From Bryobacterales bacterium (GTDB taxonomy: Bacteria; Acidobacteriota; Terriglobia; Bryobacterales; Bryobacteraceae), in assembly GCA_019261985.1 (NCBI GenBank), contig JAFAQY010000100.1, positions 1 through 64,000 of the forward strand: a stretch of DNA of 64,000 bases, written 5' to 3'. The position numbers were made by a program, and so were the translations under genes. Below, one piece after another: positions 1 through 64,000 of this stretch. Numbering within the stretch: position 1 is the stretch's first letter; the number at the start of each line of letters is the position of its first letter. Below the pieces are notes generated by a model that saw only the letters and a program-made list of their open reading frames with translations, was not told the DNA's origin and made no database searches.

Positions 1-140
1 CTATGCACGAAACGGCCAAACAAAACAACAACCTATAGGAGGAGAGCAGAACTAGTCGGATCTCAACAGCTTTCCCCGACTACAGATCGGATATCAGAAC
101 CGCGCAGGAGGAATGGTCTGCGCGCATAATTTAGGTGCCA

Positions 141-170
141 AGCCGCCGCAGGATGGCATCCTGCCCCACA
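141..170. repeat. Short copy of the GC-rich dispersed palindromic repeat
   Basis: A 30-base stretch with an inverted CAGGATG/CATCCTG core ending in CTGCCCCACA. The same ending closes copies near 2.8, 5.8, 7.0 and 8.6 kb. It lies downstream of the msrP stop codon. Confidence 0.55.
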
Positions 171-195
171 TTTCTGAACCAGAAGTCTAGCCATG

Positions 196-1113
196 TTAAT
201 AGTTCTTGATCAAATCGAGGGTGGAATAGAGCTTCGCAACCTCATCGGAATAACCATTGAACATTTGGGTTTTTATGTACTTCGGCCGAAGGACGGATCC
301 TTCGCCCAGCCGCAGTTCTTCAGCTTGGCTCCAACGGGGATGCTCCCGCATTGGGTTCACGTTTGAGTAGAACCCGTAGGCCGCCGGCCAACTCAGATTC
401 CATGTGGTCGGCGGCTGATTCTCCACGAAGCGAATTCGGACGATCGACTTGATGCTCTTGAATCCATATTTCCAGGGCACAACGAGACGGATCGGAGCAC
501 CGTTCTGGTTGGGTAATGTTTCACCATACAGACCCATCGTGAGAAGCGTCAGAGGGTGCATGGCTTCATCCAGGCGGAGGCCTTCGACATACGGAAATTG
601 GATGCCTGCCGCGCGGGATGAAATCATCTGGCCGGGATCGTAGACCGATTCGAAAGCGACGTATTTGGCTTTGCTCGTGGGCTGCACTTGCGAGAGAAGC
701 GCGCTCAGCGGGAATCCGATCCAGGGCACGACAATCGACCAGGCCTCGACGCAGCGATGCCTATAAATGCGCTCCTCGAGCGGAGCCAGCGTCATGATCC
801 GTTCGATGGCGAGGGTCTTCGGCTGCATCACCTCGCCCTCCAAGCGGATGGTCCAGGCGGGGTTGGGTTTCCACTTTGGAGCGTTGAGGGCAGGATCGTC
901 CTTGCCGGTGCCGAATTCGTAGAAGTTGTTGTACGTCGTGACGTCTTTTTGCGGCGTTATCCTTTCGGCGCCGGCATTGTACGATGTTTTCTTGGCGGTC
1001 AGCTTGGCGGCAAATGCCGCACGAGAGGCAGCCAGCGCTGCGAGGCTCGCGCCGAGAAAACGGCGGCGGTTCAGATAAACGTGCTTGGGTGTAACGGCGG
1101 AGTAAGGAAGCAT
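196..1113 (-). CDS. msrP: Protein-methionine-sulfoxide reductase catalytic subunit MsrP (molybdoenzyme)
   Basis: Periplasmic molybdopterin enzyme of the sulfite-oxidase fold (YedY/MsrP) that reduces methionine sulfoxide in envelope proteins. The N-terminus carries a twin-arginine export signal (RRRFLGAS) followed by an alanine-rich hydrophobic stretch. The motif HRCVEAW contains the cysteine expected to ligate molybdenum. The length of about 305 residues is normal for the family. I chose the ATG at 1113 because GGAGG lies 8 bases upstream; a longer frame starting at 1170 has no such site and would overlap the gene before it. It is the last gene of an operon with a sigma factor and a membrane coiled-coil protein, 16 bases after the latter. 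The usual haem partner msrQ is not visible on either side. Confidence 0.93.
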
Positions 1114-1129
1114 GGCGAATCCTCCAAAA

Positions 1130-2083
1130 TTATCGGCCTTTTCGGCGCAAATCAAGCTGGTGGCGGACACGGGCCAGGTCTAAGTTGGCCTTTGCCCGCT
1201 CCATCTCCAATTCTTCGAGCCGCATGGCCGCTTCGGCTTGGTCCATTGTCGACGCGGCGCCAACGCGAGCCTGCGCGGCAGTGTCCTGTGACAGCTTGCG
1301 GGCGAAGTCAATTTTCGGGCTGAGCGCTTTTTCGCGCTGCTCCGCCTCGGCCTCCAGGACACGAAGTTCAGCTTCGGCAGCATTGAACTTACGGGTGAGG
1401 AAAAATTTGCGGATATCAAGCTTCCTGCGGAATAGTTCCAGGGCAGCCTCTATTTCCGCAACACGAATTCGGGCTTCGTCCGCGTCTGTGAGAGAAGCGG
1501 CTCCGATCGAAACCGAGCGCTCCAAATCGCGTACCCGCATTTGCTCCAAATCGAGCGCTGCTTTAGGAGCTGCGGTATCGATTTGAAGGCGCTCGCGGAC
1601 AAAGTCGCGTCCGCTAACCAGAGGCGCCGAGATGTCATTAGAAGGCTCGCGTCCGGTAATGCGAACTTCCTCGATCTGCGACTCAATGGATTTGACGCGC
1701 GCCTCAGCCTGTGCAACGTTAAGGCTGTTTTCAAGAACGTTCATTTGATTGGCGGCGCCGAGCGGTATCTTTTTCTGAGTGGCGTCCAGCACCTGTCTCG
1801 CAAGAAGGAGTTCCTTTTGCGCCATAAGCTCCCGCTGCTCTAGCCCTGCAAGCACGTCGTCGCGATGTTGGTTGCTTTGAAGCTGATACGCGGCCGCAAC
1901 GCCGGCTCCGCCGAGCGACATCGAAACCAGCACAACGCCTGCGAGCGCAAAGGCCGCTTTCCTTCCGGACTTGGGCATCCACCTGGGAATCCGCGCGGAG
2001 CGATTGCGCCTCCGGACCTCTCCGGCAATCTCCCATTCCAGGTTTTCGACGAATTCCTTACTGGGCTCGTGTTGATCGTACAT
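1130..2083 (-). CDS. Single-pass membrane protein with long coiled coil, in sigma-factor operon
   Basis: About 317 residues of unrecognised family. A basic cytoplasmic segment of about 40 residues precedes one hydrophobic helix ([22 protein letters not shown]). The rest is almost entirely Glu/Arg/Ala/Leu-rich and heptad-like, so a long periplasmic coiled coil is likely. It lacks the HxxxCxxC motif of zinc-binding anti-sigma factors. The ATG at 2083 is preceded by AAGGAG at a good distance and overlaps the 3' end of the sigma-factor gene by 26 bases. Position suggests it could be a membrane partner or sensor for that sigma factor, which is inference. The next gene is msrP. Confidence 0.8.
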
Positions 2084-2639
2084 TCGGGGTCGCTCCTTCA
2101 CCTTGTTGGGCACGGAAGGCCGTGGGGCCGAGTTTCTTCTTCAGCTTCTTTTTCAGTTTTTCGCGGGCTCGCCGCAGGCGGCCTTCAACGGCGCGCTCCG
2201 AAATCGAATGCTCAGCCGCGATCTCGCGAACCGACCTCCCGTCAAAATAGAAAGCTTCTAGAACATCGGCATCAGCCCGGCGCAATTGTGCCATGCCCCA
2301 ACCGATAGCGGCAGCAGCCTCGGCGTTAGTGGGTCCAAGCGCGGGATCTTCTGCCGCGAGATCGATGACGGCAGGATCCAACTGCTGGAGCCGGATCCGC
2401 CGGAAATGGCTCATAAGGATGTTGTGGGCCACTCGCAGAAGCCACGCGAGCGGCTCTTCAGGCAGGCCCTTCGCCGACCAGTCATCCAAGGCTCGCATCC
2501 ACGCTTCTTGAACCAGATCTTCCGCGAGGCTTTGATCCCTACCGACGCGGCGCGAGACGTAGGCATAAAGCGGCCGGATAGTTTGGCGATACATCAGGAC
2601 TACCTCGTCTTCGGGCAGCGGCCGGATCACTCGTATCAT
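2058..2639 (-). CDS. ECF-type RNA polymerase sigma factor
   Basis: Sigma-70 family factor of the extracytoplasmic-function class, about 193 residues. Region 2 is visible as LYAYVSRRVGR followed by AEDLVQEAWMRAL (the -10 recognition and core-binding part). Region 4 is visible near the C-terminus as the helix-turn-helix VREIAAEHSISERAVEGRL, ending in a lysine-rich tail. Regions 1 and 3 are absent, as expected for the class. The ATG at 2639 is the most plausible start; no strong ribosome site decides it, and an ATG 15 codons further in is possible. It heads an operon with a membrane coiled-coil protein and msrP, which suggests an envelope-stress or oxidation-response regulon (inference). Confidence 0.9.
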   Translation of the reverse strand: MIRVIRPLPEDEVVLMYRQTIRPLYAYVSRRVGRDQSLAEDLVQEAWMRALDDWSAKGLPEEPLAWLLRVAHNILMSHFRRIRLQQLDPAVIDLAAEDPALGPTNAEAAAAIGWGMAQLRRADADVLEAFYFDGRSVREIAAEHSISERAVEGRLRRAREKLKKKLKKKLGPTAFRAQQGEGATPNVRSTRAQ

Positions 2640-2785
2640 TGACGCGCGGCGTGCCGAAAACCCACGGTTTTTTCGCGCGCGGCCCGGGACGCGGGGCGCC
2701 CGGCATCGTCGATTCACACCAAGTGTTCGATAGCCGCTTCAATCCATAGCAGATGAATGGAGAACCAGCCGAAGGCTCGCCGATT

Positions 2786-2860
2786 CGTGCTTAATTGCAG
2801 TACTTCGCGTAACCGCGCAGGCGGGCTGAAGCCCGCCGCAGGCTGGCAGCCTGCCCCACA
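2786..2860. repeat. Dispersed repeat element, long form
   Basis: About 75 bases: a TTAATTGCAG...TAACCGC head, then the palindromes GCGGGCTGAAGCCCGC and CAGGCTGGCAGCCTG, ending CCCCACA. The copy at 8543-8614 shares both the head and the palindromes, so the unit is longer than the hairpin alone. Confidence 0.7.
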
Positions 2861-2883
2861 GTGCGCTGAACGGCGCTGTCGGG

Positions 2884-3267
2884 TCAATTTGGCCTGGTGG
2901 CGCCCTCGCCCCGGATTCGGTGTGTCACCCTCGCTACCAGCTTTCGCGGATCCAGCAAATGCTGCGGTCGAAAGGCGCGCTGCGACCAGCGGTTCCCTGG
3001 ATTGAACTCGATTCCGAGAAAATACCCGATCTCTCGAAAGACGCAGTATTGGACCGTGCCCGTCAGTTCCCCGCTCGGATAATGAATCCGCATCGGCGTC
3101 CCCAGCGGAACGGGACGCTCAATCTGGATACAAGCTCCCGATAAAGAAATATCTTCGAGGTTCGCCATCTCGCGGCGGCGCCGGCCGTTGAGATCTTTCC
3201 ACTCGATCTCCACCAGATCCGCGCACAACATTCTCGGTTCAATGCGCCTGTCCATCATAGTCGCCAT
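2884..3267 (-). CDS. PilZ domain protein
   Basis: Small cytoplasmic protein of about 127 residues consisting of one PilZ domain, the family that usually binds cyclic di-GMP. The two signature elements are present: the arginine pair RRIEPR at the N-terminus and DISLSGA (D/NxSxxG) about 35 residues later, followed by the beta-barrel strands to FLGIEFNPGNRW. The start at 3267 is chosen because it leaves a compact domain with no unstructured leader; MMDRR a few codons later is equally possible. It is divergent from the membrane-protein gene at 3345. Target and phenotype cannot be read from the sequence. Confidence 0.85.
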   Translation of the reverse strand: MATMMDRRIEPRMLCADLVEIEWKDLNGRRRREMANLEDISLSGACIQIERPVPLGTPMRIHYPSGELTGTVQYCVFREIGYFLGIEFNPGNRWSQRAFRPQHLLDPRKLVARVTHRIRGEGATRPN

Positions 3268-3344
3268 AATAATCCCATCGGCGGAAAATGTCCTCGGTTT
3301 AGCACTCGAATCACCACTGATACCATGTGGATGCAAGGACCGCA

Positions 3345-3956
3345 ATGGACGAATCTACAACTCCCGTCCCCGAGCAGTCTCAGTCCCCTTTGGTCCGATA
3401 CGCCCGGAGCGTGTTGATTTACGGCGTGCTGCTGATTGCCTTCGGCGTATTCCTGCCCTGGCGTAAAGGCCTGGATTTCTTCGATCCCGCACTGCTTTCC
3501 GCCTATGCCTGTCTGGGCATCGTTTTTGCCGGACCAGCAGCGGCGCAGGCGTTCGACAGGCGGCCCGAATCTATGAAGGAAGCCGTGGCACGGATTGCGC
3601 TTGCCTCAGGCTTCGGTGAAGCCATCGCGATCGCAATGCTCGCCTGCGGCCTCCTTACCGTCCGCCTCACATTGCCCTATTTACTGTTCGGACCGGACCT
3701 CGCCCTGCTCTCCGGGTCGGTTCTGCTCGGCTTGACGACATCGTTTGCGCTGTCCGCCTTAGCCGCGTGGATCGCCCTGCAATATTCGTCTGGAGCCGCG
3801 CGGCTGGCGTTGCGAATCGTGCTGCTTGTACTGGTGGTGGCGTTTTTTCTCCAATCGCGCTTGCTTCCGCAAGTAGCTGTCACGGGAGCGATCATCGCCG
3901 CGATTGCCGCGGCCGTCTTTCTCTTTCTCATCCGAGCCTCCCTGAGGCGGGCATGA
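3345..3956 (+). CDS. Hypothetical polytopic membrane protein
   Basis: About 203 residues with five or six hydrophobic segments and a short polar N-terminus. I do not recognise the family. AAGGA lies 5 bases before the ATG at 3345, which decides the start over an in-frame GTG at 3327. Its stop overlaps the start of the CPBP protease gene in an ATGA junction, so the two are translationally coupled and probably work together in the membrane. Confidence 0.75.
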   Translation: MDESTTPVPEQSQSPLVRYARSVLIYGVLLIAFGVFLPWRKGLDFFDPALLSAYACLGIVFAGPAAAQAFDRRPESMKEAVARIALASGFGEAIAIAMLACGLLTVRLTLPYLLFGPDLALLSGSVLLGLTTSFALSALAAWIALQYSSGAARLALRIVLLVLVVAFFLQSRLLPQVAVTGAIIAAIAAAVFLFLIRASLRRA

Positions 3957-4810
3957 CCCCCGATATTTCCGACGGCACTCCTGAGATAGACAAGCTGGCG
4001 TTAACGCAGCGCGTAGGTCTGTTCGTGCTGATCGGGTGGCTATGCGTGCTCGGATTCCCGATCCTGCTTCAAGCCGTACCGGCCGGACTTCTGGTTACGT
4101 CCGCTCTCTCCACCTTCGCCGCGGGCGCCATCGCGAACGCCATTACGGTTCGCATATACGAACACGGGCGTTTGGCCGACTTCGGCTTGGGCAAATCGCC
4201 GGTTGCGGGAAAAGAGTTCCTGTTAGGCGCTACGGTGGGGGCAAGCGCCGCGGTGGCCGTGCTTGGGTTTCCACTGGTATTTCACATCGCAGAGCTTGAC
4301 AAGACGCCCACGACGGTTGGCCACCCCTGGGCGGCAGTCCCTGTGGTTGCAATCGCGTTACTGTTCGGCGCCGCCGGAGAAGAGATGCTGTTCCACGGCT
4401 ACGCCTTCCAATTGCTGGTGCGGACCATGGGACCGTTCGCGACCATCCTGCCCGCGGGAGTTGTTTTCGGCCTGGCCCACACGGGGAACCAGAACGCGAC
4501 CGCGCTCGGCATCGTGAACACGTTCGCGTGGGGAATTCTTCTCGGCTATGCATATTGGGAAACGGGAGCCCTGTGGCTGCCGATCGGATTGCATTTCGGC
4601 TGGAATGTAGTTTTGCCGTTGCTGGGGGCGAATCTCAGCGGGTTTACAATGGGGCTGACTGGATATGCGCTGCACTGGAGCGCAGGGCGCCTCTGGAGCG
4701 GCGGCGACTACGGACCTGAAGGAAGCTTGTTGACTACTTTCGTAGTCATCGCGTTGTTCTGGGTTCTGGCGCGCGCCAGCCGCAGCCGTAACGTGGCCGG
4801 AAACAGTTAA
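3953..4810 (+). CDS. CPBP family intramembrane metalloprotease (CAAX protease-like)
   Basis: About 285 residues with eight or so hydrophobic segments. The CPBP (Abi) motifs appear in order: GAAGEEMLFHG (the diglutamate motif), FGLAHTGNQ (FxxxH) and LHFGWNVV (HxxxN). In most members the first motif reads EExxxR; here histidine stands in the arginine position. Family members are membrane-embedded proteases linked to prenyl-protein processing or bacteriocin self-immunity; the substrate here is unknown. The start at 3953 is set by the ATGA overlap with the preceding gene; a longer upstream frame is out-of-frame translation of that gene. Confidence 0.88.
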   Translation: MTPDISDGTPEIDKLALTQRVGLFVLIGWLCVLGFPILLQAVPAGLLVTSALSTFAAGAIANAITVRIYEHGRLADFGLGKSPVAGKEFLLGATVGASAAVAVLGFPLVFHIAELDKTPTTVGHPWAAVPVVAIALLFGAAGEEMLFHGYAFQLLVRTMGPFATILPAGVVFGLAHTGNQNATALGIVNTFAWGILLGYAYWETGALWLPIGLHFGWNVVLPLLGANLSGFTMGLTGYALHWSAGRLWSGGDYGPEGSLLTTFVVIALFWVLARASRSRNVAGNS

Positions 4811-4815
4811 GCCAG

Positions 4816-4860
4816 CCGTAAGGTCGTTGTAATAGACGGCCGGAAGGCCGTTGTAATAGA
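4816..4860. repeat. Two-copy imperfect tandem repeat
   Basis: CCGTAAGGTCGTTGTAATAGA followed after four bases by CGGAAGGCCGTTGTAATAGA. It fills the short gap between the CPBP gene and the next gene. Confidence 0.6.
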
Positions 4861-4876
4861 AAGTGAGATATTCGCC

Positions 4877-5707
4877 ATGAGAACTCGATTGCTTGCATCG
4901 GGCCCGATCATTGGCGCCGCGTTAGCCGCCTTGCTTTCGCTCCCCAGTCTGCGAGCAGACTCCAAGAAATCCGCCGAGGACCAACATGTCGAGTTGATCC
5001 GAGGGCTCACCGCCGAGTGGGCTACGGTAAAAGCCTATTTGCCGCGATCCAAGAAGCCGCTGGACTTCGATTCGAGCGGTGCGTGGGACAAGGACAAATG
5101 GCAGGAAATCGGCCGTGAACTCGGGCCAACGGGCAAGATCGGCGACCTTATCCAGATCACGCACGTCAGCATCGAAAAGGACGCGATCGTGCTGGAGCTC
5201 AATCACGGCACGAAAGGCAGCGGCCATTGGTATGACCACGTGCAAGCCGGAATCGGCGGCGCCACGCAGCCGATCAATAGCGGCCAAACGTCGACCGTTG
5301 ACACCGGGATCGCAGTAGCGGGCACCAATATAGCCGTTCGCTTCAGCAAAGGCATCGGCGACGTAACCACCGCCGATGTCAAAAAGATGCTCAAGCCGGT
5401 CCTTGATTTCGACAAGCAAACCGTAACGGAGAACTATGTCGACACGCTCCCGCCCGAGATTAAGAAGGCCGTCCAGGATAAGAAGGCTATTGAGGGCATG
5501 GACCGCGATCAGGTTCTTCTAGCGCTCGGCCGCCCTGTCCGGAAGAGCCGCGAGACTAAGGATGGCCAGGAGATCGAAGACTGGATTTACGGCGAACCTC
5601 CGGGCCGCATCACGTTTGTGACTTTCACGGCCGGCAAAGTGATTCACGTTAAAGAAACCTACGCCGGCTTAGGCGGCAGCATCGCCGGAAGCACAGCTCA
5701 AAAATAG
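4877..5707 (+). CDS. Exported hypothetical protein with BamE/OmlA-like C-terminal segment
   Basis: About 276 residues. The N-terminus is a clear Sec signal (basic MRTR, hydrophobic core, then ...SLPSLRADS). The mature protein is charged. Residues from about 214 onward (GMDRDQVLLALGRPVRKSR, then DWIYG and TFVTFTAGKVIHV) resemble the SmpA/OmlA/BamE fold, in which a short helix pair precedes a three-stranded sheet. No lipobox cysteine was seen, so it is more likely periplasmic than a lipoprotein. The middle domain is not recognised. It stands alone between the CPBP pair and a glycosyltransferase gene. Confidence 0.75.
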   Translation: MRTRLLASGPIIGAALAALLSLPSLRADSKKSAEDQHVELIRGLTAEWATVKAYLPRSKKPLDFDSSGAWDKDKWQEIGRELGPTGKIGDLIQITHVSIEKDAIVLELNHGTKGSGHWYDHVQAGIGGATQPINSGQTSTVDTGIAVAGTNIAVRFSKGIGDVTTADVKKMLKPVLDFDKQTVTENYVDTLPPEIKKAVQDKKAIEGMDRDQVLLALGRPVRKSRETKDGQEIEDWIYGEPPGRITFVTFTAGKVIHVKETYAGLGGSIAGSTAQK

Positions 5708-5761
5708 TGGAACAGCCCGGTGGGTCGGCTTCAGCTCGCGGCGGAGGTGAGTGCGGTATTC

Positions 5762-5817
5762 AGGCTGGCGGGCTGAAGCCGGCCGCAGGCTTAAACCCGG
5801 CTGAAGCCTGCCCCACT
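5762..5817. repeat. Dispersed palindromic repeat
   Basis: GGCGGGCTGAAGCC...GGCCGCAGGCTTAAAC...GGCTGAAGCCTGCCCCAC, a variant of the element at 2.8 and 8.6 kb. It ends 10 bases before the start codon of the glycosyltransferase gene. Confidence 0.65.
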
Positions 5818-5827
5818 TAGTTTAGTA

Positions 5828-6919
5828 ATGGCCAGTGCTCGCCTCCTTTGTGTCCTTACTACTCTGCTTGGGAACAAATCCACCACTCAGCGCATCATCG
5901 ACGCGCTGAACAAAGTTCCTAACCTGGACACGAAGTATGTAACGCTTGCTCCGGACGATTACGCGCGCTATCCCGCCCCGCGCTGGGCGCGCGTAACCAA
6001 TCCCTGGCACGTGCAATACATCGCGCGAAAAAAGCTTCAGCCGTTTGTGAATGAGCAGTTCGACCTGCTGTTCGTTTACTCGTGGGAATTCGTCTGTGCC
6101 TTCCGCGATCTCGCTTGTCGAATGCCCGCCGCCGCGTTGATGGACTCCGTCCCTTCCACTATCGACTACCAACTCCGGGAGCGCGGCCTGGGAGGGTGGA
6201 AGCGGAGCCTCTCGCATCAGCTCCATCACGGCTCGTTCCGCAGAGCGGCTCAACACTTCCGGCTGTTCCTGCCAATGGGCTCCGATTGCGCCGATGCGCT
6301 GACGCAAGATTACGGCGTTCCGCTCGAGCGGCGGTTTATTACGCTGGCGCCGCAAGACCTTAGCACGTGGAAACCCGCCGGACGGATTTACGCTCCTCCG
6401 ATGCAGCTTCTGTTCGTCGCGAACGACTTTTCCCGAAAGGGCGGCGACTTTCTGCTGCGACTTTATTCGGGGCATCTGAGCCATACCTGCAAGCTTACGA
6501 TCGCCTCTAACGACGCCTCGATAGAATCGCGAATTTTGCCCGCGGGAGTAACCTGGCTGCGAGGCCGCACGCGGGACGAACTCTTGAAGGTGTATCAACA
6601 AAGCCATTTATTTTTGTTTCCGACGCAGCAGGACTACATGCCCCAAGTTCTGGCTGAAGCGCTGGCCACAGGCCTGCCCTGCATGGCGAATGATGTTGGT
6701 GGTATCCGCGACCTGGTCCGCGATGGGGAGACCGGGTTCCTGATGTCACTTGCCGCGCCGCCGGGAAAGTGGGCCGACAAGATTCTATCTCTGGCCGAAA
6801 ATCCCGCCACGCTTCGCCGCCTCTCGGCTAACGCGCGGACGTTGGCGGAGGAGGGGCTTGATTTGACTGGTTTTGAGGATCTTATTAGGGCCGTGATTGA
6901 CCGGCTGGGGTCTGGGTAG
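5828..6919 (+). CDS. Family 4 glycosyltransferase (GT-B fold)
   Basis: About 363 residues. The C-terminal half shows the family-4 donor-binding signature: MPQVLAEALATGLPCMANDVGGIRDLVRDGETGFLM, which contains the EALATG and GG.. motifs and the conserved glutamates. The N-terminal acceptor domain is less typical. It probably transfers a sugar to a lipid-linked or secreted glycan at the cytoplasmic face, but donor and acceptor are not readable. A dispersed repeat sits directly before the ATG and another directly after the stop, so it is probably transcribed alone. Confidence 0.88.
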   Translation: MASARLLCVLTTLLGNKSTTQRIIDALNKVPNLDTKYVTLAPDDYARYPAPRWARVTNPWHVQYIARKKLQPFVNEQFDLLFVYSWEFVCAFRDLACRMPAAALMDSVPSTIDYQLRERGLGGWKRSLSHQLHHGSFRRAAQHFRLFLPMGSDCADALTQDYGVPLERRFITLAPQDLSTWKPAGRIYAPPMQLLFVANDFSRKGGDFLLRLYSGHLSHTCKLTIASNDASIESRILPAGVTWLRGRTRDELLKVYQQSHLFLFPTQQDYMPQVLAEALATGLPCMANDVGGIRDLVRDGETGFLMSLAAPPGKWADKILSLAENPATLRRLSANARTLAEEGLDLTGFEDLIRAVIDRLGSG

Positions 6920-6970
6920 AGCCAGGTGGGCAGGATAATGCCAACCCGCGCTGACAGCGTAATACCGGCA

Positions 6971-7013
6971 TTGCGCGATTGGCAATCGCGCGCAGGGTGC
7001 AACCTGCCCCACA
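6971..7013. repeat. Dispersed palindromic repeat
   Basis: Inverted GCGATTGGCAATCGC followed by CAGGGTGCAACCTGCCCCACA; same family as the copies at 2.8 and 14.2 kb. It lies between the glycosyltransferase and fumC. Confidence 0.65.
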
Positions 7014-7031
7014 GTTCTACACTGGGGGCGT

Positions 7032-8417
7032 ATGCCATCCGCATTCCGCACCGAATACGACACCATGGGCGAGATGCAAGTGCCCGCCTCCGCGCTTTAT
7101 GGAGCACAAACCCAGCGCGCCGTCGAAAATTTCCCCATCAGCGGGCTCCGCTTTAACCGCGGCTTTATTCGCGCGCTTGGGCTTATCAAAGCCGCCGCTG
7201 CGAAAACCAATGCCGCGCTCGGCCAACTACCTCCGACGTTGGCCGCCGCCATCCATACTGCCGCCGAGGAAGTTGCCGACGGCCGATACGACGGCCAGTT
7301 CGTCATCGATATGTTTCAAACGGGCAGCGGCACGTCGACGAATATGAACGTTAACGAGGTCATTGCCCGACGCGCGGGCGATATCGTCGGGGACGGAACG
7401 CGCATTCACCCCAACGATCAAGTCAACCTGAGCCAATCGAGCAACGACGTGTTTCCAACCGCAATCCATCTCGCCGCGTCCGAAACTGTGCATCGTAATC
7501 TCTTCCCGGCGATGGAGGCTCTGCATCAGGCGCTAGCGGGAAAGGCCGAGCAATTCTGGAACATCCTGAAGATCGGCCGCACGCACCTGCAGGATGCGGT
7601 TCCGATGCGCCTCGGTCAGGAGTTCCGGGCCTATGCTCGCCAGGTTGAATCGAACCGCGGGCGGATTGCCGCTGCACTAGACGGCATTCTTGAACTGCCT
7701 CTGGGTGGGACGGCGGTTGGCTCCGGCCTCAACGCTCCGAAAGGCTTCGCTGCGTCGGTTATCAAGCAATTGGCCGAAACAACGGGACTGCGGTTTCGCG
7801 AAGCCCGCGACCATTTCGAAGCCCAAGCCTCGAAAGATGCCGTTGCGTTCCTCAGCTCCGCGCTAAAGACGTACGCGCTCGCGCTCACGAAAATCGCGAA
7901 CGACATCCGGTGGCTGGCGTCGGGCCCGCGCTGCGGGCTGGGCGAAATTCGCCTGCCCGAAGTGCAACCCGGCTCCAGCATCATGCCCGGCAAAGTCAAC
8001 CCGGTGATCGCCGAAAGCCTGCTTATGGTGTGCGCCCAAGTGATCGGCAACGATACGAGCATCGCCTGGTGCTGCGCCGCAGGCAATTTCGAGCTGAACA
8101 CGATGATGCCGCTGATGGCTTACAATCTGCTTCAATCCGTCGAGTTGCTCGCGTCCGGCTCCAAAAACTTCGCGGAAAGATGCGTCGCGGGTATCGAAGC
8201 CAACCAGGACCGCCTCAATGACCTGCTTGAGCGCTCGCTGGCCCTCTGCACCGCGCTCACTCCCGAAATCGGTTACGAGCGCGCCGCCTCGCTGGCGAAG
8301 AAAGCCGCGTCTACCGGCCGCACGATCCGTGAGATCGCCGAAGCGGACGGCTCGATTCCGAAAGACCGCCTCGCGCAACTGCTCGACCCGTGGACAATGG
8401 TCGGGGGGAATGATTGA
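7032..8417 (+). CDS. fumC: Fumarate hydratase class II
   Basis: Iron-independent fumarase that interconverts fumarate and malate in the citric acid cycle, cytoplasmic homotetramer. The length of 461 residues is normal. The superfamily signature GSSIMPGKVNP is intact, as are the early GSGTSTNMNVNEV and HPNDQVNLSQSSND motifs that hold active-site residues. Argininosuccinate lyase and aspartase share the fold, but the close match of these motifs and the N-terminal DTMGEMQVP segment favour fumarase. The ATG at 7032 gives a standard N-terminus. It has no operon partner. Confidence 0.96.
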   Translation: MPSAFRTEYDTMGEMQVPASALYGAQTQRAVENFPISGLRFNRGFIRALGLIKAAAAKTNAALGQLPPTLAAAIHTAAEEVADGRYDGQFVIDMFQTGSGTSTNMNVNEVIARRAGDIVGDGTRIHPNDQVNLSQSSNDVFPTAIHLAASETVHRNLFPAMEALHQALAGKAEQFWNILKIGRTHLQDAVPMRLGQEFRAYARQVESNRGRIAAALDGILELPLGGTAVGSGLNAPKGFAASVIKQLAETTGLRFREARDHFEAQASKDAVAFLSSALKTYALALTKIANDIRWLASGPRCGLGEIRLPEVQPGSSIMPGKVNPVIAESLLMVCAQVIGNDTSIAWCCAAGNFELNTMMPLMAYNLLQSVELLASGSKNFAERCVAGIEANQDRLNDLLERSLALCTALTPEIGYERAASLAKKAASTGRTIREIAEADGSIPKDRLAQLLDPWTMVGGND

Positions 8418-8542
8418 CGCTCCGGCGATGGTAGGGGCGGGTTACGGCTTGCCGCTGATGCTCTAGCGGCGCCCGGGCCGTATTGTTCTTCGTCGTATGG
8501 GACCAGCACTGGTACGAAGCGGCGATACAGCCTTTCGCCTGG

Positions 8543-8614
8543 TGCGCTAATTGCAGAGTTTCACATAACCGCTCGGCGGGCTAAAGCCCGCCGCAGGCTT
8601 AAGCCTGCCCCACA
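8543..8614. repeat. Dispersed repeat element, long form
   Basis: GCTAATTGCAG...CATAACCGC head, GCGGGCTAAAGCCCGC palindrome, CAGGCTTAAGCCTG palindrome, then CCCCACA. It parallels the copy at 2786-2860 over its whole length. It separates fumC from the convergent TonB-type gene. Confidence 0.7.
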
Positions 8615-8636
8615 GCGGGTGGTTCCGGCCATCGCG

Positions 8637-10643
8637 TCATTTCTGCTCAGAACCTGTTTGGCTTTTGCCGCGGCCAAAATCGAAAGCCAAAATGGCCTCG
8701 CTGGGGACATTCCGACCGGCCCGCTGTGCCGGCTCGAACACCCAAAGGCGTGCGGCATTCACAGCGGACTGCGCGAGGGCATCGACCCGCGGTCCCCCGT
8801 GCGTGAGAGCTTCCGCCTGCACGACCCGACCCTGATCGTCGATCGATACTCTTACACGAATCGTGACTTGCGAAGAAATGTCGATGCCAGGGGAGATCTC
8901 TGGCTCAACGCTTTTCCTGATATGTGTAATTGGCTCCGGGGAACGATCGGAATCGATAGGGCGAGCGGCCTCAGTCTCCGCAGCCGCGGGCTGCGACACG
9001 CCCGCTTGTGTTGGTGGCGAAACAGGTTTCGTGGAGGAGATTCCGAGGGGTGGCGTTGGGGTCGTATCACGCAGTAAGGGCTTTGCGAGAATCGGAGATT
9101 TCCTTTCTGCAAGTTGCTCCCGAGCCGCCTGGCGTTGCGACGGCCGCGCTCCGGCAACCAGTATGACGTCCGATGCTTCTCCGATCCGCAGTTCGAATCG
9201 CACCGTGCTGGATTTCGGGTAGTATTGGACGCTGCCTGCTTTCAGGAGGCTATTGTCTAGCGGAATCTGAGTGGTCGTGCCGCCGTCCCTTATCAGCAGC
9301 GTGCCTGCGCCGACACCAATATTTGCGGCCTTCTGATCCCAGGTAATTCTCATGTGATCCAGCTCATTCGCTGCCCTCAAATGGAGCGCGGCCGGGGCGG
9401 CCGGCGCGACAGTGATGCGCGCTATTTCCGGAGCTTTTGCGATCTTGTGGCGGGTAACCCAGCCTCTTCCGGACAGTAAGACTCCGGCGAGGAGCGCGGC
9501 AACCGCTGCCGCTGCCGCCCACTTCTTCCACGACTTCCCGCGCACTTCACCACCGTCGTACGTGAAGTCGTGGGTGATGCGCTCAGCCGGCCAGGCGTGG
9601 CCGGTGATGCGCTCATCCGGCTGGAGGTGGTCGGGCATGCGCTCATCCGGCGGGACTTGGTCGGTGATGCGCTCGGCCGGTTGGACGTAGTCGGCCATTC
9701 GCTCATCCGGCTGAACTTGGTCGATGGTGCGCTCAGCCGGTTGGACATAGTCGGCCATGCGCTCATCTGGCTCAACGTGGTCGGTCATGCGCTCATACGG
9801 CGGGACTTGGTCGGCAATACGCCCGTCCGGCTGGACTTCATCTGAGATGCGGTCATCTGGCTGAACGTGGTCGATCATGCGCTCGTCCGGCGGGACTTGG
9901 TCGGCAATGCGCCCGTCCGGTTGGACTTCATCTGAGATGCGGTCATCTGGCTGGACTTGGTCGGTGATGCGGTCGGCGGGCTGGACGTGGTTGGCGATGC
10001 GCTCAGCCCGCTGGACGTGATTGGTGATGCGCTCATCTGGCTGGACTTGGTCGGTGATCCGCTCAGCCGACTGGACGTCGTCCCTGATGCGCTTATCTGG
10101 CTCGACGTGCTCGAACGGGAATATGAGCGCTGGATGGCGTGAAATGGACTCTTCGCCACGCAGGAACAAGGCGGCACGGAGCTCTTGACCCGCGTCAGGC
10201 TTCAGGATTAAAAAGAACGATCCCGGCTCCCTGAGAAACTCGGCGGTCAACTTCTCGTCCTCCTGATCCAGCGCCAGGCCCGGGCGGCAGTGGGTCCGAT
10301 ACAGTCCGATGACTGTAAGCGAAGAGAGCCGCATGGTTTCGATATGGGCGCGAAGTTCGGAAAGCTCACTTTCGGAGAGGCGGTACAAGCGGCCAGAAGA
10401 GGACAGAATGGGGATGAAAAGTTCGACGTCGGCGTTGAGAGCGCGGACGTCCTTCGATATTGTGCCGATCAGGATCCCGCCGATCTCCTTTTGCGAATCG
10501 ACAGCTGCGCCTTGATGAACAGCCTCGCGGAGCCACGCCGCCACGCGGAACGAGAAATGGATGCCGGCGGCTGGCAGACGAATGCAGAGTTCTTTTCCAT
10601 TCTCTGAAGAAACCGCTTGCCCTTTCCGCCCTATGATGACCAT
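8637..10643 (-). CDS. Chimeric protein: degenerate JAMM-like domain, 18 ten-residue repeats, membrane helix, TonB C-terminal domain
   Basis: 668 residues. Residues 50-165 resemble a JAB/MPN (JAMM) domain: QKEIGGILIG is the usual strand and glutamate, and GLYRTHCRPGLALDQED sits where the metal site H-x-H...D should be, but the first histidine is arginine, so metal binding is doubtful. Residues 181-360 are 18 in-register copies of a 10-residue unit close to QPDERITDQV. A membrane helix follows KSWKK at about 373-395. A beta-rich segment and a proline-rich linker lead to a TonB_C-type domain (VTIRVRVSIDDQGRVVQAEAL ... LWVFEPAQR). TonB topology would put the repeats and JAMM part in the cytoplasm and the TonB domain in the periplasm. 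No ExbB/ExbD genes are adjacent. Function is unknown. Confidence 0.85.
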   Translation of the reverse strand: MVIIGRKGQAVSSENGKELCIRLPAAGIHFSFRVAAWLREAVHQGAAVDSQKEIGGILIGTISKDVRALNADVELFIPILSSSGRLYRLSESELSELRAHIETMRLSSLTVIGLYRTHCRPGLALDQEDEKLTAEFLREPGSFFLILKPDAGQELRAALFLRGEESISRHPALIFPFEHVEPDKRIRDDVQSAERITDQVQPDERITNHVQRAERIANHVQPADRITDQVQPDDRISDEVQPDGRIADQVPPDERMIDHVQPDDRISDEVQPDGRIADQVPPYERMTDHVEPDERMADYVQPAERTIDQVQPDERMADYVQPAERITDQVPPDERMPDHLQPDERITGHAWPAERITHDFTYDGGEVRGKSWKKWAAAAAVAALLAGVLLSGRGWVTRHKIAKAPEIARITVAPAAPAALHLRAANELDHMRITWDQKAANIGVGAGTLLIRDGGTTTQIPLDNSLLKAGSVQYYPKSSTVRFELRIGEASDVILVAGARPSQRQAAREQLAERKSPILAKPLLRDTTPTPPLGISSTKPVSPPTQAGVSQPAAAETEAARPIDSDRSPEPITHIRKSVEPEISPGIDISSQVTIRVRVSIDDQGRVVQAEALTHGGPRVDALAQSAVNAARLWVFEPAQRAGRNVPSEAILAFDFGRGKSQTGSEQK
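9564..10103 (-). repeat. Coding tandem repeat, 18 x 30 bp, with 90-bp and 60-bp higher-order duplications
   Basis: In-frame 30-base units encode residues 181-360 of the TonB-type protein. Residues 231-260 and 261-290 are near-identical 30-residue blocks, and 291-310 and 311-330 are near-identical 20-residue blocks, so recent expansion by block duplication is likely. The copy number would be expected to vary between strains. Confidence 0.95.
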
Positions 10644-10843
10644 CTACACGGGATACGGGTGGGCGCTCACCGTGGACCAAACCGCCCTTACGAGATTACG
10701 GTAACTACTTGTTGTCTGAGTTATGGGTGTCCGTCCCCTTCTTGCCACGTTTTTAGTCTTCCTTTTATTTATCGGTGTCAGTCTGGTTGAATGACGGTGG
10801 CGGTGAGCAATATAAGGCCGAGCAGCAGGCTCGTGATTTTTTC

Positions 10844-10879
10844 GGAGTTCTCGTTTTCGAAGGAGTTCTCGTTTTCGAA
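10844..10879. repeat. Perfect 18-bp tandem duplication in a 450-bp gene-free stretch
   Basis: Two identical adjacent copies of GGAGTTCTCGTTTTCGAA. The surrounding stretch from 10644 to 11094 holds no gene I can support. It lies upstream of the TonB-type gene (minus strand) and downstream of a glycosyltransferase gene, so it probably contains the promoter of the former. Confidence 0.8.
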
Positions 10880-11094
10880 ATTGACGGACTCTGCCCGTAG
10901 TATCAGACCCCTCTATCTGACTTAACTCTCGCCCATCGTCAGACAGTCGACGGACAGTGGGTTGAAAGTACAAACTACGCCTCGCAACCCAAGTTCCACC
11001 GTGAAAGTCGTTTAGCTTTAAGAATGAGTCAATCTCACTAGAGCGTAATTTTTACCGTGGACGGGAATGATTGCGCGAACTATTTTCTGAAGAG

Positions 11095-12264
11095 TCAGAC
11101 TGCTGACATCCCTCGGCCCGTCGCGCTCGAGAGAGGACCGCGAGTTCGGGGGTCTAGCACCCCCTCGTAAATACCTGTCACGCACGCAACGGAATTTTCC
11201 ATCGAAAAATGTTCGCGGGCCCGAGCCGCAGCGGATGCGCCGAGCCGCTGGCGAAGTGGCGCGTTCCGGATCAGCGCGCTGAGCTTGCCGGTCAGCTCCT
11301 CGGGTTTTTCGACGCCGAAGAGCAGGCCGCTTACGCCGTCGTCGACAAGCTCGGGGATGCCGCCGACTCGCGAGGCCACCACCGCGCAGCCGCACGCCAT
11401 GGCCTCAAGCAGCGCGTTCGGGAAACTTTCTGTATCCGAAGCGAGCACAAAGATGTCCATGGCGCGAATCCATCCGCTTACGTCTTTTGCCGCTGGCTCA
11501 AAGATGCACGAGTCCTCCAGGCCCAATCGCTGCCTCAGCGCCTGCAGCGCGTCCAGCATTTCCCCGCTACCAACGATCAGAAGCTTCATGCCGGGCAACA
11601 GCGCCCTGACGGCGGCGAAGGATTCCAGCAGCAGATTTAGCCTCTTTTCAGGACGCAATGCGCACACGCAGCCGATTACGAGCGGCGCGCTTGGCAAGGC
11701 CTCTGGTCCGATCGTCGCCCCGGGATGAAACGCTTTCGTATCGACTCCGTTGTAGCAGAGGCGCACCTTCCCGGACCGCACACCTTCATCTCGAATGAGG
11801 TGATCTTGCACCGCTTTAGAATTAACGACAATGGCATCCGCCAGCCGGTCCGCTAGTCGCAATCCATACCTTAACCGGGTTTGAATGCGGCTGCGATACC
11901 AGAGGTTTGAGACGATGATTGGCGTTTCAAGCAGCCGCGCAACCGGAGCGGCGAAGATGGCCGTCGGCGCATCGAAGGTGTGGACCAGCCGGATGCCGTG
12001 GGCTTTTAAGTACTGCCGCAGAGCCACCGCGCCCTTAATTCCGGAAATCCCGATGAGCGACTGAACCGGGAATGGAACGATGGGAACGCCGGCCGCGCTT
12101 AATTCTTCATGGCGCAACCCGCCGGTTCGAAAGCATCCCACGTGCGGGCGATATCGGGAACCCGTCAGCGCGCACGCTAGACGAGCGAGATCCCGCTCGC
12201 ATCCCCCAATCCCGAGCTCACGCGCCATCAGCAAGACGGGGAAGGGCTGCGGGGCTCCACTCAT
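11095..12264 (-). CDS. Family 4 glycosyltransferase
   Basis: About 389 residues, GT-B fold. The N-terminal acceptor domain begins PVLLMARELGIGGCERDLARL, a common start in lipopolysaccharide and exopolysaccharide transferases. The C-terminal part has the donor site LLEAMACGCAVVASRVGGIPELVDDGVSGLLF and an earlier VIGCVCALRPEKRLNLLLESF strand. The start at 12264 is fixed by an ATGA overlap with asnB; the longer frame to 12387 only reads through the end of asnB. Pairing with an amidotransferase of the asparagine-synthase type suggests modification of a surface polysaccharide (inference). Confidence 0.9.
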   Translation of the reverse strand: MSGAPQPFPVLLMARELGIGGCERDLARLACALTGSRYRPHVGCFRTGGLRHEELSAAGVPIVPFPVQSLIGISGIKGAVALRQYLKAHGIRLVHTFDAPTAIFAAPVARLLETPIIVSNLWYRSRIQTRLRYGLRLADRLADAIVVNSKAVQDHLIRDEGVRSGKVRLCYNGVDTKAFHPGATIGPEALPSAPLVIGCVCALRPEKRLNLLLESFAAVRALLPGMKLLIVGSGEMLDALQALRQRLGLEDSCIFEPAAKDVSGWIRAMDIFVLASDTESFPNALLEAMACGCAVVASRVGGIPELVDDGVSGLLFGVEKPEELTGKLSALIRNAPLRQRLGASAAARAREHFSMENSVACVTGIYEGVLDPRTRGPLSSATGRGMSAV

Positions 12265-14108
12265 CGCGAAATACTGTTCGCCTGCAGCCAGTGCTCCAGG
12301 ACCAGCAGATACCACAACTGAACGGGAACCCGGTTCTGCCGCGACGCTTGCCCAAAAGCGATATCCAGCATTCCGGGACGAATCCACCCTTCACGAACCA
12401 GCCTGGTTTCGCCCCGAAGCGCGGCGAGGTCGTTGGTCCACCGTTCCGCAAGCCACCTTTCGACAGGCACCGTAAATCCCGCTTTCGGGCGATTCGCGAT
12501 CGCGGCGCCAACTCTGCGCTTGCAAATTTCGCGCAAGATGGCTTTTAAACGTAGGCCAGGCAGCCGCGTGGAAAAGGGAAGGGGCGCTGCGAATTCCCAA
12601 AGCTGGTGATCGAGGAACGGCGCACGGGCCTCCAGTCCATTGTGCATGCTGGCGCCGTCGACCTTTACCATGAATTCGCCGGTGAAGTGATGCCGCAGGT
12701 GATAGGCAAACACCTCCGCTTGGAGATTTCGAGCCGATGCGAGCGAGGGCTGTATATGTCGTCGGCGATTCGAATGCAGAAGACGGTCACCCAAGAGCGG
12801 AGCATAGTAGGCAGCGCGGTCTTGCGCTCCTACAAATCCGGCGAGACCCTGTGTAGAACAATTCAACAGCGTGCGGAGCCGACGCAAGGGAATGGATTTG
12901 TATTCGCTCGCCCCGATACGCGAACAGACCGGCACAAGCACCGGCGGAATATATCGGGCGACTTGCTCCGCGATTCGCGCATTTCGGAAAAACGGGTAGC
13001 CGAGAAAGACATCATCTCCGCCGTCGCCCGTAAGCAGCACCTTGGCGTGCGGCGCCACCGCTCGGGTCACGGCAAGCATGCCCAGCGCGGATTGGCAGGC
13101 AAACGGCTCGCCGAACGCAGTATTTAGTTCCTCAAGAGGCGGCGGACGATGCGCGGGGATGTGGATGACATCGTGTGGGATTCCCAGAACACAGGCGGTG
13201 TGGCGCGCCGCGGCGGTCTCATCCGAGGGGTCGCCCGGCGCGCCCACCGTGAATGCGTGTATATTCGCGTTCAAACGTTTCAGAGCCCAGCAGACCAGTG
13301 CCGAATCGATCCCGCCGCTGAGTAGCGCGGCAACGTTGACGTCGGCTACAAGTCGCACGCGGACCGCTTCCAGCAAACGGCTTTCGGTTTCCTCGATAGC
13401 CGCGTCGAACGACATGGAAGCGGATGAACCGGCCTGCGGCAGCGTCCAATAGAGTCGTTCCGATACGCGCCCGTTCTCCCATTCGAGAATCGTCGCCGGC
13501 GGCAGTTTGTGGATGCCGCAATAAATGGAGCGCTCTGCGGTAACGAAGCCGAATTTCAGGAAGTCCATGACGGATTCGCGGTCGATACCGCCGCACAAAC
13601 CCGCGGCCCTCAGCGCGCCAATGGTGGACGCAAACGCGAGCGAGCTTTCCGCGCGCCAGTACACCAGCGGTTTGACCCCTAAACGGTCACGCACCAGCGT
13701 CAGCCTCCGCCGCCGGTTATCCCAGATGCCGAAAGCGAACATCCCTCGCAGGCGGCGGACCATCTCGTCGATACCCCACTGTTGATAGCCATTCAGCAAA
13801 ACTTCGGTATCGCAGCGCGAGAAGAATTTCCGGCCGGCAGATTCCAGTTCGCGGCGCAGCTCCTGGAAATTGTAGATGCAGCCGTTAAAGACCACCGCCG
13901 TTTCGCGGTCTTCGGAGAGCATGGGCTGATTTCCGGCCGCGCTTAGATCGAGGATGGAGAGCCGGCGGTGTCCCAGCGCCGCCCCAGGCCACTCCTCGAG
14001 TCCCTCGGAATCGGGCCCGCGCCGGGCAAGCGCATCGGTCATCGCGCGCGTCGCGTCAAGAAGGCCGGCGTCACGGCGGGATGAGACAAATCCCGCTATT
14101 CCGCACAT
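12261..14108 (-). CDS. asnB: Asparagine synthetase (glutamine-hydrolysing)
   Basis: 615 residues. The mature N-terminus MCGIAGFV supplies the class-II amidotransferase nucleophile Cys2. The N-terminal glutaminase domain runs to about residue 200 (RRGPDSEG, GHRRLSILDLS, VVFNGCIYNFQELR). The synthetase domain follows with the ATP pyrophosphatase loop LLSGGIDSAL. It makes asparagine from aspartate and glutamine, or amidates another carboxylate. Members of this length beside glycosyltransferases often modify sugars in polysaccharide clusters, so a role other than free asparagine synthesis is possible. Its stop overlaps the downstream glycosyltransferase start. Confidence 0.92.
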   Translation of the reverse strand: MCGIAGFVSSRRDAGLLDATRAMTDALARRGPDSEGLEEWPGAALGHRRLSILDLSAAGNQPMLSEDRETAVVFNGCIYNFQELRRELESAGRKFFSRCDTEVLLNGYQQWGIDEMVRRLRGMFAFGIWDNRRRRLTLVRDRLGVKPLVYWRAESSLAFASTIGALRAAGLCGGIDRESVMDFLKFGFVTAERSIYCGIHKLPPATILEWENGRVSERLYWTLPQAGSSASMSFDAAIEETESRLLEAVRVRLVADVNVAALLSGGIDSALVCWALKRLNANIHAFTVGAPGDPSDETAAARHTACVLGIPHDVIHIPAHRPPPLEELNTAFGEPFACQSALGMLAVTRAVAPHAKVLLTGDGGDDVFLGYPFFRNARIAEQVARYIPPVLVPVCSRIGASEYKSIPLRRLRTLLNCSTQGLAGFVGAQDRAAYYAPLLGDRLLHSNRRRHIQPSLASARNLQAEVFAYHLRHHFTGEFMVKVDGASMHNGLEARAPFLDHQLWEFAAPLPFSTRLPGLRLKAILREICKRRVGAAIANRPKAGFTVPVERWLAERWTNDLAALRGETRLVREGWIRPGMLDIAFGQASRQNRVPVQLWYLLVLEHWLQANSISR

Positions 14109-14167
14109 GTTTCTTGATTATAGTGAACGGCAGGGCGGTAAATTCTCTTGGGCATTTGGCGCTGCGT

Positions 14168-14275
14168 GTAGGGCAGGTTGCCAACCTGCGCGCGATTGCC
14201 AATCGCGCTGGGCGGTGTTGGTAAACGGTCGGCAGGCGGGTTAGCAACCCGCCGCAGGTTGGCAACCTGCCCTAC
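14168..14275. repeat. Compound dispersed palindromic repeat
   Basis: Three or four inverted units in a row: GGGCAGGTTGCCAACCTG, GCGATTGCCAATCGC, GGCGGGTTAGCAACCCGCC and CAGGTTGGCAACCTGCCC. The two outer units face each other, so the whole block can fold into a large hairpin. It lies between the divergent asnB and ABC operons. Confidence 0.75.
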
Positions 14276-14401
14276 TTCGAAACCATTTGGGTCAGTGAAC
14301 GTCTTACGACTTAGAGCAGTAATTCCACTGCGTAGCACCCCCGGGCATGGGGTTGCTTTCAAGCTGTTGTAACCACATTGTTTACTCCCGCCGGGTCCCG
14401 A

Positions 14402-14430
14402 TTGACACCCTTTTGCCCCGGCTGTATTAT
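14402..14430 (+). promoter_or_regulatory. Consensus sigma-70 promoter of the Gld-type ABC operon
   Basis: TTGACA at 14402-14407, a 17-base spacer, and TATTAT at 14425-14430. The first gene starts 50 bases after the -10 box. Confidence 0.85.
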
Positions 14431-14480
14431 GAAATGTTTGCTCTCACAGAGAGCGTTCTCGCTCGTCCTGAGTATTGAAT

Positions 14481-15494
14481 ATGATCAAAGTTGAAGGCCT
14501 GACCAAGCGATATGCCCGCAATGTCGCGGTAGATCACATCTCTTTCGAAGTTCAAAAAGGGCAAATCGTGGGTTTTCTGGGGCCCAACGGCGCCGGCAAG
14601 ACCACTACGATGCGCATGCTCACCTGTTTCATGCCGCCTACGGACGGCACGGCCGAGGTTGCCGGGTACGACGTCATCGAAAAGCCGATGGAAGTGAAAA
14701 AACGCATTGGCTATTTGCCGGAGTCCCCACCCGTTTATCCGGAAATGGAGGTAGTCGAGTACCTCGATTTCGTTGGCCGCATCAAAGGCGTCGAAAAATC
14801 CGGTCTCGCCAAGCGTATCGACGATGTTATGGAAACGTGCGCGATCGGCGATGTTCGCAACAAGGAGATCGGCAAGCTTTCCAAAGGCTACCGGCAGCGC
14901 GTGGGGCTGGCGCAGGCGATCCTGCACAATCCCGACGTTCTGATCCTCGACGAACCCACCGCCGGCCTCGACCCGCACCAGATCATCGAGACTCGAGATC
15001 TGATCAAGAGCCTGGCCGGAAACCATACCATTATTCTTTCCACCCACATCCTGCCCGAAGTCGAGCAGACCTGCGAGCACGTCATCATCATTGCCAAGGG
15101 CAGACTGGTGGCGACCGACACGGTGGCGAATCTCACCAGCCGCTTGCGCGGCAGCGAAACCGTCGCGGTGCAGGTTACGCCCTCCAACGCGAACGCCGAT
15201 CTCGGGCAGTTCAGCCAAAGCGTGCAGCGCAAACTGGAACAGGTATCGGGCGTTAGCCGCGTGATGCACAAGGATTCCAGGGATGGCAAAGTCGAGTTCA
15301 CCGTGGAGAGCTTGCAGGGCCGCCACATCCGGCCGGAGCTTGCTCGCGCGATCGTCGAATCGGGGTGGAACTTGAACGAGCTACATGCCGTCGGCTTGAG
15401 CCTGGAAGAGATCTTCCTGCAATTGACGGCGACGCCCAAGGAAATCGAAGCCGCGGCCGCTCCGGAAGTCGCCGTAGTAGGAGAACAGTCATGA
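14481..15494 (+). CDS. ABC transporter ATP-binding protein, Gld/ABC-2 type
   Basis: About 337 residues. Walker A GPNGAGKT, signature LSKGYRQRVGLAQAI, Walker B VLILDEP and the H-loop STHI are intact. The extra C-terminal domain of about 100 residues is usual for ABC-2 ATPases of the GldA/NosF kind. I chose the ATG at 14481; an in-frame TTG two codons earlier is less likely. It is the first gene of four that overlap or abut and resemble GldA, GldF, GldG and a DUF4340 protein. In gliding Bacteroidota this set supports gliding, but the same set is widespread in non-gliders, where it exports an unknown substrate. Confidence 0.93.
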   Translation: MIKVEGLTKRYARNVAVDHISFEVQKGQIVGFLGPNGAGKTTTMRMLTCFMPPTDGTAEVAGYDVIEKPMEVKKRIGYLPESPPVYPEMEVVEYLDFVGRIKGVEKSGLAKRIDDVMETCAIGDVRNKEIGKLSKGYRQRVGLAQAILHNPDVLILDEPTAGLDPHQIIETRDLIKSLAGNHTIILSTHILPEVEQTCEHVIIIAKGRLVATDTVANLTSRLRGSETVAVQVTPSNANADLGQFSQSVQRKLEQVSGVSRVMHKDSRDGKVEFTVESLQGRHIRPELARAIVESGWNLNELHAVGLSLEEIFLQLTATPKEIEAAAAPEVAVVGEQS

Positions 15495-16255
15495 ACACCT
15501 TTACCATCGCAAGAAAGGAACTGAGCAGTTACTTCCGCTCCCCAATCGCGTATGGAGTGATGTTCTTTTTTGCTCTCATCGCGGGTTACTTCTTTTACGC
15601 CGCCGTAGCGATCTTCATTCGCCAAAGCCTGCAAGCCACGATGATGGGCCAGTCGGTACCGATGAGCGTAGACGACTGGGTAATTCGCAGCGTGCTTTCG
15701 AACGTGGCTGTGGTCGGCCTATTCATGGTTCCGATGATCACGATGCGTCTTTTCGCCGAAGAAAAGCGCACCGGCACGATCGAGCTGTTGGTCACCTCGC
15801 CTCTGCGCGATATGGAAATCATCATGGGTAAATGGCTGGCTGCGCTGGCTCTGTACGGCGCGATGCTGGTACTCTCGCTGATCAACGTCGGCGTGCTGTA
15901 TATGTATGGCAAGCCATCCTGGAAGCCTCTGCTGATCGGCTACCTCGGGCTGCTTTTGCAGGGCGGCTGCATGCTCGCCCTGGGAGCGTTTGTCTCTACC
16001 TGCACAAAGAATCAAATCGTAGCAGCTGTCGCGGGATTCGGACTTCTGTTGCTTCTATGGGTGATCAACTGGGCTTCGTCGCTCGATAACGGGGTTGTTT
16101 CTCGCGTACTCGGGTATCTATCGATCACGGATCATTTTGAAAATTTCTCCAAGGGTGTTATGGACATCAAGGACACTGTGTTTTATTTAAGTGTCATTGT
16201 TTTCGGCCTGTTTCTTACGGCCCGGTCGATGGAATCGATGAGGTGGAGGGCGTAG
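15491..16255 (+). CDS. ABC-2 type transporter permease (GldF-like)
   Basis: About 254 residues with six hydrophobic segments. It starts MNTFTIARKELSSYFRSPIAYG, typical of ABC-2 permeases of the GldF group, and contains RLFAEEKRTGTIELLVTSPLRD, the cytoplasmic coupling segment of the family. The start at 15491 overlaps the ATPase stop (ATGA). The next gene follows after one base. It forms the membrane channel driven by the preceding ATPase. Confidence 0.92.
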   Translation: MNTFTIARKELSSYFRSPIAYGVMFFFALIAGYFFYAAVAIFIRQSLQATMMGQSVPMSVDDWVIRSVLSNVAVVGLFMVPMITMRLFAEEKRTGTIELLVTSPLRDMEIIMGKWLAALALYGAMLVLSLINVGVLYMYGKPSWKPLLIGYLGLLLQGGCMLALGAFVSTCTKNQIVAAVAGFGLLLLLWVINWASSLDNGVVSRVLGYLSITDHFENFSKGVMDIKDTVFYLSVIVFGLFLTARSMESMRWRA

Positions 16256-16256
16256 G

Positions 16257-17630
16257 ATGCCGGGACAAGATCAAAGCCGCCGCCGCGCCGCCACTTTCGC
16301 GCAGGCGATCGTTTATACCCTGATTGTGATCGCGATCATAGGAACTCTCAATTTCCTGGCGAACCGGTATAACAAGAGCTACGATTCCACAGCGAACAAG
16401 AAATTCACACTTTCCGATCAGAGCTCGAAAATCGCGAAGAACCTGAAGCAGGACCTGACAATTACGTACTGGGGTCAACCGAGCCGGTTTTCCGAAGCGC
16501 GCGATTTGTTGGACCGATATAAGAATTTATCGCCGAAGATCGACGTGAAATTGGAAGACGCCGATAAGAAACGGACGCAGGCGATTGCGGCCGGGGTCAA
16601 AGCTCTGCCCACGATTTACGTGCAGGTCGGCAATAAAAAGGAAGAAGCCAAAACCCTAACCGAAGAAGACATCACCGGAGCGATGGTCCGGGCTCTCAAA
16701 GGCGGCGACCGCGAGGTTTGCTTCCTCTCCGGCTACGGCGAGCACACGATCGACAACACGGAGCGCGATGGGTTCTCCAAAGCGAAAGAACTCGCCGAAA
16801 AAGGGAATTACAAGACGCAGAACGTCAAAATGATTCCGAAAGCCGAGATCCCGATGGAATGCACCATTGCGGTGTTGCCGGGACCCAGGCGCGACCTGCT
16901 TCAGCCCGCGGTAGACGCGATTAAGACCTACGTCGAAAACGGCGGCCGCGCTCTGTTCATGCTCGACCCGCCGCTCAAGTTCGGGCAAGCGGAAGTGGAT
17001 GATAATACTGCGCTGACCAACGTGCTTGCAAGCTGGGGCGTTACTGTTCAAAAAGATTTGGTTCTCGACCTTAGCGGCGTGGGCCAGTTGTTTCAACTTG
17101 GGCCGGAGTTCCCACTTGTGACTGCTTACGAGAATCATCCCATCGTGCGCGATCTCAAGGATGTTGCTACCGGGTTCCCCATCGCCCGTTCGCTCGAGGT
17201 CAAAAACGGCGACAAGACGACGGTCGAGAAACTTTTTGCGACGTCGGAAGACAGCATTGCGACGAAGAACCTTTCCTCGCCGGAGATCAAGCAGAGCAAG
17301 GACGATCTTAAGGGTCCGCTGGTGCTTGCGGCCGCGGGGACCTACACAACGGGGAAGGACACCGGTAACGGGCGCTTCGTCGTGGTAGGCTCATCCGGCT
17401 TCGCCGCCAACAATTTCATCGCTTTCAACGGCAACCGCGACCTGTTCATGAACATGCTGAACTGGCTCTCTTCGGACGAGGATCTGATTTCGATTCGCCC
17501 GAAGGAGCCGTCCGACAATCCTCTGAACATGAACGCGCGCCAGGTTTCGACGCTGTTCTACCTGAGTGTTATTGCGCTCCCGCTCGCCATTGTCTTCGTG
17601 GGCGCGGGAGTCTGGTGGCGCCGGAGGTAG
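16257..17630 (+). CDS. GldG-like ABC accessory protein
   Basis: About 457 residues. One N-terminal membrane helix (AIVYTLIVIAIIGTLNFLANRY), a large extracytoplasmic region beginning with KKFTLSDQSSKIAKNLKQDLTI, and one C-terminal helix (FYLSVIALPLAIVFVGAGVWW) followed by a basic tail. This matches the GldG/DUF4350-like layout found after GldF. GGTGGAGGG precedes the start. It is expected to work with the ATPase and permease as an extracytoplasmic subunit; its biochemical role is not established. Confidence 0.88.
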   Translation: MPGQDQSRRRAATFAQAIVYTLIVIAIIGTLNFLANRYNKSYDSTANKKFTLSDQSSKIAKNLKQDLTITYWGQPSRFSEARDLLDRYKNLSPKIDVKLEDADKKRTQAIAAGVKALPTIYVQVGNKKEEAKTLTEEDITGAMVRALKGGDREVCFLSGYGEHTIDNTERDGFSKAKELAEKGNYKTQNVKMIPKAEIPMECTIAVLPGPRRDLLQPAVDAIKTYVENGGRALFMLDPPLKFGQAEVDDNTALTNVLASWGVTVQKDLVLDLSGVGQLFQLGPEFPLVTAYENHPIVRDLKDVATGFPIARSLEVKNGDKTTVEKLFATSEDSIATKNLSSPEIKQSKDDLKGPLVLAAAGTYTTGKDTGNGRFVVVGSSGFAANNFIAFNGNRDLFMNMLNWLSSDEDLISIRPKEPSDNPLNMNARQVSTLFYLSVIALPLAIVFVGAGVWWRRR

Positions 17631-17637
17631 AACGGCC

Positions 17638-18951
17638 ATGAATCCTACCCGGCTGATTGTCGCCGCCGTCTTGATGGCCGGCCTCGGCGGTGTTGTGTGG
17701 TGGTCCAACCGGCAGGAGAAGACCAAAGCAGAAAAGCCCGCGGCGGATGCCAGTCCGAAGATTCTTTCTTTAAAGGACTCCGATATTCGGCAAATTGAAA
17801 TCGCCAAAAAAGGCGAGCCGGCGACGATTCTCCAAAAGAACGGCTCAGGTCAATGGGCCATTACCGCGCCCAAGCCGATGACGGCGGATCAGAACGCGGT
17901 TTCAAGCCTCACCAGCTCCGCATCCAGCCTCAGTTCGGACCGGATGGTGGATGAACACGCGACGGACCTGGCATCCTACGGGCTCGACCCGGCGCTGATA
18001 AGCGCCAAATTCACAATGGCCGACGGAAAGACCACAACACTGCTGCTGGGCGAGACCACGCCCGGCGGCAACTCGGTGTATGCCAAAGTCGACGGCGATC
18101 CGCGTCTGTTCACCACCTTCAGCTACAGCAAAGATGCGTTCAACAAGACCTACAAAGATCTCCGCGACAAGCGCCTGATGACGTTCGATAAGGACAAAGT
18201 CAGCCGTGTAGAGCTAGCATCGGCTTCGCAAGCGCCTGTCGAATTTGCGCGCGTAAATCCGAACGAATGGCAGATCGTGAAGCCGAAACCGGCGCGCGCC
18301 GATAGTTTCCAGGTGGAAGATCTGCTCGGCCGCGCACGGGAATCGGAGATGAGCACCACGGCCGCCGAAGATGACGAAAAGAAGAACGTGGCCGCGTTCA
18401 CATCCGGCCAGCCCGTTGCGACGCTCACGGTGACAGATGCGAGCGGAACGCAGAAGCTGGAGGTCCGCAAAAACAAGGACGACTACTACGCGAAATCGAG
18501 CATTATGGAGGGCGACCACAAGCTCTCGCAGGATTTCGGCAAGATGCTCGAAAAGAAGCTCGACGATTTTCGCAACAAGAAGGTTTTCGATTTCGGCTTC
18601 AACGATCCCATCCGCGTCGACTTTAAGGACAATGGGATGGATAAGGTAGTGGAGAAGTCCGGCGAGAACTGGACGTCCGGCGGTAAGACGATGGATTCTG
18701 TCTCGGTGCAAGCGATGATCGACAAGCTGCGCGACTTGCAGGCCACGAAGTTCGCCGATACCGGATTTACGACGCCGCAGGTGGAGATAACCGTCGTGTC
18801 CGATAACGGCAAACGCACGGAGAAAGTGCAGATCGCGCCCGCAGGCTCGAACTTCCTCGCCAAGCGCGAGGGCGATGCCACGCTATATCAGCTCGACGGC
18901 ATGGCCGTTTCCGATCTCCGTAAAGCGGCAAATGACGTCAAATCAAAGTAG
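17638..18951 (+). CDS. DUF4340 domain protein of the Gld-type ABC operon
   Basis: About 437 residues. One N-terminal membrane helix (LIVAAVLMAGLGGVVWW), then a large beta-rich extracytoplasmic region of repeated DUF4340-type modules (PKILSLKDSDIRQIEI; TDLASYGLDPALISAKF; DKVSRVEL). DUF4340 genes commonly follow GldG homologues. The ATG at 17638 comes 7 bases after the previous stop. It closes the operon; a palindromic repeat follows at once and may end the transcript. Molecular role unknown. Confidence 0.88.
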   Translation: MNPTRLIVAAVLMAGLGGVVWWSNRQEKTKAEKPAADASPKILSLKDSDIRQIEIAKKGEPATILQKNGSGQWAITAPKPMTADQNAVSSLTSSASSLSSDRMVDEHATDLASYGLDPALISAKFTMADGKTTTLLLGETTPGGNSVYAKVDGDPRLFTTFSYSKDAFNKTYKDLRDKRLMTFDKDKVSRVELASASQAPVEFARVNPNEWQIVKPKPARADSFQVEDLLGRARESEMSTTAAEDDEKKNVAAFTSGQPVATLTVTDASGTQKLEVRKNKDDYYAKSSIMEGDHKLSQDFGKMLEKKLDDFRNKKVFDFGFNDPIRVDFKDNGMDKVVEKSGENWTSGGKTMDSVSVQAMIDKLRDLQATKFADTGFTTPQVEITVVSDNGKRTEKVQIAPAGSNFLAKREGDATLYQLDGMAVSDLRKAANDVKSK

Positions 18952-19001
18952 GACAAGCTTCAGCTTGTCCGATTCCCGGAGGACAAGCTGAAGCTTGTCC
19001 G
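18952..19001. repeat. Pair of GACAAGCTT-type hairpins before pncB
   Basis: GACAAGCTTCAGCTTGTC and GGACAAGCTGAAGCTTGTCC in a row, each self-complementary. They fill the gap between the ABC operon and pncB and end 3 bases before the pncB start codon, where a hairpin could hide its ribosome site. Confidence 0.85.
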
Positions 19002-19004
19002 ACC

Positions 19005-20345
19005 ATGTCCTACGGTCTTCTCACCGATTTCTACCAGCTCACGATGGCCGCTGGCTACTTCGAGGCCGGCAAAGCTCGCGAGCGCGCGACTTTCGAGCTT
19101 TTCATTCGCAAACTCCCCTGGAACCGCAACTTTGTCCTGGTCGCCGGATTGCCGCAAATTGCCGAATACCTTCTGAATCTCAGCTTTTCGAAAGAAGAAA
19201 TAGACTACCTTCGCGGCCTGCCGCAATTCGAGCACACCCATCCCGGGTTCTTTGACATGCTCGCGGAACTTCGCTTCACTGGTGATCTCTTCGCGGTGCC
19301 GGAAGGAACTCCGATGTTTGGCGGCGAGCCTATGCTCACAGTCCGAGCCCCGCTCATTGAAGCGCAGATCGCCGAGACCTATCTGCTGTCGATGATTGGT
19401 TTCCAGTCGATGATCGCGACCAAAGCCGCGCGCGTAGTCAAGGCCGCGCTGGGCCGCCAAGTGGTCGAGTTCGGCACTCGCCGCGCGCATTCGCCAGAGG
19501 CTGGTGTTCTCGCGGGCCGCGCCGGTTATATCGGGGGCTGCGCCGGCACCAGCAACGCAGCGGCGGGCATGCGCTTCGACGTTCCGGTGTTTGGCACCAC
19601 GGCGCATTCGTGGATTATGGCCTTCCCCCACGAACGCGATTCTTTTGAGCAATTGCAGCGTCTGTTGGGCGAAAGCACGGTCTACCTGATCGATAGCTAT
19701 GACACGCTGGAAGGCGCTCGCCGCGCGGCCGCGCTTGGCCGGCCGCTTTGGGGAGTTCGCCTGGATAGCGGCAATCTCACCGAGCTTGCTCCCGCCGTTC
19801 GCAAGATCCTCGATGACGCCGGTCTGACGGATGCAAAAATCATGGCCACCGGAGACCTGAACGAATACAAAATCCACGAATTGATCGCCGCCCGGGCTCC
19901 GATCGATATGTTTGGCGTGGGGACCGAGTTATCCACATCCGCGGACGCGCCCTCGCTCGGCGTTGTGTACAAACTGGTGGAGCTCGAAAGCGAGGAATCG
20001 GGCCGGCGCTACACGTTCAAGCTCAGCGAAGATAAGGCCACGCTGCCCGGAGCAAAGCAAGTGTTCCGCTTCGCCGATCATGATGTCCTCGGCCGCAGCA
20101 CGGAATGCCTCGGTTGCACGGGCGTCGAACGCAGTCCCGCGGAGGCGCTGCTGCGCCCGGTTATGCTCGGCGGCAAGCTGATCGAGCCGCTCCCCAGTAC
20201 AAACGAAGCGCGTCATCATGCAGCAGATTGTTTGGCAATGCTTCCCGCACCGTGCCACAGCCTTTTCGAATCGCACGCGTGGCGAGTAGAGCTAAGCTCG
20301 GAATTAAAGAGTCTGACGGAGCGGGTGCAACAGGAAGCGTCGTGA
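19005..20345 (+). CDS. pncB: Nicotinate phosphoribosyltransferase
   Basis: 446 residues. Converts nicotinate and PRPP to nicotinate mononucleotide in NAD salvage, cytoplasmic. The N-terminus MSYGLLTDFYQLTMAAGYFEAGK is the standard opening. VVEFGTRRAHSPEAG and the later GVRLDSGNL segment hold the phosphoribosyl-binding residues, and MFGVGTELSTS the conserved C-terminal site. Length is normal for the bacterial family. The stop overlaps the GTG start of the next gene, which encodes a nicotinamidase-like enzyme, so the two can form one salvage route. Confidence 0.94.
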   Translation: MSYGLLTDFYQLTMAAGYFEAGKARERATFELFIRKLPWNRNFVLVAGLPQIAEYLLNLSFSKEEIDYLRGLPQFEHTHPGFFDMLAELRFTGDLFAVPEGTPMFGGEPMLTVRAPLIEAQIAETYLLSMIGFQSMIATKAARVVKAALGRQVVEFGTRRAHSPEAGVLAGRAGYIGGCAGTSNAAAGMRFDVPVFGTTAHSWIMAFPHERDSFEQLQRLLGESTVYLIDSYDTLEGARRAAALGRPLWGVRLDSGNLTELAPAVRKILDDAGLTDAKIMATGDLNEYKIHELIAARAPIDMFGVGTELSTSADAPSLGVVYKLVELESEESGRRYTFKLSEDKATLPGAKQVFRFADHDVLGRSTECLGCTGVERSPAEALLRPVMLGGKLIEPLPSTNEARHHAADCLAMLPAPCHSLFESHAWRVELSSELKSLTERVQQEAS

Positions 20346-20935
20346 AAACCGTATTTGTCGACGTCGATACTCAACTCGATTTTCTTTACCCGGCGGGCGC
20401 GCTTTACGTCCCTGGAGCTGAACAGATCGTCGATCGCATCGCGGCCCTAAACCGTTTTGCATGCTCCCATGGGATTCCTGTCGTGTCTACAATGGACGCG
20501 CACGCCGAAGACGATCCCGAGTTTCGGGATTGGCCTCCGCACTGCGTCGCCGGCACCGCCGGGCAGCATAAACCTGCATCGACGCTGCTGGAACGGCGCG
20601 TTTTAGTCCCAAACACGCAGGGTCTGCGCGAAGTCGGCGGCGCACAACAAATCCTGCTCGAAAAGCAAGCCCTCAATTGTTTTACGAACGTGAATTTGCG
20701 AGACCTGTTGAGCCGCCTCGCCGCCGAGCGCTATGTAGTGTACGGAGTGGTGACGGAGATCTGCGTGAAATGTGCCGCCTTCGGCCTACTCGAGATGGGC
20801 GGTCGCATCGAGATCGCCACCGATGTGGTCAAAGAGCTGGATATTTCGGCGCAGGCCCAAATGTTCGAGGAATTTACCGCTAAAGGCGGCATCTTGACCA
20901 ACTCCACGGAAATCGTGAGCGAGGTGTATCATTAA
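20342..20935 (+). CDS. Isochorismatase-family cysteine hydrolase, probable nicotinamidase
   Basis: About 197 residues. The catalytic triad of the family is visible: Asp in VDVDTQLDFL, Lys in LEKQALNCF, and Cys in GVVTEICVKCAA. DAHAEDDPEF looks like the metal-binding D-x-H motif of nicotinamidases. It starts with GTG at 20342, overlapping the pncB stop as GTGA; a longer upstream frame is pncB read out of frame. Deamidation of nicotinamide to nicotinate would feed PncB directly, so I favour nicotinamidase (PncA-like), but other amide substrates are possible. Confidence 0.88.
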   Translation: MKTVFVDVDTQLDFLYPAGALYVPGAEQIVDRIAALNRFACSHGIPVVSTMDAHAEDDPEFRDWPPHCVAGTAGQHKPASTLLERRVLVPNTQGLREVGGAQQILLEKQALNCFTNVNLRDLLSRLAAERYVVYGVVTEICVKCAAFGLLEMGGRIEIATDVVKELDISAQAQMFEEFTAKGGILTNSTEIVSEVYH

Positions 20936-20939
20936 GGCC

Positions 20940-21482
20940 ATGACGACGAAGACCCTGCTAACAGCGGACGAGCTGGAGCAGATGCCCGACGACGATTCGG
21001 TGCAAATCGAACTCGACGAAGGGGAGCTGATACGGATGCCGCCTGCTGGCGAAGACCATGGATATATCGAAGGCCGGTTTTTCGGTAGATTGCTTGATTT
21101 CGTAATCAAACACAAACTTGGGCGCGTTTACACCGGCGACACAGGCTTTCGCCTGAACGATGCCACAGTTCGTTCCCCCGATGTCGCCTTCGTTCGAGCA
21201 GAGCGCGTCCCAAAGCTACGTGCAAAGGGTTTCGCGAAAGGCGCGCCGGACCTCGCGATTGAGATAAAGTCCGAATCGCAATCGTATCGGCAGCTTCAAC
21301 GCAAGATCAAACAATATTTCGCCGCGGGCTGTCAGGTTGTTTTAATCGTCAATCGCGACCTTCAGGAAATCGACGTGTTCAAAGCCAACGGCTCAGAAAC
21401 CACTCTCCGCGCCGATGACTTGCTCGAAATCCCCGACTTATTGCCCGGCTTCTCCGTCCGAGTCGGCGAGTTATTCGAATAG
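20940..21482 (+). CDS. Uma2 family (DUF820) putative endonuclease
   Basis: 180 residues. Uma2 proteins adopt the PD-(D/E)XK nuclease fold; here the motif appears as RSPDVAFV and, later, PDLAIEIKSES, with the expected D...ExK spacing. The remainder (LQRKIKQYFAAGCQVVLIVNRDLQEIDVF) is the conserved C-terminal strand set. Uma2 genes are abundant in soil bacteria and cyanobacteria; their biological role is unknown. It begins 4 bases after the nicotinamidase-like gene. A second, broken Uma2 gene lies at 25.9 kb. Confidence 0.9.
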   Translation: MTTKTLLTADELEQMPDDDSVQIELDEGELIRMPPAGEDHGYIEGRFFGRLLDFVIKHKLGRVYTGDTGFRLNDATVRSPDVAFVRAERVPKLRAKGFAKGAPDLAIEIKSESQSYRQLQRKIKQYFAAGCQVVLIVNRDLQEIDVFKANGSETTLRADDLLEIPDLLPGFSVRVGELFE

Positions 21483-21493
21483 AGGAAATTCAA

Positions 21494-23092
21494 ATGAAGC
21501 ATGCCGTTCGCTTCCTGTCCACCGTTGTGCTCTGCGCCTTAACGGCTACCGCCGAAGAGCGCGTCGATCTCGATACCATCCACCGCATCAAAACCGAAGC
21601 GCTTGAGAACTCCAAAGTAATGGAGCATCTTTTCTACTTAACCGATGTCTATGGCCCGCGCGTGACGAATTCGCCAGGCTTTTTCGCCGCGGCGGATTGG
21701 GTTGTGAAGCAGCTCGGCGAGTGGGGCATTCCGGCGCGCCTTGAAAAATGGGGTCCTTATGGTCACGGCTGGAGCTATACGCATTTCTCTGCGAATCTGA
21801 TCGAGCCTGAGTACGCACCCCTGATCGGCTTCCCGCTCGCGTTCACGAACGGTACCAATGGCCCAGTAACGGGCGAACTTGTGATGGCCACTCTCGCGAA
21901 TGAGAAGGATCTGGAAAATTGGAAAGGAAAGCTCCGCGGGAAAATTGTGCTGGATGGATCCGCGCGGGAGCTTCCGTTGAGTTTGCAACCTCTGGCGCGA
22001 CGTTACACCGATTCCGATCTGGGGACGCTCCTTCTGGCACCGCAACCCGTTCCGCCACGTCCCAACGCCCAAGGGAATGGCCCGGCGGGTAATGGACAGC
22101 CTGCAAACGCCGCCGCGAACCGCCGGTTCCAGGATCAACTCGCGGCGTTTCTGCGAGAGGAGGCGCCCGCGGTGGTGGTCCGCGGCGGATCCGGCCGCAG
22201 CGACGACGGCACTGTCTTTGGCCAAGGCGGACAGCGCGATCCCAAACAGGCGCCGTTGCCGCCGATGGTCGTGTTAACGCCGGAACACTATAACAGATTG
22301 GTGCGCCTGGTGGACCATAATATTCCCGTCAAAGTAGAGTTCGACATAGAAACGCACATTGACGACCGCACCGACTCGGTGAACGTAATCGGCCAGATCG
22401 ACGGCGGCCGCAAAAAGGATGAAGTCGTCATGATTGGCGCGCATCTGGATAGCTGGCAGGGAGGGACCGGCGCGACCGATAACGCCGCCGGCAGCGCGGT
22501 CATGATCGAAGCGATGCGCATTTTGAAAACCCTGAACCTGAAGCTTGACCGCAGCGTGCGCATCGGCCTTTGGAGCGGTGAAGAGGAAGGGCTACTCGGC
22601 TCGCGCGCATACGTGAAGGAACACTTCGGGGATCGCGAAACTATGAAGCTTGGGGCGGAGCAGGCCAAGCTCTCCGGCTATTTCAATGTCGACAATGGCA
22701 GCGGCAGAATACGCGGGGTTTATCTGCAGGGCAACGATATGATGCGGCCGGTATTCGACGCCTGGCTGAAGCCCTTCGCCGATATGGGCGTCTCAACCAT
22801 CAGCATCCGCAATACGACCGGCACCGACCACCTTTCTTTCAACGAAGTGGGGCTGCCCGGATTTCAGTTCATTCAAGATCCGCTCGAATACGATTCGCTT
22901 ACGCACCATTCGAACATGGACGTGTACGATCACGTGCAGGGCGGCGACCTGATGCAAGCCGCCGCGATCGTGACTTCCGTCATTTATCACGCGGCCAATC
23001 GCGAGGAGATGCTGCCTCGTCCGCCTCTGCCGAAACCGCAGCCGCCCCAGCGCGACGGGACCGACAACCGGAGTAACCCGCCCAGCAATTAG
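21494..23092 (+). CDS. Exported M28 family zinc aminopeptidase
   Basis: 532 residues with a Sec signal (FLSTVVLCALTATAEE). A protease-associated-like insert (about 150-290) precedes the M28 catalytic domain. The five zinc ligands can be placed: His in GAHLDSW, bridging Asp in GATDNAAGS, Glu pair in SGEEEGLLGS, Asp in NVDNGSG, and His in LTHHSNMDVYDHV. It probably removes N-terminal residues from peptides in the periplasm or outside the cell. GAGGAAA lies ahead of the ATG. Its 3' end overlaps the convergent transporter gene by 4 bases. Confidence 0.92.
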   Translation: MKHAVRFLSTVVLCALTATAEERVDLDTIHRIKTEALENSKVMEHLFYLTDVYGPRVTNSPGFFAAADWVVKQLGEWGIPARLEKWGPYGHGWSYTHFSANLIEPEYAPLIGFPLAFTNGTNGPVTGELVMATLANEKDLENWKGKLRGKIVLDGSARELPLSLQPLARRYTDSDLGTLLLAPQPVPPRPNAQGNGPAGNGQPANAAANRRFQDQLAAFLREEAPAVVVRGGSGRSDDGTVFGQGGQRDPKQAPLPPMVVLTPEHYNRLVRLVDHNIPVKVEFDIETHIDDRTDSVNVIGQIDGGRKKDEVVMIGAHLDSWQGGTGATDNAAGSAVMIEAMRILKTLNLKLDRSVRIGLWSGEEEGLLGSRAYVKEHFGDRETMKLGAEQAKLSGYFNVDNGSGRIRGVYLQGNDMMRPVFDAWLKPFADMGVSTISIRNTTGTDHLSFNEVGLPGFQFIQDPLEYDSLTHHSNMDVYDHVQGGDLMQAAAIVTSVIYHAANREEMLPRPPLPKPQPPQRDGTDNRSNPPSN

Positions 23093-24129
23093 AGTGGGGC
23101 AGGTTGCCAAAACCTGCGGCGGGTTGCCAACGCGCTTGCCGACCGTTCGACCAGCCGCGGCCAGCGGGGTTGGCAACCGCGCGCCGGATGGCATTCGGCC
23201 TCACAAGCCGCTTCTGAGTTTCCTCCCGGCGCGGATGCCAGCAGCGCCAGTCCAGCTATTATTAGACCTGTCGCGATACTTTTTCCAATGAACACCGGCT
23301 TCCGAAAATCCTCGCGCAGCCACTGCGGCTTGATTTTCGTTATTAAGAACGCTCCCACGAATACAACCGCGTAGCGTAGTCCGGAAATCGCCGAGACGAT
23401 AGCGGGGCTGCCCCGGCTGACGGCGAAGACGATCAGAAACGCCCCGGCGCCCGCGACGAACCGGTTAACGAAATACCACATCTTGCTTCGCGGCGTCGCG
23501 CTTTCAGATTGCCGGAAAATCTGCTTCCGCCACAGTGGCCGTAACAGCAGACCTACAGCTCCCAAAAATGTGCCGATCGTGAACAGGACGTATCCGGTTA
23601 TAAACCCCGTTTCATTGAACAGGATCTTCTGCAGTACATTCGTGAGCCCGAAGAGCACCGCCGATATGAGAACACTGGGTAGCACACGACGCCAATTCAA
23701 ACGTTCGGAAGCGAACATCACGAAGCCGCCAAGCACCATTAGCGCGAAACCCACTTCGCTCGCATGTCCCAGCGGGCTGGACAGCAACAGAAAGCTGAAC
23801 AGCGCTGTGGCGAGCGGCGAGAACCCGCCTTCTACCGCCAGGCTTTGCGAAGCTTCCCCGTATTTCAAAGCGCGGTAATAAAACCAGTTGGCCACCAGCT
23901 CAATCACCCCGGTGGCCATGCCGAGTCCCCACATTCCGGCGGACGGCAGCGTAAAGCCGAAAGGAATCAGGAGCACGCCAAGGACACTCATCGCGCCGAG
24001 CCAAAAGATATAACTTGCGAGATTCTTCGTCTCGGGCTGGCGAAGCAGGATTTTATCCCACACGAGCGAAGCTCCGATTAACCCGTGTGCGATGATGGCT
24101 AGAAAGACGCTGCCGAGCAGAAACTCCAT
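23089..24129 (-). CDS. EamA/DMT-type membrane transporter with C-terminus read from a repeat element
   Basis: About 346 residues with roughly ten hydrophobic helices, the layout of two EamA halves (drug/metabolite transporter superfamily). ATG at 24129 starts MEFLLGSVFLAIIAHGLIGASLVWDK; the frame extends further up but without membrane character. The last 40 or so residues (from about GGNSEAACEAECHPARG) are polar and Cys/Arg-rich and are translated from the dispersed repeat at 23093-23195, so the original stop was probably lost to the insertion. Substrate unknown. Divergent from two small DMT genes. Confidence 0.85.
   Translation of the reverse strand: MEFLLGSVFLAIIAHGLIGASLVWDKILLRQPETKNLASYIFWLGAMSVLGVLLIPFGFTLPSAGMWGLGMATGVIELVANWFYYRALKYGEASQSLAVEGGFSPLATALFSFLLLSSPLGHASEVGFALMVLGGFVMFASERLNWRRVLPSVLISAVLFGLTNVLQKILFNETGFITGYVLFTIGTFLGAVGLLLRPLWRKQIFRQSESATPRSKMWYFVNRFVAGAGAFLIVFAVSRGSPAIVSAISGLRYAVVFVGAFLITKIKPQWLREDFRKPVFIGKSIATGLIIAGLALLASAPGGNSEAACEAECHPARGCQPRWPRLVERSASALATRRRFWQPAPL
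23093..23195. repeat. Dispersed palindromic repeat overlapping a gene end
   Basis: Contains GTGGGGCAGGTTGCC...ACCTGC, GCGGGTTGCCAACGCG, and GGGTTGGCAACC units like the block at 14.2 kb. It begins at the stop of the M28 peptidase and supplies the C-terminal codons of the convergent transporter gene. Confidence 0.7.
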
Positions 24130-24319
24130 GCTTTTGGGCACATCAGCGCAGCGGTGGCCGCGCGCAGGTGGCAAGTTGCATCTCCACGACTGTAAGATGC
24201 GGCTGGCGCAGGGAGCAACACCAACATTCGGTTAGACGGGATGTTGAAACAAGGCTCGCCCGCGCCGCATCTATTGAGTGGAGCCCGCGTCCCTGCAGCA
24301 ACGAAGCACGTAGTCACGC

Positions 24320-24787
24320 ATGAGTTCGATCTATAAGCAGGCAAGCCCTAAAGCGCCGGATTTCCAAGTTGTTGAACAGCCGCGAGCGATAAGGCCAGGT
24401 ACAAACATTCCGCTCCTCGGACTGGTGCTCGCCGTTATCGCTGCGAATTCCGCAGGCAACTTCGCTCTGCGTGTCGGAATGCAGCAAGTGGGGCGAACTG
24501 TATCGCTTTCACCGGTTCCCTACTTGGCGGCGTTTCTGAACGCTTGGGTTTTAGCCGGCGTGGTTCTGCTTATCGCGTGGCTGATCTTGCAATTATCGCT
24601 TCTAAGCCGCGCTGACCTCGGCTTCGTTCTCCCAGTCACCGCGATGGCGAACACGGTAGCGGCCCTGCTTGGCGCTTTCGTACTCCTGGAACCGGTGTCG
24701 CGCAGCGGATGGATCGGCATCGGGTTGATCTCGGTTGGCGCGACGTTGGTAGGCCAAACGGAGTCGAGAACGGACGGCGGATCATGA
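24320..24787 (+). CDS. Small DMT/EamA-type membrane protein, first half of a pair
   Basis: 155 residues: a polar N-terminal tail of about 28 residues, then four hydrophobic helices. The segment DLGFVLPVTAMANTVAALLGAFVLLEPVSRSGWIGIGLISVGATLVG is the C-terminal EamA/SMR motif region. Four-helix members act as dimers. It overlaps the next four-helix gene by ATGA, a layout like the paired flippase subunits ArnE/ArnF or paired SMR exporters. Substrate unknown; a lipid-linked sugar is one possibility. Confidence 0.82.
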   Translation: MSSIYKQASPKAPDFQVVEQPRAIRPGTNIPLLGLVLAVIAANSAGNFALRVGMQQVGRTVSLSPVPYLAAFLNAWVLAGVVLLIAWLILQLSLLSRADLGFVLPVTAMANTVAALLGAFVLLEPVSRSGWIGIGLISVGATLVGQTESRTDGGS

Positions 24788-25146
24788 AGTGGGTGCTGGT
24801 TGGTGTGATTGTTGCGTGCAACGCCTGCTCCGATCTGTTGAATACATCGGGCATGCGCGTTCACGGCGAAGTCCACGACTTCCGTCCGCAAGCCCTGCGC
24901 CGCATGGCGGCTAGCCTGGCGCGAAATCCTCGAATTATGCTGGCGATGGTTGCCATGACTGTAGCGTTCTTTGCCCTGATGGCGCTGCTTTCGATCGCCA
25001 AGCTCAGCTTCGCCATCCCTGCCACGGCCGCGAGCTACGTAATAGAAATTGTGCTTGCAAAGTACTTGCTGCGGGAGCAAATCAACTGGAGGCGATGGGC
25101 CGGAGCCGTCCTGGTAACCGCGGGCGTCGTCTTTCTGGCGCAGTGA
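24784..25146 (+). CDS. Small DMT/EamA-type membrane protein, second half of a pair
   Basis: About 120 residues with four hydrophobic helices. The end KLSFAIPATAASYVIEIVLAKYLLREQINWRRWAGAVLVTAGVVFLAQ is the conserved EamA/SMR tail. The start is set by the ATGA overlap with the partner gene. I expect a heterodimer with it. An amphipathic stretch between helices 1 and 2 (DFRPQALRRMAASLARNPRI) is longer than in typical EmrE. Confidence 0.82.
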   Translation: MKWVLVGVIVACNACSDLLNTSGMRVHGEVHDFRPQALRRMAASLARNPRIMLAMVAMTVAFFALMALLSIAKLSFAIPATAASYVIEIVLAKYLLREQINWRRWAGAVLVTAGVVFLAQ

Positions 25147-25200
25147 TCCGGTCCTAAGGGCGCATTAGCGCGCGGTTATCATAGGAAGAATCAAACGGAA

Positions 25201-25920
25201 ATGGCTGCTACCGGTGCCGCACAACCAGATTATGGCCTGGACTCGCCCGCGACCGTCCGCAGCATGTTCTCTCGTGGCGGATGGACGCTCGCGTTTGCCA
25301 TCGCCATTTTCTACGTCAACCACTCTGAATATCCCGCCCCGGCGACACGTCTGTTGATTGCGCTTGGAGCGATCGCTTTGTTTTTCTTCGCCGCAGGCGC
25401 GTTCATGGTGTGGTCCAGCCGCGTCGCGAAATTCCAGGTGCGCGATCAGATTTTGGAGTCGCTTCAACTGCGCGGCGATGAGAAGGTGCTGGACCTGGGC
25501 AGCGGGACCGGGTTGATGCTGATCGGCGCGGCTAAACGGCTAAAATCGGGCCGCGTAACCGGCGTAGATTTGTCCGGGGCCGCGGATAAAGCCAAGGAGA
25601 ACGCCAAACTGGAGGGGGTTGCGGACAAGGTCCGCATCGACCCGGCCAAGAATACGAAGCTGGTTTATCCCGATGGGCTCTACGATATCGGAGTCTCGGC
25701 CTTGGCGCTGCACGAAATCCCGGACGCGGGCGATCGCGAACAACTAGTGCGAGAAATGTTCCGTGTCTTGAAGCCCGGAGGCCGCCTGGCGATCTTCGAT
25801 GTCCGGCGCACGGGCGAGTACGCGGAAACCCTCCGCAACGCCGGCGCGCAGCAGGTCGAAATATCGCCGGCGCGTTTTCTGTGGTGCTTTCCGTCCCGCA
25901 CGGTGAGCGCGACGAAATAA
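25201..25920 (+). CDS. Membrane-anchored class I SAM-dependent methyltransferase
   Basis: 239 residues. Two hydrophobic helices occupy about residues 27-70, then a Rossmann methyltransferase domain: VLDLGSGTG (motif I), VTGVDLSG (motif II), and LKPGGRLAIFDV (post-motif III). The fold and motif order match class I enzymes of the Methyltransf_11/25 kind. A membrane anchor in front suggests a lipid or membrane-protein substrate, which is inference. No clear operon partner. Confidence 0.87.
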   Translation: MAATGAAQPDYGLDSPATVRSMFSRGGWTLAFAIAIFYVNHSEYPAPATRLLIALGAIALFFFAAGAFMVWSSRVAKFQVRDQILESLQLRGDEKVLDLGSGTGLMLIGAAKRLKSGRVTGVDLSGAADKAKENAKLEGVADKVRIDPAKNTKLVYPDGLYDIGVSALALHEIPDAGDREQLVREMFRVLKPGGRLAIFDVRRTGEYAETLRNAGAQQVEISPARFLWCFPSRTVSATK

Positions 25921-25948
25921 CGATCGATAATCGAATCAGGAGCTCCTC

Positions 25949-26475
25949 ATGGCAACCACACCCACACAGCTGATGACAGTTGCCGAATACGATCGGATCC
26001 CGAATCCACCGGAAGGGGTTTATGAGCTCTATCACGGAGAACTCGTTAAAGTGCGGTTTCCCAAAGCACCGCATTTGAAAGGGCAGCAGCAGCTTCGCCG
26101 TTGCTTGAAAACGCCGCTGGCGATGCGGGCGTGATAGAGAAAGAAGTCCCGTTCCGGCCGCTGCCGGAATAGGAATGTTGGGCAGCCGACGTTGCGTTCA
26201 TTTCCCATGAACGCTGGCAGAACATGGGCGACTGGTTAATCGGCGCCCCGGAACTGGTCATCGAGATCATTTCGCCATCTAATTCATTGCCCAAACTGCG
26301 CGACAAGGCCCAGATTTGCCTCCAGAATGGCTGCCGCGAATTCTGGATTGTCGATCTACGGCGTCGGCAAGTTCAGGTCTTAACAGCGGCGGGCCACAGC
26401 CTCTTCACATCGGGCCGGCGCATCCCGTTGTTCTTCGGCGGAGCAGTCGCCGTGGATGAAATCTTCGGCGATTGA
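25949..26475 (+). pseudogene. Uma2 family gene broken by a frameshift and a nonsense codon
   Basis: The first 60 codons (MATTPTQLMTVAEYDRIPNPPEG ...) match a Uma2 N-terminus. At about 26090 the homology moves to another frame (SPLLENAAGDAGVIEKEVPFRP), then hits TAG at about 26170 in LPE-stop-ECW, where family members usually have a tyrosine. The same frame then continues intact (ADVAFISHERW, PELVIEIISPSNS) to the stop at 26475. So one indel and one point mutation have disrupted an otherwise full-length gene. No active product is expected unless the fragments are re-joined. Confidence 0.85.
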
Positions 26476-26500
26476 CATCCGACCTCGTCCCCTCTACCCT
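26472..26500 (+). promoter_or_regulatory. Probable promoter of the cobalamin riboswitch transcript
   Basis: TTGACA at 26472-26477, 17-base spacer, TACCCT at 26495-26500. The -10 box is imperfect. Transcription from here would start just before the riboswitch. Confidence 0.6.
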
Positions 26501-26519
26501 ACTAAAGACAGTCCAATTC

Positions 26520-26680
26520 GCTGAGGAATGTTTTGGGAAGGCGGTGAAAATCCGCCACTGCCCCGCAACTGTAACCGGCATGTAGTCGTGCTTGGTTCGT
26601 CACTGCGCAAGCGGGAAGACGCTACCGTTAAAAGCCAGCCGGAAGTCAGGAGACCGGTTCCCGGCGCTGAAGTCTGAACA
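26520..26680 (+). promoter_or_regulatory. Cobalamin riboswitch
   Basis: Classic conserved core: GGCGGTGAAAATCCGCCACTGCCCCGCAACTGTAA near 26540-26575 and the B12 box AGTCAGGAGACCGG at 26644-26657. It lies 20-45 bases before the BtuB-like gene, so adenosylcobalamin should repress that gene. Exact ends of the aptamer are approximate; an expression-platform hairpin was not resolved. Confidence 0.95.
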
Positions 26681-26702
26681 ACGTTTCGAGGGAGAACGTC
26701 GG

Positions 26703-28706
26703 ATGAACCCAATCGTATTTATTTTGCTGTCCTTTCAGGTCCGCGGAGTCGTTTATGACCCCAGCGGCCGCCCGGTCGAAGGCGCACAGGTCGCCTGCGG
26801 CTCGGAAATGAAAACCACGGATTCGCAGGGCGTGTTCGAGATGGCCACGGCGTGCGAGGCCACGATTTCCAAACCCGACTTCGCAACGGCCAGGGTCTCC
26901 CTGAGCGAAACGAATCAGATTACGTTACGCCTCGCGCCGGCCAGCCAGCAGGTCGTGGTTACCGCGACGGGCACGCCTGTCGCATTGGAGGAAGCGGGTG
27001 TTGCCGCGGACGTCTTCACGGTGCGCGATTTTACGCCGCCGCGCGTCCCCTTCGTGCAAGACCTGCTCCGGGATGTTCAAGGCATTGATGTAGTACAAAG
27101 CGGCCAAAACGGCGCCGTTACTTCGGTGTTCGTCCGCGGCGGCGATTCAACCTCGGCATTGGTCCTGCTCGATGGAGTCCCGATTACAGATCCGGGCGGG
27201 CAAATCGATTTCGCGCACCTGACCTCCGCGGGCCTGGAACGCATAGAGGTTATCCGCGGTCCGGAGAGCGCGCTGTATGGAGCGGAGGGCGCCAGCGGCG
27301 TGATCCAAATGTTCACCCGCCGGGGCGATCCGGAAGCTACCATGCCGCGGGGCGAACTGGTTTACGATCGCGGCTCGTTCTCCACCGACCATTGGTCGGC
27401 CGCGCTCAACGGAGGACTCGCGAAACGCTTCGATTACGCCGTGACGACCGACCAGTTCCGCTCGACGGGCGAGTTTCCCAACGATGCCTATCGCATTACT
27501 ACGGGGACGGCGAATATCGGCTATCGTTTTTCCGAAAATACCCAGCTTCGCGGATCTTATCGCGAGTTCGATTCCTATACCGGCGACCCCGGCCAAACCG
27601 GCGATCAATCGTTCGATCTGTTGGCACACAGCTTGGACCGGGATTCAGTATTGAGCGTGCATCTCGATAACACGCTCAGCGCGCATTTCTCGCAGCGCTT
27701 CCTATACGGTTACCACCGCTATCGCGACGCATATTACGACGGTTTCGACCCCGCTAGCATCAGCCTGACGGGTCGCAACCTTGGCAGTTATCAAGGCACT
27801 TTTACGCATAGCGGGGGAGCGCTGGTTTTCGGCTACGAATTTCAACACCAATCCGGCCTGATCTCCGGGGTGGACCAATCCCGGGATAATAATGGCGTCT
27901 ATTTTTATGAGCAATACTCCATTGGGCGGCGAATTTTCCTGTCCGGAGGCGCGCGGCTGGAGCACTCAACCGTGTTCGGCACTCAGTTCTCGCCGCGCGG
28001 TGCAGCCACATTCCGCTTGCCAACGGAAACGTACTTGCGGCTCAGCGCGGCTCGCGGAGTCCAAGAGCCATCGCTGTTCGAAAATTTCGCCCGCGAGGCA
28101 TACTTCGTGGGAAATCCGAATCTAAAGCCTGAGAAGACGATCAGCTACGAAGCCGGATTGTTTCGCGAGTTCCTTTCGCGGCGCGTCCGCGCGGAGGGTT
28201 CATTTTTCCGCAACTCCTTCCGCGATCTGATCCAGTTCGACTTCTCGAATTTCCCCGGCACCTGGAGCAATGTTCAGGCAGCCTGGGCGCGCGGATTGGA
28301 ATTATCCGGATCTGTCCGCCTGTTCCGATTCGCGACTGTGCGCGGCGGCTACACGCGCTTGTACACGCGTATCACGCAATCCAACAGCCCGGCACAGATT
28401 GGAACACAACTGCTTCGGCGGCCCCTAAATTCCGGGAGTATTTCTCTCGAGCTTGCGCCCCGCCGCTGGACCTTCGCGATGGGCGGGCGGTTCGTGGGCG
28501 AGCGCGCCGATAGCGATTTCCTGCAGCCCAACGCCTTGCGCAATCCTGCGTATAATTACGTTTTCCTGAACGGTTCCTGGCAGGCGACGCGGCACGTATC
28601 GCCCTTTTTCAGAATCGGAAACCTGCTGGATGAAAGGTACCAGGAAGCTCTCGGATACGCGGCGTTATCGCGCAATGCTTCGGGAGGGCTGAGGCTGACA
28701 TTTTAG
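26703..28706 (+). CDS. btuB: TonB-dependent vitamin B12 receptor, BtuB-like
   Basis: About 667 residues. The first 20 residues are a short signal, then a carboxypeptidase-regulatory-like beta-sandwich (about 18-75: VVYDPSGRPVEGAQVACG) as in many acidobacterial receptors. The plug domain follows (VPFVQDLLRDVQGIDVVQSGQNGAVTSVFVRGG, then LLDGVPITDPGG and ERIEVIRGPESALYGAEGASGVIQ), and the beta-barrel ends with a C-terminal phenylalanine. The cobalamin riboswitch directly upstream supports corrinoid uptake. ATG at 26703 lies right after GAGAACG; the longer frame to 26592 would read through the riboswitch. Confidence 0.9.
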   Translation: MNPIVFILLSFQVRGVVYDPSGRPVEGAQVACGSEMKTTDSQGVFEMATACEATISKPDFATARVSLSETNQITLRLAPASQQVVVTATGTPVALEEAGVAADVFTVRDFTPPRVPFVQDLLRDVQGIDVVQSGQNGAVTSVFVRGGDSTSALVLLDGVPITDPGGQIDFAHLTSAGLERIEVIRGPESALYGAEGASGVIQMFTRRGDPEATMPRGELVYDRGSFSTDHWSAALNGGLAKRFDYAVTTDQFRSTGEFPNDAYRITTGTANIGYRFSENTQLRGSYREFDSYTGDPGQTGDQSFDLLAHSLDRDSVLSVHLDNTLSAHFSQRFLYGYHRYRDAYYDGFDPASISLTGRNLGSYQGTFTHSGGALVFGYEFQHQSGLISGVDQSRDNNGVYFYEQYSIGRRIFLSGGARLEHSTVFGTQFSPRGAATFRLPTETYLRLSAARGVQEPSLFENFAREAYFVGNPNLKPEKTISYEAGLFREFLSRRVRAEGSFFRNSFRDLIQFDFSNFPGTWSNVQAAWARGLELSGSVRLFRFATVRGGYTRLYTRITQSNSPAQIGTQLLRRPLNSGSISLELAPRRWTFAMGGRFVGERADSDFLQPNALRNPAYNYVFLNGSWQATRHVSPFFRIGNLLDERYQEALGYAALSRNASGGLRLTF

Positions 28707-28753
28707 CGATTCTTCCGTTATGGGGCGCGCTGCTGGGTGCGACAGGCGCGGGC

Positions 28754-29263
28754 GTGTTCATATTTACCGCCCCGGTGATTGGTGCAGAGCTCGCCGCGCT
28801 TGCCGCTGTGATGTTCTGGATTGCAGCAGAAGAAGCGGAGCGCCTGGTGCTTGGCGTGCCCCGGCAATGGATCGCGGTTGTCATCGTGGACGCGGGTTGG
28901 TTTGTCCTGCTGGCGCGTTTGGGCGGATCGCGCATTTTGGCGGCTGCGGTGGCCGCACACGCGATATCGCGCGCAGGCGCGATTGCACTCACCTGGGTAT
29001 CGAGACCAGCGGCCACAGGCTTCCCAATATCATCACGGTTGAGCACCATGTCAGCGCTCGGAGCAATCGCGGAAGGACTTGCCGCAAGTTTCCTCGCGGG
29101 CTTTCGCGGCGCCCTGCTCTTGATCGCTGCGTGTTATCTTACGCTCCGCATCATTCAACAGTGGTGCTACAAATACCGCGGCGGTATCGATACCGCGGGA
29201 TTTGAGATCGCGCGATCCGCACTCCAGATTTTGATATTGCTCATCTGGAGCCTGCTCTTTTAA
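28754..29263 (+). CDS. Degenerate CobS-like (cobalamin synthase) membrane protein
   Basis: The frame is open from about 28634 and translates from 28700 as ILPLWGALLGATGAGVF, resembling the FPLIGLLLG opening of adenosylcobinamide-GDP ribazoletransferase CobS. Later AAHAISRAGAIALTW matches the CobS SRG segment, and CYKYRGGIDTAGFEIARSALQ matches the C-terminal GGxTGDxxGA motif. The essential metal-binding motif HLDGLADTCDG is absent: that place reads AAVMFWIAAEEAERLVLG. The 170-190 residues are shorter than the usual 250. First GTG is at 28754. It directly follows the B12 receptor gene, so it may be a relic of a cobalamin operon or a repurposed membrane protein. Confidence 0.6.
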   Translation: MFIFTAPVIGAELAALAAVMFWIAAEEAERLVLGVPRQWIAVVIVDAGWFVLLARLGGSRILAAAVAAHAISRAGAIALTWVSRPAATGFPISSRLSTMSALGAIAEGLAASFLAGFRGALLLIAACYLTLRIIQQWCYKYRGGIDTAGFEIARSALQILILLIWSLLF

Positions 29264-29296
29264 CTGTGGATGGGCGGCCGCTGCTAATCTAAAAAC

Positions 29297-30478
29297 GTGA
29301 CCCTCACCTTTGAGGACGCCCGCGCATGCGTGCTTCGGAACGGGCGCCTCGGAACCGAAACGGAGCCGGTATGCCTTCTGGAAGCTTCTGGCCGCGTGCT
29401 TTCCGAGCCGGTTGTGGCGGATCGCGACTATCCTCCCTTCCATCGTTCGGCGCGCGACGGTTTTTCCGTCCGGGCGGCCGACTTGCCCGGCGCACTGCGG
29501 ATCGCAGGTGAGGTCCGGGCGGGCGATGCTTTTCACGCCCCATTACAACCCGGCGAGGCGGTTGAAATCATGACCGGCGCGCCCCTGCCGGCCGGGGCGG
29601 ATGCAGTGGTGATGGTGGAACATACGGCGCGCGACGGCGATCGCGTGCGCATCGACCGCACGCTGCAAAGCGGCGACAATTTCACGCCGCAAGGAACCGA
29701 GGCCCGCGCGGGCGAAGTGGTGCTTTCGCCCGGCCGCAGACTCGGATTTGCAGAGATCGCCGCTCTCGCGATGGTGGGCAGAGAGTGCGTGAACGTTTAC
29801 CGCAAGCCGCGCGTTTCCATTTTGCCTACCGGAGATGAAATCGTTGAAGCGGGCGAAAGGCCGAAGCCTTTCCAGATTCGCAACTCCAACGCGTTGTCGC
29901 TTGCCGCGCAGGTTATGCGAGCGGGCGGAGAACCCGCAATCCTGCCGATTGCGCGTGACAATTACGAATCCACTCGCAGCGCGATTGAACGCGGGCTCCA
30001 AGCGGATCTTCTACTGCTCTCAGGGGGAGTTTCGGCCGGCAAATACGACATTGTCGAGAAAGTGTTGGCGGATGTCGGCGCGGAATTCTTTTTCGATCGC
30101 GTGAAGATCCAACCCGGGCAGCCGCTGGTATATGGCGCGGTGCAGGGTACGCAGTTTTTCGGTCTGCCGGGGAATCCGGCTTCGACAATGGTTACCTTCG
30201 AAGTGTTCGCCCGCGCCGCGGTGGAGCTGCTGGCCGGCGCGAATGAAGCTCTTCTCCCTTTGCTGCGGGCGAAACTTTCGAGCGACTTTCGTCATAAACC
30301 GGGCCTGACGCGATTTCTGCCGGCTGCGGTCAGCGCGGATGGGACGACAGTGGCGCCGGTGGCGTGGCACGGCTCCGGCGACATTGCGGCGCTGGCGCGC
30401 GCGAACGCCTTTCTTGTCGCCGAGGCGGATCGCGAAACGTGGGAAGCCGGCGAAGACATCCGCGTGCTCCTTAAATGA
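29297..30478 (+). CDS. moeA: Molybdopterin molybdotransferase MoeA
   Basis: 393 residues, starting with GTG. MoeA inserts molybdate into adenylated molybdopterin in the last step of molybdenum-cofactor synthesis. Visible blocks: ASGRVLSEPVVADRDYPPFHRSARDGFSV (domain I/III), EIMTGAPLPAGADAVVMVEHT, the MogA-like domain RVSILPTGDEIVE ... LLLSGGVSAGKYDIVEKVL, and QFFGLPGNPASTMVTFEVF. The gene is coupled to moaC by ATGA overlap. MsrP at the left end of the window is a client enzyme for the cofactor. Confidence 0.95.
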   Translation: MTLTFEDARACVLRNGRLGTETEPVCLLEASGRVLSEPVVADRDYPPFHRSARDGFSVRAADLPGALRIAGEVRAGDAFHAPLQPGEAVEIMTGAPLPAGADAVVMVEHTARDGDRVRIDRTLQSGDNFTPQGTEARAGEVVLSPGRRLGFAEIAALAMVGRECVNVYRKPRVSILPTGDEIVEAGERPKPFQIRNSNALSLAAQVMRAGGEPAILPIARDNYESTRSAIERGLQADLLLLSGGVSAGKYDIVEKVLADVGAEFFFDRVKIQPGQPLVYGAVQGTQFFGLPGNPASTMVTFEVFARAAVELLAGANEALLPLLRAKLSSDFRHKPGLTRFLPAAVSADGTTVAPVAWHGSGDIAALARANAFLVAEADRETWEAGEDIRVLLK

Positions 30479-30936
30479 AAAAACTCTCGCACTATGACAG
30501 CAGCGGGCGCGCCCGCATGGTGGACGTGTCTGAAAAGCAGGACACCCGCCGCACCGCAACGGCGCAAGCGTTCGTGAAAATCCGCCCATCCGTTCTCAAG
30601 AAACTGCCACAGAACCCGAAGGGCGATCCGCTGGAGGTGGCGCGTTTCGCGGGAATCGCGGCAGCAAAGCGAACTTCCGATCTGATTCCGATGTGCCACC
30701 CGCTGATGCTCACGCATGTAGACGTTACCGCGAGCGTGAAGCCGCGCGGCGTCAGCATCGCGGCAAAAGTGACCACTACCGGTCCCACGGGCGTGGAGAT
30801 GGAGGCCTTAACGGCCGCGGCAGTCGCCGCGCTTACGGTCTACGATATGACTAAAGCCCTGGACAAAGGTATCGAAATCCAGGATTTGTGCTTGACGGAA
30901 AAAACGGGCGGCAAATCCGGGGATTATAGACGATGA
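30475..30936 (+). CDS. moaC: Cyclic pyranopterin monophosphate synthase MoaC
   Basis: 153 residues. MoaC works with MoaA in the first step of molybdenum-cofactor synthesis, forming cyclic pyranopterin monophosphate. The signature region DLIPMCHPLMLTHVDV and VEMEALTAAAVAALTVYDMTKALDKGI, plus the closing lysine-rich LTEKTGGKSGDYRR, are intact. ATGA overlaps join it to moeA before and moaB after. moaA is not in the window. Confidence 0.96.
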   Translation: MKKLSHYDSSGRARMVDVSEKQDTRRTATAQAFVKIRPSVLKKLPQNPKGDPLEVARFAGIAAAKRTSDLIPMCHPLMLTHVDVTASVKPRGVSIAAKVTTTGPTGVEMEALTAAAVAALTVYDMTKALDKGIEIQDLCLTEKTGGKSGDYRR

Positions 30937-31481
30937 TTCGAGTAGCCATATTAACGGTGAGCGATTCGGCATTCGCCGGAACCCGCGAGGACGCCTCCGG
31001 CCCTGCGTTAGCCGACCGAGTGCGGCAGAATGGCTGGCAGATTGCGCAGACGAAATTAGTGAAAGATGAGGCCGCCGATATTGCTCAGGCAGTTACGCGC
31101 TGGGCCGACTCAGGAGATGCCGACGTAATCCTTTGCGCGGGAGGGACCGGCTTGGCTCCTCGCGATGTCACGCCCGACGCGCTACGGTCCGTCGCGGCGC
31201 GGGAAGTGCCGGGATTCGGGGAAGTTATGCGGGCTGAAGGACGCAAATCGACCAAGTTCTCCCCGCTTTCGCGCAGCGGCGCCTTCACGCGCGGCTCGGC
31301 ATTAATTGTGGCACTGCCGGGATCGCCGCGCGGCGCAGTTGAATCATTAAATGCAGTGGCAGATCTGATTCCTCACGCCGTGAATCTGTTGCACGGCCAC
31401 TCATCCCACGAGACATTGCAGGAGCGGGAGCATGAAAAAGAAACTGGCGGGCAGGGCGAAGCATCACAAAAAGGAGGGTAA
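30933..31481 (+). CDS. moaB: MoaB/MogA family molybdopterin adenylyltransferase-type protein
   Basis: 182 residues. The MoCF-binding fold is shown by VAILTVSDSAFAGTREDASGPAL and VILCAGGTGLAPRDVTPDAL (GGTG is the nucleotide-binding loop), then GFGEVMR and RGSALIVALPGSPRGAVESL. It either adenylates molybdopterin (MogA role) or is the MoaB homologue; sequence alone does not separate them. A charged tail of about 20 residues (HEKETGGQGEASQKGG) contains the ribosome site of the next gene. Confidence 0.93.
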   Translation: MIRVAILTVSDSAFAGTREDASGPALADRVRQNGWQIAQTKLVKDEAADIAQAVTRWADSGDADVILCAGGTGLAPRDVTPDALRSVAAREVPGFGEVMRAEGRKSTKFSPLSRSGAFTRGSALIVALPGSPRGAVESLNAVADLIPHAVNLLHGHSSHETLQEREHEKETGGQGEASQKGG

Positions 31482-31485
31482 GGGC

Positions 31486-32622
31486 ATGCGACGATTAGCG
31501 ATTTCGTTATCAATCGCTTTGTTCTCAATAGCGGGCCTACTTTGGGCGCAATCCAAAAAGCAGGCCCAGGCAACGCCGTCCACGCCATCTACGCCCGCAG
31601 CGGCACAAGGATCGCAGCCTCCAGCCGCGGACGAAGATACCGTCCCTCAGTTTGTAACTTCGGTGAAAGAAGTGATGGTGCCGGTAACGGTGACGGATCG
31701 CGACGGAAACAACGTCAATTTTTTGACGCCGCTCAATTTTCGTCTGCTCGATAATCGGAGGCCGCAAGAGTTCACGCTTGACACGGCGATGCACCCGATT
31801 TCGCTGGTGGTCGCAGTGCAAGCGAATGCAGCCGTCGAGAAGATTCTGCCGCAGATTAATAAAATCGGCAGCGTCTTCGATGACCTGGTAATCGGCGAGC
31901 ACGGTGAGCTGGCTGTGCTGGCGTTCGATCATCGCATTCAGACCATGACGCCGTTCACGTCGGACGCCGACCAGATTCACGACGCGTTCAAAAAAATCAG
32001 GCCCGGAAGCTGGGCGAGCCATCTGAACGAGGCAGCGATGGAAGGGTTGAACATGCTCCGTCGGCGTCCGTCCGACCGGCGCAGAATTCTGGTGCTAATC
32101 AGCGAATCGCGCGACGTCGGCAGCCATTATCATGTTCGCGATGTCCTGACCGAAGCGGAGTTCGCAGATATCGTGATCTATCCGATCGATATCTCGCACT
32201 TGCTGACTTCACTGACCGCGAAGCCATTGCCCAATCCCCCGAACCGCATCCCTCCAGGCGGCCAGACGCTTCCAGCCGGCACTATTATGACGCCGACGCT
32301 GGACCTGCAAATGAACCAGAACGGCAACTGGGTTCCCCTCTTTAAAGAAATGTTCGTCGCGGTGAAGGCGATCTTCGTTCCGAATCCGCTGGAAGTTTAT
32401 TCCCAGTTCACCGGCGGACGGGAATATTCGTTCATGTCCCAACGCGCGCTGGAGCAGGCCGTCTCCGATATAGGCAGCGAACTGCACAGCCAATACCTGC
32501 TGACCTACAGCCCGAACAATCAAGAAGAGGCCGGATTCCACGAGATCGAAGTACAGGTGGACAAGCCCGACTTGAAGGTGCGGACGCGGAACGGATATTG
32601 GCTGGCTGGGAAGCCGAAATAG
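31486..32622 (+). CDS. Exported VWFA-related protein (TIGR03436-type)
   Basis: About 378 residues. Signal peptide MRRLAISLSIALFSIAGLLWAQ, a proline/alanine linker, then the acidobacterial VWFA-related domain: VPVTVTDRDGNNVNFLTPLNFRLLDNRRPQEF, followed by the von Willebrand-like core (LVVAVQANAAVEKILPQINK, ILVLISESRD) and SQYLLTYSPNN near the end. The canonical MIDAS DxSxS motif is not obvious. I place the start at 31486 because AAGGAGG lies 8 bases before it; the frame is open from 31432. Function unknown; the family is abundant in Solibacter-like genomes. Confidence 0.87.
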   Translation: MRRLAISLSIALFSIAGLLWAQSKKQAQATPSTPSTPAAAQGSQPPAADEDTVPQFVTSVKEVMVPVTVTDRDGNNVNFLTPLNFRLLDNRRPQEFTLDTAMHPISLVVAVQANAAVEKILPQINKIGSVFDDLVIGEHGELAVLAFDHRIQTMTPFTSDADQIHDAFKKIRPGSWASHLNEAAMEGLNMLRRRPSDRRRILVLISESRDVGSHYHVRDVLTEAEFADIVIYPIDISHLLTSLTAKPLPNPPNRIPPGGQTLPAGTIMTPTLDLQMNQNGNWVPLFKEMFVAVKAIFVPNPLEVYSQFTGGREYSFMSQRALEQAVSDIGSELHSQYLLTYSPNNQEEAGFHEIEVQVDKPDLKVRTRNGYWLAGKPK

Positions 32623-32672
32623 AGCCGCGAAGGGGAAGCACGAAAAAGAAGCCGCACGGCATCGCAGTGCCG

Positions 32673-34151
32673 ATGATCGCCGTCGATCGCGAGAGCGATA
32701 AACCGCTGCACCGCCAGATCTACGACGCTTTTCGCGCGATGATTCTCGAATCCAGGCTGCAACCGGGACAGCAGATCCCGTCTTCGCGAGCGTTAGCCCT
32801 CGATCTTAGAATTTCGCGGATTCCCGTGCTCGGCGCTTATGCGCAACTCCTGGCGGAAGGCTATATCGAAAGCCGAACTGGCGCGGGCACGTTCGTCACC
32901 GAGACGCTGTCCCAAGAAGTCCTCAGCTCCCGTCCTGCGCCGGCGAGCCTTAGCGCCGATCCTGCACTTGATGCGATCTCGCGCGTATCCCGGCTTCTGC
33001 CGTTGGAGGGAACGCCTTGGTTCCGCGGTTCAGGCGCGTTCAGCGTCGGGCAGATCGCTTATGATCATTTTCCCTTTCGGGTCTGGTCCGACCTGGTAAC
33101 GCATCACGCGCGCCGCGTGAGTTCGGGTTCGATGAATTATTCGGACCCCATGGGCTCGGAGGAGTTTAGGGAAGTAATCGCGGTGTATCTCCGAACCTCG
33201 CGCGCCGTTCGCTGTGAAGCCTCGCAGATTATGGTGGTCAATGGATCGCAGCACGCGCTCGATCTGTCCGCGCGCGTTCTGCTGGATCCTGAGAGCTCCG
33301 TCTGGATTGAAGAGCCCGGCTACGTGTTTTTGCGCCACGTTCTGACTCTTTCCGGCTGCCGGCTTGTCCCCGTGCCTGTGGACAACGAGGGATTGAATGT
33401 TGCGGCCGGCCTGAAGCTTTGCCCGGAGGCGCGCGTCACCTATGTCACTCCCTCCCATCAGTACCCGCTGGGCGCGACGATGAGCGCCGCGCGGCGTTTG
33501 CAGCTAATCGAATGGGCGCGGCGCTTTGGAGGGTGGATTGTCGAAGATGACTACGACAGCGAATACCGGTATGAAAGCATGCCCGTCGCGTCCATGCAGG
33601 GCCTGGATCCGAGTTCTCGCGTGATCTATATCGGCACGTTCAGTAAAACGCTCTTTCCCTCGCTACGCATCGGGTACGTCGTTATTCCGCCGGCGTTAGT
33701 AGATCGCTTCCTTGCGGTGCGGCAGGCGAACGATCTTTCTCCATCACATCTGTATCAGGCCGCGCTCGCGGACTTTATCAGACAAGGTCATTTCGCGCGC
33801 CACGTTAGGAGAACAAGGCAGCTGTACGCGGAGCGCCGTAACGCCCTTACTAACGCACTCGGAAAAGAGTTCGGCCCGGAGCTTGAAATCTTGGGCGCGG
33901 AAGCCGGCATGCATCTGGTCATCACGATTCCGCCCGGATTCTCAGATAAGAGAATTTCGGCACGCGCCGCCCAAGAAGACCTCTGGCTATGGCCGCTTTC
34001 GTCTGCTTATGCGGGCGAAAATGTCCGTCAAGGCTTTGTTCTCGGCTTTGGAGGCACGAAAGCAGATGAAATGCCGGATAGAGTCCGCCGCCTGCGGATG
34101 GCCGTCGATCGAGAAAGTGGTCATCTTGAAACCGCGCAGAGTGGTCATTGA
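32673..34151 (+). CDS. MocR/PdxR-type GntR-family regulator with aminotransferase domain
   Basis: About 492 residues. The N-terminal GntR winged helix (KPLHRQIYDAFRAMILESRLQPGQQIPSSRALALDLRISRIPVLGAYAQLLAEGYIESRTGAGTFV) is fused to a fold-type I aminotransferase domain. The PLP lysine is in IGTFSKTLFPSLRIGY, and IVEDDYDSEYRY and SHQYPLGATMS are family motifs. Such regulators usually respond to PLP or an amino compound. The start at 32673 lacks a clear ribosome site; a GTG two codons earlier is possible. The next gene downstream on the same strand is a TonB-dependent receptor, a plausible target. Confidence 0.9.
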   Translation: MIAVDRESDKPLHRQIYDAFRAMILESRLQPGQQIPSSRALALDLRISRIPVLGAYAQLLAEGYIESRTGAGTFVTETLSQEVLSSRPAPASLSADPALDAISRVSRLLPLEGTPWFRGSGAFSVGQIAYDHFPFRVWSDLVTHHARRVSSGSMNYSDPMGSEEFREVIAVYLRTSRAVRCEASQIMVVNGSQHALDLSARVLLDPESSVWIEEPGYVFLRHVLTLSGCRLVPVPVDNEGLNVAAGLKLCPEARVTYVTPSHQYPLGATMSAARRLQLIEWARRFGGWIVEDDYDSEYRYESMPVASMQGLDPSSRVIYIGTFSKTLFPSLRIGYVVIPPALVDRFLAVRQANDLSPSHLYQAALADFIRQGHFARHVRRTRQLYAERRNALTNALGKEFGPELEILGAEAGMHLVITIPPGFSDKRISARAAQEDLWLWPLSSAYAGENVRQGFVLGFGGTKADEMPDRVRRLRMAVDRESGHLETAQSGH

Positions 34152-34343
34152 ATCAGACCATTCCGATGTTTAAAATTACTAACTAGATTTGACGGGCGGC
34201 TTGAGCCCCGCAGCCGTGTTAGCTAGCTCTCCGGCCCGCTTGACCAACTCGCAAAGTCTGCGAAAAGCAAAAATTCGATTCAAAGAGCGCACGGGATGCG
34301 GCCGCTTCCGCAGTATTCCGTTGGCGTTATGAGGAGAACGATT

Positions 34344-37300
34344 ATGGGCATATCACAGACGCGAGCTGTCTCTACTCGCTGCGCGTATTGCCTGTGCCTG
34401 CTAGTGGCTGGTATCGGGCACGCTCAATCTACTTTCGGCGACATTCGCGGCACCGCACGCGATCCCCAGGGCTTGGCGCTGCCTGCCGCGATGGTGACGC
34501 TTCACAGCTTGGACGAAAACACTACCCGAACCGCGCTTACCGATGCCGGCGGCGGCTTCTTTTTTGAGAACCTCAAACCCGGGCGCTTCGAAATCTTAGC
34601 GGAGAAGGAAGGATTCGCGAAATCTCCGGCCATTACGGTGGAGCTTGAAGCCCGGCAGAACGCGCGCGTAGATCTCGCGCTCTCGCTTGCGCAAGTCCAG
34701 CAAACCATAAATGTGGAATCGGCCGCCGAGCAGATCAACACCGAAAACAGCGTGATCGGCGATACGCGGGGAACAGACCAACTGGTGCAGATGCCGCTCA
34801 ATTTTCGGGCTCAGACCACCAGCCCTCTCGCCGCGTTGGCTCTTTCCCCAAATGTCGTGACGGACCCGCTGGGTAATATCGCCGTCGCGGGCGCAACGTT
34901 CGCGATGACCGGGTTTTCCGTTGACGGCATCTCCACGGCGGACATCACAAACAACGGCTCCCTTAAGAACGCATACCCGTCCTCGGAATCCTTGGCTGAA
35001 ATGCGAGTGACTGCGTTTAACAATAGCGCCGAGTTCGCCCAAGTGGCGGATGTCACGTTTATCTCCAAAAGCGGAACCAATCAGCTTCATGGAAGCCTGT
35101 TCGAATATTTCCAGAACGATGCCCTGGACGCCACAATCTTCAATTTCAGTAACAAGGCTCCAAAACGCTTCAATACTTTCGGAGGCAGCCTAGGCGGGCC
35201 AGTAACCATTCCCCATCTTTACAATGGCCGCGACAAGACGTTCTTTTTTGTGGATTACGAAGGCAATCGCCGTAGAACGGCGGTGCCCGAGCAGTATTTG
35301 GTGCCGACGCAGGCCCAGAGGAATGGCGATATAAGCGCCCTTCCAATCATCGACCCGGTCAGCGGGAACCCGACGAGTGTCTTGACCGATCCGTTGAGCG
35401 GGCAGCCGTTCCCGAACAATATGATTCCGTTTACCAGATTGAATCCGGTTTCGCTAAGTTTGCTGAACCGCTACTATCCGCTCCCCAATACGAATGCAGG
35501 CGGAAGCGGCTTCAATTACGAGCTGCTGCAATCCACGCCTTCGAACACAAACGGTTGGGACGCCAGGTTGGACCAAAACGTCACCTCCAAACAACAAATC
35601 TATGCTCGCTTCAGTTGGAAGAACTTGCTGACCGAAACGGCCAATCCTCTCCTGCCGAACGATCTAAATATCGAGCATGATCGCAGTTTGATCGTTTCCT
35701 ACAATTACGCCATTACTCCCCGAATGGTGAATGAATTCCGCTTTGGATTTACACGCAGCCTGATCGACACCACTTTTCCAATACAAGGTGCTGTGGCGGC
35801 CAACTCGCTCGGGCTAACCGGCATGAGCTTTGCGAATCACCCCGCCACCGGAGCTTTTCCGACGTTCAATTTCTCGGACGGCAGCGGCTTCACGCCGATC
35901 GGCCGCGACAAGGACGGACCGGGCCAATCCCGAACGGTGCAGTTTACCGACAACCTCAGCCGCACAGTTGGGAATCACACTTTCCGTTTTGGGATCGACG
36001 CGCGCAGGGTATTTTACGAGACAGTGGTCCGTTGGGGTCAATCGGACGATTTCGGCGCGTTTACATTCAACCAAGGCGTATTTACGGGCAGCGCATATGC
36101 CGATTTTCTGCTGGGCGCCCCCAACACATCCTTCATCGTCGAGAGCAGTCCTAACACGAATGAGCGGGCCGTACATTGGGGATTTTATGGCGAGGATACG
36201 TGGCAGGTGAACTCCCGCCTGACCGTTAATTTCGGCATGCGTTACGAGATCAACCCGAAGTTTACGGAAGACACTGGTGACATCGCCAACTTCGATCCGC
36301 GCAATGGCGGCGTGGTGGTGCCCGACGTTCTTCTGAACAGCACAATACGTTCCAGCCCGCTTCTGCAGTCGAATTACAACGCGTTTCTCGTATCTTTCAA
36401 CGCCTGCCAGTTGCCAACGCGCGATATGACGTTGCCGTGCTCGAATGTCGTGACGGCGAGCCAGGATCACCTGCCCCAGAGTCTGGCGTACACGTATCGG
36501 CACGATTTCGATCCGCGCCTTAGCGTGGCGTTCCGCCCATTTCGCGATAACAAAACTGTGTTTCGGGCGGGCGTAGGCATCTTTACGCAAACCATGCTGG
36601 GGCCGTTCGCGTACAATTCGATCGGCATCCCGCTTGGAGCTCCGTACACCTATGTCAACAACAACGGCGGCGCGCCGCTATTTCAATTTCCTCAAACCTC
36701 GCCGCCCAGCCCAACGGCGCAGTACGGGGGCACCGGCTTTTACGACGCAATGGATCCATATTTTAAAGATCCTCAAACGGCGCAGTGGAACGTAACGGTG
36801 GAGCGCCAGTTAACGAACTATACCGCCGTACGCGTCAGTTATGCGGGCATGAACTCATATCGCATGGGGATCACTGAGGACTACAATGCGATTCCACCCG
36901 GCGCCCAGCCGTATGTCGCAAGCCCGTATGTCGATCCGCGCGCTCCTTATCAGAACTGGGTTCAGATCTACTACAGCAAGAACGCAGGCTTCGCAAATTA
37001 TCAGGGACTCACGCTCGAAGCCACACACCGCCTTTCTCACGGATTTTCCTTCCAGGCAAATTACACTTGGGCACATAACATCAGCAACGCTCAAGGCGAT
37101 GCTCCCAGCGGCTTCGTTCCGGAGACGCTTTTGTTCACGCCTATTGCCGATCAATTCAATACGCGGGAAGCTAGGGGCAACGTGGCCGGCACTCCGAGGC
37201 AGCGATTTTTGTTGACCGGTACTTTCCAATTGCCATTTGGCCCGGGGCGGAACTGGCACACCAATTCGAAATTCGCCGACGCCGTACTGGGCGGCTGGAA

Positions 37301-37763
37301 TGTGAACACCGTAACGCTGCTGCAGACCGGGCCTTGGCTCACGCCCACGATCAGCCCGACCGCGGATCAATCGAACACCAACATCGTTGGCCGGGGCGGC
37401 ATAACCCTTCGGCCGGACGCGGTGGGAAATCCCGCATCTCCCGGCCCGGGATTGCAGTGGAATATCGATGCGTTCGCGCCCACTCCCGCGAACGCTGGCA
37501 GGATCGGGAACGCGGGTGTCGGCGTCCTCGAAGGTCCTGGAACGATCTCGGTCTCGGCAGGCTTGGCGAAGACCTTTCAAATTAAGGAACGTTTGCGCTT
37601 CCGCTTCGAATCGACGTTCACGAACGTGTTGAATCACACCAATTTCGCGCCGCCGGCGAGCAATATCAGCAACCCGTCCACGTTCGGAGCGTTGCAATCG
37701 ACACAAGCCGCCGGGCAGGGCGGTAACCGGGTTGGGCAGCTTGCGCTCCGGATGGATTTTTAA
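34344..37763 (+). CDS. Oar-like TonB-dependent receptor with carboxypeptidase-regulatory N-domain
   Basis: About 1139 residues. Signal segment ending ...AGIGHAQS, a carboxypeptidase-regulatory domain (TFGDIRGTARDPQGLALPAAMVTLHS...), a plug-like part (GFSVDGISTADITNNG, MRVTAFNNSAEFAQVADVTFISKSGTNQLHGSLFEY) and a very large barrel ending RVGQLALRMDF, with the terminal phenylalanine of outer-membrane barrels. This is the huge OmpA/Oar-related receptor class expanded in Acidobacteriota and thought to import oligosaccharides or other large ligands. GAGGAG 7 bases upstream sets the ATG at 34344. Confidence 0.9.
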   Translation: MGISQTRAVSTRCAYCLCLLVAGIGHAQSTFGDIRGTARDPQGLALPAAMVTLHSLDENTTRTALTDAGGGFFFENLKPGRFEILAEKEGFAKSPAITVELEARQNARVDLALSLAQVQQTINVESAAEQINTENSVIGDTRGTDQLVQMPLNFRAQTTSPLAALALSPNVVTDPLGNIAVAGATFAMTGFSVDGISTADITNNGSLKNAYPSSESLAEMRVTAFNNSAEFAQVADVTFISKSGTNQLHGSLFEYFQNDALDATIFNFSNKAPKRFNTFGGSLGGPVTIPHLYNGRDKTFFFVDYEGNRRRTAVPEQYLVPTQAQRNGDISALPIIDPVSGNPTSVLTDPLSGQPFPNNMIPFTRLNPVSLSLLNRYYPLPNTNAGGSGFNYELLQSTPSNTNGWDARLDQNVTSKQQIYARFSWKNLLTETANPLLPNDLNIEHDRSLIVSYNYAITPRMVNEFRFGFTRSLIDTTFPIQGAVAANSLGLTGMSFANHPATGAFPTFNFSDGSGFTPIGRDKDGPGQSRTVQFTDNLSRTVGNHTFRFGIDARRVFYETVVRWGQSDDFGAFTFNQGVFTGSAYADFLLGAPNTSFIVESSPNTNERAVHWGFYGEDTWQVNSRLTVNFGMRYEINPKFTEDTGDIANFDPRNGGVVVPDVLLNSTIRSSPLLQSNYNAFLVSFNACQLPTRDMTLPCSNVVTASQDHLPQSLAYTYRHDFDPRLSVAFRPFRDNKTVFRAGVGIFTQTMLGPFAYNSIGIPLGAPYTYVNNNGGAPLFQFPQTSPPSPTAQYGGTGFYDAMDPYFKDPQTAQWNVTVERQLTNYTAVRVSYAGMNSYRMGITEDYNAIPPGAQPYVASPYVDPRAPYQNWVQIYYSKNAGFANYQGLTLEATHRLSHGFSFQANYTWAHNISNAQGDAPSGFVPETLLFTPIADQFNTREARGNVAGTPRQRFLLTGTFQLPFGPGRNWHTNSKFADAVLGGWNVNTVTLLQTGPWLTPTISPTADQSNTNIVGRGGITLRPDAVGNPASPGPGLQWNIDAFAPTPANAGRIGNAGVGVLEGPGTISVSAGLAKTFQIKERLRFRFESTFTNVLNHTNFAPPASNISNPSTFGALQSTQAAGQGGNRVGQLALRMDF

Positions 37764-37783
37764 GCGCGTAAAAGGAGGCCGAA

Positions 37784-38269
37784 ATGGCTATTTATCAGAG
37801 CATGCAAAGAGTGCGGTTTTCCAGCATGGATGGATATGAGAAATTCAAACTCCTGTTTGGCGAAGTTCGCAATCAATTGAAGACGCTTCCAGGATTTTTG
37901 CACCTGACGTGGTGGGTGCATCCGCGAGACCCATCCTGGTACAACGAGATCAGCATTTGGACCAGCCTGGAAGCGCTCCGCGATTGGCATATGAATGCCT
38001 ATCACAAGCAGGCCAAAGCGTGGGCGGTACGCAGCGGCGCGATCATGGAAGATATCATCACCAATTTCGAGCTGAAAAATACACGGCTGATTCGGGTGTG
38101 CCCGTGCTGCGCCAATGCGACCGATAAGCCCTACGACCTTCACCGCGAACAGGAGGTGCTCGCGGAACCATGTCCGAAATGCGGCTTCCAATTCCCGGTG
38201 ATGCCGGAGACGCCGGACAGCACGGCGGTTTTCAAGGATGTTCTGATGAGCGCGGCGCCCGGGGACTGA
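37784..38269 (+). CDS. ABM-like monooxygenase domain fused to a CxCC/CxxC zinc ribbon
   Basis: 161 residues. Residues 1-95 resemble an antibiotic-biosynthesis-monooxygenase (dimeric alpha/beta barrel) domain: KLLFGEVRNQLKTLPGFLHLTWWVHPRDPSWYNEISIWTSLEALRDWHMNAYHKQA. Residues 105-145 form a probable zinc ribbon, RVCPCCANATDKPYDL ... EPCPKCGFQFPV. I do not know this fusion as a named family. A strong AAAGGAGG precedes the ATG, and it follows the receptor gene by 20 bases, so the two are probably one operon. It meets the convergent NHL gene end to end. Confidence 0.75.
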   Translation: MAIYQSMQRVRFSSMDGYEKFKLLFGEVRNQLKTLPGFLHLTWWVHPRDPSWYNEISIWTSLEALRDWHMNAYHKQAKAWAVRSGAIMEDIITNFELKNTRLIRVCPCCANATDKPYDLHREQEVLAEPCPKCGFQFPVMPETPDSTAVFKDVLMSAAPGD

Positions 38270-41200
38270 TTATTTCACTGCTATCGTCGGAACCAACTTA
38301 TTACCGACCGTCAACTGTTGATCGGCTCCCGGGCCGCCGGTTGCGGAAGTACCGCCATAATTGCTCGGGTAATCGTACATTGTTACCAGTACGGAAACGT
38401 TCGGGCCGGGCGCCGTGTTGTTCGGGACCTGCACGTTGATCTGCCACAATCCAGGAAATTGCGGCGATACGCCGGAATATTCGATATTCGTGGCCGGCAG
38501 CCCGTTCATGAACACCTTCGGCTGCACCGGTGTTGAGATCGCCGCTCCAGGAGCGACGCCGTCGGGCGGAAGATTGGGAATGAAACCAGCGCCAGTAAGC
38601 CAGAGCGTGATAATGCCGCCGCGCGTCACTGCGTTCGTAGAGCTGTTCGCGCTTCCGTCCGCATTTGTCGCCGCAGCTTGGCCGGTTCCGGCTTGATTCG
38701 CAGTGAAGATCCCCGGAGCAGCCGCCTGCATTGTGAAGGTCGCCGCTGCCAGGATTTGCCCGGTCGAGGGCTTCAGTACCAGGACATCCGCCGTACCAGA
38801 GATTGGCGCGGCATTTGGCACTTGGAAATAAACGACCGCAGGGTCCAGCCGGAAAATCGGCGCGGAAATGCCGTTAACCATCACCTGGATATCGTTAAGG
38901 CCGCTTGTGGGCCAGGGCACAGCCTGGTTTCCGGCAGGCGTCAAACTGAAATCGCTGCCGTAGCGCGCAAGCAACGCCAGCATTCCGGGAGTCAAATTCA
39001 CGGGTGAATTAGTCCCCGCCGCATACGTCGCCGCATGGCGGTAGTACATTTTCGGGAAATAGAATGAGATCCGGTTCGCTCCCTCTCCGACAATCAAATT
39101 GTCAAATGGATCCAAGGCGACCGAAAGCGGCTCGGGTGAATTCAAACCCGCCGTCGGCTGAGGATTTAATTGCAGAGATGTAAATTCGGGGAATCGCAGC
39201 AGCTGATTCCCGCCCGTGTTCGTCACCCAGCTTTCACCCGTGATCGTACTCACCGCAACCCCCTCCGGCTGTCCGATACCGGGAAGCACCAGCGCGGCGC
39301 TCGCTCCATTGGACGACCTCGACGCGTTCGTAAATACGAGCATGCGGTTATTATTCGTGTCACACACGTACAACCGGTCGGAAGTATCGGTCGCGAGATG
39401 ACGGGGACCGCTCAGATTCGCGAGGCTCGATCCGGCGTTGATGGAATTAAAACCCGTCTGGCCGACTACAATCGCGGCCGGCTGCCCGGACGTAAAATCG
39501 CCGCCGGCGGGTTTTTGAAAAATCAGAATGCGATTGTGGATTGCATCCGACACGGCAAGGCTGCCATCATTGAACTGCGCGATGCCGTAAGGCGTGTTCA
39601 TCGTCGCGGCGCTGGGGTCTTGGACCGTGCTGGTGAAACTGCTCTGCCCGAGCACAAGAGTGGCGCGCGGCAACCCGGGCAATTGCGAGAAAGGCGCGGG
39701 GAAACGGAGCACGCGTCCATTGCCCGAGTCGGCGACGAACAGATTGCCGTTTGCATCCACTGCCAACCCGACGGGTGCGATCAAGCCTGTGCTGTTCGGC
39801 GTCAGGGCATCCGAGGGCTGCACGTTTGAAGGCGAATAGTTCGGCAAGGAATGAAGCAGATCGGGCTGGCCGATTACTAAGTCCGCTTTTTGGGTTAGGA
39901 GTGTGCGGGAATCGGTGCCGACGTTCCGCGCGTCGAGAAACCCGAGCACGCGGTTATTGCCCGTATCCGCGATATAAAGGTGCGGCGGATTGGAGGTTTT
40001 GTCTACTACAATTCCGCCCTGGTTCATAAAGGAAACTTCGCGGCCCTCGATCAGGTTTGGGCTGTTGTATGGAAAATCGATTTGACCCAGTACGCGGGCT
40101 GCGGCATTGTATTGACCGGCTTGCTGCGGAAAAACTAAAATCCGGTTGTTCCCCGTATCGACGATCCATATTTCGCCGGCCGCCGTGTTGTAAGCGCCCG
40201 CGACCGGCGACGATAGGCTCGTCGCGTCGGGCTGCAAAAGACCGCGGTTGACCTTGCCGCTGAGGAGATCGGGCTGCCCGGTGACCGCAACCGAAGCGGG
40301 AGATGGCGAGCTTACAGTTTCCGGGCTCCAGTTGCCATACACGTCATATCGGACCACACGGTGCACCGCCGTGTCGCAAACGAAAAGATTCGCGCCGGAA
40401 GTAAATACGCCTTGCGGCGATCCCGCCAAGGTACCGTTTGGATTAATTACGCCGAGACTGTAATTCGTCGGATAACGAGGAGCGGTTTGACCCTGCGCGG
40501 GCGTAGGTTGTATGCCGAGCACGCGATCCGCGCTTTGTCCAGTGGTCGCCGGGGCTTGATACACAAGCACACGCCCGAAGCCATCTGCAACATACAATCG
40601 GGCCGCCGAATCGAATGCCAGCCCGGACGGCTGCACCACAGCCGATTTGTTGATCTGAACATTATTTGGCGGCTGGGGACCTTGGGACGATGTGAAATCC
40701 AACTGGCCCAGAACCAAATCCGCAGTGGGCTCGGTCGTATTCGGCGCCAAATTCGCCGCGGGAAACCGGAGGATACGGTTGTTTCCCGGATCGGCGATCC
40801 ACAAACTTCCTTGCGCATCCAGGGTCAGTGCAGCGCGATAAATCGTGGTCCCATATGCAAGGTATAAGCTCCTGTTGCTGGGTTTGGGGTTCCCCTCGTT
40901 CGGCTGCGCATTGCCGCTTCCGTTGACGCTCTTTTGTCCAATCGCCAGATCGACGGGGAGCAATCCGCCCGTCTGGCTCAGCGGAGTGGGATAACGCAGT
41001 ACCCGATTATTCCCTGCATCGATCACATATAGATTCCCACTGCTATCGACAGCGACGCCAACGGGGGCAAATAATCCACTGCTTAGTGTGCTGCCGGCTT
41101 GCGATGGCCCTTGCGGAAGGGTCGAATAGAAATCGCGCTGGCCGATCACGAGATCGGCCGCGGCTCCGTTGGCAAGGGCAGCGGAATTCTTCCACGCCAA

Positions 41201-41434
41201 CACACGGTTATTCCCTGTATCCGCCACATAGACCGCGGGCGGCGTAACGCTGTAATCGAACGCGATTGCGGAAGGCGCATTGAACTCCCGCCCTTCCACA
41301 AGGTTCGGGGCGGCGGACAGCACCGGGATACTCAACACGGGCTGTCCGAATTCCCGCGACGGATTATCGTTAATGGTCACCTGCGCGAGCAGGGGCGCAG
41401 CCGTCGCTAGGACGAGCCTGATCGTCTGTTTCAT
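38270..41434 (-). CDS. Large exported NHL-repeat protein with TIGR03437-type C-terminus
   Basis: 1054 residues with an N-terminal signal (IRLVLATAAPLLAQ). Most of the protein is a run of NHL/beta-propeller repeats that share the pattern PxGLAVDxxGNLxVADxGNxRVLxxP (for example VYVADTGNNRVLAW, LYVIDAGNNRVLRYP, LFVADSGNGRVLRFP), enough for at least two six-bladed propellers. The last 230 residues are the Solibacter-type domain seen at the end of many exported proteins (VPWPTSGLNDIQVMVNGISAPIF ... YSGVSPQFPGLWQINVQVP). Likely secreted or surface protein with a binding role; ligand unknown. Confidence 0.9.
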   Translation of the reverse strand: MKQTIRLVLATAAPLLAQVTINDNPSREFGQPVLSIPVLSAAPNLVEGREFNAPSAIAFDYSVTPPAVYVADTGNNRVLAWKNSAALANGAAADLVIGQRDFYSTLPQGPSQAGSTLSSGLFAPVGVAVDSSGNLYVIDAGNNRVLRYPTPLSQTGGLLPVDLAIGQKSVNGSGNAQPNEGNPKPSNRSLYLAYGTTIYRAALTLDAQGSLWIADPGNNRILRFPAANLAPNTTEPTADLVLGQLDFTSSQGPQPPNNVQINKSAVVQPSGLAFDSAARLYVADGFGRVLVYQAPATTGQSADRVLGIQPTPAQGQTAPRYPTNYSLGVINPNGTLAGSPQGVFTSGANLFVCDTAVHRVVRYDVYGNWSPETVSSPSPASVAVTGQPDLLSGKVNRGLLQPDATSLSSPVAGAYNTAAGEIWIVDTGNNRILVFPQQAGQYNAAARVLGQIDFPYNSPNLIEGREVSFMNQGGIVVDKTSNPPHLYIADTGNNRVLGFLDARNVGTDSRTLLTQKADLVIGQPDLLHSLPNYSPSNVQPSDALTPNSTGLIAPVGLAVDANGNLFVADSGNGRVLRFPAPFSQLPGLPRATLVLGQSSFTSTVQDPSAATMNTPYGIAQFNDGSLAVSDAIHNRILIFQKPAGGDFTSGQPAAIVVGQTGFNSINAGSSLANLSGPRHLATDTSDRLYVCDTNNNRMLVFTNASRSSNGASAALVLPGIGQPEGVAVSTITGESWVTNTGGNQLLRFPEFTSLQLNPQPTAGLNSPEPLSVALDPFDNLIVGEGANRISFYFPKMYYRHAATYAAGTNSPVNLTPGMLALLARYGSDFSLTPAGNQAVPWPTSGLNDIQVMVNGISAPIFRLDPAVVYFQVPNAAPISGTADVLVLKPSTGQILAAATFTMQAAAPGIFTANQAGTGQAAATNADGSANSSTNAVTRGGIITLWLTGAGFIPNLPPDGVAPGAAISTPVQPKVFMNGLPATNIEYSGVSPQFPGLWQINVQVPNNTAPGPNVSVLVTMYDYPSNYGGTSATGGPGADQQLTVGNKLVPTIAVK

Positions 41435-41623
41435 TCAAAGAATGTCCTTGGGAAAGACGGGGAGCGGGCGCCGCCTCTTCCGTACCATAGCATGTGAGAT
41501 TGGAGCTTCAATAAAAACGTCTGAAACTTAGTGCTGGTTGCCGGTGTTTTTTCGCGTGCAATATTGGTTTGTCAATCGCGCCCGGCCGCGATGCCATCCT
41601 GCATTTGTTCCCGCCAGTTTCCC

Positions 41624-41652
41624 TTGACAGACCTCAACCTTCGCTTTATTAT
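41624..41652 (+). promoter_or_regulatory. Perfect-spacing consensus promoter of a small transcript
   Basis: TTGACA at 41624-41629, 17-base spacer, TATTAT at 41647-41652, followed by GAAAGC. The same -35, spacing and TATTATGAAA occur before the Gld-type ABC operon. Confidence 0.85.
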
Positions 41653-41687
41653 GAAAGCATCACTGAGAAAGGAGGTGGTCCAGTCGA

Positions 41688-41750
41688 ATGTTATCTGGCA
41701 GTAATAGTAGCAACGGGACTCTAACAACGCGTGAGGTGGCCGACTCTTAA
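41688..41750 (+). CDS. Short ORF with an exceptionally long Shine-Dalgarno tract
   Basis: Starts MLSGSNSSNGTLTTREVADS and stops at TAA after 20 codons. AGAAAGGAGGTGGTCCA just upstream can pair with about 17 bases of the 16S rRNA 3' end, with one G-U pair. After the TAA the same frame stays open for 43 codons into the terminator, and the +1 frame stays open for 26 codons (NSTAPTFRFRSVTR...). A leader peptide, a frameshifted protein, or a regulatory RNA are all possible. The promoter 36 bases upstream and a terminator at 41847 make it an independent transcript of about 220 bases. No family recognised. Confidence 0.5.
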   Translation: MLSGSNSSNGTLTTREVADS

Positions 41751-41846
41751 TTCGACCGCTCCTACGTTCAGGTTTCGTTCAGTGACGAGGCCGCTCCTCC
41801 AGTGGACCGGCCCTTCACGCGAAGCTTAGTATTCTGTTCAAAAAGG

Positions 41847-41884
41847 CCCCACGGCCGGGTATTCCCGCCGTGGGGTTTATAATT
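41847..41884 (+). terminator. Rho-independent terminator
   Basis: CCCCACGG-C-CGGG / TATT / CCCG-CCGTGGGG stem-loop followed by TTTATAATT, preceded by a run of A. It ends the small transcript before rpmE. Confidence 0.85.
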
Positions 41885-41892
41885 GTGCGCGG

Positions 41893-42012
41893 TAGGACAA
41901 GCTTCAGCTTGTCCACGTAGGCGACAAGCTTCAGCTTGTCCACCTTGGCGACAAGCTGAAGCTTGTCGTACTTGGTGTGATAACAAGCTAAAGCTTGTCG
42001 TACTTGGTGTGA
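41893..42012. repeat. Cluster of four GACAAGCTT-type hairpins
   Basis: Copies of GACAAGCTTCAGCTTGTC and its variants, the last two within a direct duplication of AAGCTTGTCGTACTTGGTGTGATA. It occupies the space between the terminator and rpmE. Confidence 0.9.
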
Positions 42013-42041
42013 TAAAATGAAGCTTCCAAGGAAGATCCCTC

Positions 42042-42287
42042 ATGAAAGCCGGCATTCACCCCGCCTACGAAGAAGTGAACGTGATTTGCGCCTGCGGGCA
42101 CACTTTCCGCACCCGCTCCGCGCACAAAGGCGATATCCGCGTTGAAATCTGCTCCAATTGCCACCCATTTTTCACCGGACGCCAGAAGCTGGTGGACACG
42201 GAAGGCCGTGTCGACCGGTTCCAGAAGAAGTATCAGCGTGGGAAAGAAGCCGCGGCTGCAAAGAAAAAGCGGCCCGTTGCGGTCTAA
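42042..42287 (+). CDS. rpmE: 50S ribosomal protein L31
   Basis: 81 residues. [26 protein letters not shown] ... [31 protein letters not shown] is the standard L31 sequence. The cysteines CAC and CxxC (CSNC) mark the zinc-binding (C+) form. The C-terminus carries a lysine-rich extension. AAGGAAG precedes the ATG. It is a monocistronic gene preceded by a hairpin cluster. Confidence 0.96.
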
Positions 42288-42311
42288 ACCGGTCTATTAC
42301 CCCGCGACGTT

Positions 42312-43223
42312 TTAATTTTCGGTGGGAGTCTTCTCCGCGCGATCTACAACGATAACATCAAGCTTTGCCTTGGTTGACACCAGCTTCAATCCAAGCTGCT
42401 TTTCCAGGGCCGAAGCGAGAGTTGAGCCTGGCGCGCTGGCGCTCGAAATATCGATTGGAGTGGGCGGCGGGTTAGGTCCCGCGAGCCCCGGAGGCGGAGG
42501 CGGCACGCCGGTCAGGTCGGGCGTGTATTCGAGACTGAAATCGTATTTGCCGGTTAACCCGGTCTTATCAATCACGGGATGACGGAGTTGCTGGCCTAAC
42601 CGGAGAGCGATTTCGGACGCGCTCAGCCCCTTGGCGGTCATCCGTCCCTCGGGAGTGCCCGAAGGGCTGAAGAAAATGGTGATGATCGCGCCGGAACCGT
42701 TCATCTCCAGGGCGCCATTCTTGGCGGGTTTGGGCGGCCCAGCCGACGGCGTAAACGGCTCCGCATCCGCGGGCAAGTCGGTTACTTTTAACTTCGGGCC
42801 GCTTTTCGCGATCGTGAGTTCGTCAACAGTAAACGCCTTTGACTCGTGGTGAACTAGAAGGCCGAAGCGTTCTTTGAGCAGGTTCTGCCACATGACATTC
42901 ACCTGCTGCTTCGTTGCGCCTACAGGGACTTTGGCGATGATGTCGTATCTTTCTGGCGAAATCCAGTCCGGCCCGGCGACCTGAAAGGTCTGAACATCGA
43001 AGGCAGTCATCAGGATATTTCGCAGCGCCGCATTCGTCCAAGTGATCTGTTCCGGATCGCGCGTACCGGGCCCTCCGCGAGGAGGACCGAAGAAGACTCG
43101 CCCATTCGGATCGGGCGGGGGCGAGCGCTTTACCGACGCCACTTCGAACGTGGCATTGTCCAGCACCTGCGCCGGCGCGAGCGCGCTGAAAATGAGGCCA
43201 ACCGTCAGAATAAGCGGCCGCAT
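42312..43223 (-). CDS. TIGR03435-type exported protein of acidobacteria
   Basis: 303 residues. Signal peptide (ILTVGLIFSALAPAQ), then FEVASVKRSPPPDP, ALRNILMTAFDVQTFQVAGPDWI, YDIIAKVP, LLKERFGLLVHHESKAFTVDELTIAKSGPKLK, and the C-terminal LASALEKQLGLKLVSTKAKLDVIVVDRAEKTPTEN. This is the standard pattern of the family expanded in Solibacter. A proline-rich loop lies near residue 240. Function unknown. It lies 10 bases beyond the aldolase-like gene and probably forms an operon with it in that order reversed. Confidence 0.9.
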   Translation of the reverse strand: MRPLILTVGLIFSALAPAQVLDNATFEVASVKRSPPPDPNGRVFFGPPRGGPGTRDPEQITWTNAALRNILMTAFDVQTFQVAGPDWISPERYDIIAKVPVGATKQQVNVMWQNLLKERFGLLVHHESKAFTVDELTIAKSGPKLKVTDLPADAEPFTPSAGPPKPAKNGALEMNGSGAIITIFFSPSGTPEGRMTAKGLSASEIALRLGQQLRHPVIDKTGLTGKYDFSLEYTPDLTGVPPPPPGLAGPNPPPTPIDISSASAPGSTLASALEKQLGLKLVSTKAKLDVIVVDRAEKTPTEN

Positions 43224-43233
43224 AATCGGGCCG

Positions 43234-44292
43234 CTACTTCTTTGTAGCGTAGGGACCGACTTCAGGCTTGCCCTGAGTATCCTTCAGAGGGCCGAGTTCG
43301 GCGGCGACGCCGCGAGTGATGGCGGCAGTCTCGCTCTGATTCTGGAAACATGTGAAGTCGGGACGGTCGCGCCACGCGAACGGACCGCACAAGCGCTTGT
43401 GCGTCGCAAGAGCCGCATCATGGACGATGTTTATTAATCGCTCATAATCGGGCGTGCCTTGGCGATACCCGGAGAAATTGCCAAGGTCTCCGCTAGCGGC
43501 AAACACCGCCGTCACTCCGGGAATGGCGGCAATTTCGCGGGCGGCCAGCGCGCCGTCCAGGGTCTCAATCATTTCAATGAGCACGATGTTGTCGTTGATT
43601 GTGTTGCGATAGCCCCCGGGAACGGTGCCCCACATATCGGGGTCGAATGCCTGGCCGCCGCCCTGGCTTCGCTTGCCGAGAGGAGGAAACATCGTCCAGT
43701 CACGTGCTGCCTTGCCCTCTTCCACGGACCGGACCGTGGGGATTACTATCACCAGCGCGCCCGCATCCATCGCGTGCTGAATTTCGCGCTCGTCGGTATA
43801 GGCGACGCGCACGCCGGGTACGGCCTTTGCATGCGGGCAGGACTTCCACATGCGCTGGACAGCTCCCCAGTCGCGCGAGTCGTGCTGCATCTCGGTCCAG
43901 ATGAAGTCGTAGCCCGCGTTGGCCATCGCGCAATAAGTTTCCGGGCTGTCGGTGCTGAAGACCGTCCCGCCCGTAACCTTTTCTCCCTTCATCATCTTGA
44001 TCATTACGGGATTCCAGATTTTGGCATTCGCCGGAGGATCGAAGTTCGGCCCGTATTTCCACTTCGCCGGATCGAGCGCGCCCTGATTAACGGCGCCTGG
44101 AGGCGCTACCAGGAGGGCGCCCGAATCCTTGCCCGCGGGAGCCGCCAGCGGGAATTGCGTCTTTCCCGCTTCGGCGTTGTTCGCATACGGATCGGCGGTG
44201 GATGGCTGTGCGGGCGGGTTTTGGGCCGCCGCATGAAAGGCTGCAAATGCGAACAATGCCGCAAGTGCCGTTGCTGAAATTCGACAGTTCAT
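43234..44292 (-). CDS. Exported HpcH/HpaI-type aldolase homologue
   Basis: About 352 residues. Signal peptide MNCRISATALAALFAFAAFHAAAQ is unexpected for this normally cytoplasmic class II pyruvate-type aldolase family. The core shows GGTVFSTDSPETYCAMANAGYDFIWTEMQHDSRDW (the substrate-binding Arg/His region of the family differs), DAGALVIVIPTVRSVEEGKAA, and VLIEMIETLDGALAAREIAAIPGVTAVFAASGDLG (metal-binding Glu and Asp). GAGGAG precedes the ATG at 44292, so the signal peptide is part of the gene. Substrate unknown. TIGR03435-type gene follows after 10 bases. Confidence 0.85.
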   Translation of the reverse strand: MNCRISATALAALFAFAAFHAAAQNPPAQPSTADPYANNAEAGKTQFPLAAPAGKDSGALLVAPPGAVNQGALDPAKWKYGPNFDPPANAKIWNPVMIKMMKGEKVTGGTVFSTDSPETYCAMANAGYDFIWTEMQHDSRDWGAVQRMWKSCPHAKAVPGVRVAYTDEREIQHAMDAGALVIVIPTVRSVEEGKAARDWTMFPPLGKRSQGGGQAFDPDMWGTVPGGYRNTINDNIVLIEMIETLDGALAAREIAAIPGVTAVFAASGDLGNFSGYRQGTPDYERLINIVHDAALATHKRLCGPFAWRDRPDFTCFQNQSETAAITRGVAAELGPLKDTQGKPEVGPYATKK

Positions 44293-44486
44293 CTCAATTC
44301 TCCTCCTCGCAATTTTCGAGTGGCTGTTCGCCGCCTCGAAACATACTATCAAGGCGGAAAAAGGCGGCGCTTTGCTCACACAAAGATTGAGAGTCCTTTT
44401 CCGACTGCCGCGGGCGATGAATGACCAAACTTTCCAGCATGAACTGCGGCGGCCGGGCAAATTGCCTGGAAGCTCTAATGCACGCC

Positions 44487-44690
44487 TCAGGGAAGCCACC
44501 AGATCTGGTTTTCGAGATCTTCAGACGACCACATTAACCAAGTTTGTAGCAGCCGCTCAATAGCTGGCCCAGTCTGGATTTTAGGTGGAAGAAGAATCAC
44601 TCCAGGTGAACGATGATGGGGATCCCGTTTGATTAGATCGGAGCCGATGGATGGGTTTAGGTCCGCATCAGCCAGGAAGCGGATCTTCAA
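44487..44690 (-). CDS. Internally deleted DUF5615 PIN-like protein
   Basis: 67 residues versus about 110 for intact DUF5615 proteins. The N-terminal FLADADLNPSIGSDLIKRDP and the C-terminal SPGVILLPPKIQTGPAIERLLQTWLMWSSEDLENQIWWLP both match the family, but the middle part, which carries later acidic active-site residues, is missing. It starts with TTG, overlapping the stop of the 48-residue gene before it. A nuclease-type activity is unlikely to survive. Confidence 0.7.
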   Translation of the reverse strand: MKIRFLADADLNPSIGSDLIKRDPHHRSPGVILLPPKIQTGPAIERLLQTWLMWSSEDLENQIWWLP

Positions 44691-44833
44691 ACCCGGGTCT
44701 TGTCCGCTTGGCGGAATGCCTCCAAGACCTGGTCAGGAAGCGGATGCGTTTCGCGGAACTTCTGCCATAATCGCTCCTCTTCGCGCAGATAGTCCTCGAT
44801 CTGGTCGGGATTCTCGCGAATGAACTCGATCAT
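44687..44833 (-). CDS. 48-residue acidic protein between DUF433 and DUF5615 genes
   Basis: Starts MIEFIRENPDQIEDYLREEE and ends LEAFRQADKTRV; helical and highly charged. It overlaps the DUF433 stop by ATGA and its own stop overlaps the TTG start of the DUF5615 gene, so all three are translationally coupled. Too short to name. Its place suggests a small third part of a toxin-antitoxin-like set. Confidence 0.7.
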   Translation of the reverse strand: MIEFIRENPDQIEDYLREEERLWQKFRETHPLPDQVLEAFRQADKTRV

Positions 44834-45015
44834 GCCAACACCCTCTCTATGGGACCGATCGCGGGAAATGCTTCCAGTAATGCCTCAGGCGATGCTCCCC
44901 TCCGGAGTTCGTGCACGATAACTGAAAGGCCGATGCGAGTTCCCGTCACCTTGTAGCCTTGGCCGCGCCGCTCAAAGTATTTGGTAGCAGGTAGCTGCAT
45001 ATTCGCGAATTCCAT
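44830..45015 (-). CDS. DUF433 domain protein (antitoxin-like)
   Basis: 61 residues. The segment YFERRGQGYKVTGTRIGLSVIVHELRRGASPEALLEAFPAIGPIERVL is a DUF433 winged-helix-like domain, usually found next to DUF5615 PIN-like proteins as the presumed DNA-binding antitoxin. It is the first of three coupled genes. The start ATG at 45015 could instead be the ATG five codons further in. The intact antitoxin with a damaged partner suggests a dying module. Confidence 0.78.
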   Translation of the reverse strand: MEFANMQLPATKYFERRGQGYKVTGTRIGLSVIVHELRRGASPEALLEAFPAIGPIERVLA

Positions 45016-45031
45016 CTTTAGAGTAGCGCGG

Positions 45032-45286
45032 CTACTCCGCCTTATCCGCCAGCACTCTCACGTGATCGTCGCGCACTTCGAGATATCCGCCGGTGACGCG
45101 AAGCTTGTTGGTGGCTCCGCCCACACGATAAGAGAGCTCGCCATCGCCTAGCATGCTCAGCAGCGCGGCGTGGCCGGGCAGGATGCCCATATAGCCGTCC
45201 TTGCCCGGGATCTCGGCGTATTCCGCGCGTTCGTTCACCACCTGCTTCGTGGGCGTGACGATTTCTAGTTGGAATGTGTCGGCCAT
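45032..45286 (-). CDS. atpC: ATP synthase epsilon subunit, short form
   Basis: 84 residues against 130-140 in most bacteria. The N-terminal beta-sandwich is complete (FQLEIVTPTKQVVNERAEYAEIPGKDGYMGILPGHAALLSML ... VTGGYLEVRDDHVRVLADKAE), but the C-terminal helical hairpin that inhibits ATP hydrolysis in other bacteria is missing. Short epsilons are known elsewhere, so this may be normal for the lineage. It is the last gene of the F1 operon, after a hairpin repeat. Confidence 0.92.
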   Translation of the reverse strand: MADTFQLEIVTPTKQVVNERAEYAEIPGKDGYMGILPGHAALLSMLGDGELSYRVGGATNKLRVTGGYLEVRDDHVRVLADKAE

Positions 45287-45294
45287 AAGAACAT

Positions 45295-45314
45295 GGACAA
45301 GCTGAAGCTTGTCC
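45295..45314. repeat. Single GACAAGCTT-type hairpin between atpD and atpC
   Basis: GGACAAGCTGAAGCTTGTCC, a near-perfect palindrome 8 bases after the atpC start on the upstream side. It lies inside the operon and could lower or tune epsilon expression. Confidence 0.85.
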
Positions 45315-45316
45315 TA

Positions 45317-47666
<2,350 letters not shown>

Positions 47667-49217
47667 TTACTTCGAGGCGGACGCCACCTTCTCTTGGGCT
47701 GCCCGCCCCTGAACGAAGCGCTGCTTGAACTCCTTCAGCATCGCGTTCATTTTGCTCTTTAAGTCGTCGTCCAGGTTTTTCTTCTCGCGAATCCCGGACA
47801 GAATGCCAGGGTGAGCGTTGTCGACGAACTTATACAGCTCCATTTCGAAATCGCGAATTTGATCCACCGGGAGGTCATCCATAAAACCGTTCGTTCCCGC
47901 GTAGATGATCAATACCTGCTTCTCGACCGGAAGCGGCGAATACTGGCCTTGTTTTAGAATTTCGACCATTCGCGCGCCGCGGGTAAGCTGCTGCATGGAG
48001 GCCTTGTCAAGCTCCGATCCCATCTGAGCGAATGCCGCGAGATTGCGGTACTGCGCCAAATCGAGACGAAGACTGCCGGCCACCTGGCGCATGGCTTTGA
48101 TCTGCGCGTTGCCGCCGACGCGGCTAACCGAAATACCGACGTTGATGGCGGGGCGGATATTGGCGTTAAACAAATCCGATTCGAGATAGATCTGGCCGTC
48201 GGTGATCGAAATTACGTTAGTTGGAATGTATGCCGAAACGTCGCCGGCTTGCGTTTCGATGTAGGGCAGCGCCGTAAGCGAGCCTCCGCCGTTCTCGTTG
48301 CTCAACTTGGCGGCGCGCTCCAGCAGGCGGCTGTGCAAATAGAAGACGTCGCCCGGATAGGCTTCGCGCCCCGGCGGACGCCGCAGCAGCAATGAGATCT
48401 CGCGGTACGCCGCGGCGTGTTTGGAAAGATCGTCGTATACGCAGAGAGCGTGGCGTTTAGTGTCGCGGAAGTATTCGCCCATCGCGCAGCCAGCGTAAGG
48501 GGCGATGTACTGCATCGGCGCGGGGTCGGAAGCGGTCGCGGCGACCACGATGGTGTAGTCCATGGCGCCGTAGTCTTCGAGCGTCTTCACCACCTGCGCG
48601 ACGGTCGAGCGCTTTTGCCCGATCGCCACGTAAATGCAGATTACGTCTGCGCCCTTTTGGTTGATGATCGTGTCCAGAGCCACCGTCGTCTTACCGGTCT
48701 GGCGATCTCCGATCACAAGCTCACGCTGGCCGCGGCCGATCGGAATCATGGCATCGATGGCTTTGATGCCGGTTTGCAGCGGCTCTTTCACTCCCTGGCG
48801 GTCTACCACGCCGGGAGCGAGGCGCTCAATTGGATTATATGCAGTCGCTTCAAAGCGGCCCTTGCCGTCGATGGGCTCGCCTAGCGCGTTCACTACGCGG
48901 CCGATCAGCGCCTCGCCCACGGGAACGGACATGATCCGGCCCGTGCGGCGCACCTCGTCGCCTTCGGTGATGCCGGAATAATCGCCAAGCAGCACCGCGC
49001 CGACATGGTCTTCTTCCAGGTTCAAGGCGAGGCCGGAAACGCCGCCCTTGAACTCGATCATCTCGCCGGCCATCACGTTTTCCAGGCCGTAAACGCGCGC
49101 GATGCCGTCGCCGACCGAGATTACCGATCCGGTTTCAGCAACGCTGACAACACTTTCGTAGTTTTCGATTTCCTCGCGCAGCACGCGCGAAATTTCATCT
49201 GCCCGAATCTGAGCCAT
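47667..49217 (-). CDS. atpA: ATP synthase alpha subunit
   Basis: 516 residues. Non-catalytic nucleotide-binding subunit of F1. P-loop [64 protein letters not shown] and the C-terminal region are intact. It overlaps nothing but is separated from atpH by a dispersed repeat of about 77 bases, and atpG follows immediately. Confidence 0.97.
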
Positions 49218-49235
49218 TGCGAATCCTTTTGTCTG

Positions 49236-49312
49236 TGGGCAAGTTTCAGTTCGCGGCGTGCTTTAGCCCGCCCCGGCAGGTTGAAACCCGCCGCGGGCTG
49301 AAGCCTGCCCAC
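49236..49312. repeat. Dispersed palindromic repeat between atpH and atpA
   Basis: GCGGCGTGCTTTAGCCCGCCCCGGCAGG...CCGCCGCGGGCTGAAGCCTGCCCAC, a rearranged member of the GC-rich repeat family at 2.8 kb. It lies inside the ATP synthase operon. Confidence 0.7.
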
Positions 49313-49858
49313 TCACCCCTTATTTAGAGCGACACGTATTTTATCCAACTGCCCGCGCACGCTGCCGTCGTAAACGGTAGAGCCGATGCGCGCCACCGCC
49401 CCGGCGACCAGCGCCGGGTTGGTTGAAAACCTCACTTTTGCTTTCTTGCCGGAAAGGCTCGAAATCTCATCCACCAGCCGCGATTGATCGCCGCCGGCGA
49501 TTTCCTTCGCCGTCGTCACGTCGGCCCGCACATAGCCCATGCGTTCATCCAGCAGCTCTTCAAACGCATCCACGATATGGGGGAGCTCCGAAACCCGGCG
49601 GTGATTGATCACCACAAACAGGAAATTCCGTACCTGCGGGTTCGACACGACCGGCCACAGCAGCTTTTCCATAATCGCGCGCTTCTTAGACGTCGGAACG
49701 GCGGGAGACAGCAGGGCTTGGCGGAGTTCGGCCGAATCTCCGACGGCTTCCTGAATGCGGCGGAGTTGCTCGAGCGCCGCGCCATCCACGGGCTTACCGG
49801 TGGGAGCTACCACATCGGCGAGAGCTCTGGCGTATCGCGTTGCGACGGCGGAGTACAC
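49313..49858 (-). CDS. atpH: ATP synthase delta subunit
   Basis: About 181 residues. Peripheral stator subunit of F1. [78 protein letters not shown] and [28 protein letters not shown] follow the family pattern. The GTG start at 49858 is placed right after the atpF stop; the longer frame to 49897 reads through atpF. Confidence 0.93.
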   Translation of the reverse strand: [181 protein letters not shown]

Positions 49859-49859
49859 G

Positions 49860-50426
49860 CTAGTTCGTCGACTCCTTCCGGTGCAGATCGCGAACAAAGC
49901 CGTCGATCAGCGACGCTTCTGTCCCCTGGTCCAGCCGCGCCCGGATGCGTCTTTCGGCCAAATCCACAGCGAGTCCCGCCGCGAAGTCGCGCAATTCCCT
50001 TCGGGCAGCTTTGCCCGCGGATTCGATTTCGATCTCGGCCTGGCGCTCCAGTCTTTCGATCTGTGCGGCCGTTTCGTGCCGGATCCGCGCCCATTCTTCC
50101 GCCATCTCTTGTTGCGACTGTGCGCGGAATTTTTCGATTTCGGAGCCAAGCGCGCTCATGCGCGCCTCCATCTCGGCGGCGCGGCGCTCGGCATCGATTT
50201 TGGCTTGCTGCGCCTCCACGATGCTCTTGCGAATCGATTCGGTGCGCGATTGGAAGAACGTGGGCAGGTGCTTGGCAATTAAATAGCCTAAGCCAATCGC
50301 CAAAATGGCGAAATTCGCCCAAACCCAAACCGGCGATGGCTCGGATTCCGCGGCGGCGCCGGCGTGCTCCTGCGCAAAGCAGACTACGCCCGCGGCGAGA
50401 AGTAGGAGCAGCAGACGCTTCATCAT
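49860..50426 (-). CDS. atpF: ATP synthase b subunit
   Basis: About 188 residues. A short N-terminal hydrophobic segment (LLLLLLAAGVVCFAQ), a second membrane-like segment (PVWVWANFAILAIGLGYLIAKHLPTFF) and a long charged coiled coil. The N-terminal hydrophobic part could be a signal that is removed. The start at 50426 overlaps the b' stop (ATGA). It is the stator arm that holds delta against alpha. Confidence 0.92.
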   Translation of the reverse strand: MMKRLLLLLLAAGVVCFAQEHAGAAAESEPSPVWVWANFAILAIGLGYLIAKHLPTFFQSRTESIRKSIVEAQQAKIDAERRAAEMEARMSALGSEIEKFRAQSQQEMAEEWARIRHETAAQIERLERQAEIEIESAGKAARRELRDFAAGLAVDLAERRIRARLDQGTEASLIDGFVRDLHRKESTN

Positions 50427-50881
50427 GCCGCCTCCTGCGCCCGGCGCGTCAGAATACGATCGGCGATCTGATCGGCTAGAACGCCGCTGTTTGCAATCAG
50501 GTTCTGCCGGGCAGAGTCGGTCTCGGCGGAAATTTGCGAGCGCCCGTCTTTCACTTTTCCTTGCATTCGCTCCCGCACTGCCGCGACTTGCCCGGCATGA
50601 TCGTCGAGCCATTGTTTGCGGGTCTCTTCCTGCTGCTTATAGACTTCCGCCCGAGCCTCGTTCAGCTTGGCCTCATATTCCTGCGCCTTACGGTCCGCAG
50701 CGCTCAGGCTGGCTTCGGCTGCCTTCCGGGCGCCGGCAGTCAGTTGATCCCTTTCCTTCAGCACCTTTCGCAAGGGCGCGAAAAGCATGTATTTCAAGTA
50801 GAAATGCAGGAAAAAGATGAGGAGAACAGTGGGGATCGCCTTGATTAGAATCCCACTTAGCGCGTCGAGGGTTTGTGCCAT
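50423..50881 (-). CDS. atpF': ATP synthase b' subunit
   Basis: 152 residues: one membrane helix (ILIKAIPTVLLIFFLHFYLKYMLFAPL), RKVLKERD and a long charged coiled coil. A second, divergent b-type gene next to atpF is the b/b' arrangement known from several phyla. It is the first gene of the operon; no atpB (a) or atpE (c) lies upstream before the island. Confidence 0.9.
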   Translation of the reverse strand: MAQTLDALSGILIKAIPTVLLIFFLHFYLKYMLFAPLRKVLKERDQLTAGARKAAEASLSAADRKAQEYEAKLNEARAEVYKQQEETRKQWLDDHAGQVAAVRERMQGKVKDGRSQISAETDSARQNLIANSGVLADQIADRILTRRAQEAA

Positions 50882-50963
50882 CGGAGGTTGTACAGGGAAA
50901 GACCAGACCCGCAGGGTTCGGGCCGTAGGTAACAGCCGAAATTTCTCCCCCTGCTAAACGGCC

Positions 50964-50993
50964 AAGATAGCACAGTGCAGCCTGGTTAGTCAA
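50964..50993 (-). promoter_or_regulatory. Probable promoter of the ATP synthase F1 operon
   Basis: On the minus strand, TTGACT (50993-50988), 18-base spacer, TATCTT (50969-50964), about 80 bases before the atpF' start. Confidence 0.5.
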
Positions 50994-50994
50994 C

Positions 50995-51027
50995 GGTTAA
51001 ACCGTAAAGGGAATGGTTAGACCGTAA
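50995..51027. repeat. Two 13-bp direct repeats at the left edge of the island
   Basis: GGTTAAACCGTAA (50995-51007) and GGTTAGACCGTAA (51015-51027), 20 bases apart. They lie just outside the left attachment-like repeat and overlap the atp promoter region, so they could be recombinase arm sites or regulatory sites. Confidence 0.6.
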
Positions 51028-51055
51028 TTTATCATCGTGGGTCGGAGTTTCAGGG

Positions 51056-51075
51056 CTGGGGCGGCTGGTGGGATT
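51056..51075. repeat. Left attachment-like repeat (copy of tRNA-His 3' end)
   Basis: CTGGGGCGGCTGGTGGGATT, identical over 20 bases to 54461-54480. The match ends at once on both sides. Only this short piece of tRNA, in the same orientation, is present here, as expected of an att site left by integration. Confidence 0.8.
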
Positions 51076-51178
51076 TGGATGAACGCTGTCCCCTTTGCAT
51101 CAGTAAGTCATACAAGTTGCGTTCGCGCCGCGAACGCCAGGGCCACGTAACGAAGGACATCTGCTACACCCCGCTACG

Positions 51179-51655
51179 TCAGAGATCCGATCTTCCCGCG
51201 CAGCCCCATCGCGACGGCGGCACGCGATCCGGTGGCCTCATGAGGCGAGGATCCGACCGGAGCCGCGCCCCAACATCTCGTCTCCAGGCTAAAAACCGGC
51301 TGCCGAACACGACCATTGGCACGGTGCACTCGAAATATACGCCACACCAGGCGGCCCCAAAGTCGCCGCTATCGGCATTCACAGAGGCGTCAAACTCGAC
51401 CTGGACCAAATAATTGTGGTTGGCTTCAGCCTGAAAGTACGTCTCAGCCAGGGTGCTTCCCTGTTGGCTGTCTTCGTTGTCGTCCAACCAGTTGGCGTGA
51501 TCGTGCCAGGACGGGGACAGATCGGCCTGCCAAACCAACACTTTTGGTCCTTGGAAATCCGCTTGCATCCTCCATACAAAACCTGTGTCCCCAAAATCGA
51601 TCTGCCCGGTGTAGAAATCAGCTATGTCAAACCAGTTGTAGGAGTAGTTCCACAC
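51179..51655 (-). CDS. Beta-rich hypothetical protein, probable continuation of the upstream ORF after a +1 frameshift
   Basis: 158 codons from a GTG with no ribosome site. Rich in Trp, Tyr, Asp (NWFDIADFYTGQIDFGDTGFVW, VFGSRFLAW) and likely all-beta up to about residue 125, after which the sequence becomes arginine- and proline-rich and looks unnatural. A stop codon closes its frame just upstream, while the 120-residue ORF runs into it from the other frame. Skipping one base near 51650 would join them into one protein of about 260 residues (QRLAVR|WNYSYNWF). No family recognised. Confidence 0.55.
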   Translation of the reverse strand: MWNYSYNWFDIADFYTGQIDFGDTGFVWRMQADFQGPKVLVWQADLSPSWHDHANWLDDNEDSQQGSTLAETYFQAEANHNYLVQVEFDASVNADSGDFGAAWCGVYFECTVPMVVFGSRFLAWRRDVGARLRSDPRLMRPPDRVPPSRWGCAGRSDL

Positions 51656-51989
51656 GGACTGCTAAGCGCTGCATCAGGTCGTCTTCTTGCGCATAGAACA
51701 CCACCGGAAAGGACGCATGAACTGCACAGTAACCCGAGCCGAACGAACCAGTTTGCAAGATGCAAGAACCGTTTGATTCACCGGTCTTGGCAGTGTCCCC
51801 TTGGCAGGTCTGCCAGCCATAAAACGGATAATACGGCGGCACCGCCACCCCGAAGTTAGACCCCATCATCGCTTCGATCTTAGGCGGTTTGGGTCTCTCG
51901 ATCTTCCGCGGTTTCGGCCTCTTCTTCATCAAAGCTTGCTGTTCTTTGAGCTTTTTCAGGCGGAGGTCATCCTTCGAGAGATTATTCAA
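51627..51989 (-). CDS. Hypothetical island protein, N-terminal part
   Basis: 120 codons from TTG with AAAGGAGAG 8 bases upstream. A basic, lysine/proline-rich N-terminus (MKKRPKPRKIERPKPPKIE) is followed by a Gly/Ser/Cys-rich region (GWQTCQGDTAKTGESNGSCILQTGSFGSGYCAVHASFPVVFYAQEDDLMQRLAVRV) that looks beta-rich. It overlaps the 65-residue gene by 8 bases. The last residues before its stop look like a frame change into the ORF at 51655. Function unknown. Confidence 0.6.
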   Translation of the reverse strand: MNNLSKDDLRLKKLKEQQALMKKRPKPRKIERPKPPKIEAMMGSNFGVAVPPYYPFYGWQTCQGDTAKTGESNGSCILQTGSFGSGYCAVHASFPVVFYAQEDDLMQRLAVRVELLLQLV

Positions 51990-52179
51990 GAGAAGTTCTC
52001 TCCTTTAATTCCGCCCGCCGGGATACTTCGGCGAAGGCGGCCTGCTGTTGCTTAGAGCGCTCGGCCACGTAACGTTGCAGAAAGGCTCGTGATTCCTTGA
52101 GCACACTTTTGGGTGGCGGCCCTCCCAAGGCGCGCTCTATTTCTCTGACCTTCTCGGCTCCGTATGCAAAGACGTTCAT
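51982..52179 (-). CDS. Small charged helical protein of the island
   Basis: 65 residues, mainly helical (MNVFAYGAEKVREIERALGG, FLQRYVAERSKQQQAAFAEVSRRAELKERTSLE). AAAGGGGG precedes the ATG. It is the first gene of the leftward island operon and overlaps the next one. Not recognised; its charge pattern would suit a chaperone, binding partner or regulator of the downstream protein. Confidence 0.65.
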   Translation of the reverse strand: MNVFAYGAEKVREIERALGGPPPKSVLKESRAFLQRYVAERSKQQQAAFAEVSRRAELKERTSLE

Positions 52180-52848
52180 TGTGTTCCCCCTTTCCTGGAA
52201 TTAGACGATCAAAAGTCCATTTTGGAATGAGGAAAGACGATCGCCGCTCGTCACGGCGACTGTCACAATTGAGCCATCGCACTCTCCAGCAATCAGACCA
52301 GCGTCGGTGCATCCGATTGAGCGACTACGCGATGCCCAATCAAGGTTTCGTAAAACAACACAGCCGCCCCAATAGCGGTTGCAAGCACTAATACTCGCCT
52401 GTTCCTATACCTCCGCTCCTGTTAGCTGACCGCTTTGCGAATTAATAGGCAGCCACACATGCAGGTCTCCTAAAATCATCAGCGACTGTCCATTTTCGCA
52501 ATTGTTGCAAAATAGAGGCGGGTAGAAGCCAGAACGCTTTCGGGCTCTCAGCTCCCCGTCAAAATCTTACTTTCCCCCGAACAGAGCTGCCTCACCCTCG
52601 AGATACTCTCTCTTCGGGGACGTTTAATGACGGCGAATATAACTCTTTTTTGCTCCCGATGCAAGAGGAATTTTTGGAGTTCAACGTAGCTCAAAAAGAG
52701 CTGGGCTTACTCTACGAGACGCGCCCAGGCCATTCGATCACGTGGCGCTGACAAGCGCATAAAAAAACGCAAAAAAACGCTTGACGAGAGGTCCACGTTG
52801 TGATAACTTTTGTCGGATTTAGTGGCCAGGTAGAAGAGGAGGATTTCT
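52180..52848. other. Gene-free stretch between the two divergent island operons
   Basis: About 670 bases between the divergent start codons, AT-richer than the core genome, with A and T runs around 52630-52800. It must hold promoters for both operons; only the rightward one (52781) is clear. I see no tRNA, array or obvious terminator in it. Confidence 0.7.
52781..52809 (+). promoter_or_regulatory. Probable promoter of the rightward island operon
   Basis: TTGACG (52781-52786), 17-base spacer, TAACTT (52804-52809), preceded by A-tracts that could act as an UP element. The first small ORF starts 40 bases later. Confidence 0.65.
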
Positions 52849-53022
52849 ATGCTGGTTCGGTTTCCGGCCTCCCCTTATCGGGTTCGTCGCTCATGCCCAA
52901 GCTGCAGTCCACGCTCCGGAACCAGCTTCCTTTGCCATGCTGATGACCGCTCTTCGCTCCTGGCTCCTAACATGATCTCCGCTTTCAGCGGCGCGGTTAA
53001 AAATCGGCGAGTTCCAGCATGA
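52849..53022 (+). CDS. Small ORF after the island promoter, Shine-Dalgarno supported
   Basis: 57 codons (MLVRFPASPYRVRRSCPSC ... KNRRVPA), starting 6 bases after GAGGAGG. Arginine/serine rich, with CPSC and two other cysteines. It may be a real short protein or the first codons of a leader. Its stop overlaps another short ORF by ATGA. Not recognised. Confidence 0.45.
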   Translation: MLVRFPASPYRVRRSCPSCSPRSGTSFLCHADDRSSLLAPNMISAFSGAVKNRRVPA

Positions 53023-53099
53023 GAAAAGCTCTCGCACTCGATGTGTTTCCGCTCGCACTACTGCCGCAGTTGGACGAGCGCCAAGTATTTACAATTTAA
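53019..53099 (+). CDS. Very short ORF coupled to the preceding one
   Basis: 26 codons, MRKALALDVFPLALLPQLDERQ then VFTI. It begins within the previous stop (ATGA). Weak by itself; supported only by the overlap. Confidence 0.25.
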   Translation: MRKALALDVFPLALLPQLDERQVFTI

Positions 53100-53179
53100 C
53101 AAGCCGGGCACTACAAAACGGGGAGTTCCGAGTAGGATGTTGCGCCCAAAAAATAAAAGGTTAAATTTTTGGGCCTCTA

Positions 53180-53449
53180 GTGGCAACACTATTGTTTGCT
53201 TTGACGCGGATGGCGGACGCGGGGTTCAAGGACCGCTACGAAGTTGGACTTTGCCGAGGGCAAGTGGACTCGGGACGACACACAATTTCCGTATCTCGTA
53301 TACACGGCAGAGGAAGCAAACGCAACGGTTACCTCTTAGTCCCTCTATGCAAGTATTTATGGCCCCAAGCCGGGCTCAAACTGATCCGTTGCGATCAAAA
53401 TGAGCCACAGGGAGAAAAGGGGATTAATTCACAAAGGAGGCTGACATGA
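53180..53449 (+). CDS. Doubtful ORF ending on the PASTA gene start
   Basis: 90 codons from GTG without a ribosome site; its TGA overlaps the ATG of the PASTA gene by ATGA, the only argument in its favour. Composition is not convincing. The strong ribosome site of the PASTA gene lies inside its 3' end. Between 53100 and 53445 I see no better coding region. Confidence 0.2.
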   Translation: MATLLFALTRMADAGFKDRYEVGLCRGQVDSGRHTISVSRIHGRGSKRNGYLLVPLCKYLWPQAGLKLIRCDQNEPQGEKGINSQRRLT

Positions 53450-54315
53450 ATTATGACTTCGGGGTTCCATCGTTGGTGATCAACAATCAACGTGCTCTTA
53501 TACATGACAGCGACTACGCATCCCTTGGCATCGTGACTTTGGCTCCTGACGGGACGCAACTCAAAACGTACGGCCCCGTCTCGAAGTTCCTGGGCGACCA
53601 CGGCAAGGGAGCAGTCACCGTAGGCCTCGGATTCACCGACATTGATGTCCCGGATGGCGGATCGATGGGGGTGGTCTTCACAGTTATCAACAAGGGACAT
53701 GGTAGTGGAACCACCACGGATGCGCTGAACGTCCTCTGCGCCGGAATCGTGGGTGCCCTGGCGAGCGGTCAACTGGCAGGCGTATCACTTACTTATTCAG
53801 CAACGGGGACAGGCGTTTATGACACTTTTATAGCCTCAGCCGTTGCTATTCCAGCCTGGGAGGCCGCGGTAGGTATTGCCGTCGGGTTAGCCGTCCTGGA
53901 AGCCCTCCACCTGATCCTTGCGAACTGCGACGGGGTGGTCGTCCCCGGTACGATTCAATTCGGGCGCGGCACGCTGGACGAAGTCGCCAGCCAGGGACCC
54001 TGGGACGTGACAGTTCGTTATCCGGGCAGTGAAAGCCCGGAGGGTTGCGGAGCTAACTCCGACTACCAGGTGGATTACCGGGTCATAGCCAGTTCCGCCA
54101 AGGTCGAGGTGCCGAACGTGATAGGCCAAGATCCAGACACCGCGCTTAACACACTGAGCGGCCTAGGGCTGAACGGTGTGATTCGTGAGGAGCCCTCAGA
54201 CGATTACGAAGACTCGCGGATCACTGATCAACACCCGGGCGCAGGCGCAATAGTGTACCGTGGAACAACGATTACCCTTATTCAGTTGCGTCCCCGAGAA
54301 GGGCCACCGCGCTGA
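53446..54315 (+). CDS. PASTA-domain protein of the tRNA-His island
   Basis: 289 residues. AAAGGAGG 5 bases before the ATG gives strong translation. No signal peptide. A beta-rich N-terminal 110 residues (GIVTLAPDGTQLKTYGP ... VTVGLGFTDIDVPDGGSMGVVFTVINKG), a helical hydrophobic segment (FIASAVAIPAWEAAVGIAVGLAVLEALHLILANC), another beta part, and a C-terminal PASTA domain (VEVPNVIGQDPDTALNTLSGLGLNGVIREEPSDD ... HPGAGAIVYRGTTITLIQ, about 220-282). PASTA domains normally bind muropeptides or beta-lactams outside the cell. The N-terminal part is not recognised. It is the main gene of the island. Confidence 0.72.
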   Translation: MNYDFGVPSLVINNQRALIHDSDYASLGIVTLAPDGTQLKTYGPVSKFLGDHGKGAVTVGLGFTDIDVPDGGSMGVVFTVINKGHGSGTTTDALNVLCAGIVGALASGQLAGVSLTYSATGTGVYDTFIASAVAIPAWEAAVGIAVGLAVLEALHLILANCDGVVVPGTIQFGRGTLDEVASQGPWDVTVRYPGSESPEGCGANSDYQVDYRVIASSAKVEVPNVIGQDPDTALNTLSGLGLNGVIREEPSDDYEDSRITDQHPGAGAIVYRGTTITLIQLRPREGPPR

Positions 54316-54460
54316 TTAACATCGCTTCGCCGGAGATACAGGATTGTGATTCCAATGTATTTCGTCCTAACATCACCGAGAAGCGCGCCTACAAAGTCGC
54401 TACACGGATTGCTACACGGCGCTTTGTGGCTTGTATGTTATTGAAAAATAAAGCTATTGA

Positions 54461-54480
54461 CTGGGGCGGCTGGTGGGATT
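54461..54480. repeat. Right attachment-like repeat inside the tRNA-His 3' end
   Basis: Identical 20 bases to 51056-51075. It includes the CCA end and the 3' acceptor/T-arm strand of the tRNA-His gene, so recombination here keeps the tRNA intact. Confidence 0.8.
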
Positions 54481-54539
54481 CGAACCCACGACATCCAGAA
54501 CCACAATCTGGCGCTACTACCAGCTGAGCTACAGCCGCC
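54462..54539 (-). tRNA. tRNA-His (GTG)
   Basis: Cloverleaf on the minus strand: acceptor stem with the extra G(-1):C73 pair typical of tRNA-His, anticodon loop TTGTGGT (anticodon at 54504-54502), T-arm GTGGGTTCGAATCCCAC and encoded CCA. 78 bases including CCA. Its 3' end faces the island. Confidence 0.97.
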
Positions 54540-54551
54540 GTTTTCACCAGT

Positions 54552-56000
54552 TTATCGCAAACCGGCCTTCTTCCAAAGCTCGTCGACGCGGGCGCGGACC
54601 TCGTTGCTCATCCGAATCACATCCGGCCACGGCCGCGTGAAGCCTTCTTCGGGCCACTTCTTCGTTGCGTCGATCCCCATCTTCGAGCCGTAGTTCGGCA
54701 GCCGGCTGGAATGATCCAAGGAATCGACGGGTCCCATCACGAACTGAATGTCGCGCTCGGGGTCGATGTTATTCAGCGCCTTCCAGGCCACCTCGCGCAC
54801 ATTCTGGACGTCGACATCTTCATCCACAACCACGATGCACTTAGAGAACATCGCCTGGCCCAGGCCCCAGATTGCGTGCATCACCTTGCGCGCGTGGCCC
54901 GGGTACGACTTGCGGATCGATACCAGAATCAGGTTGTGGAAGATGCCCTCGGCGGGCATGCAGATGTCGCGGACCTCGGGCAATTGCAAGCGCATCAACG
55001 GGAGAAAAATGCGCTCAATCGCCTTTCCCATGTAGAAATCCTCCATGGGCGGAGGACCGACGATCGTCGTGGCATACACCGGCTTGTTGCGATGCGTGAT
55101 GCAGGTGATGTGGAACACCGGATATTCGTCCGCGAGCGAATAGAAGCCTGTATGGTCGCCGAAGGGTCCTTCGGTGCGCAGTTCGCCCAACTCAACATAG
55201 CCCTCGAGCACGATTTCCGCGTTCGCGGGGACTTCCAGATCGCATGTTTCGCACTTGACCATCTCGACCGCGTCGCCGCGCAGGAAACCGGCGATCATCA
55301 TTTCGTCCAGATCCGGCGGCAACGGCAGAATCGCCGAGTACATAGTCGCTGGATCGGCGCCAATCGCAACCGCGACGTCCATTCGCTTCGACTGACCGCC
55401 TGCACGCAGCCGGCGGTAGTGCTCGGCGCCCTGCTTATGGGTCTGCCAGTGCATACCGGTGGTGCGGCTGTCGAATACCTGCAGCCGGTAGCAACCACAG
55501 TTCCGCTTGCCTGTATCGGGATTGCGCGAGAAAACCATCGGCAGCGTGATGAAGCGTCCCGCATCGCCCGGCCAGCATTGCAGGATTGGAAATTCATCGA
55601 GCGAGAAGCCCTCGCGCCGAATATTTTCTTTGCACGGGCCGCCCGAAACAGTCTTTGGAAAAATCGACGCCAAATCGGCCAGCTTCGGGAGCATCTTCAA
55701 CTTCCCCAACATGCCCTCGGGCTTGCGCATGGCAATTAATTCAGCGATTCGCGCGGCCACATCCTCGGGCGAAGCTTCCAAAGCCAGCTGCATTCGCCGT
55801 TCGCCGGCGAACGCATTGATCAGCACCGGTATATGGGAGCCCTTCGGTTTTTCAAACAGGAACGCAGGTCCCCCGGTCTTGACCGAGCGATCGGCGAACT
55901 CCGCGATCTCGAGATGCGGGTCCACTTCGATAGAAACTCGCTTGAGCTCGCCGGCTTTGTCGAGCGCGCGCACGAAATCGCGTAGGTCTTTGTAGGGCAT
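54552..56000 (-). CDS. ubiD: UbiD family prenylated-FMN decarboxylase
   Basis: 482 residues. UbiD enzymes use prenylated FMN (from UbiX) to decarboxylate aromatic acids in quinone synthesis or related pathways. Typical parts: DLRDFVRALDKAGELKRVSIEVDPHLEIAE, GPAFLFEKPKGSHIPVLINAF, the prFMN/substrate region RTTGMHWQTHKQGAEHYRR, GEL-RTEGPFGDHTGFYSLADEYPVFHITCITHRNKPVYATTIVG and a C-terminal GIDATKKWPEEGF. It stands alone; ubiX is not in the window. A menaquinone or ubiquinone role is likely but a phenolic-acid role cannot be excluded. Confidence 0.93.
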   Translation of the reverse strand: MPYKDLRDFVRALDKAGELKRVSIEVDPHLEIAEFADRSVKTGGPAFLFEKPKGSHIPVLINAFAGERRMQLALEASPEDVAARIAELIAMRKPEGMLGKLKMLPKLADLASIFPKTVSGGPCKENIRREGFSLDEFPILQCWPGDAGRFITLPMVFSRNPDTGKRNCGCYRLQVFDSRTTGMHWQTHKQGAEHYRRLRAGGQSKRMDVAVAIGADPATMYSAILPLPPDLDEMMIAGFLRGDAVEMVKCETCDLEVPANAEIVLEGYVELGELRTEGPFGDHTGFYSLADEYPVFHITCITHRNKPVYATTIVGPPPMEDFYMGKAIERIFLPLMRLQLPEVRDICMPAEGIFHNLILVSIRKSYPGHARKVMHAIWGLGQAMFSKCIVVVDEDVDVQNVREVAWKALNNIDPERDIQFVMGPVDSLDHSSRLPNYGSKMGIDATKKWPEEGFTRPWPDVIRMSNEVRARVDELWKKAGLR

Positions 56001-56001
56001 G

Positions 56002-56113
56002 TATAGTTATCAGTTATCAGTCATCAGTTATCAGTCCTCAGTTTCGTTGCATCAGTTGTAGCGGTCAGTTCGCAACTGATAACTGAAAACTGATAACTGA
56101 AAACTGACAACTA
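56002..56113. repeat. Tandem and inverted AGTTATCAG repeats
   Basis: Several AGTTATCAG units on one side (from 56005) and several AACTGATAACTGAAAACTGATAACTG units on the other, facing each other across about 30 bases, so the whole region can form a long hairpin. It fills the gap between divergent ubiD and fabG. Confidence 0.9.
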
Positions 56114-56117
56114 ACTT

Positions 56118-56828
56118 ATGATAAACAGGACTGCTTTTGTTACCGGCGCTAGCCGCGGGATTGGGCTGGCATGCGCGCAGGCGCTGGCTGCCGCGGGGTG
56201 CCGCGTGGTGCTCGCCGCACGCGACACCGCGAAACTCGAAGAGGCTTCCGCGGCGATTCCCGGGTCTTCGTGGGTTCGCATCGACCTCGCGTCCTCCGAT
56301 TCGATCGAAGACGCTTTTCGAAATGCTGGAAAAGTGGACATCCTGGTCAATAACGCCGGAATTACCCGGGACGGCTTGGCGATGCGCATGAAAAAGGAGG
56401 CCTGGGAGGAGGTGCTCGCGACAAATCTGACCGGTTCATTCCTGGCGATTCAAAAGGTGCTGCCGGGTATGGTCAAGGAGCGCTGGGGAAGAATCATCAA
56501 TGTTTCTTCGATCGTCGGACAAGCGGGCAATCCGGGGCAGGCGAACTATGTAGCTTCGAAGGCGGGATTAATCGGGCTTACCAAGTCGCTGGCGCAAGAA
56601 CTCGGCAGCCGGAATATCACGGTGAACGCCGTCGCTCCGGGATTTATCGAAACTGACATGACCGGCTCTTTGCCCCAGGAATTGAAGGATTCCATGCTTG
56701 GCCGCATTCCGTTGAAGCGATTCGGTAAAGCCGAGGAGGTCGCCGCGGCCGTCCGGTTCCTGGCGAGCGAAGAGGCCGCCTACATCAGCGGACACGTATT
56801 AAACGTCAGCGGCGGAATGTATATGTAG
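56118..56828 (+). CDS. fabG: 3-oxoacyl-ACP reductase FabG
   Basis: 236 residues. NADPH-dependent reduction of 3-oxoacyl-ACP in fatty acid synthesis. Cofactor motif TGASRGIG, NNAG motif in DILVNNAGITRDGLAMRMK, catalytic Ser in INVSSIVGQAGNPGQANYVASKAG (YxxxK), VNAVAPGFIETDMT and the C-terminal ISGHVLNVSGGMYM. Closest to FabG among short-chain dehydrogenases. No other fatty acid genes are adjacent. It starts right after a hairpin-forming repeat. Confidence 0.93.
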   Translation: MINRTAFVTGASRGIGLACAQALAAAGCRVVLAARDTAKLEEASAAIPGSSWVRIDLASSDSIEDAFRNAGKVDILVNNAGITRDGLAMRMKKEAWEEVLATNLTGSFLAIQKVLPGMVKERWGRIINVSSIVGQAGNPGQANYVASKAGLIGLTKSLAQELGSRNITVNAVAPGFIETDMTGSLPQELKDSMLGRIPLKRFGKAEEVAAAVRFLASEEAAYISGHVLNVSGGMYM

Positions 56829-56837
56829 GGATCGCGT

Positions 56838-58331
56838 TTACCGCACGGAAACGAAATTGGTCAACCATTGCGGCTGAAAACGGCTGGCGATGGTTTTCGC
56901 GGGCGGAGTATCCGGATCGGCCGGCGGCTTGTGCTGCATCGCGACTAGCAGGAACCGCAGCCCTTCATAGCTACGCCAATACATGTTATGGCGGATCATG
57001 TCGCTGCGGAAGCTAAGGATCTGACGCCGCAGCATTAGTTGCCAAGGCTTTCCATGCACGGGCAGCGTATCAGGCAAGAAATTGACGCCGGTAGGGTGCT
57101 TGCAGCCATTCATTTCCACGATCGCGAGCCGTCCGTCGGTTTCCATGGTGTCGCCAGTGGCATTCTTCACGATGTGAGGAACGTTCGCCCGCTCCCAGGA
57201 ATCAACCGCGCTGGCGCAGTCGGTGAACGCGATGTCCTGGACCACCTTGTCACGCTCGCGATCCACCTGCCGCGCGACCTGATGAGTCATCAATCGTCCG
57301 GGGCGAAAATACGCATAGTCGATATCCCGCGTTGCGGCTCCGATCCAGATTTCTCTGCCGTCCTCCGTTTCCCCCTGGCTCCACAGCCGCACATGATGAC
57401 GCTTCGAAAAATCGTTGAAGCCCTTTTGCCAGGACATGTCCGCGGGTTCATCGTTGAGAAACAGCGAGGACATCGGAGCGTCTCTGAGGGAGCGCTCGCC
57501 AGCTACGGCGAAAGCGCTGGACAGGTGAGACCGGAACGTTGCAGGGCGCGCTTCGGTCCAGCCGGCGGCCGCGAACGCCGACGCTAGCTCGCCGCGAGAA
57601 CCGAGAAGCACCAAATTGACCAGGTCGGAGGGACGGCCGCTAAGGGCCTCCGCGCGATCCGGTATAGCCGATAGAACAGGAGCGAGGGCTGCACGTTCCG
57701 CCGCGGTAAGCGGACCGGGTCCGTCTTCCGAATCCGGCTCTGGTTTGGCTTGTACCGGCTCGGTTAACGCCAGAGTAAGCTCCGCTCCGGTGGGCAGGTA
57801 AATCTCCGGCTCCGGGACTTGCATCATTATGGACTTAATCGCCCAAATGACCATCCGCGCGTGTGTTTCTGAAAGTAACGCTTGACGGATAAGATGGGCG
57901 GCCCGGTTGCCTACGCTAGCAGTGGTTCTTATTTCGCGGATGACGCCGTCCGTGCCGACCTCTTCTCTGCCGTTATCGACAGTGATCACTTGCGCTGGAA
58001 TCGTAGCCATCTCTTCCGCGCCGGGGACCTCGATCGAATGGAAGTCGAGGCTGAGAGCCGCGGTTTCATGCACCAGGCCTAGGCCGACCCGGCGCGCGGA
58101 ACGAACTTCTCCGGTCAGCACGCTGCCCGCGGGATAGAGTGTGCGGTCGCCGATCTGTACTGGCGCAATGAGTACTGCGCGCACTGGCGAGCCTGGCCGG
58201 CTGGCGAACGAGCCCACCGGCGAGGTCAGGCGAATATGCAATGGCGTGCCTTGCGGCGCTTGAATGCATGCCTGCGCGCTCCCGCAATCGAGCATTCGCG
58301 CGGCGAGCAACACCGAATAAATGGGCGGCAT
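56838..58331 (-). CDS. Exported LssY C-terminal domain protein
   Basis: About 497 residues, N-terminus hydrophobic (IYSVLLAARMLDCG) and probably exported. The C-terminal half is the LssY_C domain: VNLVLLGSRGELASAFAAAGWTEARPATFRSHLSSAFAV ... FLNDEPADMSWQKGFNDFSKRHHVRLW ... WIGAATRDIDYAYF. The N-terminal half is a beta-rich region (GTPLHIRLTSPVGSFASRPGSPVRAVLIAPV) that resembles a Conjugal-transfer/TrbI-like or outer-membrane barrel-like domain. LssY_C proteins are poorly characterised. ATG at 58331 is preferred; the frame begins with TTG at 58343. Confidence 0.8.
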   Translation of the reverse strand: MPPIYSVLLAARMLDCGSAQACIQAPQGTPLHIRLTSPVGSFASRPGSPVRAVLIAPVQIGDRTLYPAGSVLTGEVRSARRVGLGLVHETAALSLDFHSIEVPGAEEMATIPAQVITVDNGREEVGTDGVIREIRTTASVGNRAAHLIRQALLSETHARMVIWAIKSIMMQVPEPEIYLPTGAELTLALTEPVQAKPEPDSEDGPGPLTAAERAALAPVLSAIPDRAEALSGRPSDLVNLVLLGSRGELASAFAAAGWTEARPATFRSHLSSAFAVAGERSLRDAPMSSLFLNDEPADMSWQKGFNDFSKRHHVRLWSQGETEDGREIWIGAATRDIDYAYFRPGRLMTHQVARQVDRERDKVVQDIAFTDCASAVDSWERANVPHIVKNATGDTMETDGRLAIVEMNGCKHPTGVNFLPDTLPVHGKPWQLMLRRQILSFRSDMIRHNMYWRSYEGLRFLLVAMQHKPPADPDTPPAKTIASRFQPQWLTNFVSVR

Positions 58332-58410
58332 GTAAGCTAGCAAGCATAATGCATATCGCCCGAGAATACTAGTCAGTATAAATTCGGATGCTATAGTGAT
58401 TTAGGCGCGG

Positions 58411-58485
58411 GCGGGAGTAACTCAATGGTAGAGTCACAGCCTTCCAAGCTGTTGGTTGCGGGTTCGATTCCCGTCTCCCGCTCCA
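58411..58485 (+). tRNA. tRNA-Gly (TCC)
   Basis: GCGGGAG acceptor stem pairs with CTCCCGC; anticodon loop CTTCCAA with anticodon TCC at 58443-58445; T-arm GCGGGTTCGATTCCCGT; CCA encoded (58483-58485). Confidence 0.97.
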
Positions 58486-58537
58486 GAAAATCAACCCTTA
58501 CAATCACCCCGGTTCCGGATTTGCTGCGCTTCCGGTA

Positions 58538-58700
58538 TTATACGCGTCGGAAAGCGTTCTCAGCAGAGTAATAGCGCATCGCCAACGCTCCAATCAAGAA
58601 AGGGTGTACTGGTTCTAATTCACGTACAGCACGTGCCCATTTGTATTCGGCACGGGAACCCACATCGAAAGCTACCGGTCCATGAAAATATTGCTGTAGG
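58538..58700 (-). other. Unidentified coding remnant downstream of tRNA-Gly
   Basis: A minus-strand frame reads LQQYFHGPVAFDVGSRAEYKWARAVRELEPVHPFLIGALAMRYYSAENAFRRV and then stops, like the C-terminus of a real helical protein, with codons (CGT, TTA, CCA) less GC-rich than the neighbours. The upstream part of the gene is missing. Not recognised. Confidence 0.35.
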
Positions 58701-58824
58701 CCCTTTGATTGCTCTAGGTTTCGCGGTCCAGCCGGAGGAGATCGCGAAGCCCTATGTTTTTCTCGCCTCGCCGCCATGCTCCCGTAACATCACCGGCGAG
58801 ATCCTGCCCAATACAGGCGGCTGA
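58700..58824 (+). pseudogene. 3' remnant of a short-chain dehydrogenase gene
   Basis: The plus frame ends ALGFAVQPEEIAKPYVFLASPPCSRNITGEILPNTGG before TGA, which closely follows the usual SDR C-terminus (GRAGQPEEVA.AYVFLAS..SSYITGE.L.VTGG). The catalytic and cofactor parts are absent. With the remnant on the other strand it makes the 58486-58833 stretch after tRNA-Gly a site of gene decay. Confidence 0.6.
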
Positions 58825-58839
58825 TCCGGAGTCTTGCGC

Positions 58840-60153
58840 GTGGCGACAATAGCTCCACGGGCGGAATCCGGCCCCCCGGAAAGGAAGAAACGGAATCGGC
58901 TCGACCTGTTTTTCTGCGATCTGGGTCCGGGGCTCGTTACCGGCTGTGCCGATGACGATCCGTCCGGCATCTCGACTTATGCGGTCGCCGGCGCGGCGTT
59001 TGGTTACGCGCCTCTCTGGACCGCCCTTCTTTCATTGCCGTTGATGGCGGCGATTCAGTTGATGTGCGGCCGTCTCGGTATGGTGAGCGGCCGCGGCCTC
59101 GCGGCCGTGATCCGCCGGCACTATCCGCGATGGGTCCTCTGGGGCGCCTGCCTGCTGCTGATCGTCGCGAACGTAATTAATATCGCGGCCGACCTGGGCG
59201 GCATGGGCGAAGCGGCGGAACTGGTGACGGGGCTGCCCGCGCTCGCCTGGACGCCCGCCTTTACAGTGCTGATCGTGTCATTCCTGTTTTGGTCGTCCTA
59301 CCGGCGGATCGCGCGAATTTTCAAATGGATCACACTCGTGCTTCTGGCTTACGTGCTGACCGCATTTTTCGCGCACGTCGATTGGCGCGCAGCTCTGGCG
59401 GCGACCTTGCTTCCGAAGCTGGCCTGGTCGAAGGACTCGCTTTCCGTGCTGGTCGGCATTCTTGGCACGACGATTTCGCCCTATCTATTTTTCTGGCAAG
59501 CGGCGCAGGAGGTGGAGGAGGAGAAGGCCGCCGGAAAGACACTTGCGCAGCGCCGGGGCGCAACCCAAGCCGAATTGCGCCGGTTGCGCGTCGATGTCTT
59601 CACGGGCATGTTCGTCTCGAACCTGATCATGTATTTCATCATTCTCACCACCGCGGCCACGCTTCATGTGGATGGAAAAACGCAGATTACTACCGCGCGA
59701 GAGGCAGCTGAGGCACTGCGTCCGCTGGCCGGGGCTGCGGCTTTCTGGCTGTTCGCGGGCGGCCTCATCGGAACGGGCATGCTTGGCGTCCCGGTGCTGG
59801 CGGGTTCCTGCGCCTATGCTATCGCTGAAGCGGGGGCTTGGCGCGGCTCGCTCGAACATCGCCCGCAACGGGCGCGAAAATTCTACGCTGTGCTCGCCTT
59901 GTCGATGACAGGCGGACTAGTAATCGAGTTTCTCCGTCTCAATGCCGTCAAAATGATGTTCTGGTCGGCTGTGGTCAACGGCGCGCTCGCGCCGCCGCTC
60001 ATCCTGCTGGTTATTCTTCTGACAAATAATCGCAATATTATGGGAGCGCGGGTCAATCCGCCGCTGCTGCGCGTTTTCGGCTGGACCACCTTCGCCCTGA
60101 TGAGCGCCGCGACACTCGCGATGCTCCTCTTCGCGTTTTCAGGGCAGGGCTGA
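58840..60153 (+). CDS. Nramp-related divalent metal transporter (NRMT-like)
   Basis: About 437 residues with about eleven membrane helices. Helix 1 carries DDDPSGISTY in place of the DPGN motif of manganese/iron Nramps, and the helix 6 motif reads GTTISPYLFFWQ, without the MPHN methionine. This pattern resembles the Nramp-related magnesium transporter clade, so Mg2+ (or Mn2+) uptake is my inference. GGAG at 58828 fits a GTG start at 58840 better than the TTG at 58834. The isochorismatase gene follows after 4 bases. Confidence 0.85.
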   Translation: MATIAPRAESGPPERKKRNRLDLFFCDLGPGLVTGCADDDPSGISTYAVAGAAFGYAPLWTALLSLPLMAAIQLMCGRLGMVSGRGLAAVIRRHYPRWVLWGACLLLIVANVINIAADLGGMGEAAELVTGLPALAWTPAFTVLIVSFLFWSSYRRIARIFKWITLVLLAYVLTAFFAHVDWRAALAATLLPKLAWSKDSLSVLVGILGTTISPYLFFWQAAQEVEEEKAAGKTLAQRRGATQAELRRLRVDVFTGMFVSNLIMYFIILTTAATLHVDGKTQITTAREAAEALRPLAGAAAFWLFAGGLIGTGMLGVPVLAGSCAYAIAEAGAWRGSLEHRPQRARKFYAVLALSMTGGLVIEFLRLNAVKMMFWSAVVNGALAPPLILLVILLTNNRNIMGARVNPPLLRVFGWTTFALMSAATLAMLLFAFSGQG

Positions 60154-60157
60154 CTGT

Positions 60158-60784
60158 ATGACGAACGATGTCAACCATACATCGCCTTTGGCCCTGGTGC
60201 TGATCGATGTCGTCAATCATTTTGAATTTCCCGATGGCAAGCAACTCCTGCGCCATGCGATGCCGATCGTTACGCCCCTCGCCAAACTCAAACAGCGGGC
60301 CCGCAACGCCGGAATTCCCGTGATCTATGTCAACGATAATTTCGCGCAATGGCGCTCCGACCCCGGCAAGCTAGTGGCCTACTGCCTCCGCACCGAGTGC
60401 GACGGGCGGAATTTCGTCCGTCCTCTCCAGCCGGGTGAGGAGGATTATTGCGTACTGAAACCCATGCACTCCGCCTTTTATCAGACGCCGCTCGACGTAT
60501 TGCTGAGGCATCTGGGCGCGTCATCGCTCGTGCTTGCGGGGCTCGCCACAAATAGCTGCGTCCTGTGCACGGCGCACGATGCGAAAATGCGCGACTACGA
60601 CGTGACCGTCGTGTCGGACTGTTGCGCGGCGCGAACCGTGAAGGAGCACAACCAGGCGCTCGATCATATCCGCGAAATGGCCGATGGGCGGATCGTGCGT
60701 TCGCAATCCTTGCGATTCGATCGGAGCAAGCTTTCTCGGAATGGCGGCTCCGCCCAAAAGAAACGGCAGGGCGATGGACGTTGA
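60158..60784 (+). CDS. Isochorismatase-family cysteine hydrolase
   Basis: 208 residues. The triad is visible: Asp in LVLIDVVNHF, Lys in YCVLKPMHSAF, and Cys in ATNSCVLCTAHDA. The loop after the first strand lacks the D-x-H metal site of nicotinamidases, so an amide or carbamoyl substrate other than nicotinamide is likely. C-terminal tail is basic. It lies between the metal transporter and the PolX-like gene and overlaps the latter by 11 bases. Confidence 0.87.
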   Translation: MTNDVNHTSPLALVLIDVVNHFEFPDGKQLLRHAMPIVTPLAKLKQRARNAGIPVIYVNDNFAQWRSDPGKLVAYCLRTECDGRNFVRPLQPGEEDYCVLKPMHSAFYQTPLDVLLRHLGASSLVLAGLATNSCVLCTAHDAKMRDYDVTVVSDCCAARTVKEHNQALDHIREMADGRIVRSQSLRFDRSKLSRNGGSAQKKRQGDGR

Positions 60785-62480
60785 CGCGGAATCGAACCGG
60801 GCGGAACGGGCATCGCTGAGCAACGCGGAGATAGCCGACCGGCTCGCCAGCCTCGCGCAGCTTCTTTCTACCCAGAACGAGAACCCATACAAGGTCAAGG
60901 CCTACCGCCGTGCCGCTGCGCGCATCCGAACGTTCGCGGAGAGTCTCGACGAGATGGTCCGGGAGGAAGCCGATCTGACGCGGTTCGCCGGAATCGGCGA
61001 GGGTATCGCAGCCGCGATCCGGGAGATCGTGACGACCGGCGCTCTCGGCAAGCTCGACAAGCTGCGCGAACAGGCCACCCCCGCGGTAGCCGGCATCAGC
61101 GCTTATCCGCGCCTGGATCCGAAGCGCGTGATGCGGATCTACAAGAAGCTCCGTATCGCTTCCGTGGACGAACTCAAAGCGCAGCTCGAAAACGGCACGA
61201 TCCAGCAAGTCTTTGGCGCGCGCATGGCGCAGCATATACAGCAGGGGCTGACAGAAACGCACGCTCTGCTGCTCTATCATGCGGACGATCTGCGTGATGC
61301 GATTGAAGCTTTCCTGGTGGGGCCGTGCGGTGCGGCGCGGGCGGAGGCCGCCGGCGACTACCGCCGCCGCGTGGAAGTCATCGACGAGCTGGTCTTCGTT
61401 GTTGAGACGGGCGATTTCGCGCGCGTAATCGCCCGCATGCAACGTTACGGCGGCCGGACGCCAATTCTGTCTTCCGGCGCCGACTCCGCTTTCTTCGCGC
61501 TGTCTTCGGGAATAGGACTGCGGCTGCAGCGCGGCGACAAGAATAATTGGGGCATTCACATGGTGGCGTGCACGGGATCGAAGGCGCATTTGCGCAAGCT
61601 TACGACCGTTTCCGGGCCGCTGCGCAGTCTAACAGGGGAGGCATTCCCGACAGAAGCTGCGTTCTATCGCAAATTCGAGCTCGCCTATATAGAGCCCGAA
61701 CTGCGCGAAGGCCGCGACGAGGTGCGGCAGGCGGGGGCCGGGCAGCTTCCGAAGCTGGTCGCACTCGACGATATTCGCGGCGACCTGCACGCGCACACGA
61801 CCTCAAGCGACGGCAGCCATTCGATCGAGGCGATGGCGGCCGCGGCGCGCAAGCGCGGCTACGAATACGTGGGCATCAGCGATCACTCGCAGAGCCTGAA
61901 GATCGCGCGCGGCGTGGCGGTGGAGGATCTTTGGGCGCAGATACGGTTTATCGACAAGCTGAATGGCCGCCTGCACGGCTTTCGCATTCTGAAGTCAAGC
62001 GAGGTCGACATTCTGGCTGACGGTTCGCTCGATTACCCGGACGATCTGCTCAAGGAGCTCGACTATACGGTCTGCTCGATTCACTTGCGCTTCGGGCTTG
62101 GCCGTGAGGCGCAGACCGAACGCATCCTGCGGGCGATGGACAACCGGTATTTCAATATCCTCGGCCACCCGATCGGGAGATTGTTGCTCAAGCGGCCGGG
62201 CTACGACATCGACATCGACCGGGTTGTCGACCATGCCCGGGCCAACGGTTGTTTCTTCGAAATAAATTCCAGTCCCGACCGGCTTGATCTCTCGGCCGAG
62301 AACGCCCGCCGCGCTGCGGAGGCCGGCGTCATGATTGCAGTTTCGACGGATTCGCACAGCACCGGTGAGTTCGGCCTGATCCGCTGCGGGCTGGACCAGG
62401 CGCGCCGTGCCGGGCTTGAAAAGAGCGCGATCCTAAACTGCCTGCCCTGGCCACAGCTCCAGCGGCTGCTGCGGCGCTAA
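60774..62480 (+). CDS. PolX-like protein: HhH, degenerate polymerase palm, PHP phosphoesterase
   Basis: About 568 residues. The N-terminal 8-kDa-like HhH part (NAEIADRLASLAQLLSTQNENPYKVKAYRRAAARIRTFAESL) and the fingers/palm part up to about 330 follow bacterial PolX. The nucleotidyl-transfer motif, normally AGSLRR...D-x-D, reads AGDYRRRVEVIDELVF, so the GS and second Asp are lost and polymerase activity is unlikely. The C-terminal PHP domain is intact (GDLHAHTTSSDG, GISDHS, STDSHS), giving a metal-dependent 3'-5' exonuclease or phosphoesterase. The start at 60774 overlaps the hydrolase gene; an ATG at 60741 is possible. Confidence 0.85.
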   Translation: MDVDAESNRAERASLSNAEIADRLASLAQLLSTQNENPYKVKAYRRAAARIRTFAESLDEMVREEADLTRFAGIGEGIAAAIREIVTTGALGKLDKLREQATPAVAGISAYPRLDPKRVMRIYKKLRIASVDELKAQLENGTIQQVFGARMAQHIQQGLTETHALLLYHADDLRDAIEAFLVGPCGAARAEAAGDYRRRVEVIDELVFVVETGDFARVIARMQRYGGRTPILSSGADSAFFALSSGIGLRLQRGDKNNWGIHMVACTGSKAHLRKLTTVSGPLRSLTGEAFPTEAAFYRKFELAYIEPELREGRDEVRQAGAGQLPKLVALDDIRGDLHAHTTSSDGSHSIEAMAAAARKRGYEYVGISDHSQSLKIARGVAVEDLWAQIRFIDKLNGRLHGFRILKSSEVDILADGSLDYPDDLLKELDYTVCSIHLRFGLGREAQTERILRAMDNRYFNILGHPIGRLLLKRPGYDIDIDRVVDHARANGCFFEINSSPDRLDLSAENARRAAEAGVMIAVSTDSHSTGEFGLIRCGLDQARRAGLEKSAILNCLPWPQLQRLLRR

Positions 62481-62590
62481 CAAATATCCCTGTTCGCATG
62501 GAAGCGAAATTGCTCCGCGAGTTGATGGCGACATAGCGCCGGGGGAGTGTCCCGGCGCCCGCATTTTTCAATTTGGAGGGAGACAGTCTC

Positions 62591-62984
62591 AATGCTGGAA
62601 AGACTTCCTTTGCCCGAGAAACACGCGATCGCCATTCGCGAAGAAGGATCATGACGCGTCGGCGCGGCATTCTGAACGAAGCCAACGAAGAGCATCATGT
62701 CGCCCGAGTTCTGATCGCGGAGTTGGACAATGCCGGCACAGCCTGACCCACAGGGATGCAAAATTTACCGTGCGTGCCGAGTGTGCGGAGCCATGGAATT
62801 CGAGGCGCTCGGGAACCAATGTTGGAGCGCACGACGGAACTTACATAACGCGATGGTTGCCGCCGTTAATGGAAAAGACAAAACGCCTGCGCAGATGGCG
62901 CGTCGTAAAAGCGCCCCTCGGAAAATGGGGCGAAAGCCTGCTGTCAGGTCCTCAAGAACCGTCCGAGTCCGGGCGGGGCATTAA
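62591..62984 (+). pseudogene. Decayed hemerythrin (HHE) domain gene
   Basis: Pieces of one hemerythrin-like protein in different frames: ILNEANEEHHVARVLIAELD (from ATG 62651, stops at TGA 62744), DAKFTVRAE at 62755 in another frame, and AMEFEALGNQCWSARRNL in a third frame running to 62984. The order and phrases match HHE proteins (EEHH..K.L..EL, DAKF.VLAENV, LDLEALG.QM..RK). The N-terminal half is missing. No functional product is expected. Confidence 0.65.
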
Positions 62985-62995
62985 GGAGATAAAAT

Positions 62996-63199
62996 ATGCC
63001 CGCGAAATCTCGTTCCAGTGGTTCAAGCTCTAGCTCGAAGGGAAAACGCAAAATCCACAAGGTGATGAAGGAACACAAGGAGGGCACGCTCAAATCGGGC
63101 AGCGGCAAGAAAGTGAAGAGCCGCAAGCAGGCGGTTGCGATCGCTCTCAGCGAAGCGCGCAAGTCCGGCGCCAAGATCCCGAAAAAGAAAAAATCGTAG
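62996..63199 (+). CDS. DUF6496 small basic protein
   Basis: 67 residues, very lysine- and serine-rich. HKVMKEHKEGTLKSGSGKKVKSRKQAVAIALSEARKSGAKIPKKKK is the standard pattern of this soil-bacterial family. AAGGAG precedes the ATG. Highly basic and likely nucleic-acid associated, but no function is known. It follows the broken hemerythrin gene closely. Confidence 0.85.
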   Translation: MPAKSRSSGSSSSSKGKRKIHKVMKEHKEGTLKSGSGKKVKSRKQAVAIALSEARKSGAKIPKKKKS

Positions 63200-63312
63200 C
63201 CGTCCGGCTCGACTCTTCGGCGCGCCCGCCAGAAGCGGCTCGCGCCGAAATTTTGTCCCCTGAAGCGCCCTGTACACAGCCGCCCCGGATCGAACCGGGC
63301 TGAGGGCCTGGT

Positions 63313-63999
63313 TCAGCGTTGATGGTTCTCGATCGCCTCTATCGCTGTTTGTGCCGCTTTCGAAATGCTGATCGGGGGCATCAAGCCGAAGCCGCGATTT
63401 TGAGCCGCAACGGCCGGCATTTCCGCTCGGGCGAACTCGCGGAGCTTGGGAAGATCGCCGGCATCGCCCATTTGAGCCAGCGCCCGTATGCCAGCGAGTT
63501 TGTCGGAGATATCCGGGCGGTTCAAAAGATCGCGCGCGACGACCGGCACGCGCGGGTCGCGGAATTCGAGCGCCTGGTTTAAGGCGGCGTTTCCCGCAAT
63601 TCCGCCCAGCTTGGCGATTTCCAGCAGGTACGGCACGGCGGCTATATCGCGGTAGCCGGCTATGGCCTCCACTGCGTTTACAGCCACCAACAACTGCTGG
63701 TCTTGGGCCGCCTCCGCGAGCATAGGGAGAAGCTCGGGTTTTTCAAACGCGCCGAGCTGCCTCGCCGCTAGCGCCCGGACCTGCGGGTCGGGATCGGCCA
63801 GCGCGTCCTTCAGCTCCGGGATCGCCCCTGCGATGCGCAGGTTAATTCCGGCGCAGGAGCGGACCGCCGGGTCTTGCAGCGTATTGCGCATTACGCGCAC
63901 GATGGGCGGCGCACTCAAACCTCGCAACGCATAGCAGCCGTCATTGCGCTGCGCCACCGTCCGCGACGGGTCTCGCATGGTTGCGATTAACGCAAACAC
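63313..63999 (-). CDS. HEAT-repeat protein, partial at the window edge
   Basis: 228 codons visible; the frame is still open at the right edge, so the N-terminus is missing (a GTG at 63999 is only an edge effect). Repeats of the HEAT/armadillo kind appear about every 30 residues (PELKDALADPDPQVRALAARQLGAF, ELLPMLAEAAQDQQLLVAVNAVEAI, VPYLLEIAKLGGIAGNAALNQAL, PVVARDLLNRPDISDKLAGIRALAQM). Such solenoids bind other proteins; partner unknown. Confidence 0.85.
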   Translation of the reverse strand: MFALIATMRDPSRTVAQRNDGCYALRGLSAPPIVRVMRNTLQDPAVRSCAGINLRIAGAIPELKDALADPDPQVRALAARQLGAFEKPELLPMLAEAAQDQQLLVAVNAVEAIAGYRDIAAVPYLLEIAKLGGIAGNAALNQALEFRDPRVPVVARDLLNRPDISDKLAGIRALAQMGDAGDLPKLREFARAEMPAVAAQNRGFGLMPPISISKAAQTAIEAIENHQR

Positions 64000-64000
64000 C

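Follow-up and report, generated by a model that had tools for sequence, protein, structure and literature searches.

A 3.4-kb mini-island at the tRNA-His gene of a soil acidobacterium: a probable integrase product that encodes no integrase

How does a small block of DNA without a recombinase gene come to lie at a tRNA gene, between two copies of that gene's 3' end? The question is raised by a 3.4-kb mini-island at the 3' end of the tRNA-His gene of a soil acidobacterium (51056..54480 of the window, the whole 64,000-nucleotide stretch analysed; genome, 6.49 Mb). In what follows, G000 is the genome carrying it, other G numbers are relatives' genomes and L245 is a viral contig. With high confidence we regard the island as an element that was made by an integrase, carries none and is flanked by attachment (att) sites.

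Core repeat, composition and flanking genes

The 20 bases at 51056-51075 are identical to those at 54461-54480, exactly the match to the tRNA-His 3' end that an earlier note had claimed, and with up to one mismatch the 20-mer occurs at only these two places in its own genome (138 contigs, 6.49 Mb); the duplicated tRNA 3' end by which a tRNA island is recognised thus lies at the far border. The identity had also been said to stop at both borders: the exact match does end there, although a further base agrees on the tRNA side after a single mismatch (A at 51076, G at 54481; minus-strand letters). At a length of 21 bases (CAAATCCCACCAGCCGCCCCA), the distal copy agrees fully with that of G020, a genome of the same genus, and the distal core reads CAAA where the host tRNA reads CGAA. 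The atp-side flank of the island is CCCCAGCCCTGAAACTCC. A chance repeat or an assembly artefact can be regarded as already refuted: the assembly is indeed a draft in 138 contigs, but the 19-mer with up to three mismatches was found twice in the window against 0.02 occurrences expected, the same core is present in other genomes, and in G020 and G004 the repeat begins at the same base as in G000.

The G+C content of the island is 0.543 against 0.589 outside, with none of 1077 same-length outside windows as low, in agreement with the claimed A/T richness. The description of an interruption of ordinary core genes is true for G000, but the flanking order varies among relatives; of 20 loci fetched from relatives, 16 have the UbiD and tRNA-His genes on the same stretch. 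A search for RNA families returned nothing besides the tRNA, and no sigma-70-like promoter was found at 51000-54600.

Table 1. Features of the island and its borders (positions in the window)
Feature	Position	Strand	Remarks
atpF' (ATP synthase B/B'), left neighbour	50423..50881	-	seen next to tRNA-His in G000 only
Distal att core copy	51056..51077	-	20 exact bases + A/C, CAAATCCCACCAGCCGCCCCAG; first 21 as in G020 distal copy
P arm-type site	51162..51169	-	GTGTAGCA, about 92 bases before distal core
Possible second P arm-type site	51172..51179	-	ACGTAGCG, degenerate; sequence only, weak
Cargo ORF, probably 3' part of one broken gene with 51627..51989	51179..51655	-	ends at P arm
Cargo ORF, 5' part of probably frameshifted gene	51627..51989	-	no family
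65-aa ORF, coiled-coil-like	51982..52179	-	no family above cut-off
Island middle, no convincing gene	52180..53445	.	ORFs 52164-52391, 52849-53022 and 53041-53403 without PHROG match
289-aa cargo protein, C-terminal PASTA domain	53446..54315	+	Pfam PF03793, 1.4e-13; open throughout
Possible third P' arm-type site	54389..54395	-	TTTGTAG, motif of G244 and L245; weak
P' arm-type site 2	54399..54407	-	CCGTGTAGC at +55
P' arm-type site 1	54411..54419	-	CCGTGTAGC at +43
+16 box after CCA end	54434..54446	-	TTTCAATAACATA; integrase-bearing elements have IHF-like site there
tRNA-proximal att core copy	54461..54480	-	AATCCCACCAGCCGCCCCAG; sequence
tRNA-His (GTG), integration target	54462..54538	-	ARAGORN, Rfam
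UbiD-family decarboxylase, right neighbour	54552..56000	-	in relatives usually upstream of tRNA-His

Attachment-site arms and their counterparts in relatives

The island retains both attL and attR, and putative integrase arm-type sites flank the core on both sides. TGTAGC occurs in tandem at +46 and +58 past the tRNA and again at -91 before the distal copy, and this geometry is shared with the element of G244 (TGTAGC at +46, +59 and -90) and with the viral contig L245 (TGTAGT at +47, +58, -101 and -90); the distances in the G244 and G251 elements and in the viral-contig attP match those of G000. Control searches were run with arm rules that had been formulated after the sequences were inspected: the tandem rule was satisfied at 1430 of 100,000 random places and in none of 33 other regions downstream of tRNA-His; of 2,000,000 random pairs, 134 satisfied the joint positional rule, and of 50,000 random pairs, 1162 satisfied the loosest word rule. 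G004, whose insert is without an integrase and whose arms are degenerate, and G130, which has an integrase, pass neither the tandem rule nor the matrix test. At the box between core and arms, IHF-like sites stand at the +16 place in G244 and G251, both encoding an integrase at tRNA-His, and in the free attP of the 62-kb viral contig. The G000 box (+14 to +32) gave the best score of a fixed-offset matrix among 127,964 window positions; it differs at +16 by two mismatches from the IHF consensus and so misses a cut-off of one mismatch; within that limit the P' arm has a single match, at +3 on the other strand.

Integrase-encoding elements were found directly after tRNA-His in five genomes of related genera (G244, G124, G130, G251 and G215; in G124 an assembly gap truncates the tRNA). 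That of G251 is a prophage of 38 kb encoding terminase, portal and head proteins, and the 62-kb viral contig carries the same 19-mer outside any tRNA, followed by an integrase. When contigs were searched with the G244 integrase, the sole matches were the record it comes from and a distant stretch. An empty and a filled site were paired in another genus of the family, where 3,941 bases distal to the G244 element show 95.1% identity to the DNA directly after the G243 tRNA-His, the empty site. Together with the duplicated 3' end, the two-sided arms and the integrase-bearing relatives with the same spacing, this pair supports the proposal of tyrosine-recombinase integration at the tRNA. Within the genus of G000, inserts at tRNA-His without a recognised integrase occur in 3 of the 23 genomes searched (0.6, 2.2 and 3.4 kb), those of G020 and G004 holding different DNA. 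In G004 the encoded CCA is absent from the tRNA-proximal copy and present in the distal one, an indication of the direction in which integration took place. Among seven relatives with lepB downstream, decayed second cores were sought: six gave best matches at 7-8 mismatches (random control, 6-9), and the best copy in G014 had five; a 14-base match 6.5 kb downstream in G018 was taken as chance.

A relative with atpF' next to tRNA-His and a single 20-mer had been expected, and none was found. No atpF' match at E<0.1 lay downstream of the core in any of 40 stretches (38 following a tRNA-His and two following a distal copy, with lengths from 76 bases to 18 kb; one chance-level match, E 0.82), the G000 distal flank matched none of them, and the empty arrangement was also absent from the atp loci inspected, 14 of them long and 29 with short flanks. 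The empty site is not seen because the relatives examined have their atp operon at another location, and integration in G000 is therefore deduced from the att sites and the parallel cases. Two observations had been named as refuting the island, and neither was made: the two cargo ORFs searched were found in 0 of 100 relatives, and the left 20-mer is not part of a conserved atp leader, since the likeness upstream of atpF' stops before it (20 sequences, by eye).

The fluid order of flanking genes in the genus also lends itself to a chromosomal rearrangement of which the 20-mer would be a relic, for instance a recombination linking the atp region with a piece of tRNA-His, the 3.4 kb then being unrelated DNA; lepB, a usual neighbour, is on another contig in G000. 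We consider this very improbable, as it does not predict two-sided arms at the spacing of integrase-bearing elements. The displaced lepB was followed as a possible trace: it lies on contig C134 with no tRNA on the 14 kb fetched, and hence no rearrangement partner.

Contents and possible history

Island ORFs were scanned against Pfam (five ORFs), PHROGs (seven), NCBIfam (three) and PADLOC (six), revealing no integrase and no transfer genes, no PHROG match and, among the genes seen, none of an ICE. Relatives of the tRNA-His integrases were likewise absent from the host genome at E<=1e-30; its nearest integrases are 23-28% identical to them, and all matches are on other contigs. The view of the island as a satellite or remnant without an integrase therefore holds. 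The claim that it contains only unrecognised genes was nearly right, the exception being the C-terminal PASTA domain encoded at 53446-54315. This ORF, which has a good ribosome-binding site by eye, is the only intact gene and probably passenger cargo, and the second cargo gene looks frameshifted. Weak, partial matches to the PASTA ORF (24-40% identity) occur in 8 of 398 other genomes of the class and none was found in phage records, plasmid records or viral contigs; ORF 51179-51655 had no viral-contig match, and comparison of the cargo with complete elements gave chance-level matches only (E 0.02-0.06). The PADLOC PD-T4-6 models match the PASTA part only, which is not evidence of defence.

Since no phage gene was recognised inside the island, it is the att sites that point to a phage origin. 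A phage-type tyrosine recombinase would have joined a DNA circle to tRNA-His at the segment running from the T-loop to the CCA end; the core brought by the element would have restored the tRNA gene, its end supplying the present 3' end, and the original 3' end would have been displaced to 51056-51077. Both att sites would have kept their arms, with the box at the IHF place, the tandem sites after the tRNA and the site before the distal copy. As no integrase is encoded, the island would be a passive, att-flanked derivative, most likely what decay has left of a larger phage-type element; its excision, possible in principle, would require an integrase supplied in trans, as when a matching one enters the cell.

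A different history is that of a true trans-mobilised, satellite-like mini-element, a small circle that was never larger in this host and uses the integrases of incoming phages of the family. The unrelated contents of the three inserts of the genus, the lack of PHROG matches in the G000 and G020 ORFs tested, the retention of both arms in G000 and G020 despite the absent integrase, and the CAAA core, which would fit an att site derived from a different lineage, are consistent with it, and the microcin H47 island, which excises without a recombinase of its own, offers a precedent (PMC3191183). The apparently broken second cargo gene, the empty island middle, the degenerate arms of G004, the lack of a known second copy or circle and a host without a close integrase speak against it, and we regard it as possible but rather unlikely. 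Our high confidence covers the integrase-made, integrase-less and att-flanked nature of the island, all of which this alternative shares; because it differs from the main reading in history only, the two assessments overlap. It is, in our judgement, speculative and unlikely that, genus-wide, tRNA-His serves as a docking port for tiny cargo cassettes that keep only two phage-type att sites and borrow the integrases of tRNA-His phages, as non-autonomous transposons borrow transposases; the three inserts differ in arm motifs as well as contents. We thus retain the reading of an integrase-less derivative of a tRNA-His-targeting phage-type element, similar to a cis-mobilizable element (CIME).

Comparison with known systems

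That the island belongs to a largely familiar type, the mobile-element remnant, is well supported. Islands without an integrase are often recognised by a short repeat alone; here the layout of the att sites can still be read and has counterparts in a viral contig and in prophage-type elements of related hosts. The locus offers a testable case of whether mini-islands are dead remnants or trans-mobilised passengers, in a host group whose mobile-element biology is little known; a limited literature search turned up no title dealing with attachment sites at tRNA-His in Acidobacteria.

In temperate phages, attachment sites arranged as for lambda Int comprise a core, a bend-protein box and tandem arm sites. 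The island has all three, and in its complete relatives the integrase gene then follows; it differs in having no integrase gene and a degenerate box. Phage satellites of the PICI and P4 types encode an integrase of their own as well as functions for diverting helper packaging, whereas none of the seven island ORFs had a PHROG match. The Dehalococcoides ssrA islands share the 20-bp repeat of a structural RNA 3' end, T-loop integration and variable downstream cargo, but they employ a serine recombinase and sixteen of the identified islands encode an integration module (PMC3146451). The microcin H47 island of E. coli is likewise small, with flanking repeats, no recombinase gene and mobility proteins from elsewhere, yet it spans 13 kb, has extensive imperfect repeats and was shown experimentally to excise and integrate, whereas the present island is known from its sequence (PMC3191183). 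CIMEs, defined as decayed ICEs or IMEs, come closest in that the island keeps attL and attR at a tRNA 3' end without integration or transfer genes (PMC5704250); the difference would lie in ancestry, as the only complete related element examined for genes here, the one in G251, is a prophage and the core is also found in a viral contig.

Repeat and contents of the island

From its sequence, the island at 51056-54480 is very probably an insertion at tRNA-His by a phage-type integrase, with both attachment sites kept and the enzyme missing. The 20-bp repeat described in the earlier note was confirmed (51056-51075 is identical to 54461-54480), as was the origin of its second copy in the 3' end of tRNA-His (54462-54538, minus strand); with one mismatch or fewer, the 20-mer matches nowhere else in the 6.49 Mb of the genome (G000). 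The island is, as had been claimed, A/T-richer (G+C 0.543, lower than in all 1077 same-length windows outside it), and it holds no integrase, since all 11 integrase-domain matches of the genome lie off its contig.

The PASTA-domain ORF (listed in the table) has weak and partial homologues in 8 of the 398 further genomes examined from the class and none among 100 relatives. No known family was found for the overlapping ORF pair, which looks like one frameshifted gene; its member at 51179-51655 had no match in any of 100 relatives, and the middle of the island (about 52.2-53.4 kb) contains no convincing gene. None of seven island ORFs had a PHROG match, and a scan of 51000-54600 yielded no sigma-70-like promoter, against a mean of 2.0 in shuffles. 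A terminator-like hairpin on the plus strand (54411-54430), which overlaps a P' arm site (a putative integrase site after the tRNA), could be the end of the PASTA gene transcript; the same scan found six such sites against 4.3 expected.

Parallel insertions at tRNA-His and the search for an empty site

The 19-mer AATCCCAYCAGCCGCCCCA was present at 37 places in 32 of the 237 genomes of the family, a search that covers genomes whose tRNA-His agrees with it. Within the genus it occurs in 14 of 23 genomes; for four more (G001, G007, G014 and G015) the check used each genome's own tRNA tail over the fetched stretch. The 19-mer also lies outside a complete tRNA gene in G000, two genomes of its genus (G020 and G004), one of a related genus (G244) and G124, where one copy belongs to a tRNA-His truncated by a gap in the assembly and the other is a distal copy. 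The same-genus inserts measure 2.2 kb (G020) and 0.58 kb (G004), and their repeats begin at an identical base, CAAATCCC. In G004 the CCA is absent from the tRNA-proximal copy and kept in the distal one. This points to the distal copy as the original tRNA 3' end, and the insertion appears to have altered the 3' end of the gene. Over 3,941 bases, the flank of the distal copy in G244 shares 95.1% identity with the DNA directly after tRNA-His in G243; the two genomes form a filled and empty site pair. About 3.07 kb downstream of tRNA-His in G014 (L123), a 21-base segment that differs from the tRNA tail at 5 positions (6-9 in a random control) might be a decayed second core.

The empty site proposed for the island, atpF' beside tRNA-His, was not found in relatives: among 40 further regions downstream of the core, 76 bases to 18 kb in length, none gave a credible atpF' match (the single hit had E 0.82), 14 long atp-side stretches held no tRNA-His, and atp-side DNA is variable across the genus, with common blocks confined to small groups (for example, G009/G012 and G013/G020/G018). 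The island's left flank was thus seen in G000 alone among the genomes compared, and the proposed site was not demonstrated. In the tRNA-His loci fetched from 20 relatives, UbiD shares the stretch in 16 and lepB (signal peptidase I, named from Peptidase_S26 in the G000 copy) lies downstream in 9; in G000, lepB is on a different contig. Upstream of the atp operon (50423-50881 and beyond), DNA is unlike between most of 20 genomes compared, suggesting that this essential operon is bordered by often rearranged DNA.

Integrases and putative attachment-site arms

A tyrosine integrase starts about 70-100 bases after tRNA-His in G244 (record name Bryobacterales MAG), G124, G130, G251 and G215, the last two judged by eye; three aligned tRNA-His integrases showed 46-49% identity to the first. 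In G251 the element has 38 kb between its core copies, with genes for terminase, portal and head proteins. The integrase family matched 78 of 237 family genomes at E<=1e-30 and G000 not at all at that threshold, the nearest G000 integrases having 23-28% identity to that of G244. A tRNA or tmRNA gene is present in 21 of 30 fetched loci carrying this family, which moves among RNA genes, one family having many such targets. Integrases related to those at tRNA-His adjoin predicted selenocysteine tRNA genes at L210, L211 and L213 (G107, G207 and G114), and others adjoin Leu, Lys, Ser, Phe and Ala tRNAs and tmRNA. A run of three consecutive tyrosine recombinase genes lies near one end of contig C3 in G000 (36443-38852), an arrangement called a recombinase trio.

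A 62-kb viral contig (L245/L272, IMGVR_UViG_3300036790_000395) carries a copy of the 19-mer that lies in none of the tRNAs found; after it comes an integrase with 40% identity to the G244 enzyme, the layout expected for the attP of a free phage. This readable tRNA-His attP matches the tRNA-His of the family of G000, which suggests a host for the contig; a comparison of its integrase with 50,697 phage records gave a single weak match (25%). In L244, the second viral contig to carry the 19-mer, the copy lies inside a tRNA-His gene.

Putative arms and other features; arm distances are + from the CCA end and - back from the core
Feature	Location	Strand	Description
G000 arms (own genome)	+46, +58, -91		TGTAGC
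G244 arms	+46, +59, -90		TGTAGC
L245 arms (viral contig)	+47, +58, -101, -90		TGTAGT
G251 arms	+48, +60, -101, -90		GTACCA
G124 arms	+47, +58, -110, -99		GTGCCA
G020 arms	+46, +59, -93, -82		CGTCTC
G215 arms	+46, +58		TTGTAC
G130 arms	+69, +81		TTGTAC
G004 arms	single copy each side		CGTGCCAC
PASTA-domain ORF	53446-54315	+	289 aa, PASTA domain at C-terminal end
Overlapping ORF pair	51627-51989 and 51179-51655	-	looks like one frameshifted gene
G004 tRNA-His gene / distal fragment	L121 14681-14755 / 14081-14101		CCA version in distal fragment only

Scored against the IHF consensus, the box at +16 is exact in G251 and L245 and has one mismatch in G244, G124 and G020 and two in G000; no match within one mismatch was found in G215, and that of G130 sits at +29. 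A box matrix built from G244, G124, G251 and G215 (shifted one base) placed the G000 box at the top of 127,964 window positions and that of G020 at rank 100, failed in G004 and G130, and gave ranks of 16,717 to 113,565 in 17 control tRNA-His regions. The tandem-arm rule was satisfied by G000, G020, G244 and G124, failed in G004 and G130, and held in 0 of 33 control tRNA-His regions and 1430 of 100,000 random window positions; the joint arm rule held in 134 of 2,000,000 random pairs, the position-free word rule in 1125 of 200,000 random cases and a looser word rule in 1162 of 50,000, all of these arm rules having been composed after the sequences were known.

Origin of the island and comparison with known elements

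An integrase of the type found beside tRNA-His in relatives very probably inserted the island there, leaving an island that retains both attachment sites with the enzyme gone. Because one cargo gene looks broken and none of the island's genes could be recognised as a phage gene, the simpler history is decay from a larger element; movement in trans as a small unit is a less likely alternative, suggested by the survival of both arms in two of the three cases that lack an integrase. The island would work like a cis-mobilizable element (CIME; PMC5704250). The name implies an ICE or IME origin, whereas the relatives examined here are phage-type, and we therefore keep the island outside the strict CIME class. 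It would work in the same way as the microcin H47 island, a small E. coli island without a recombinase gene of its own (PMC3191183).
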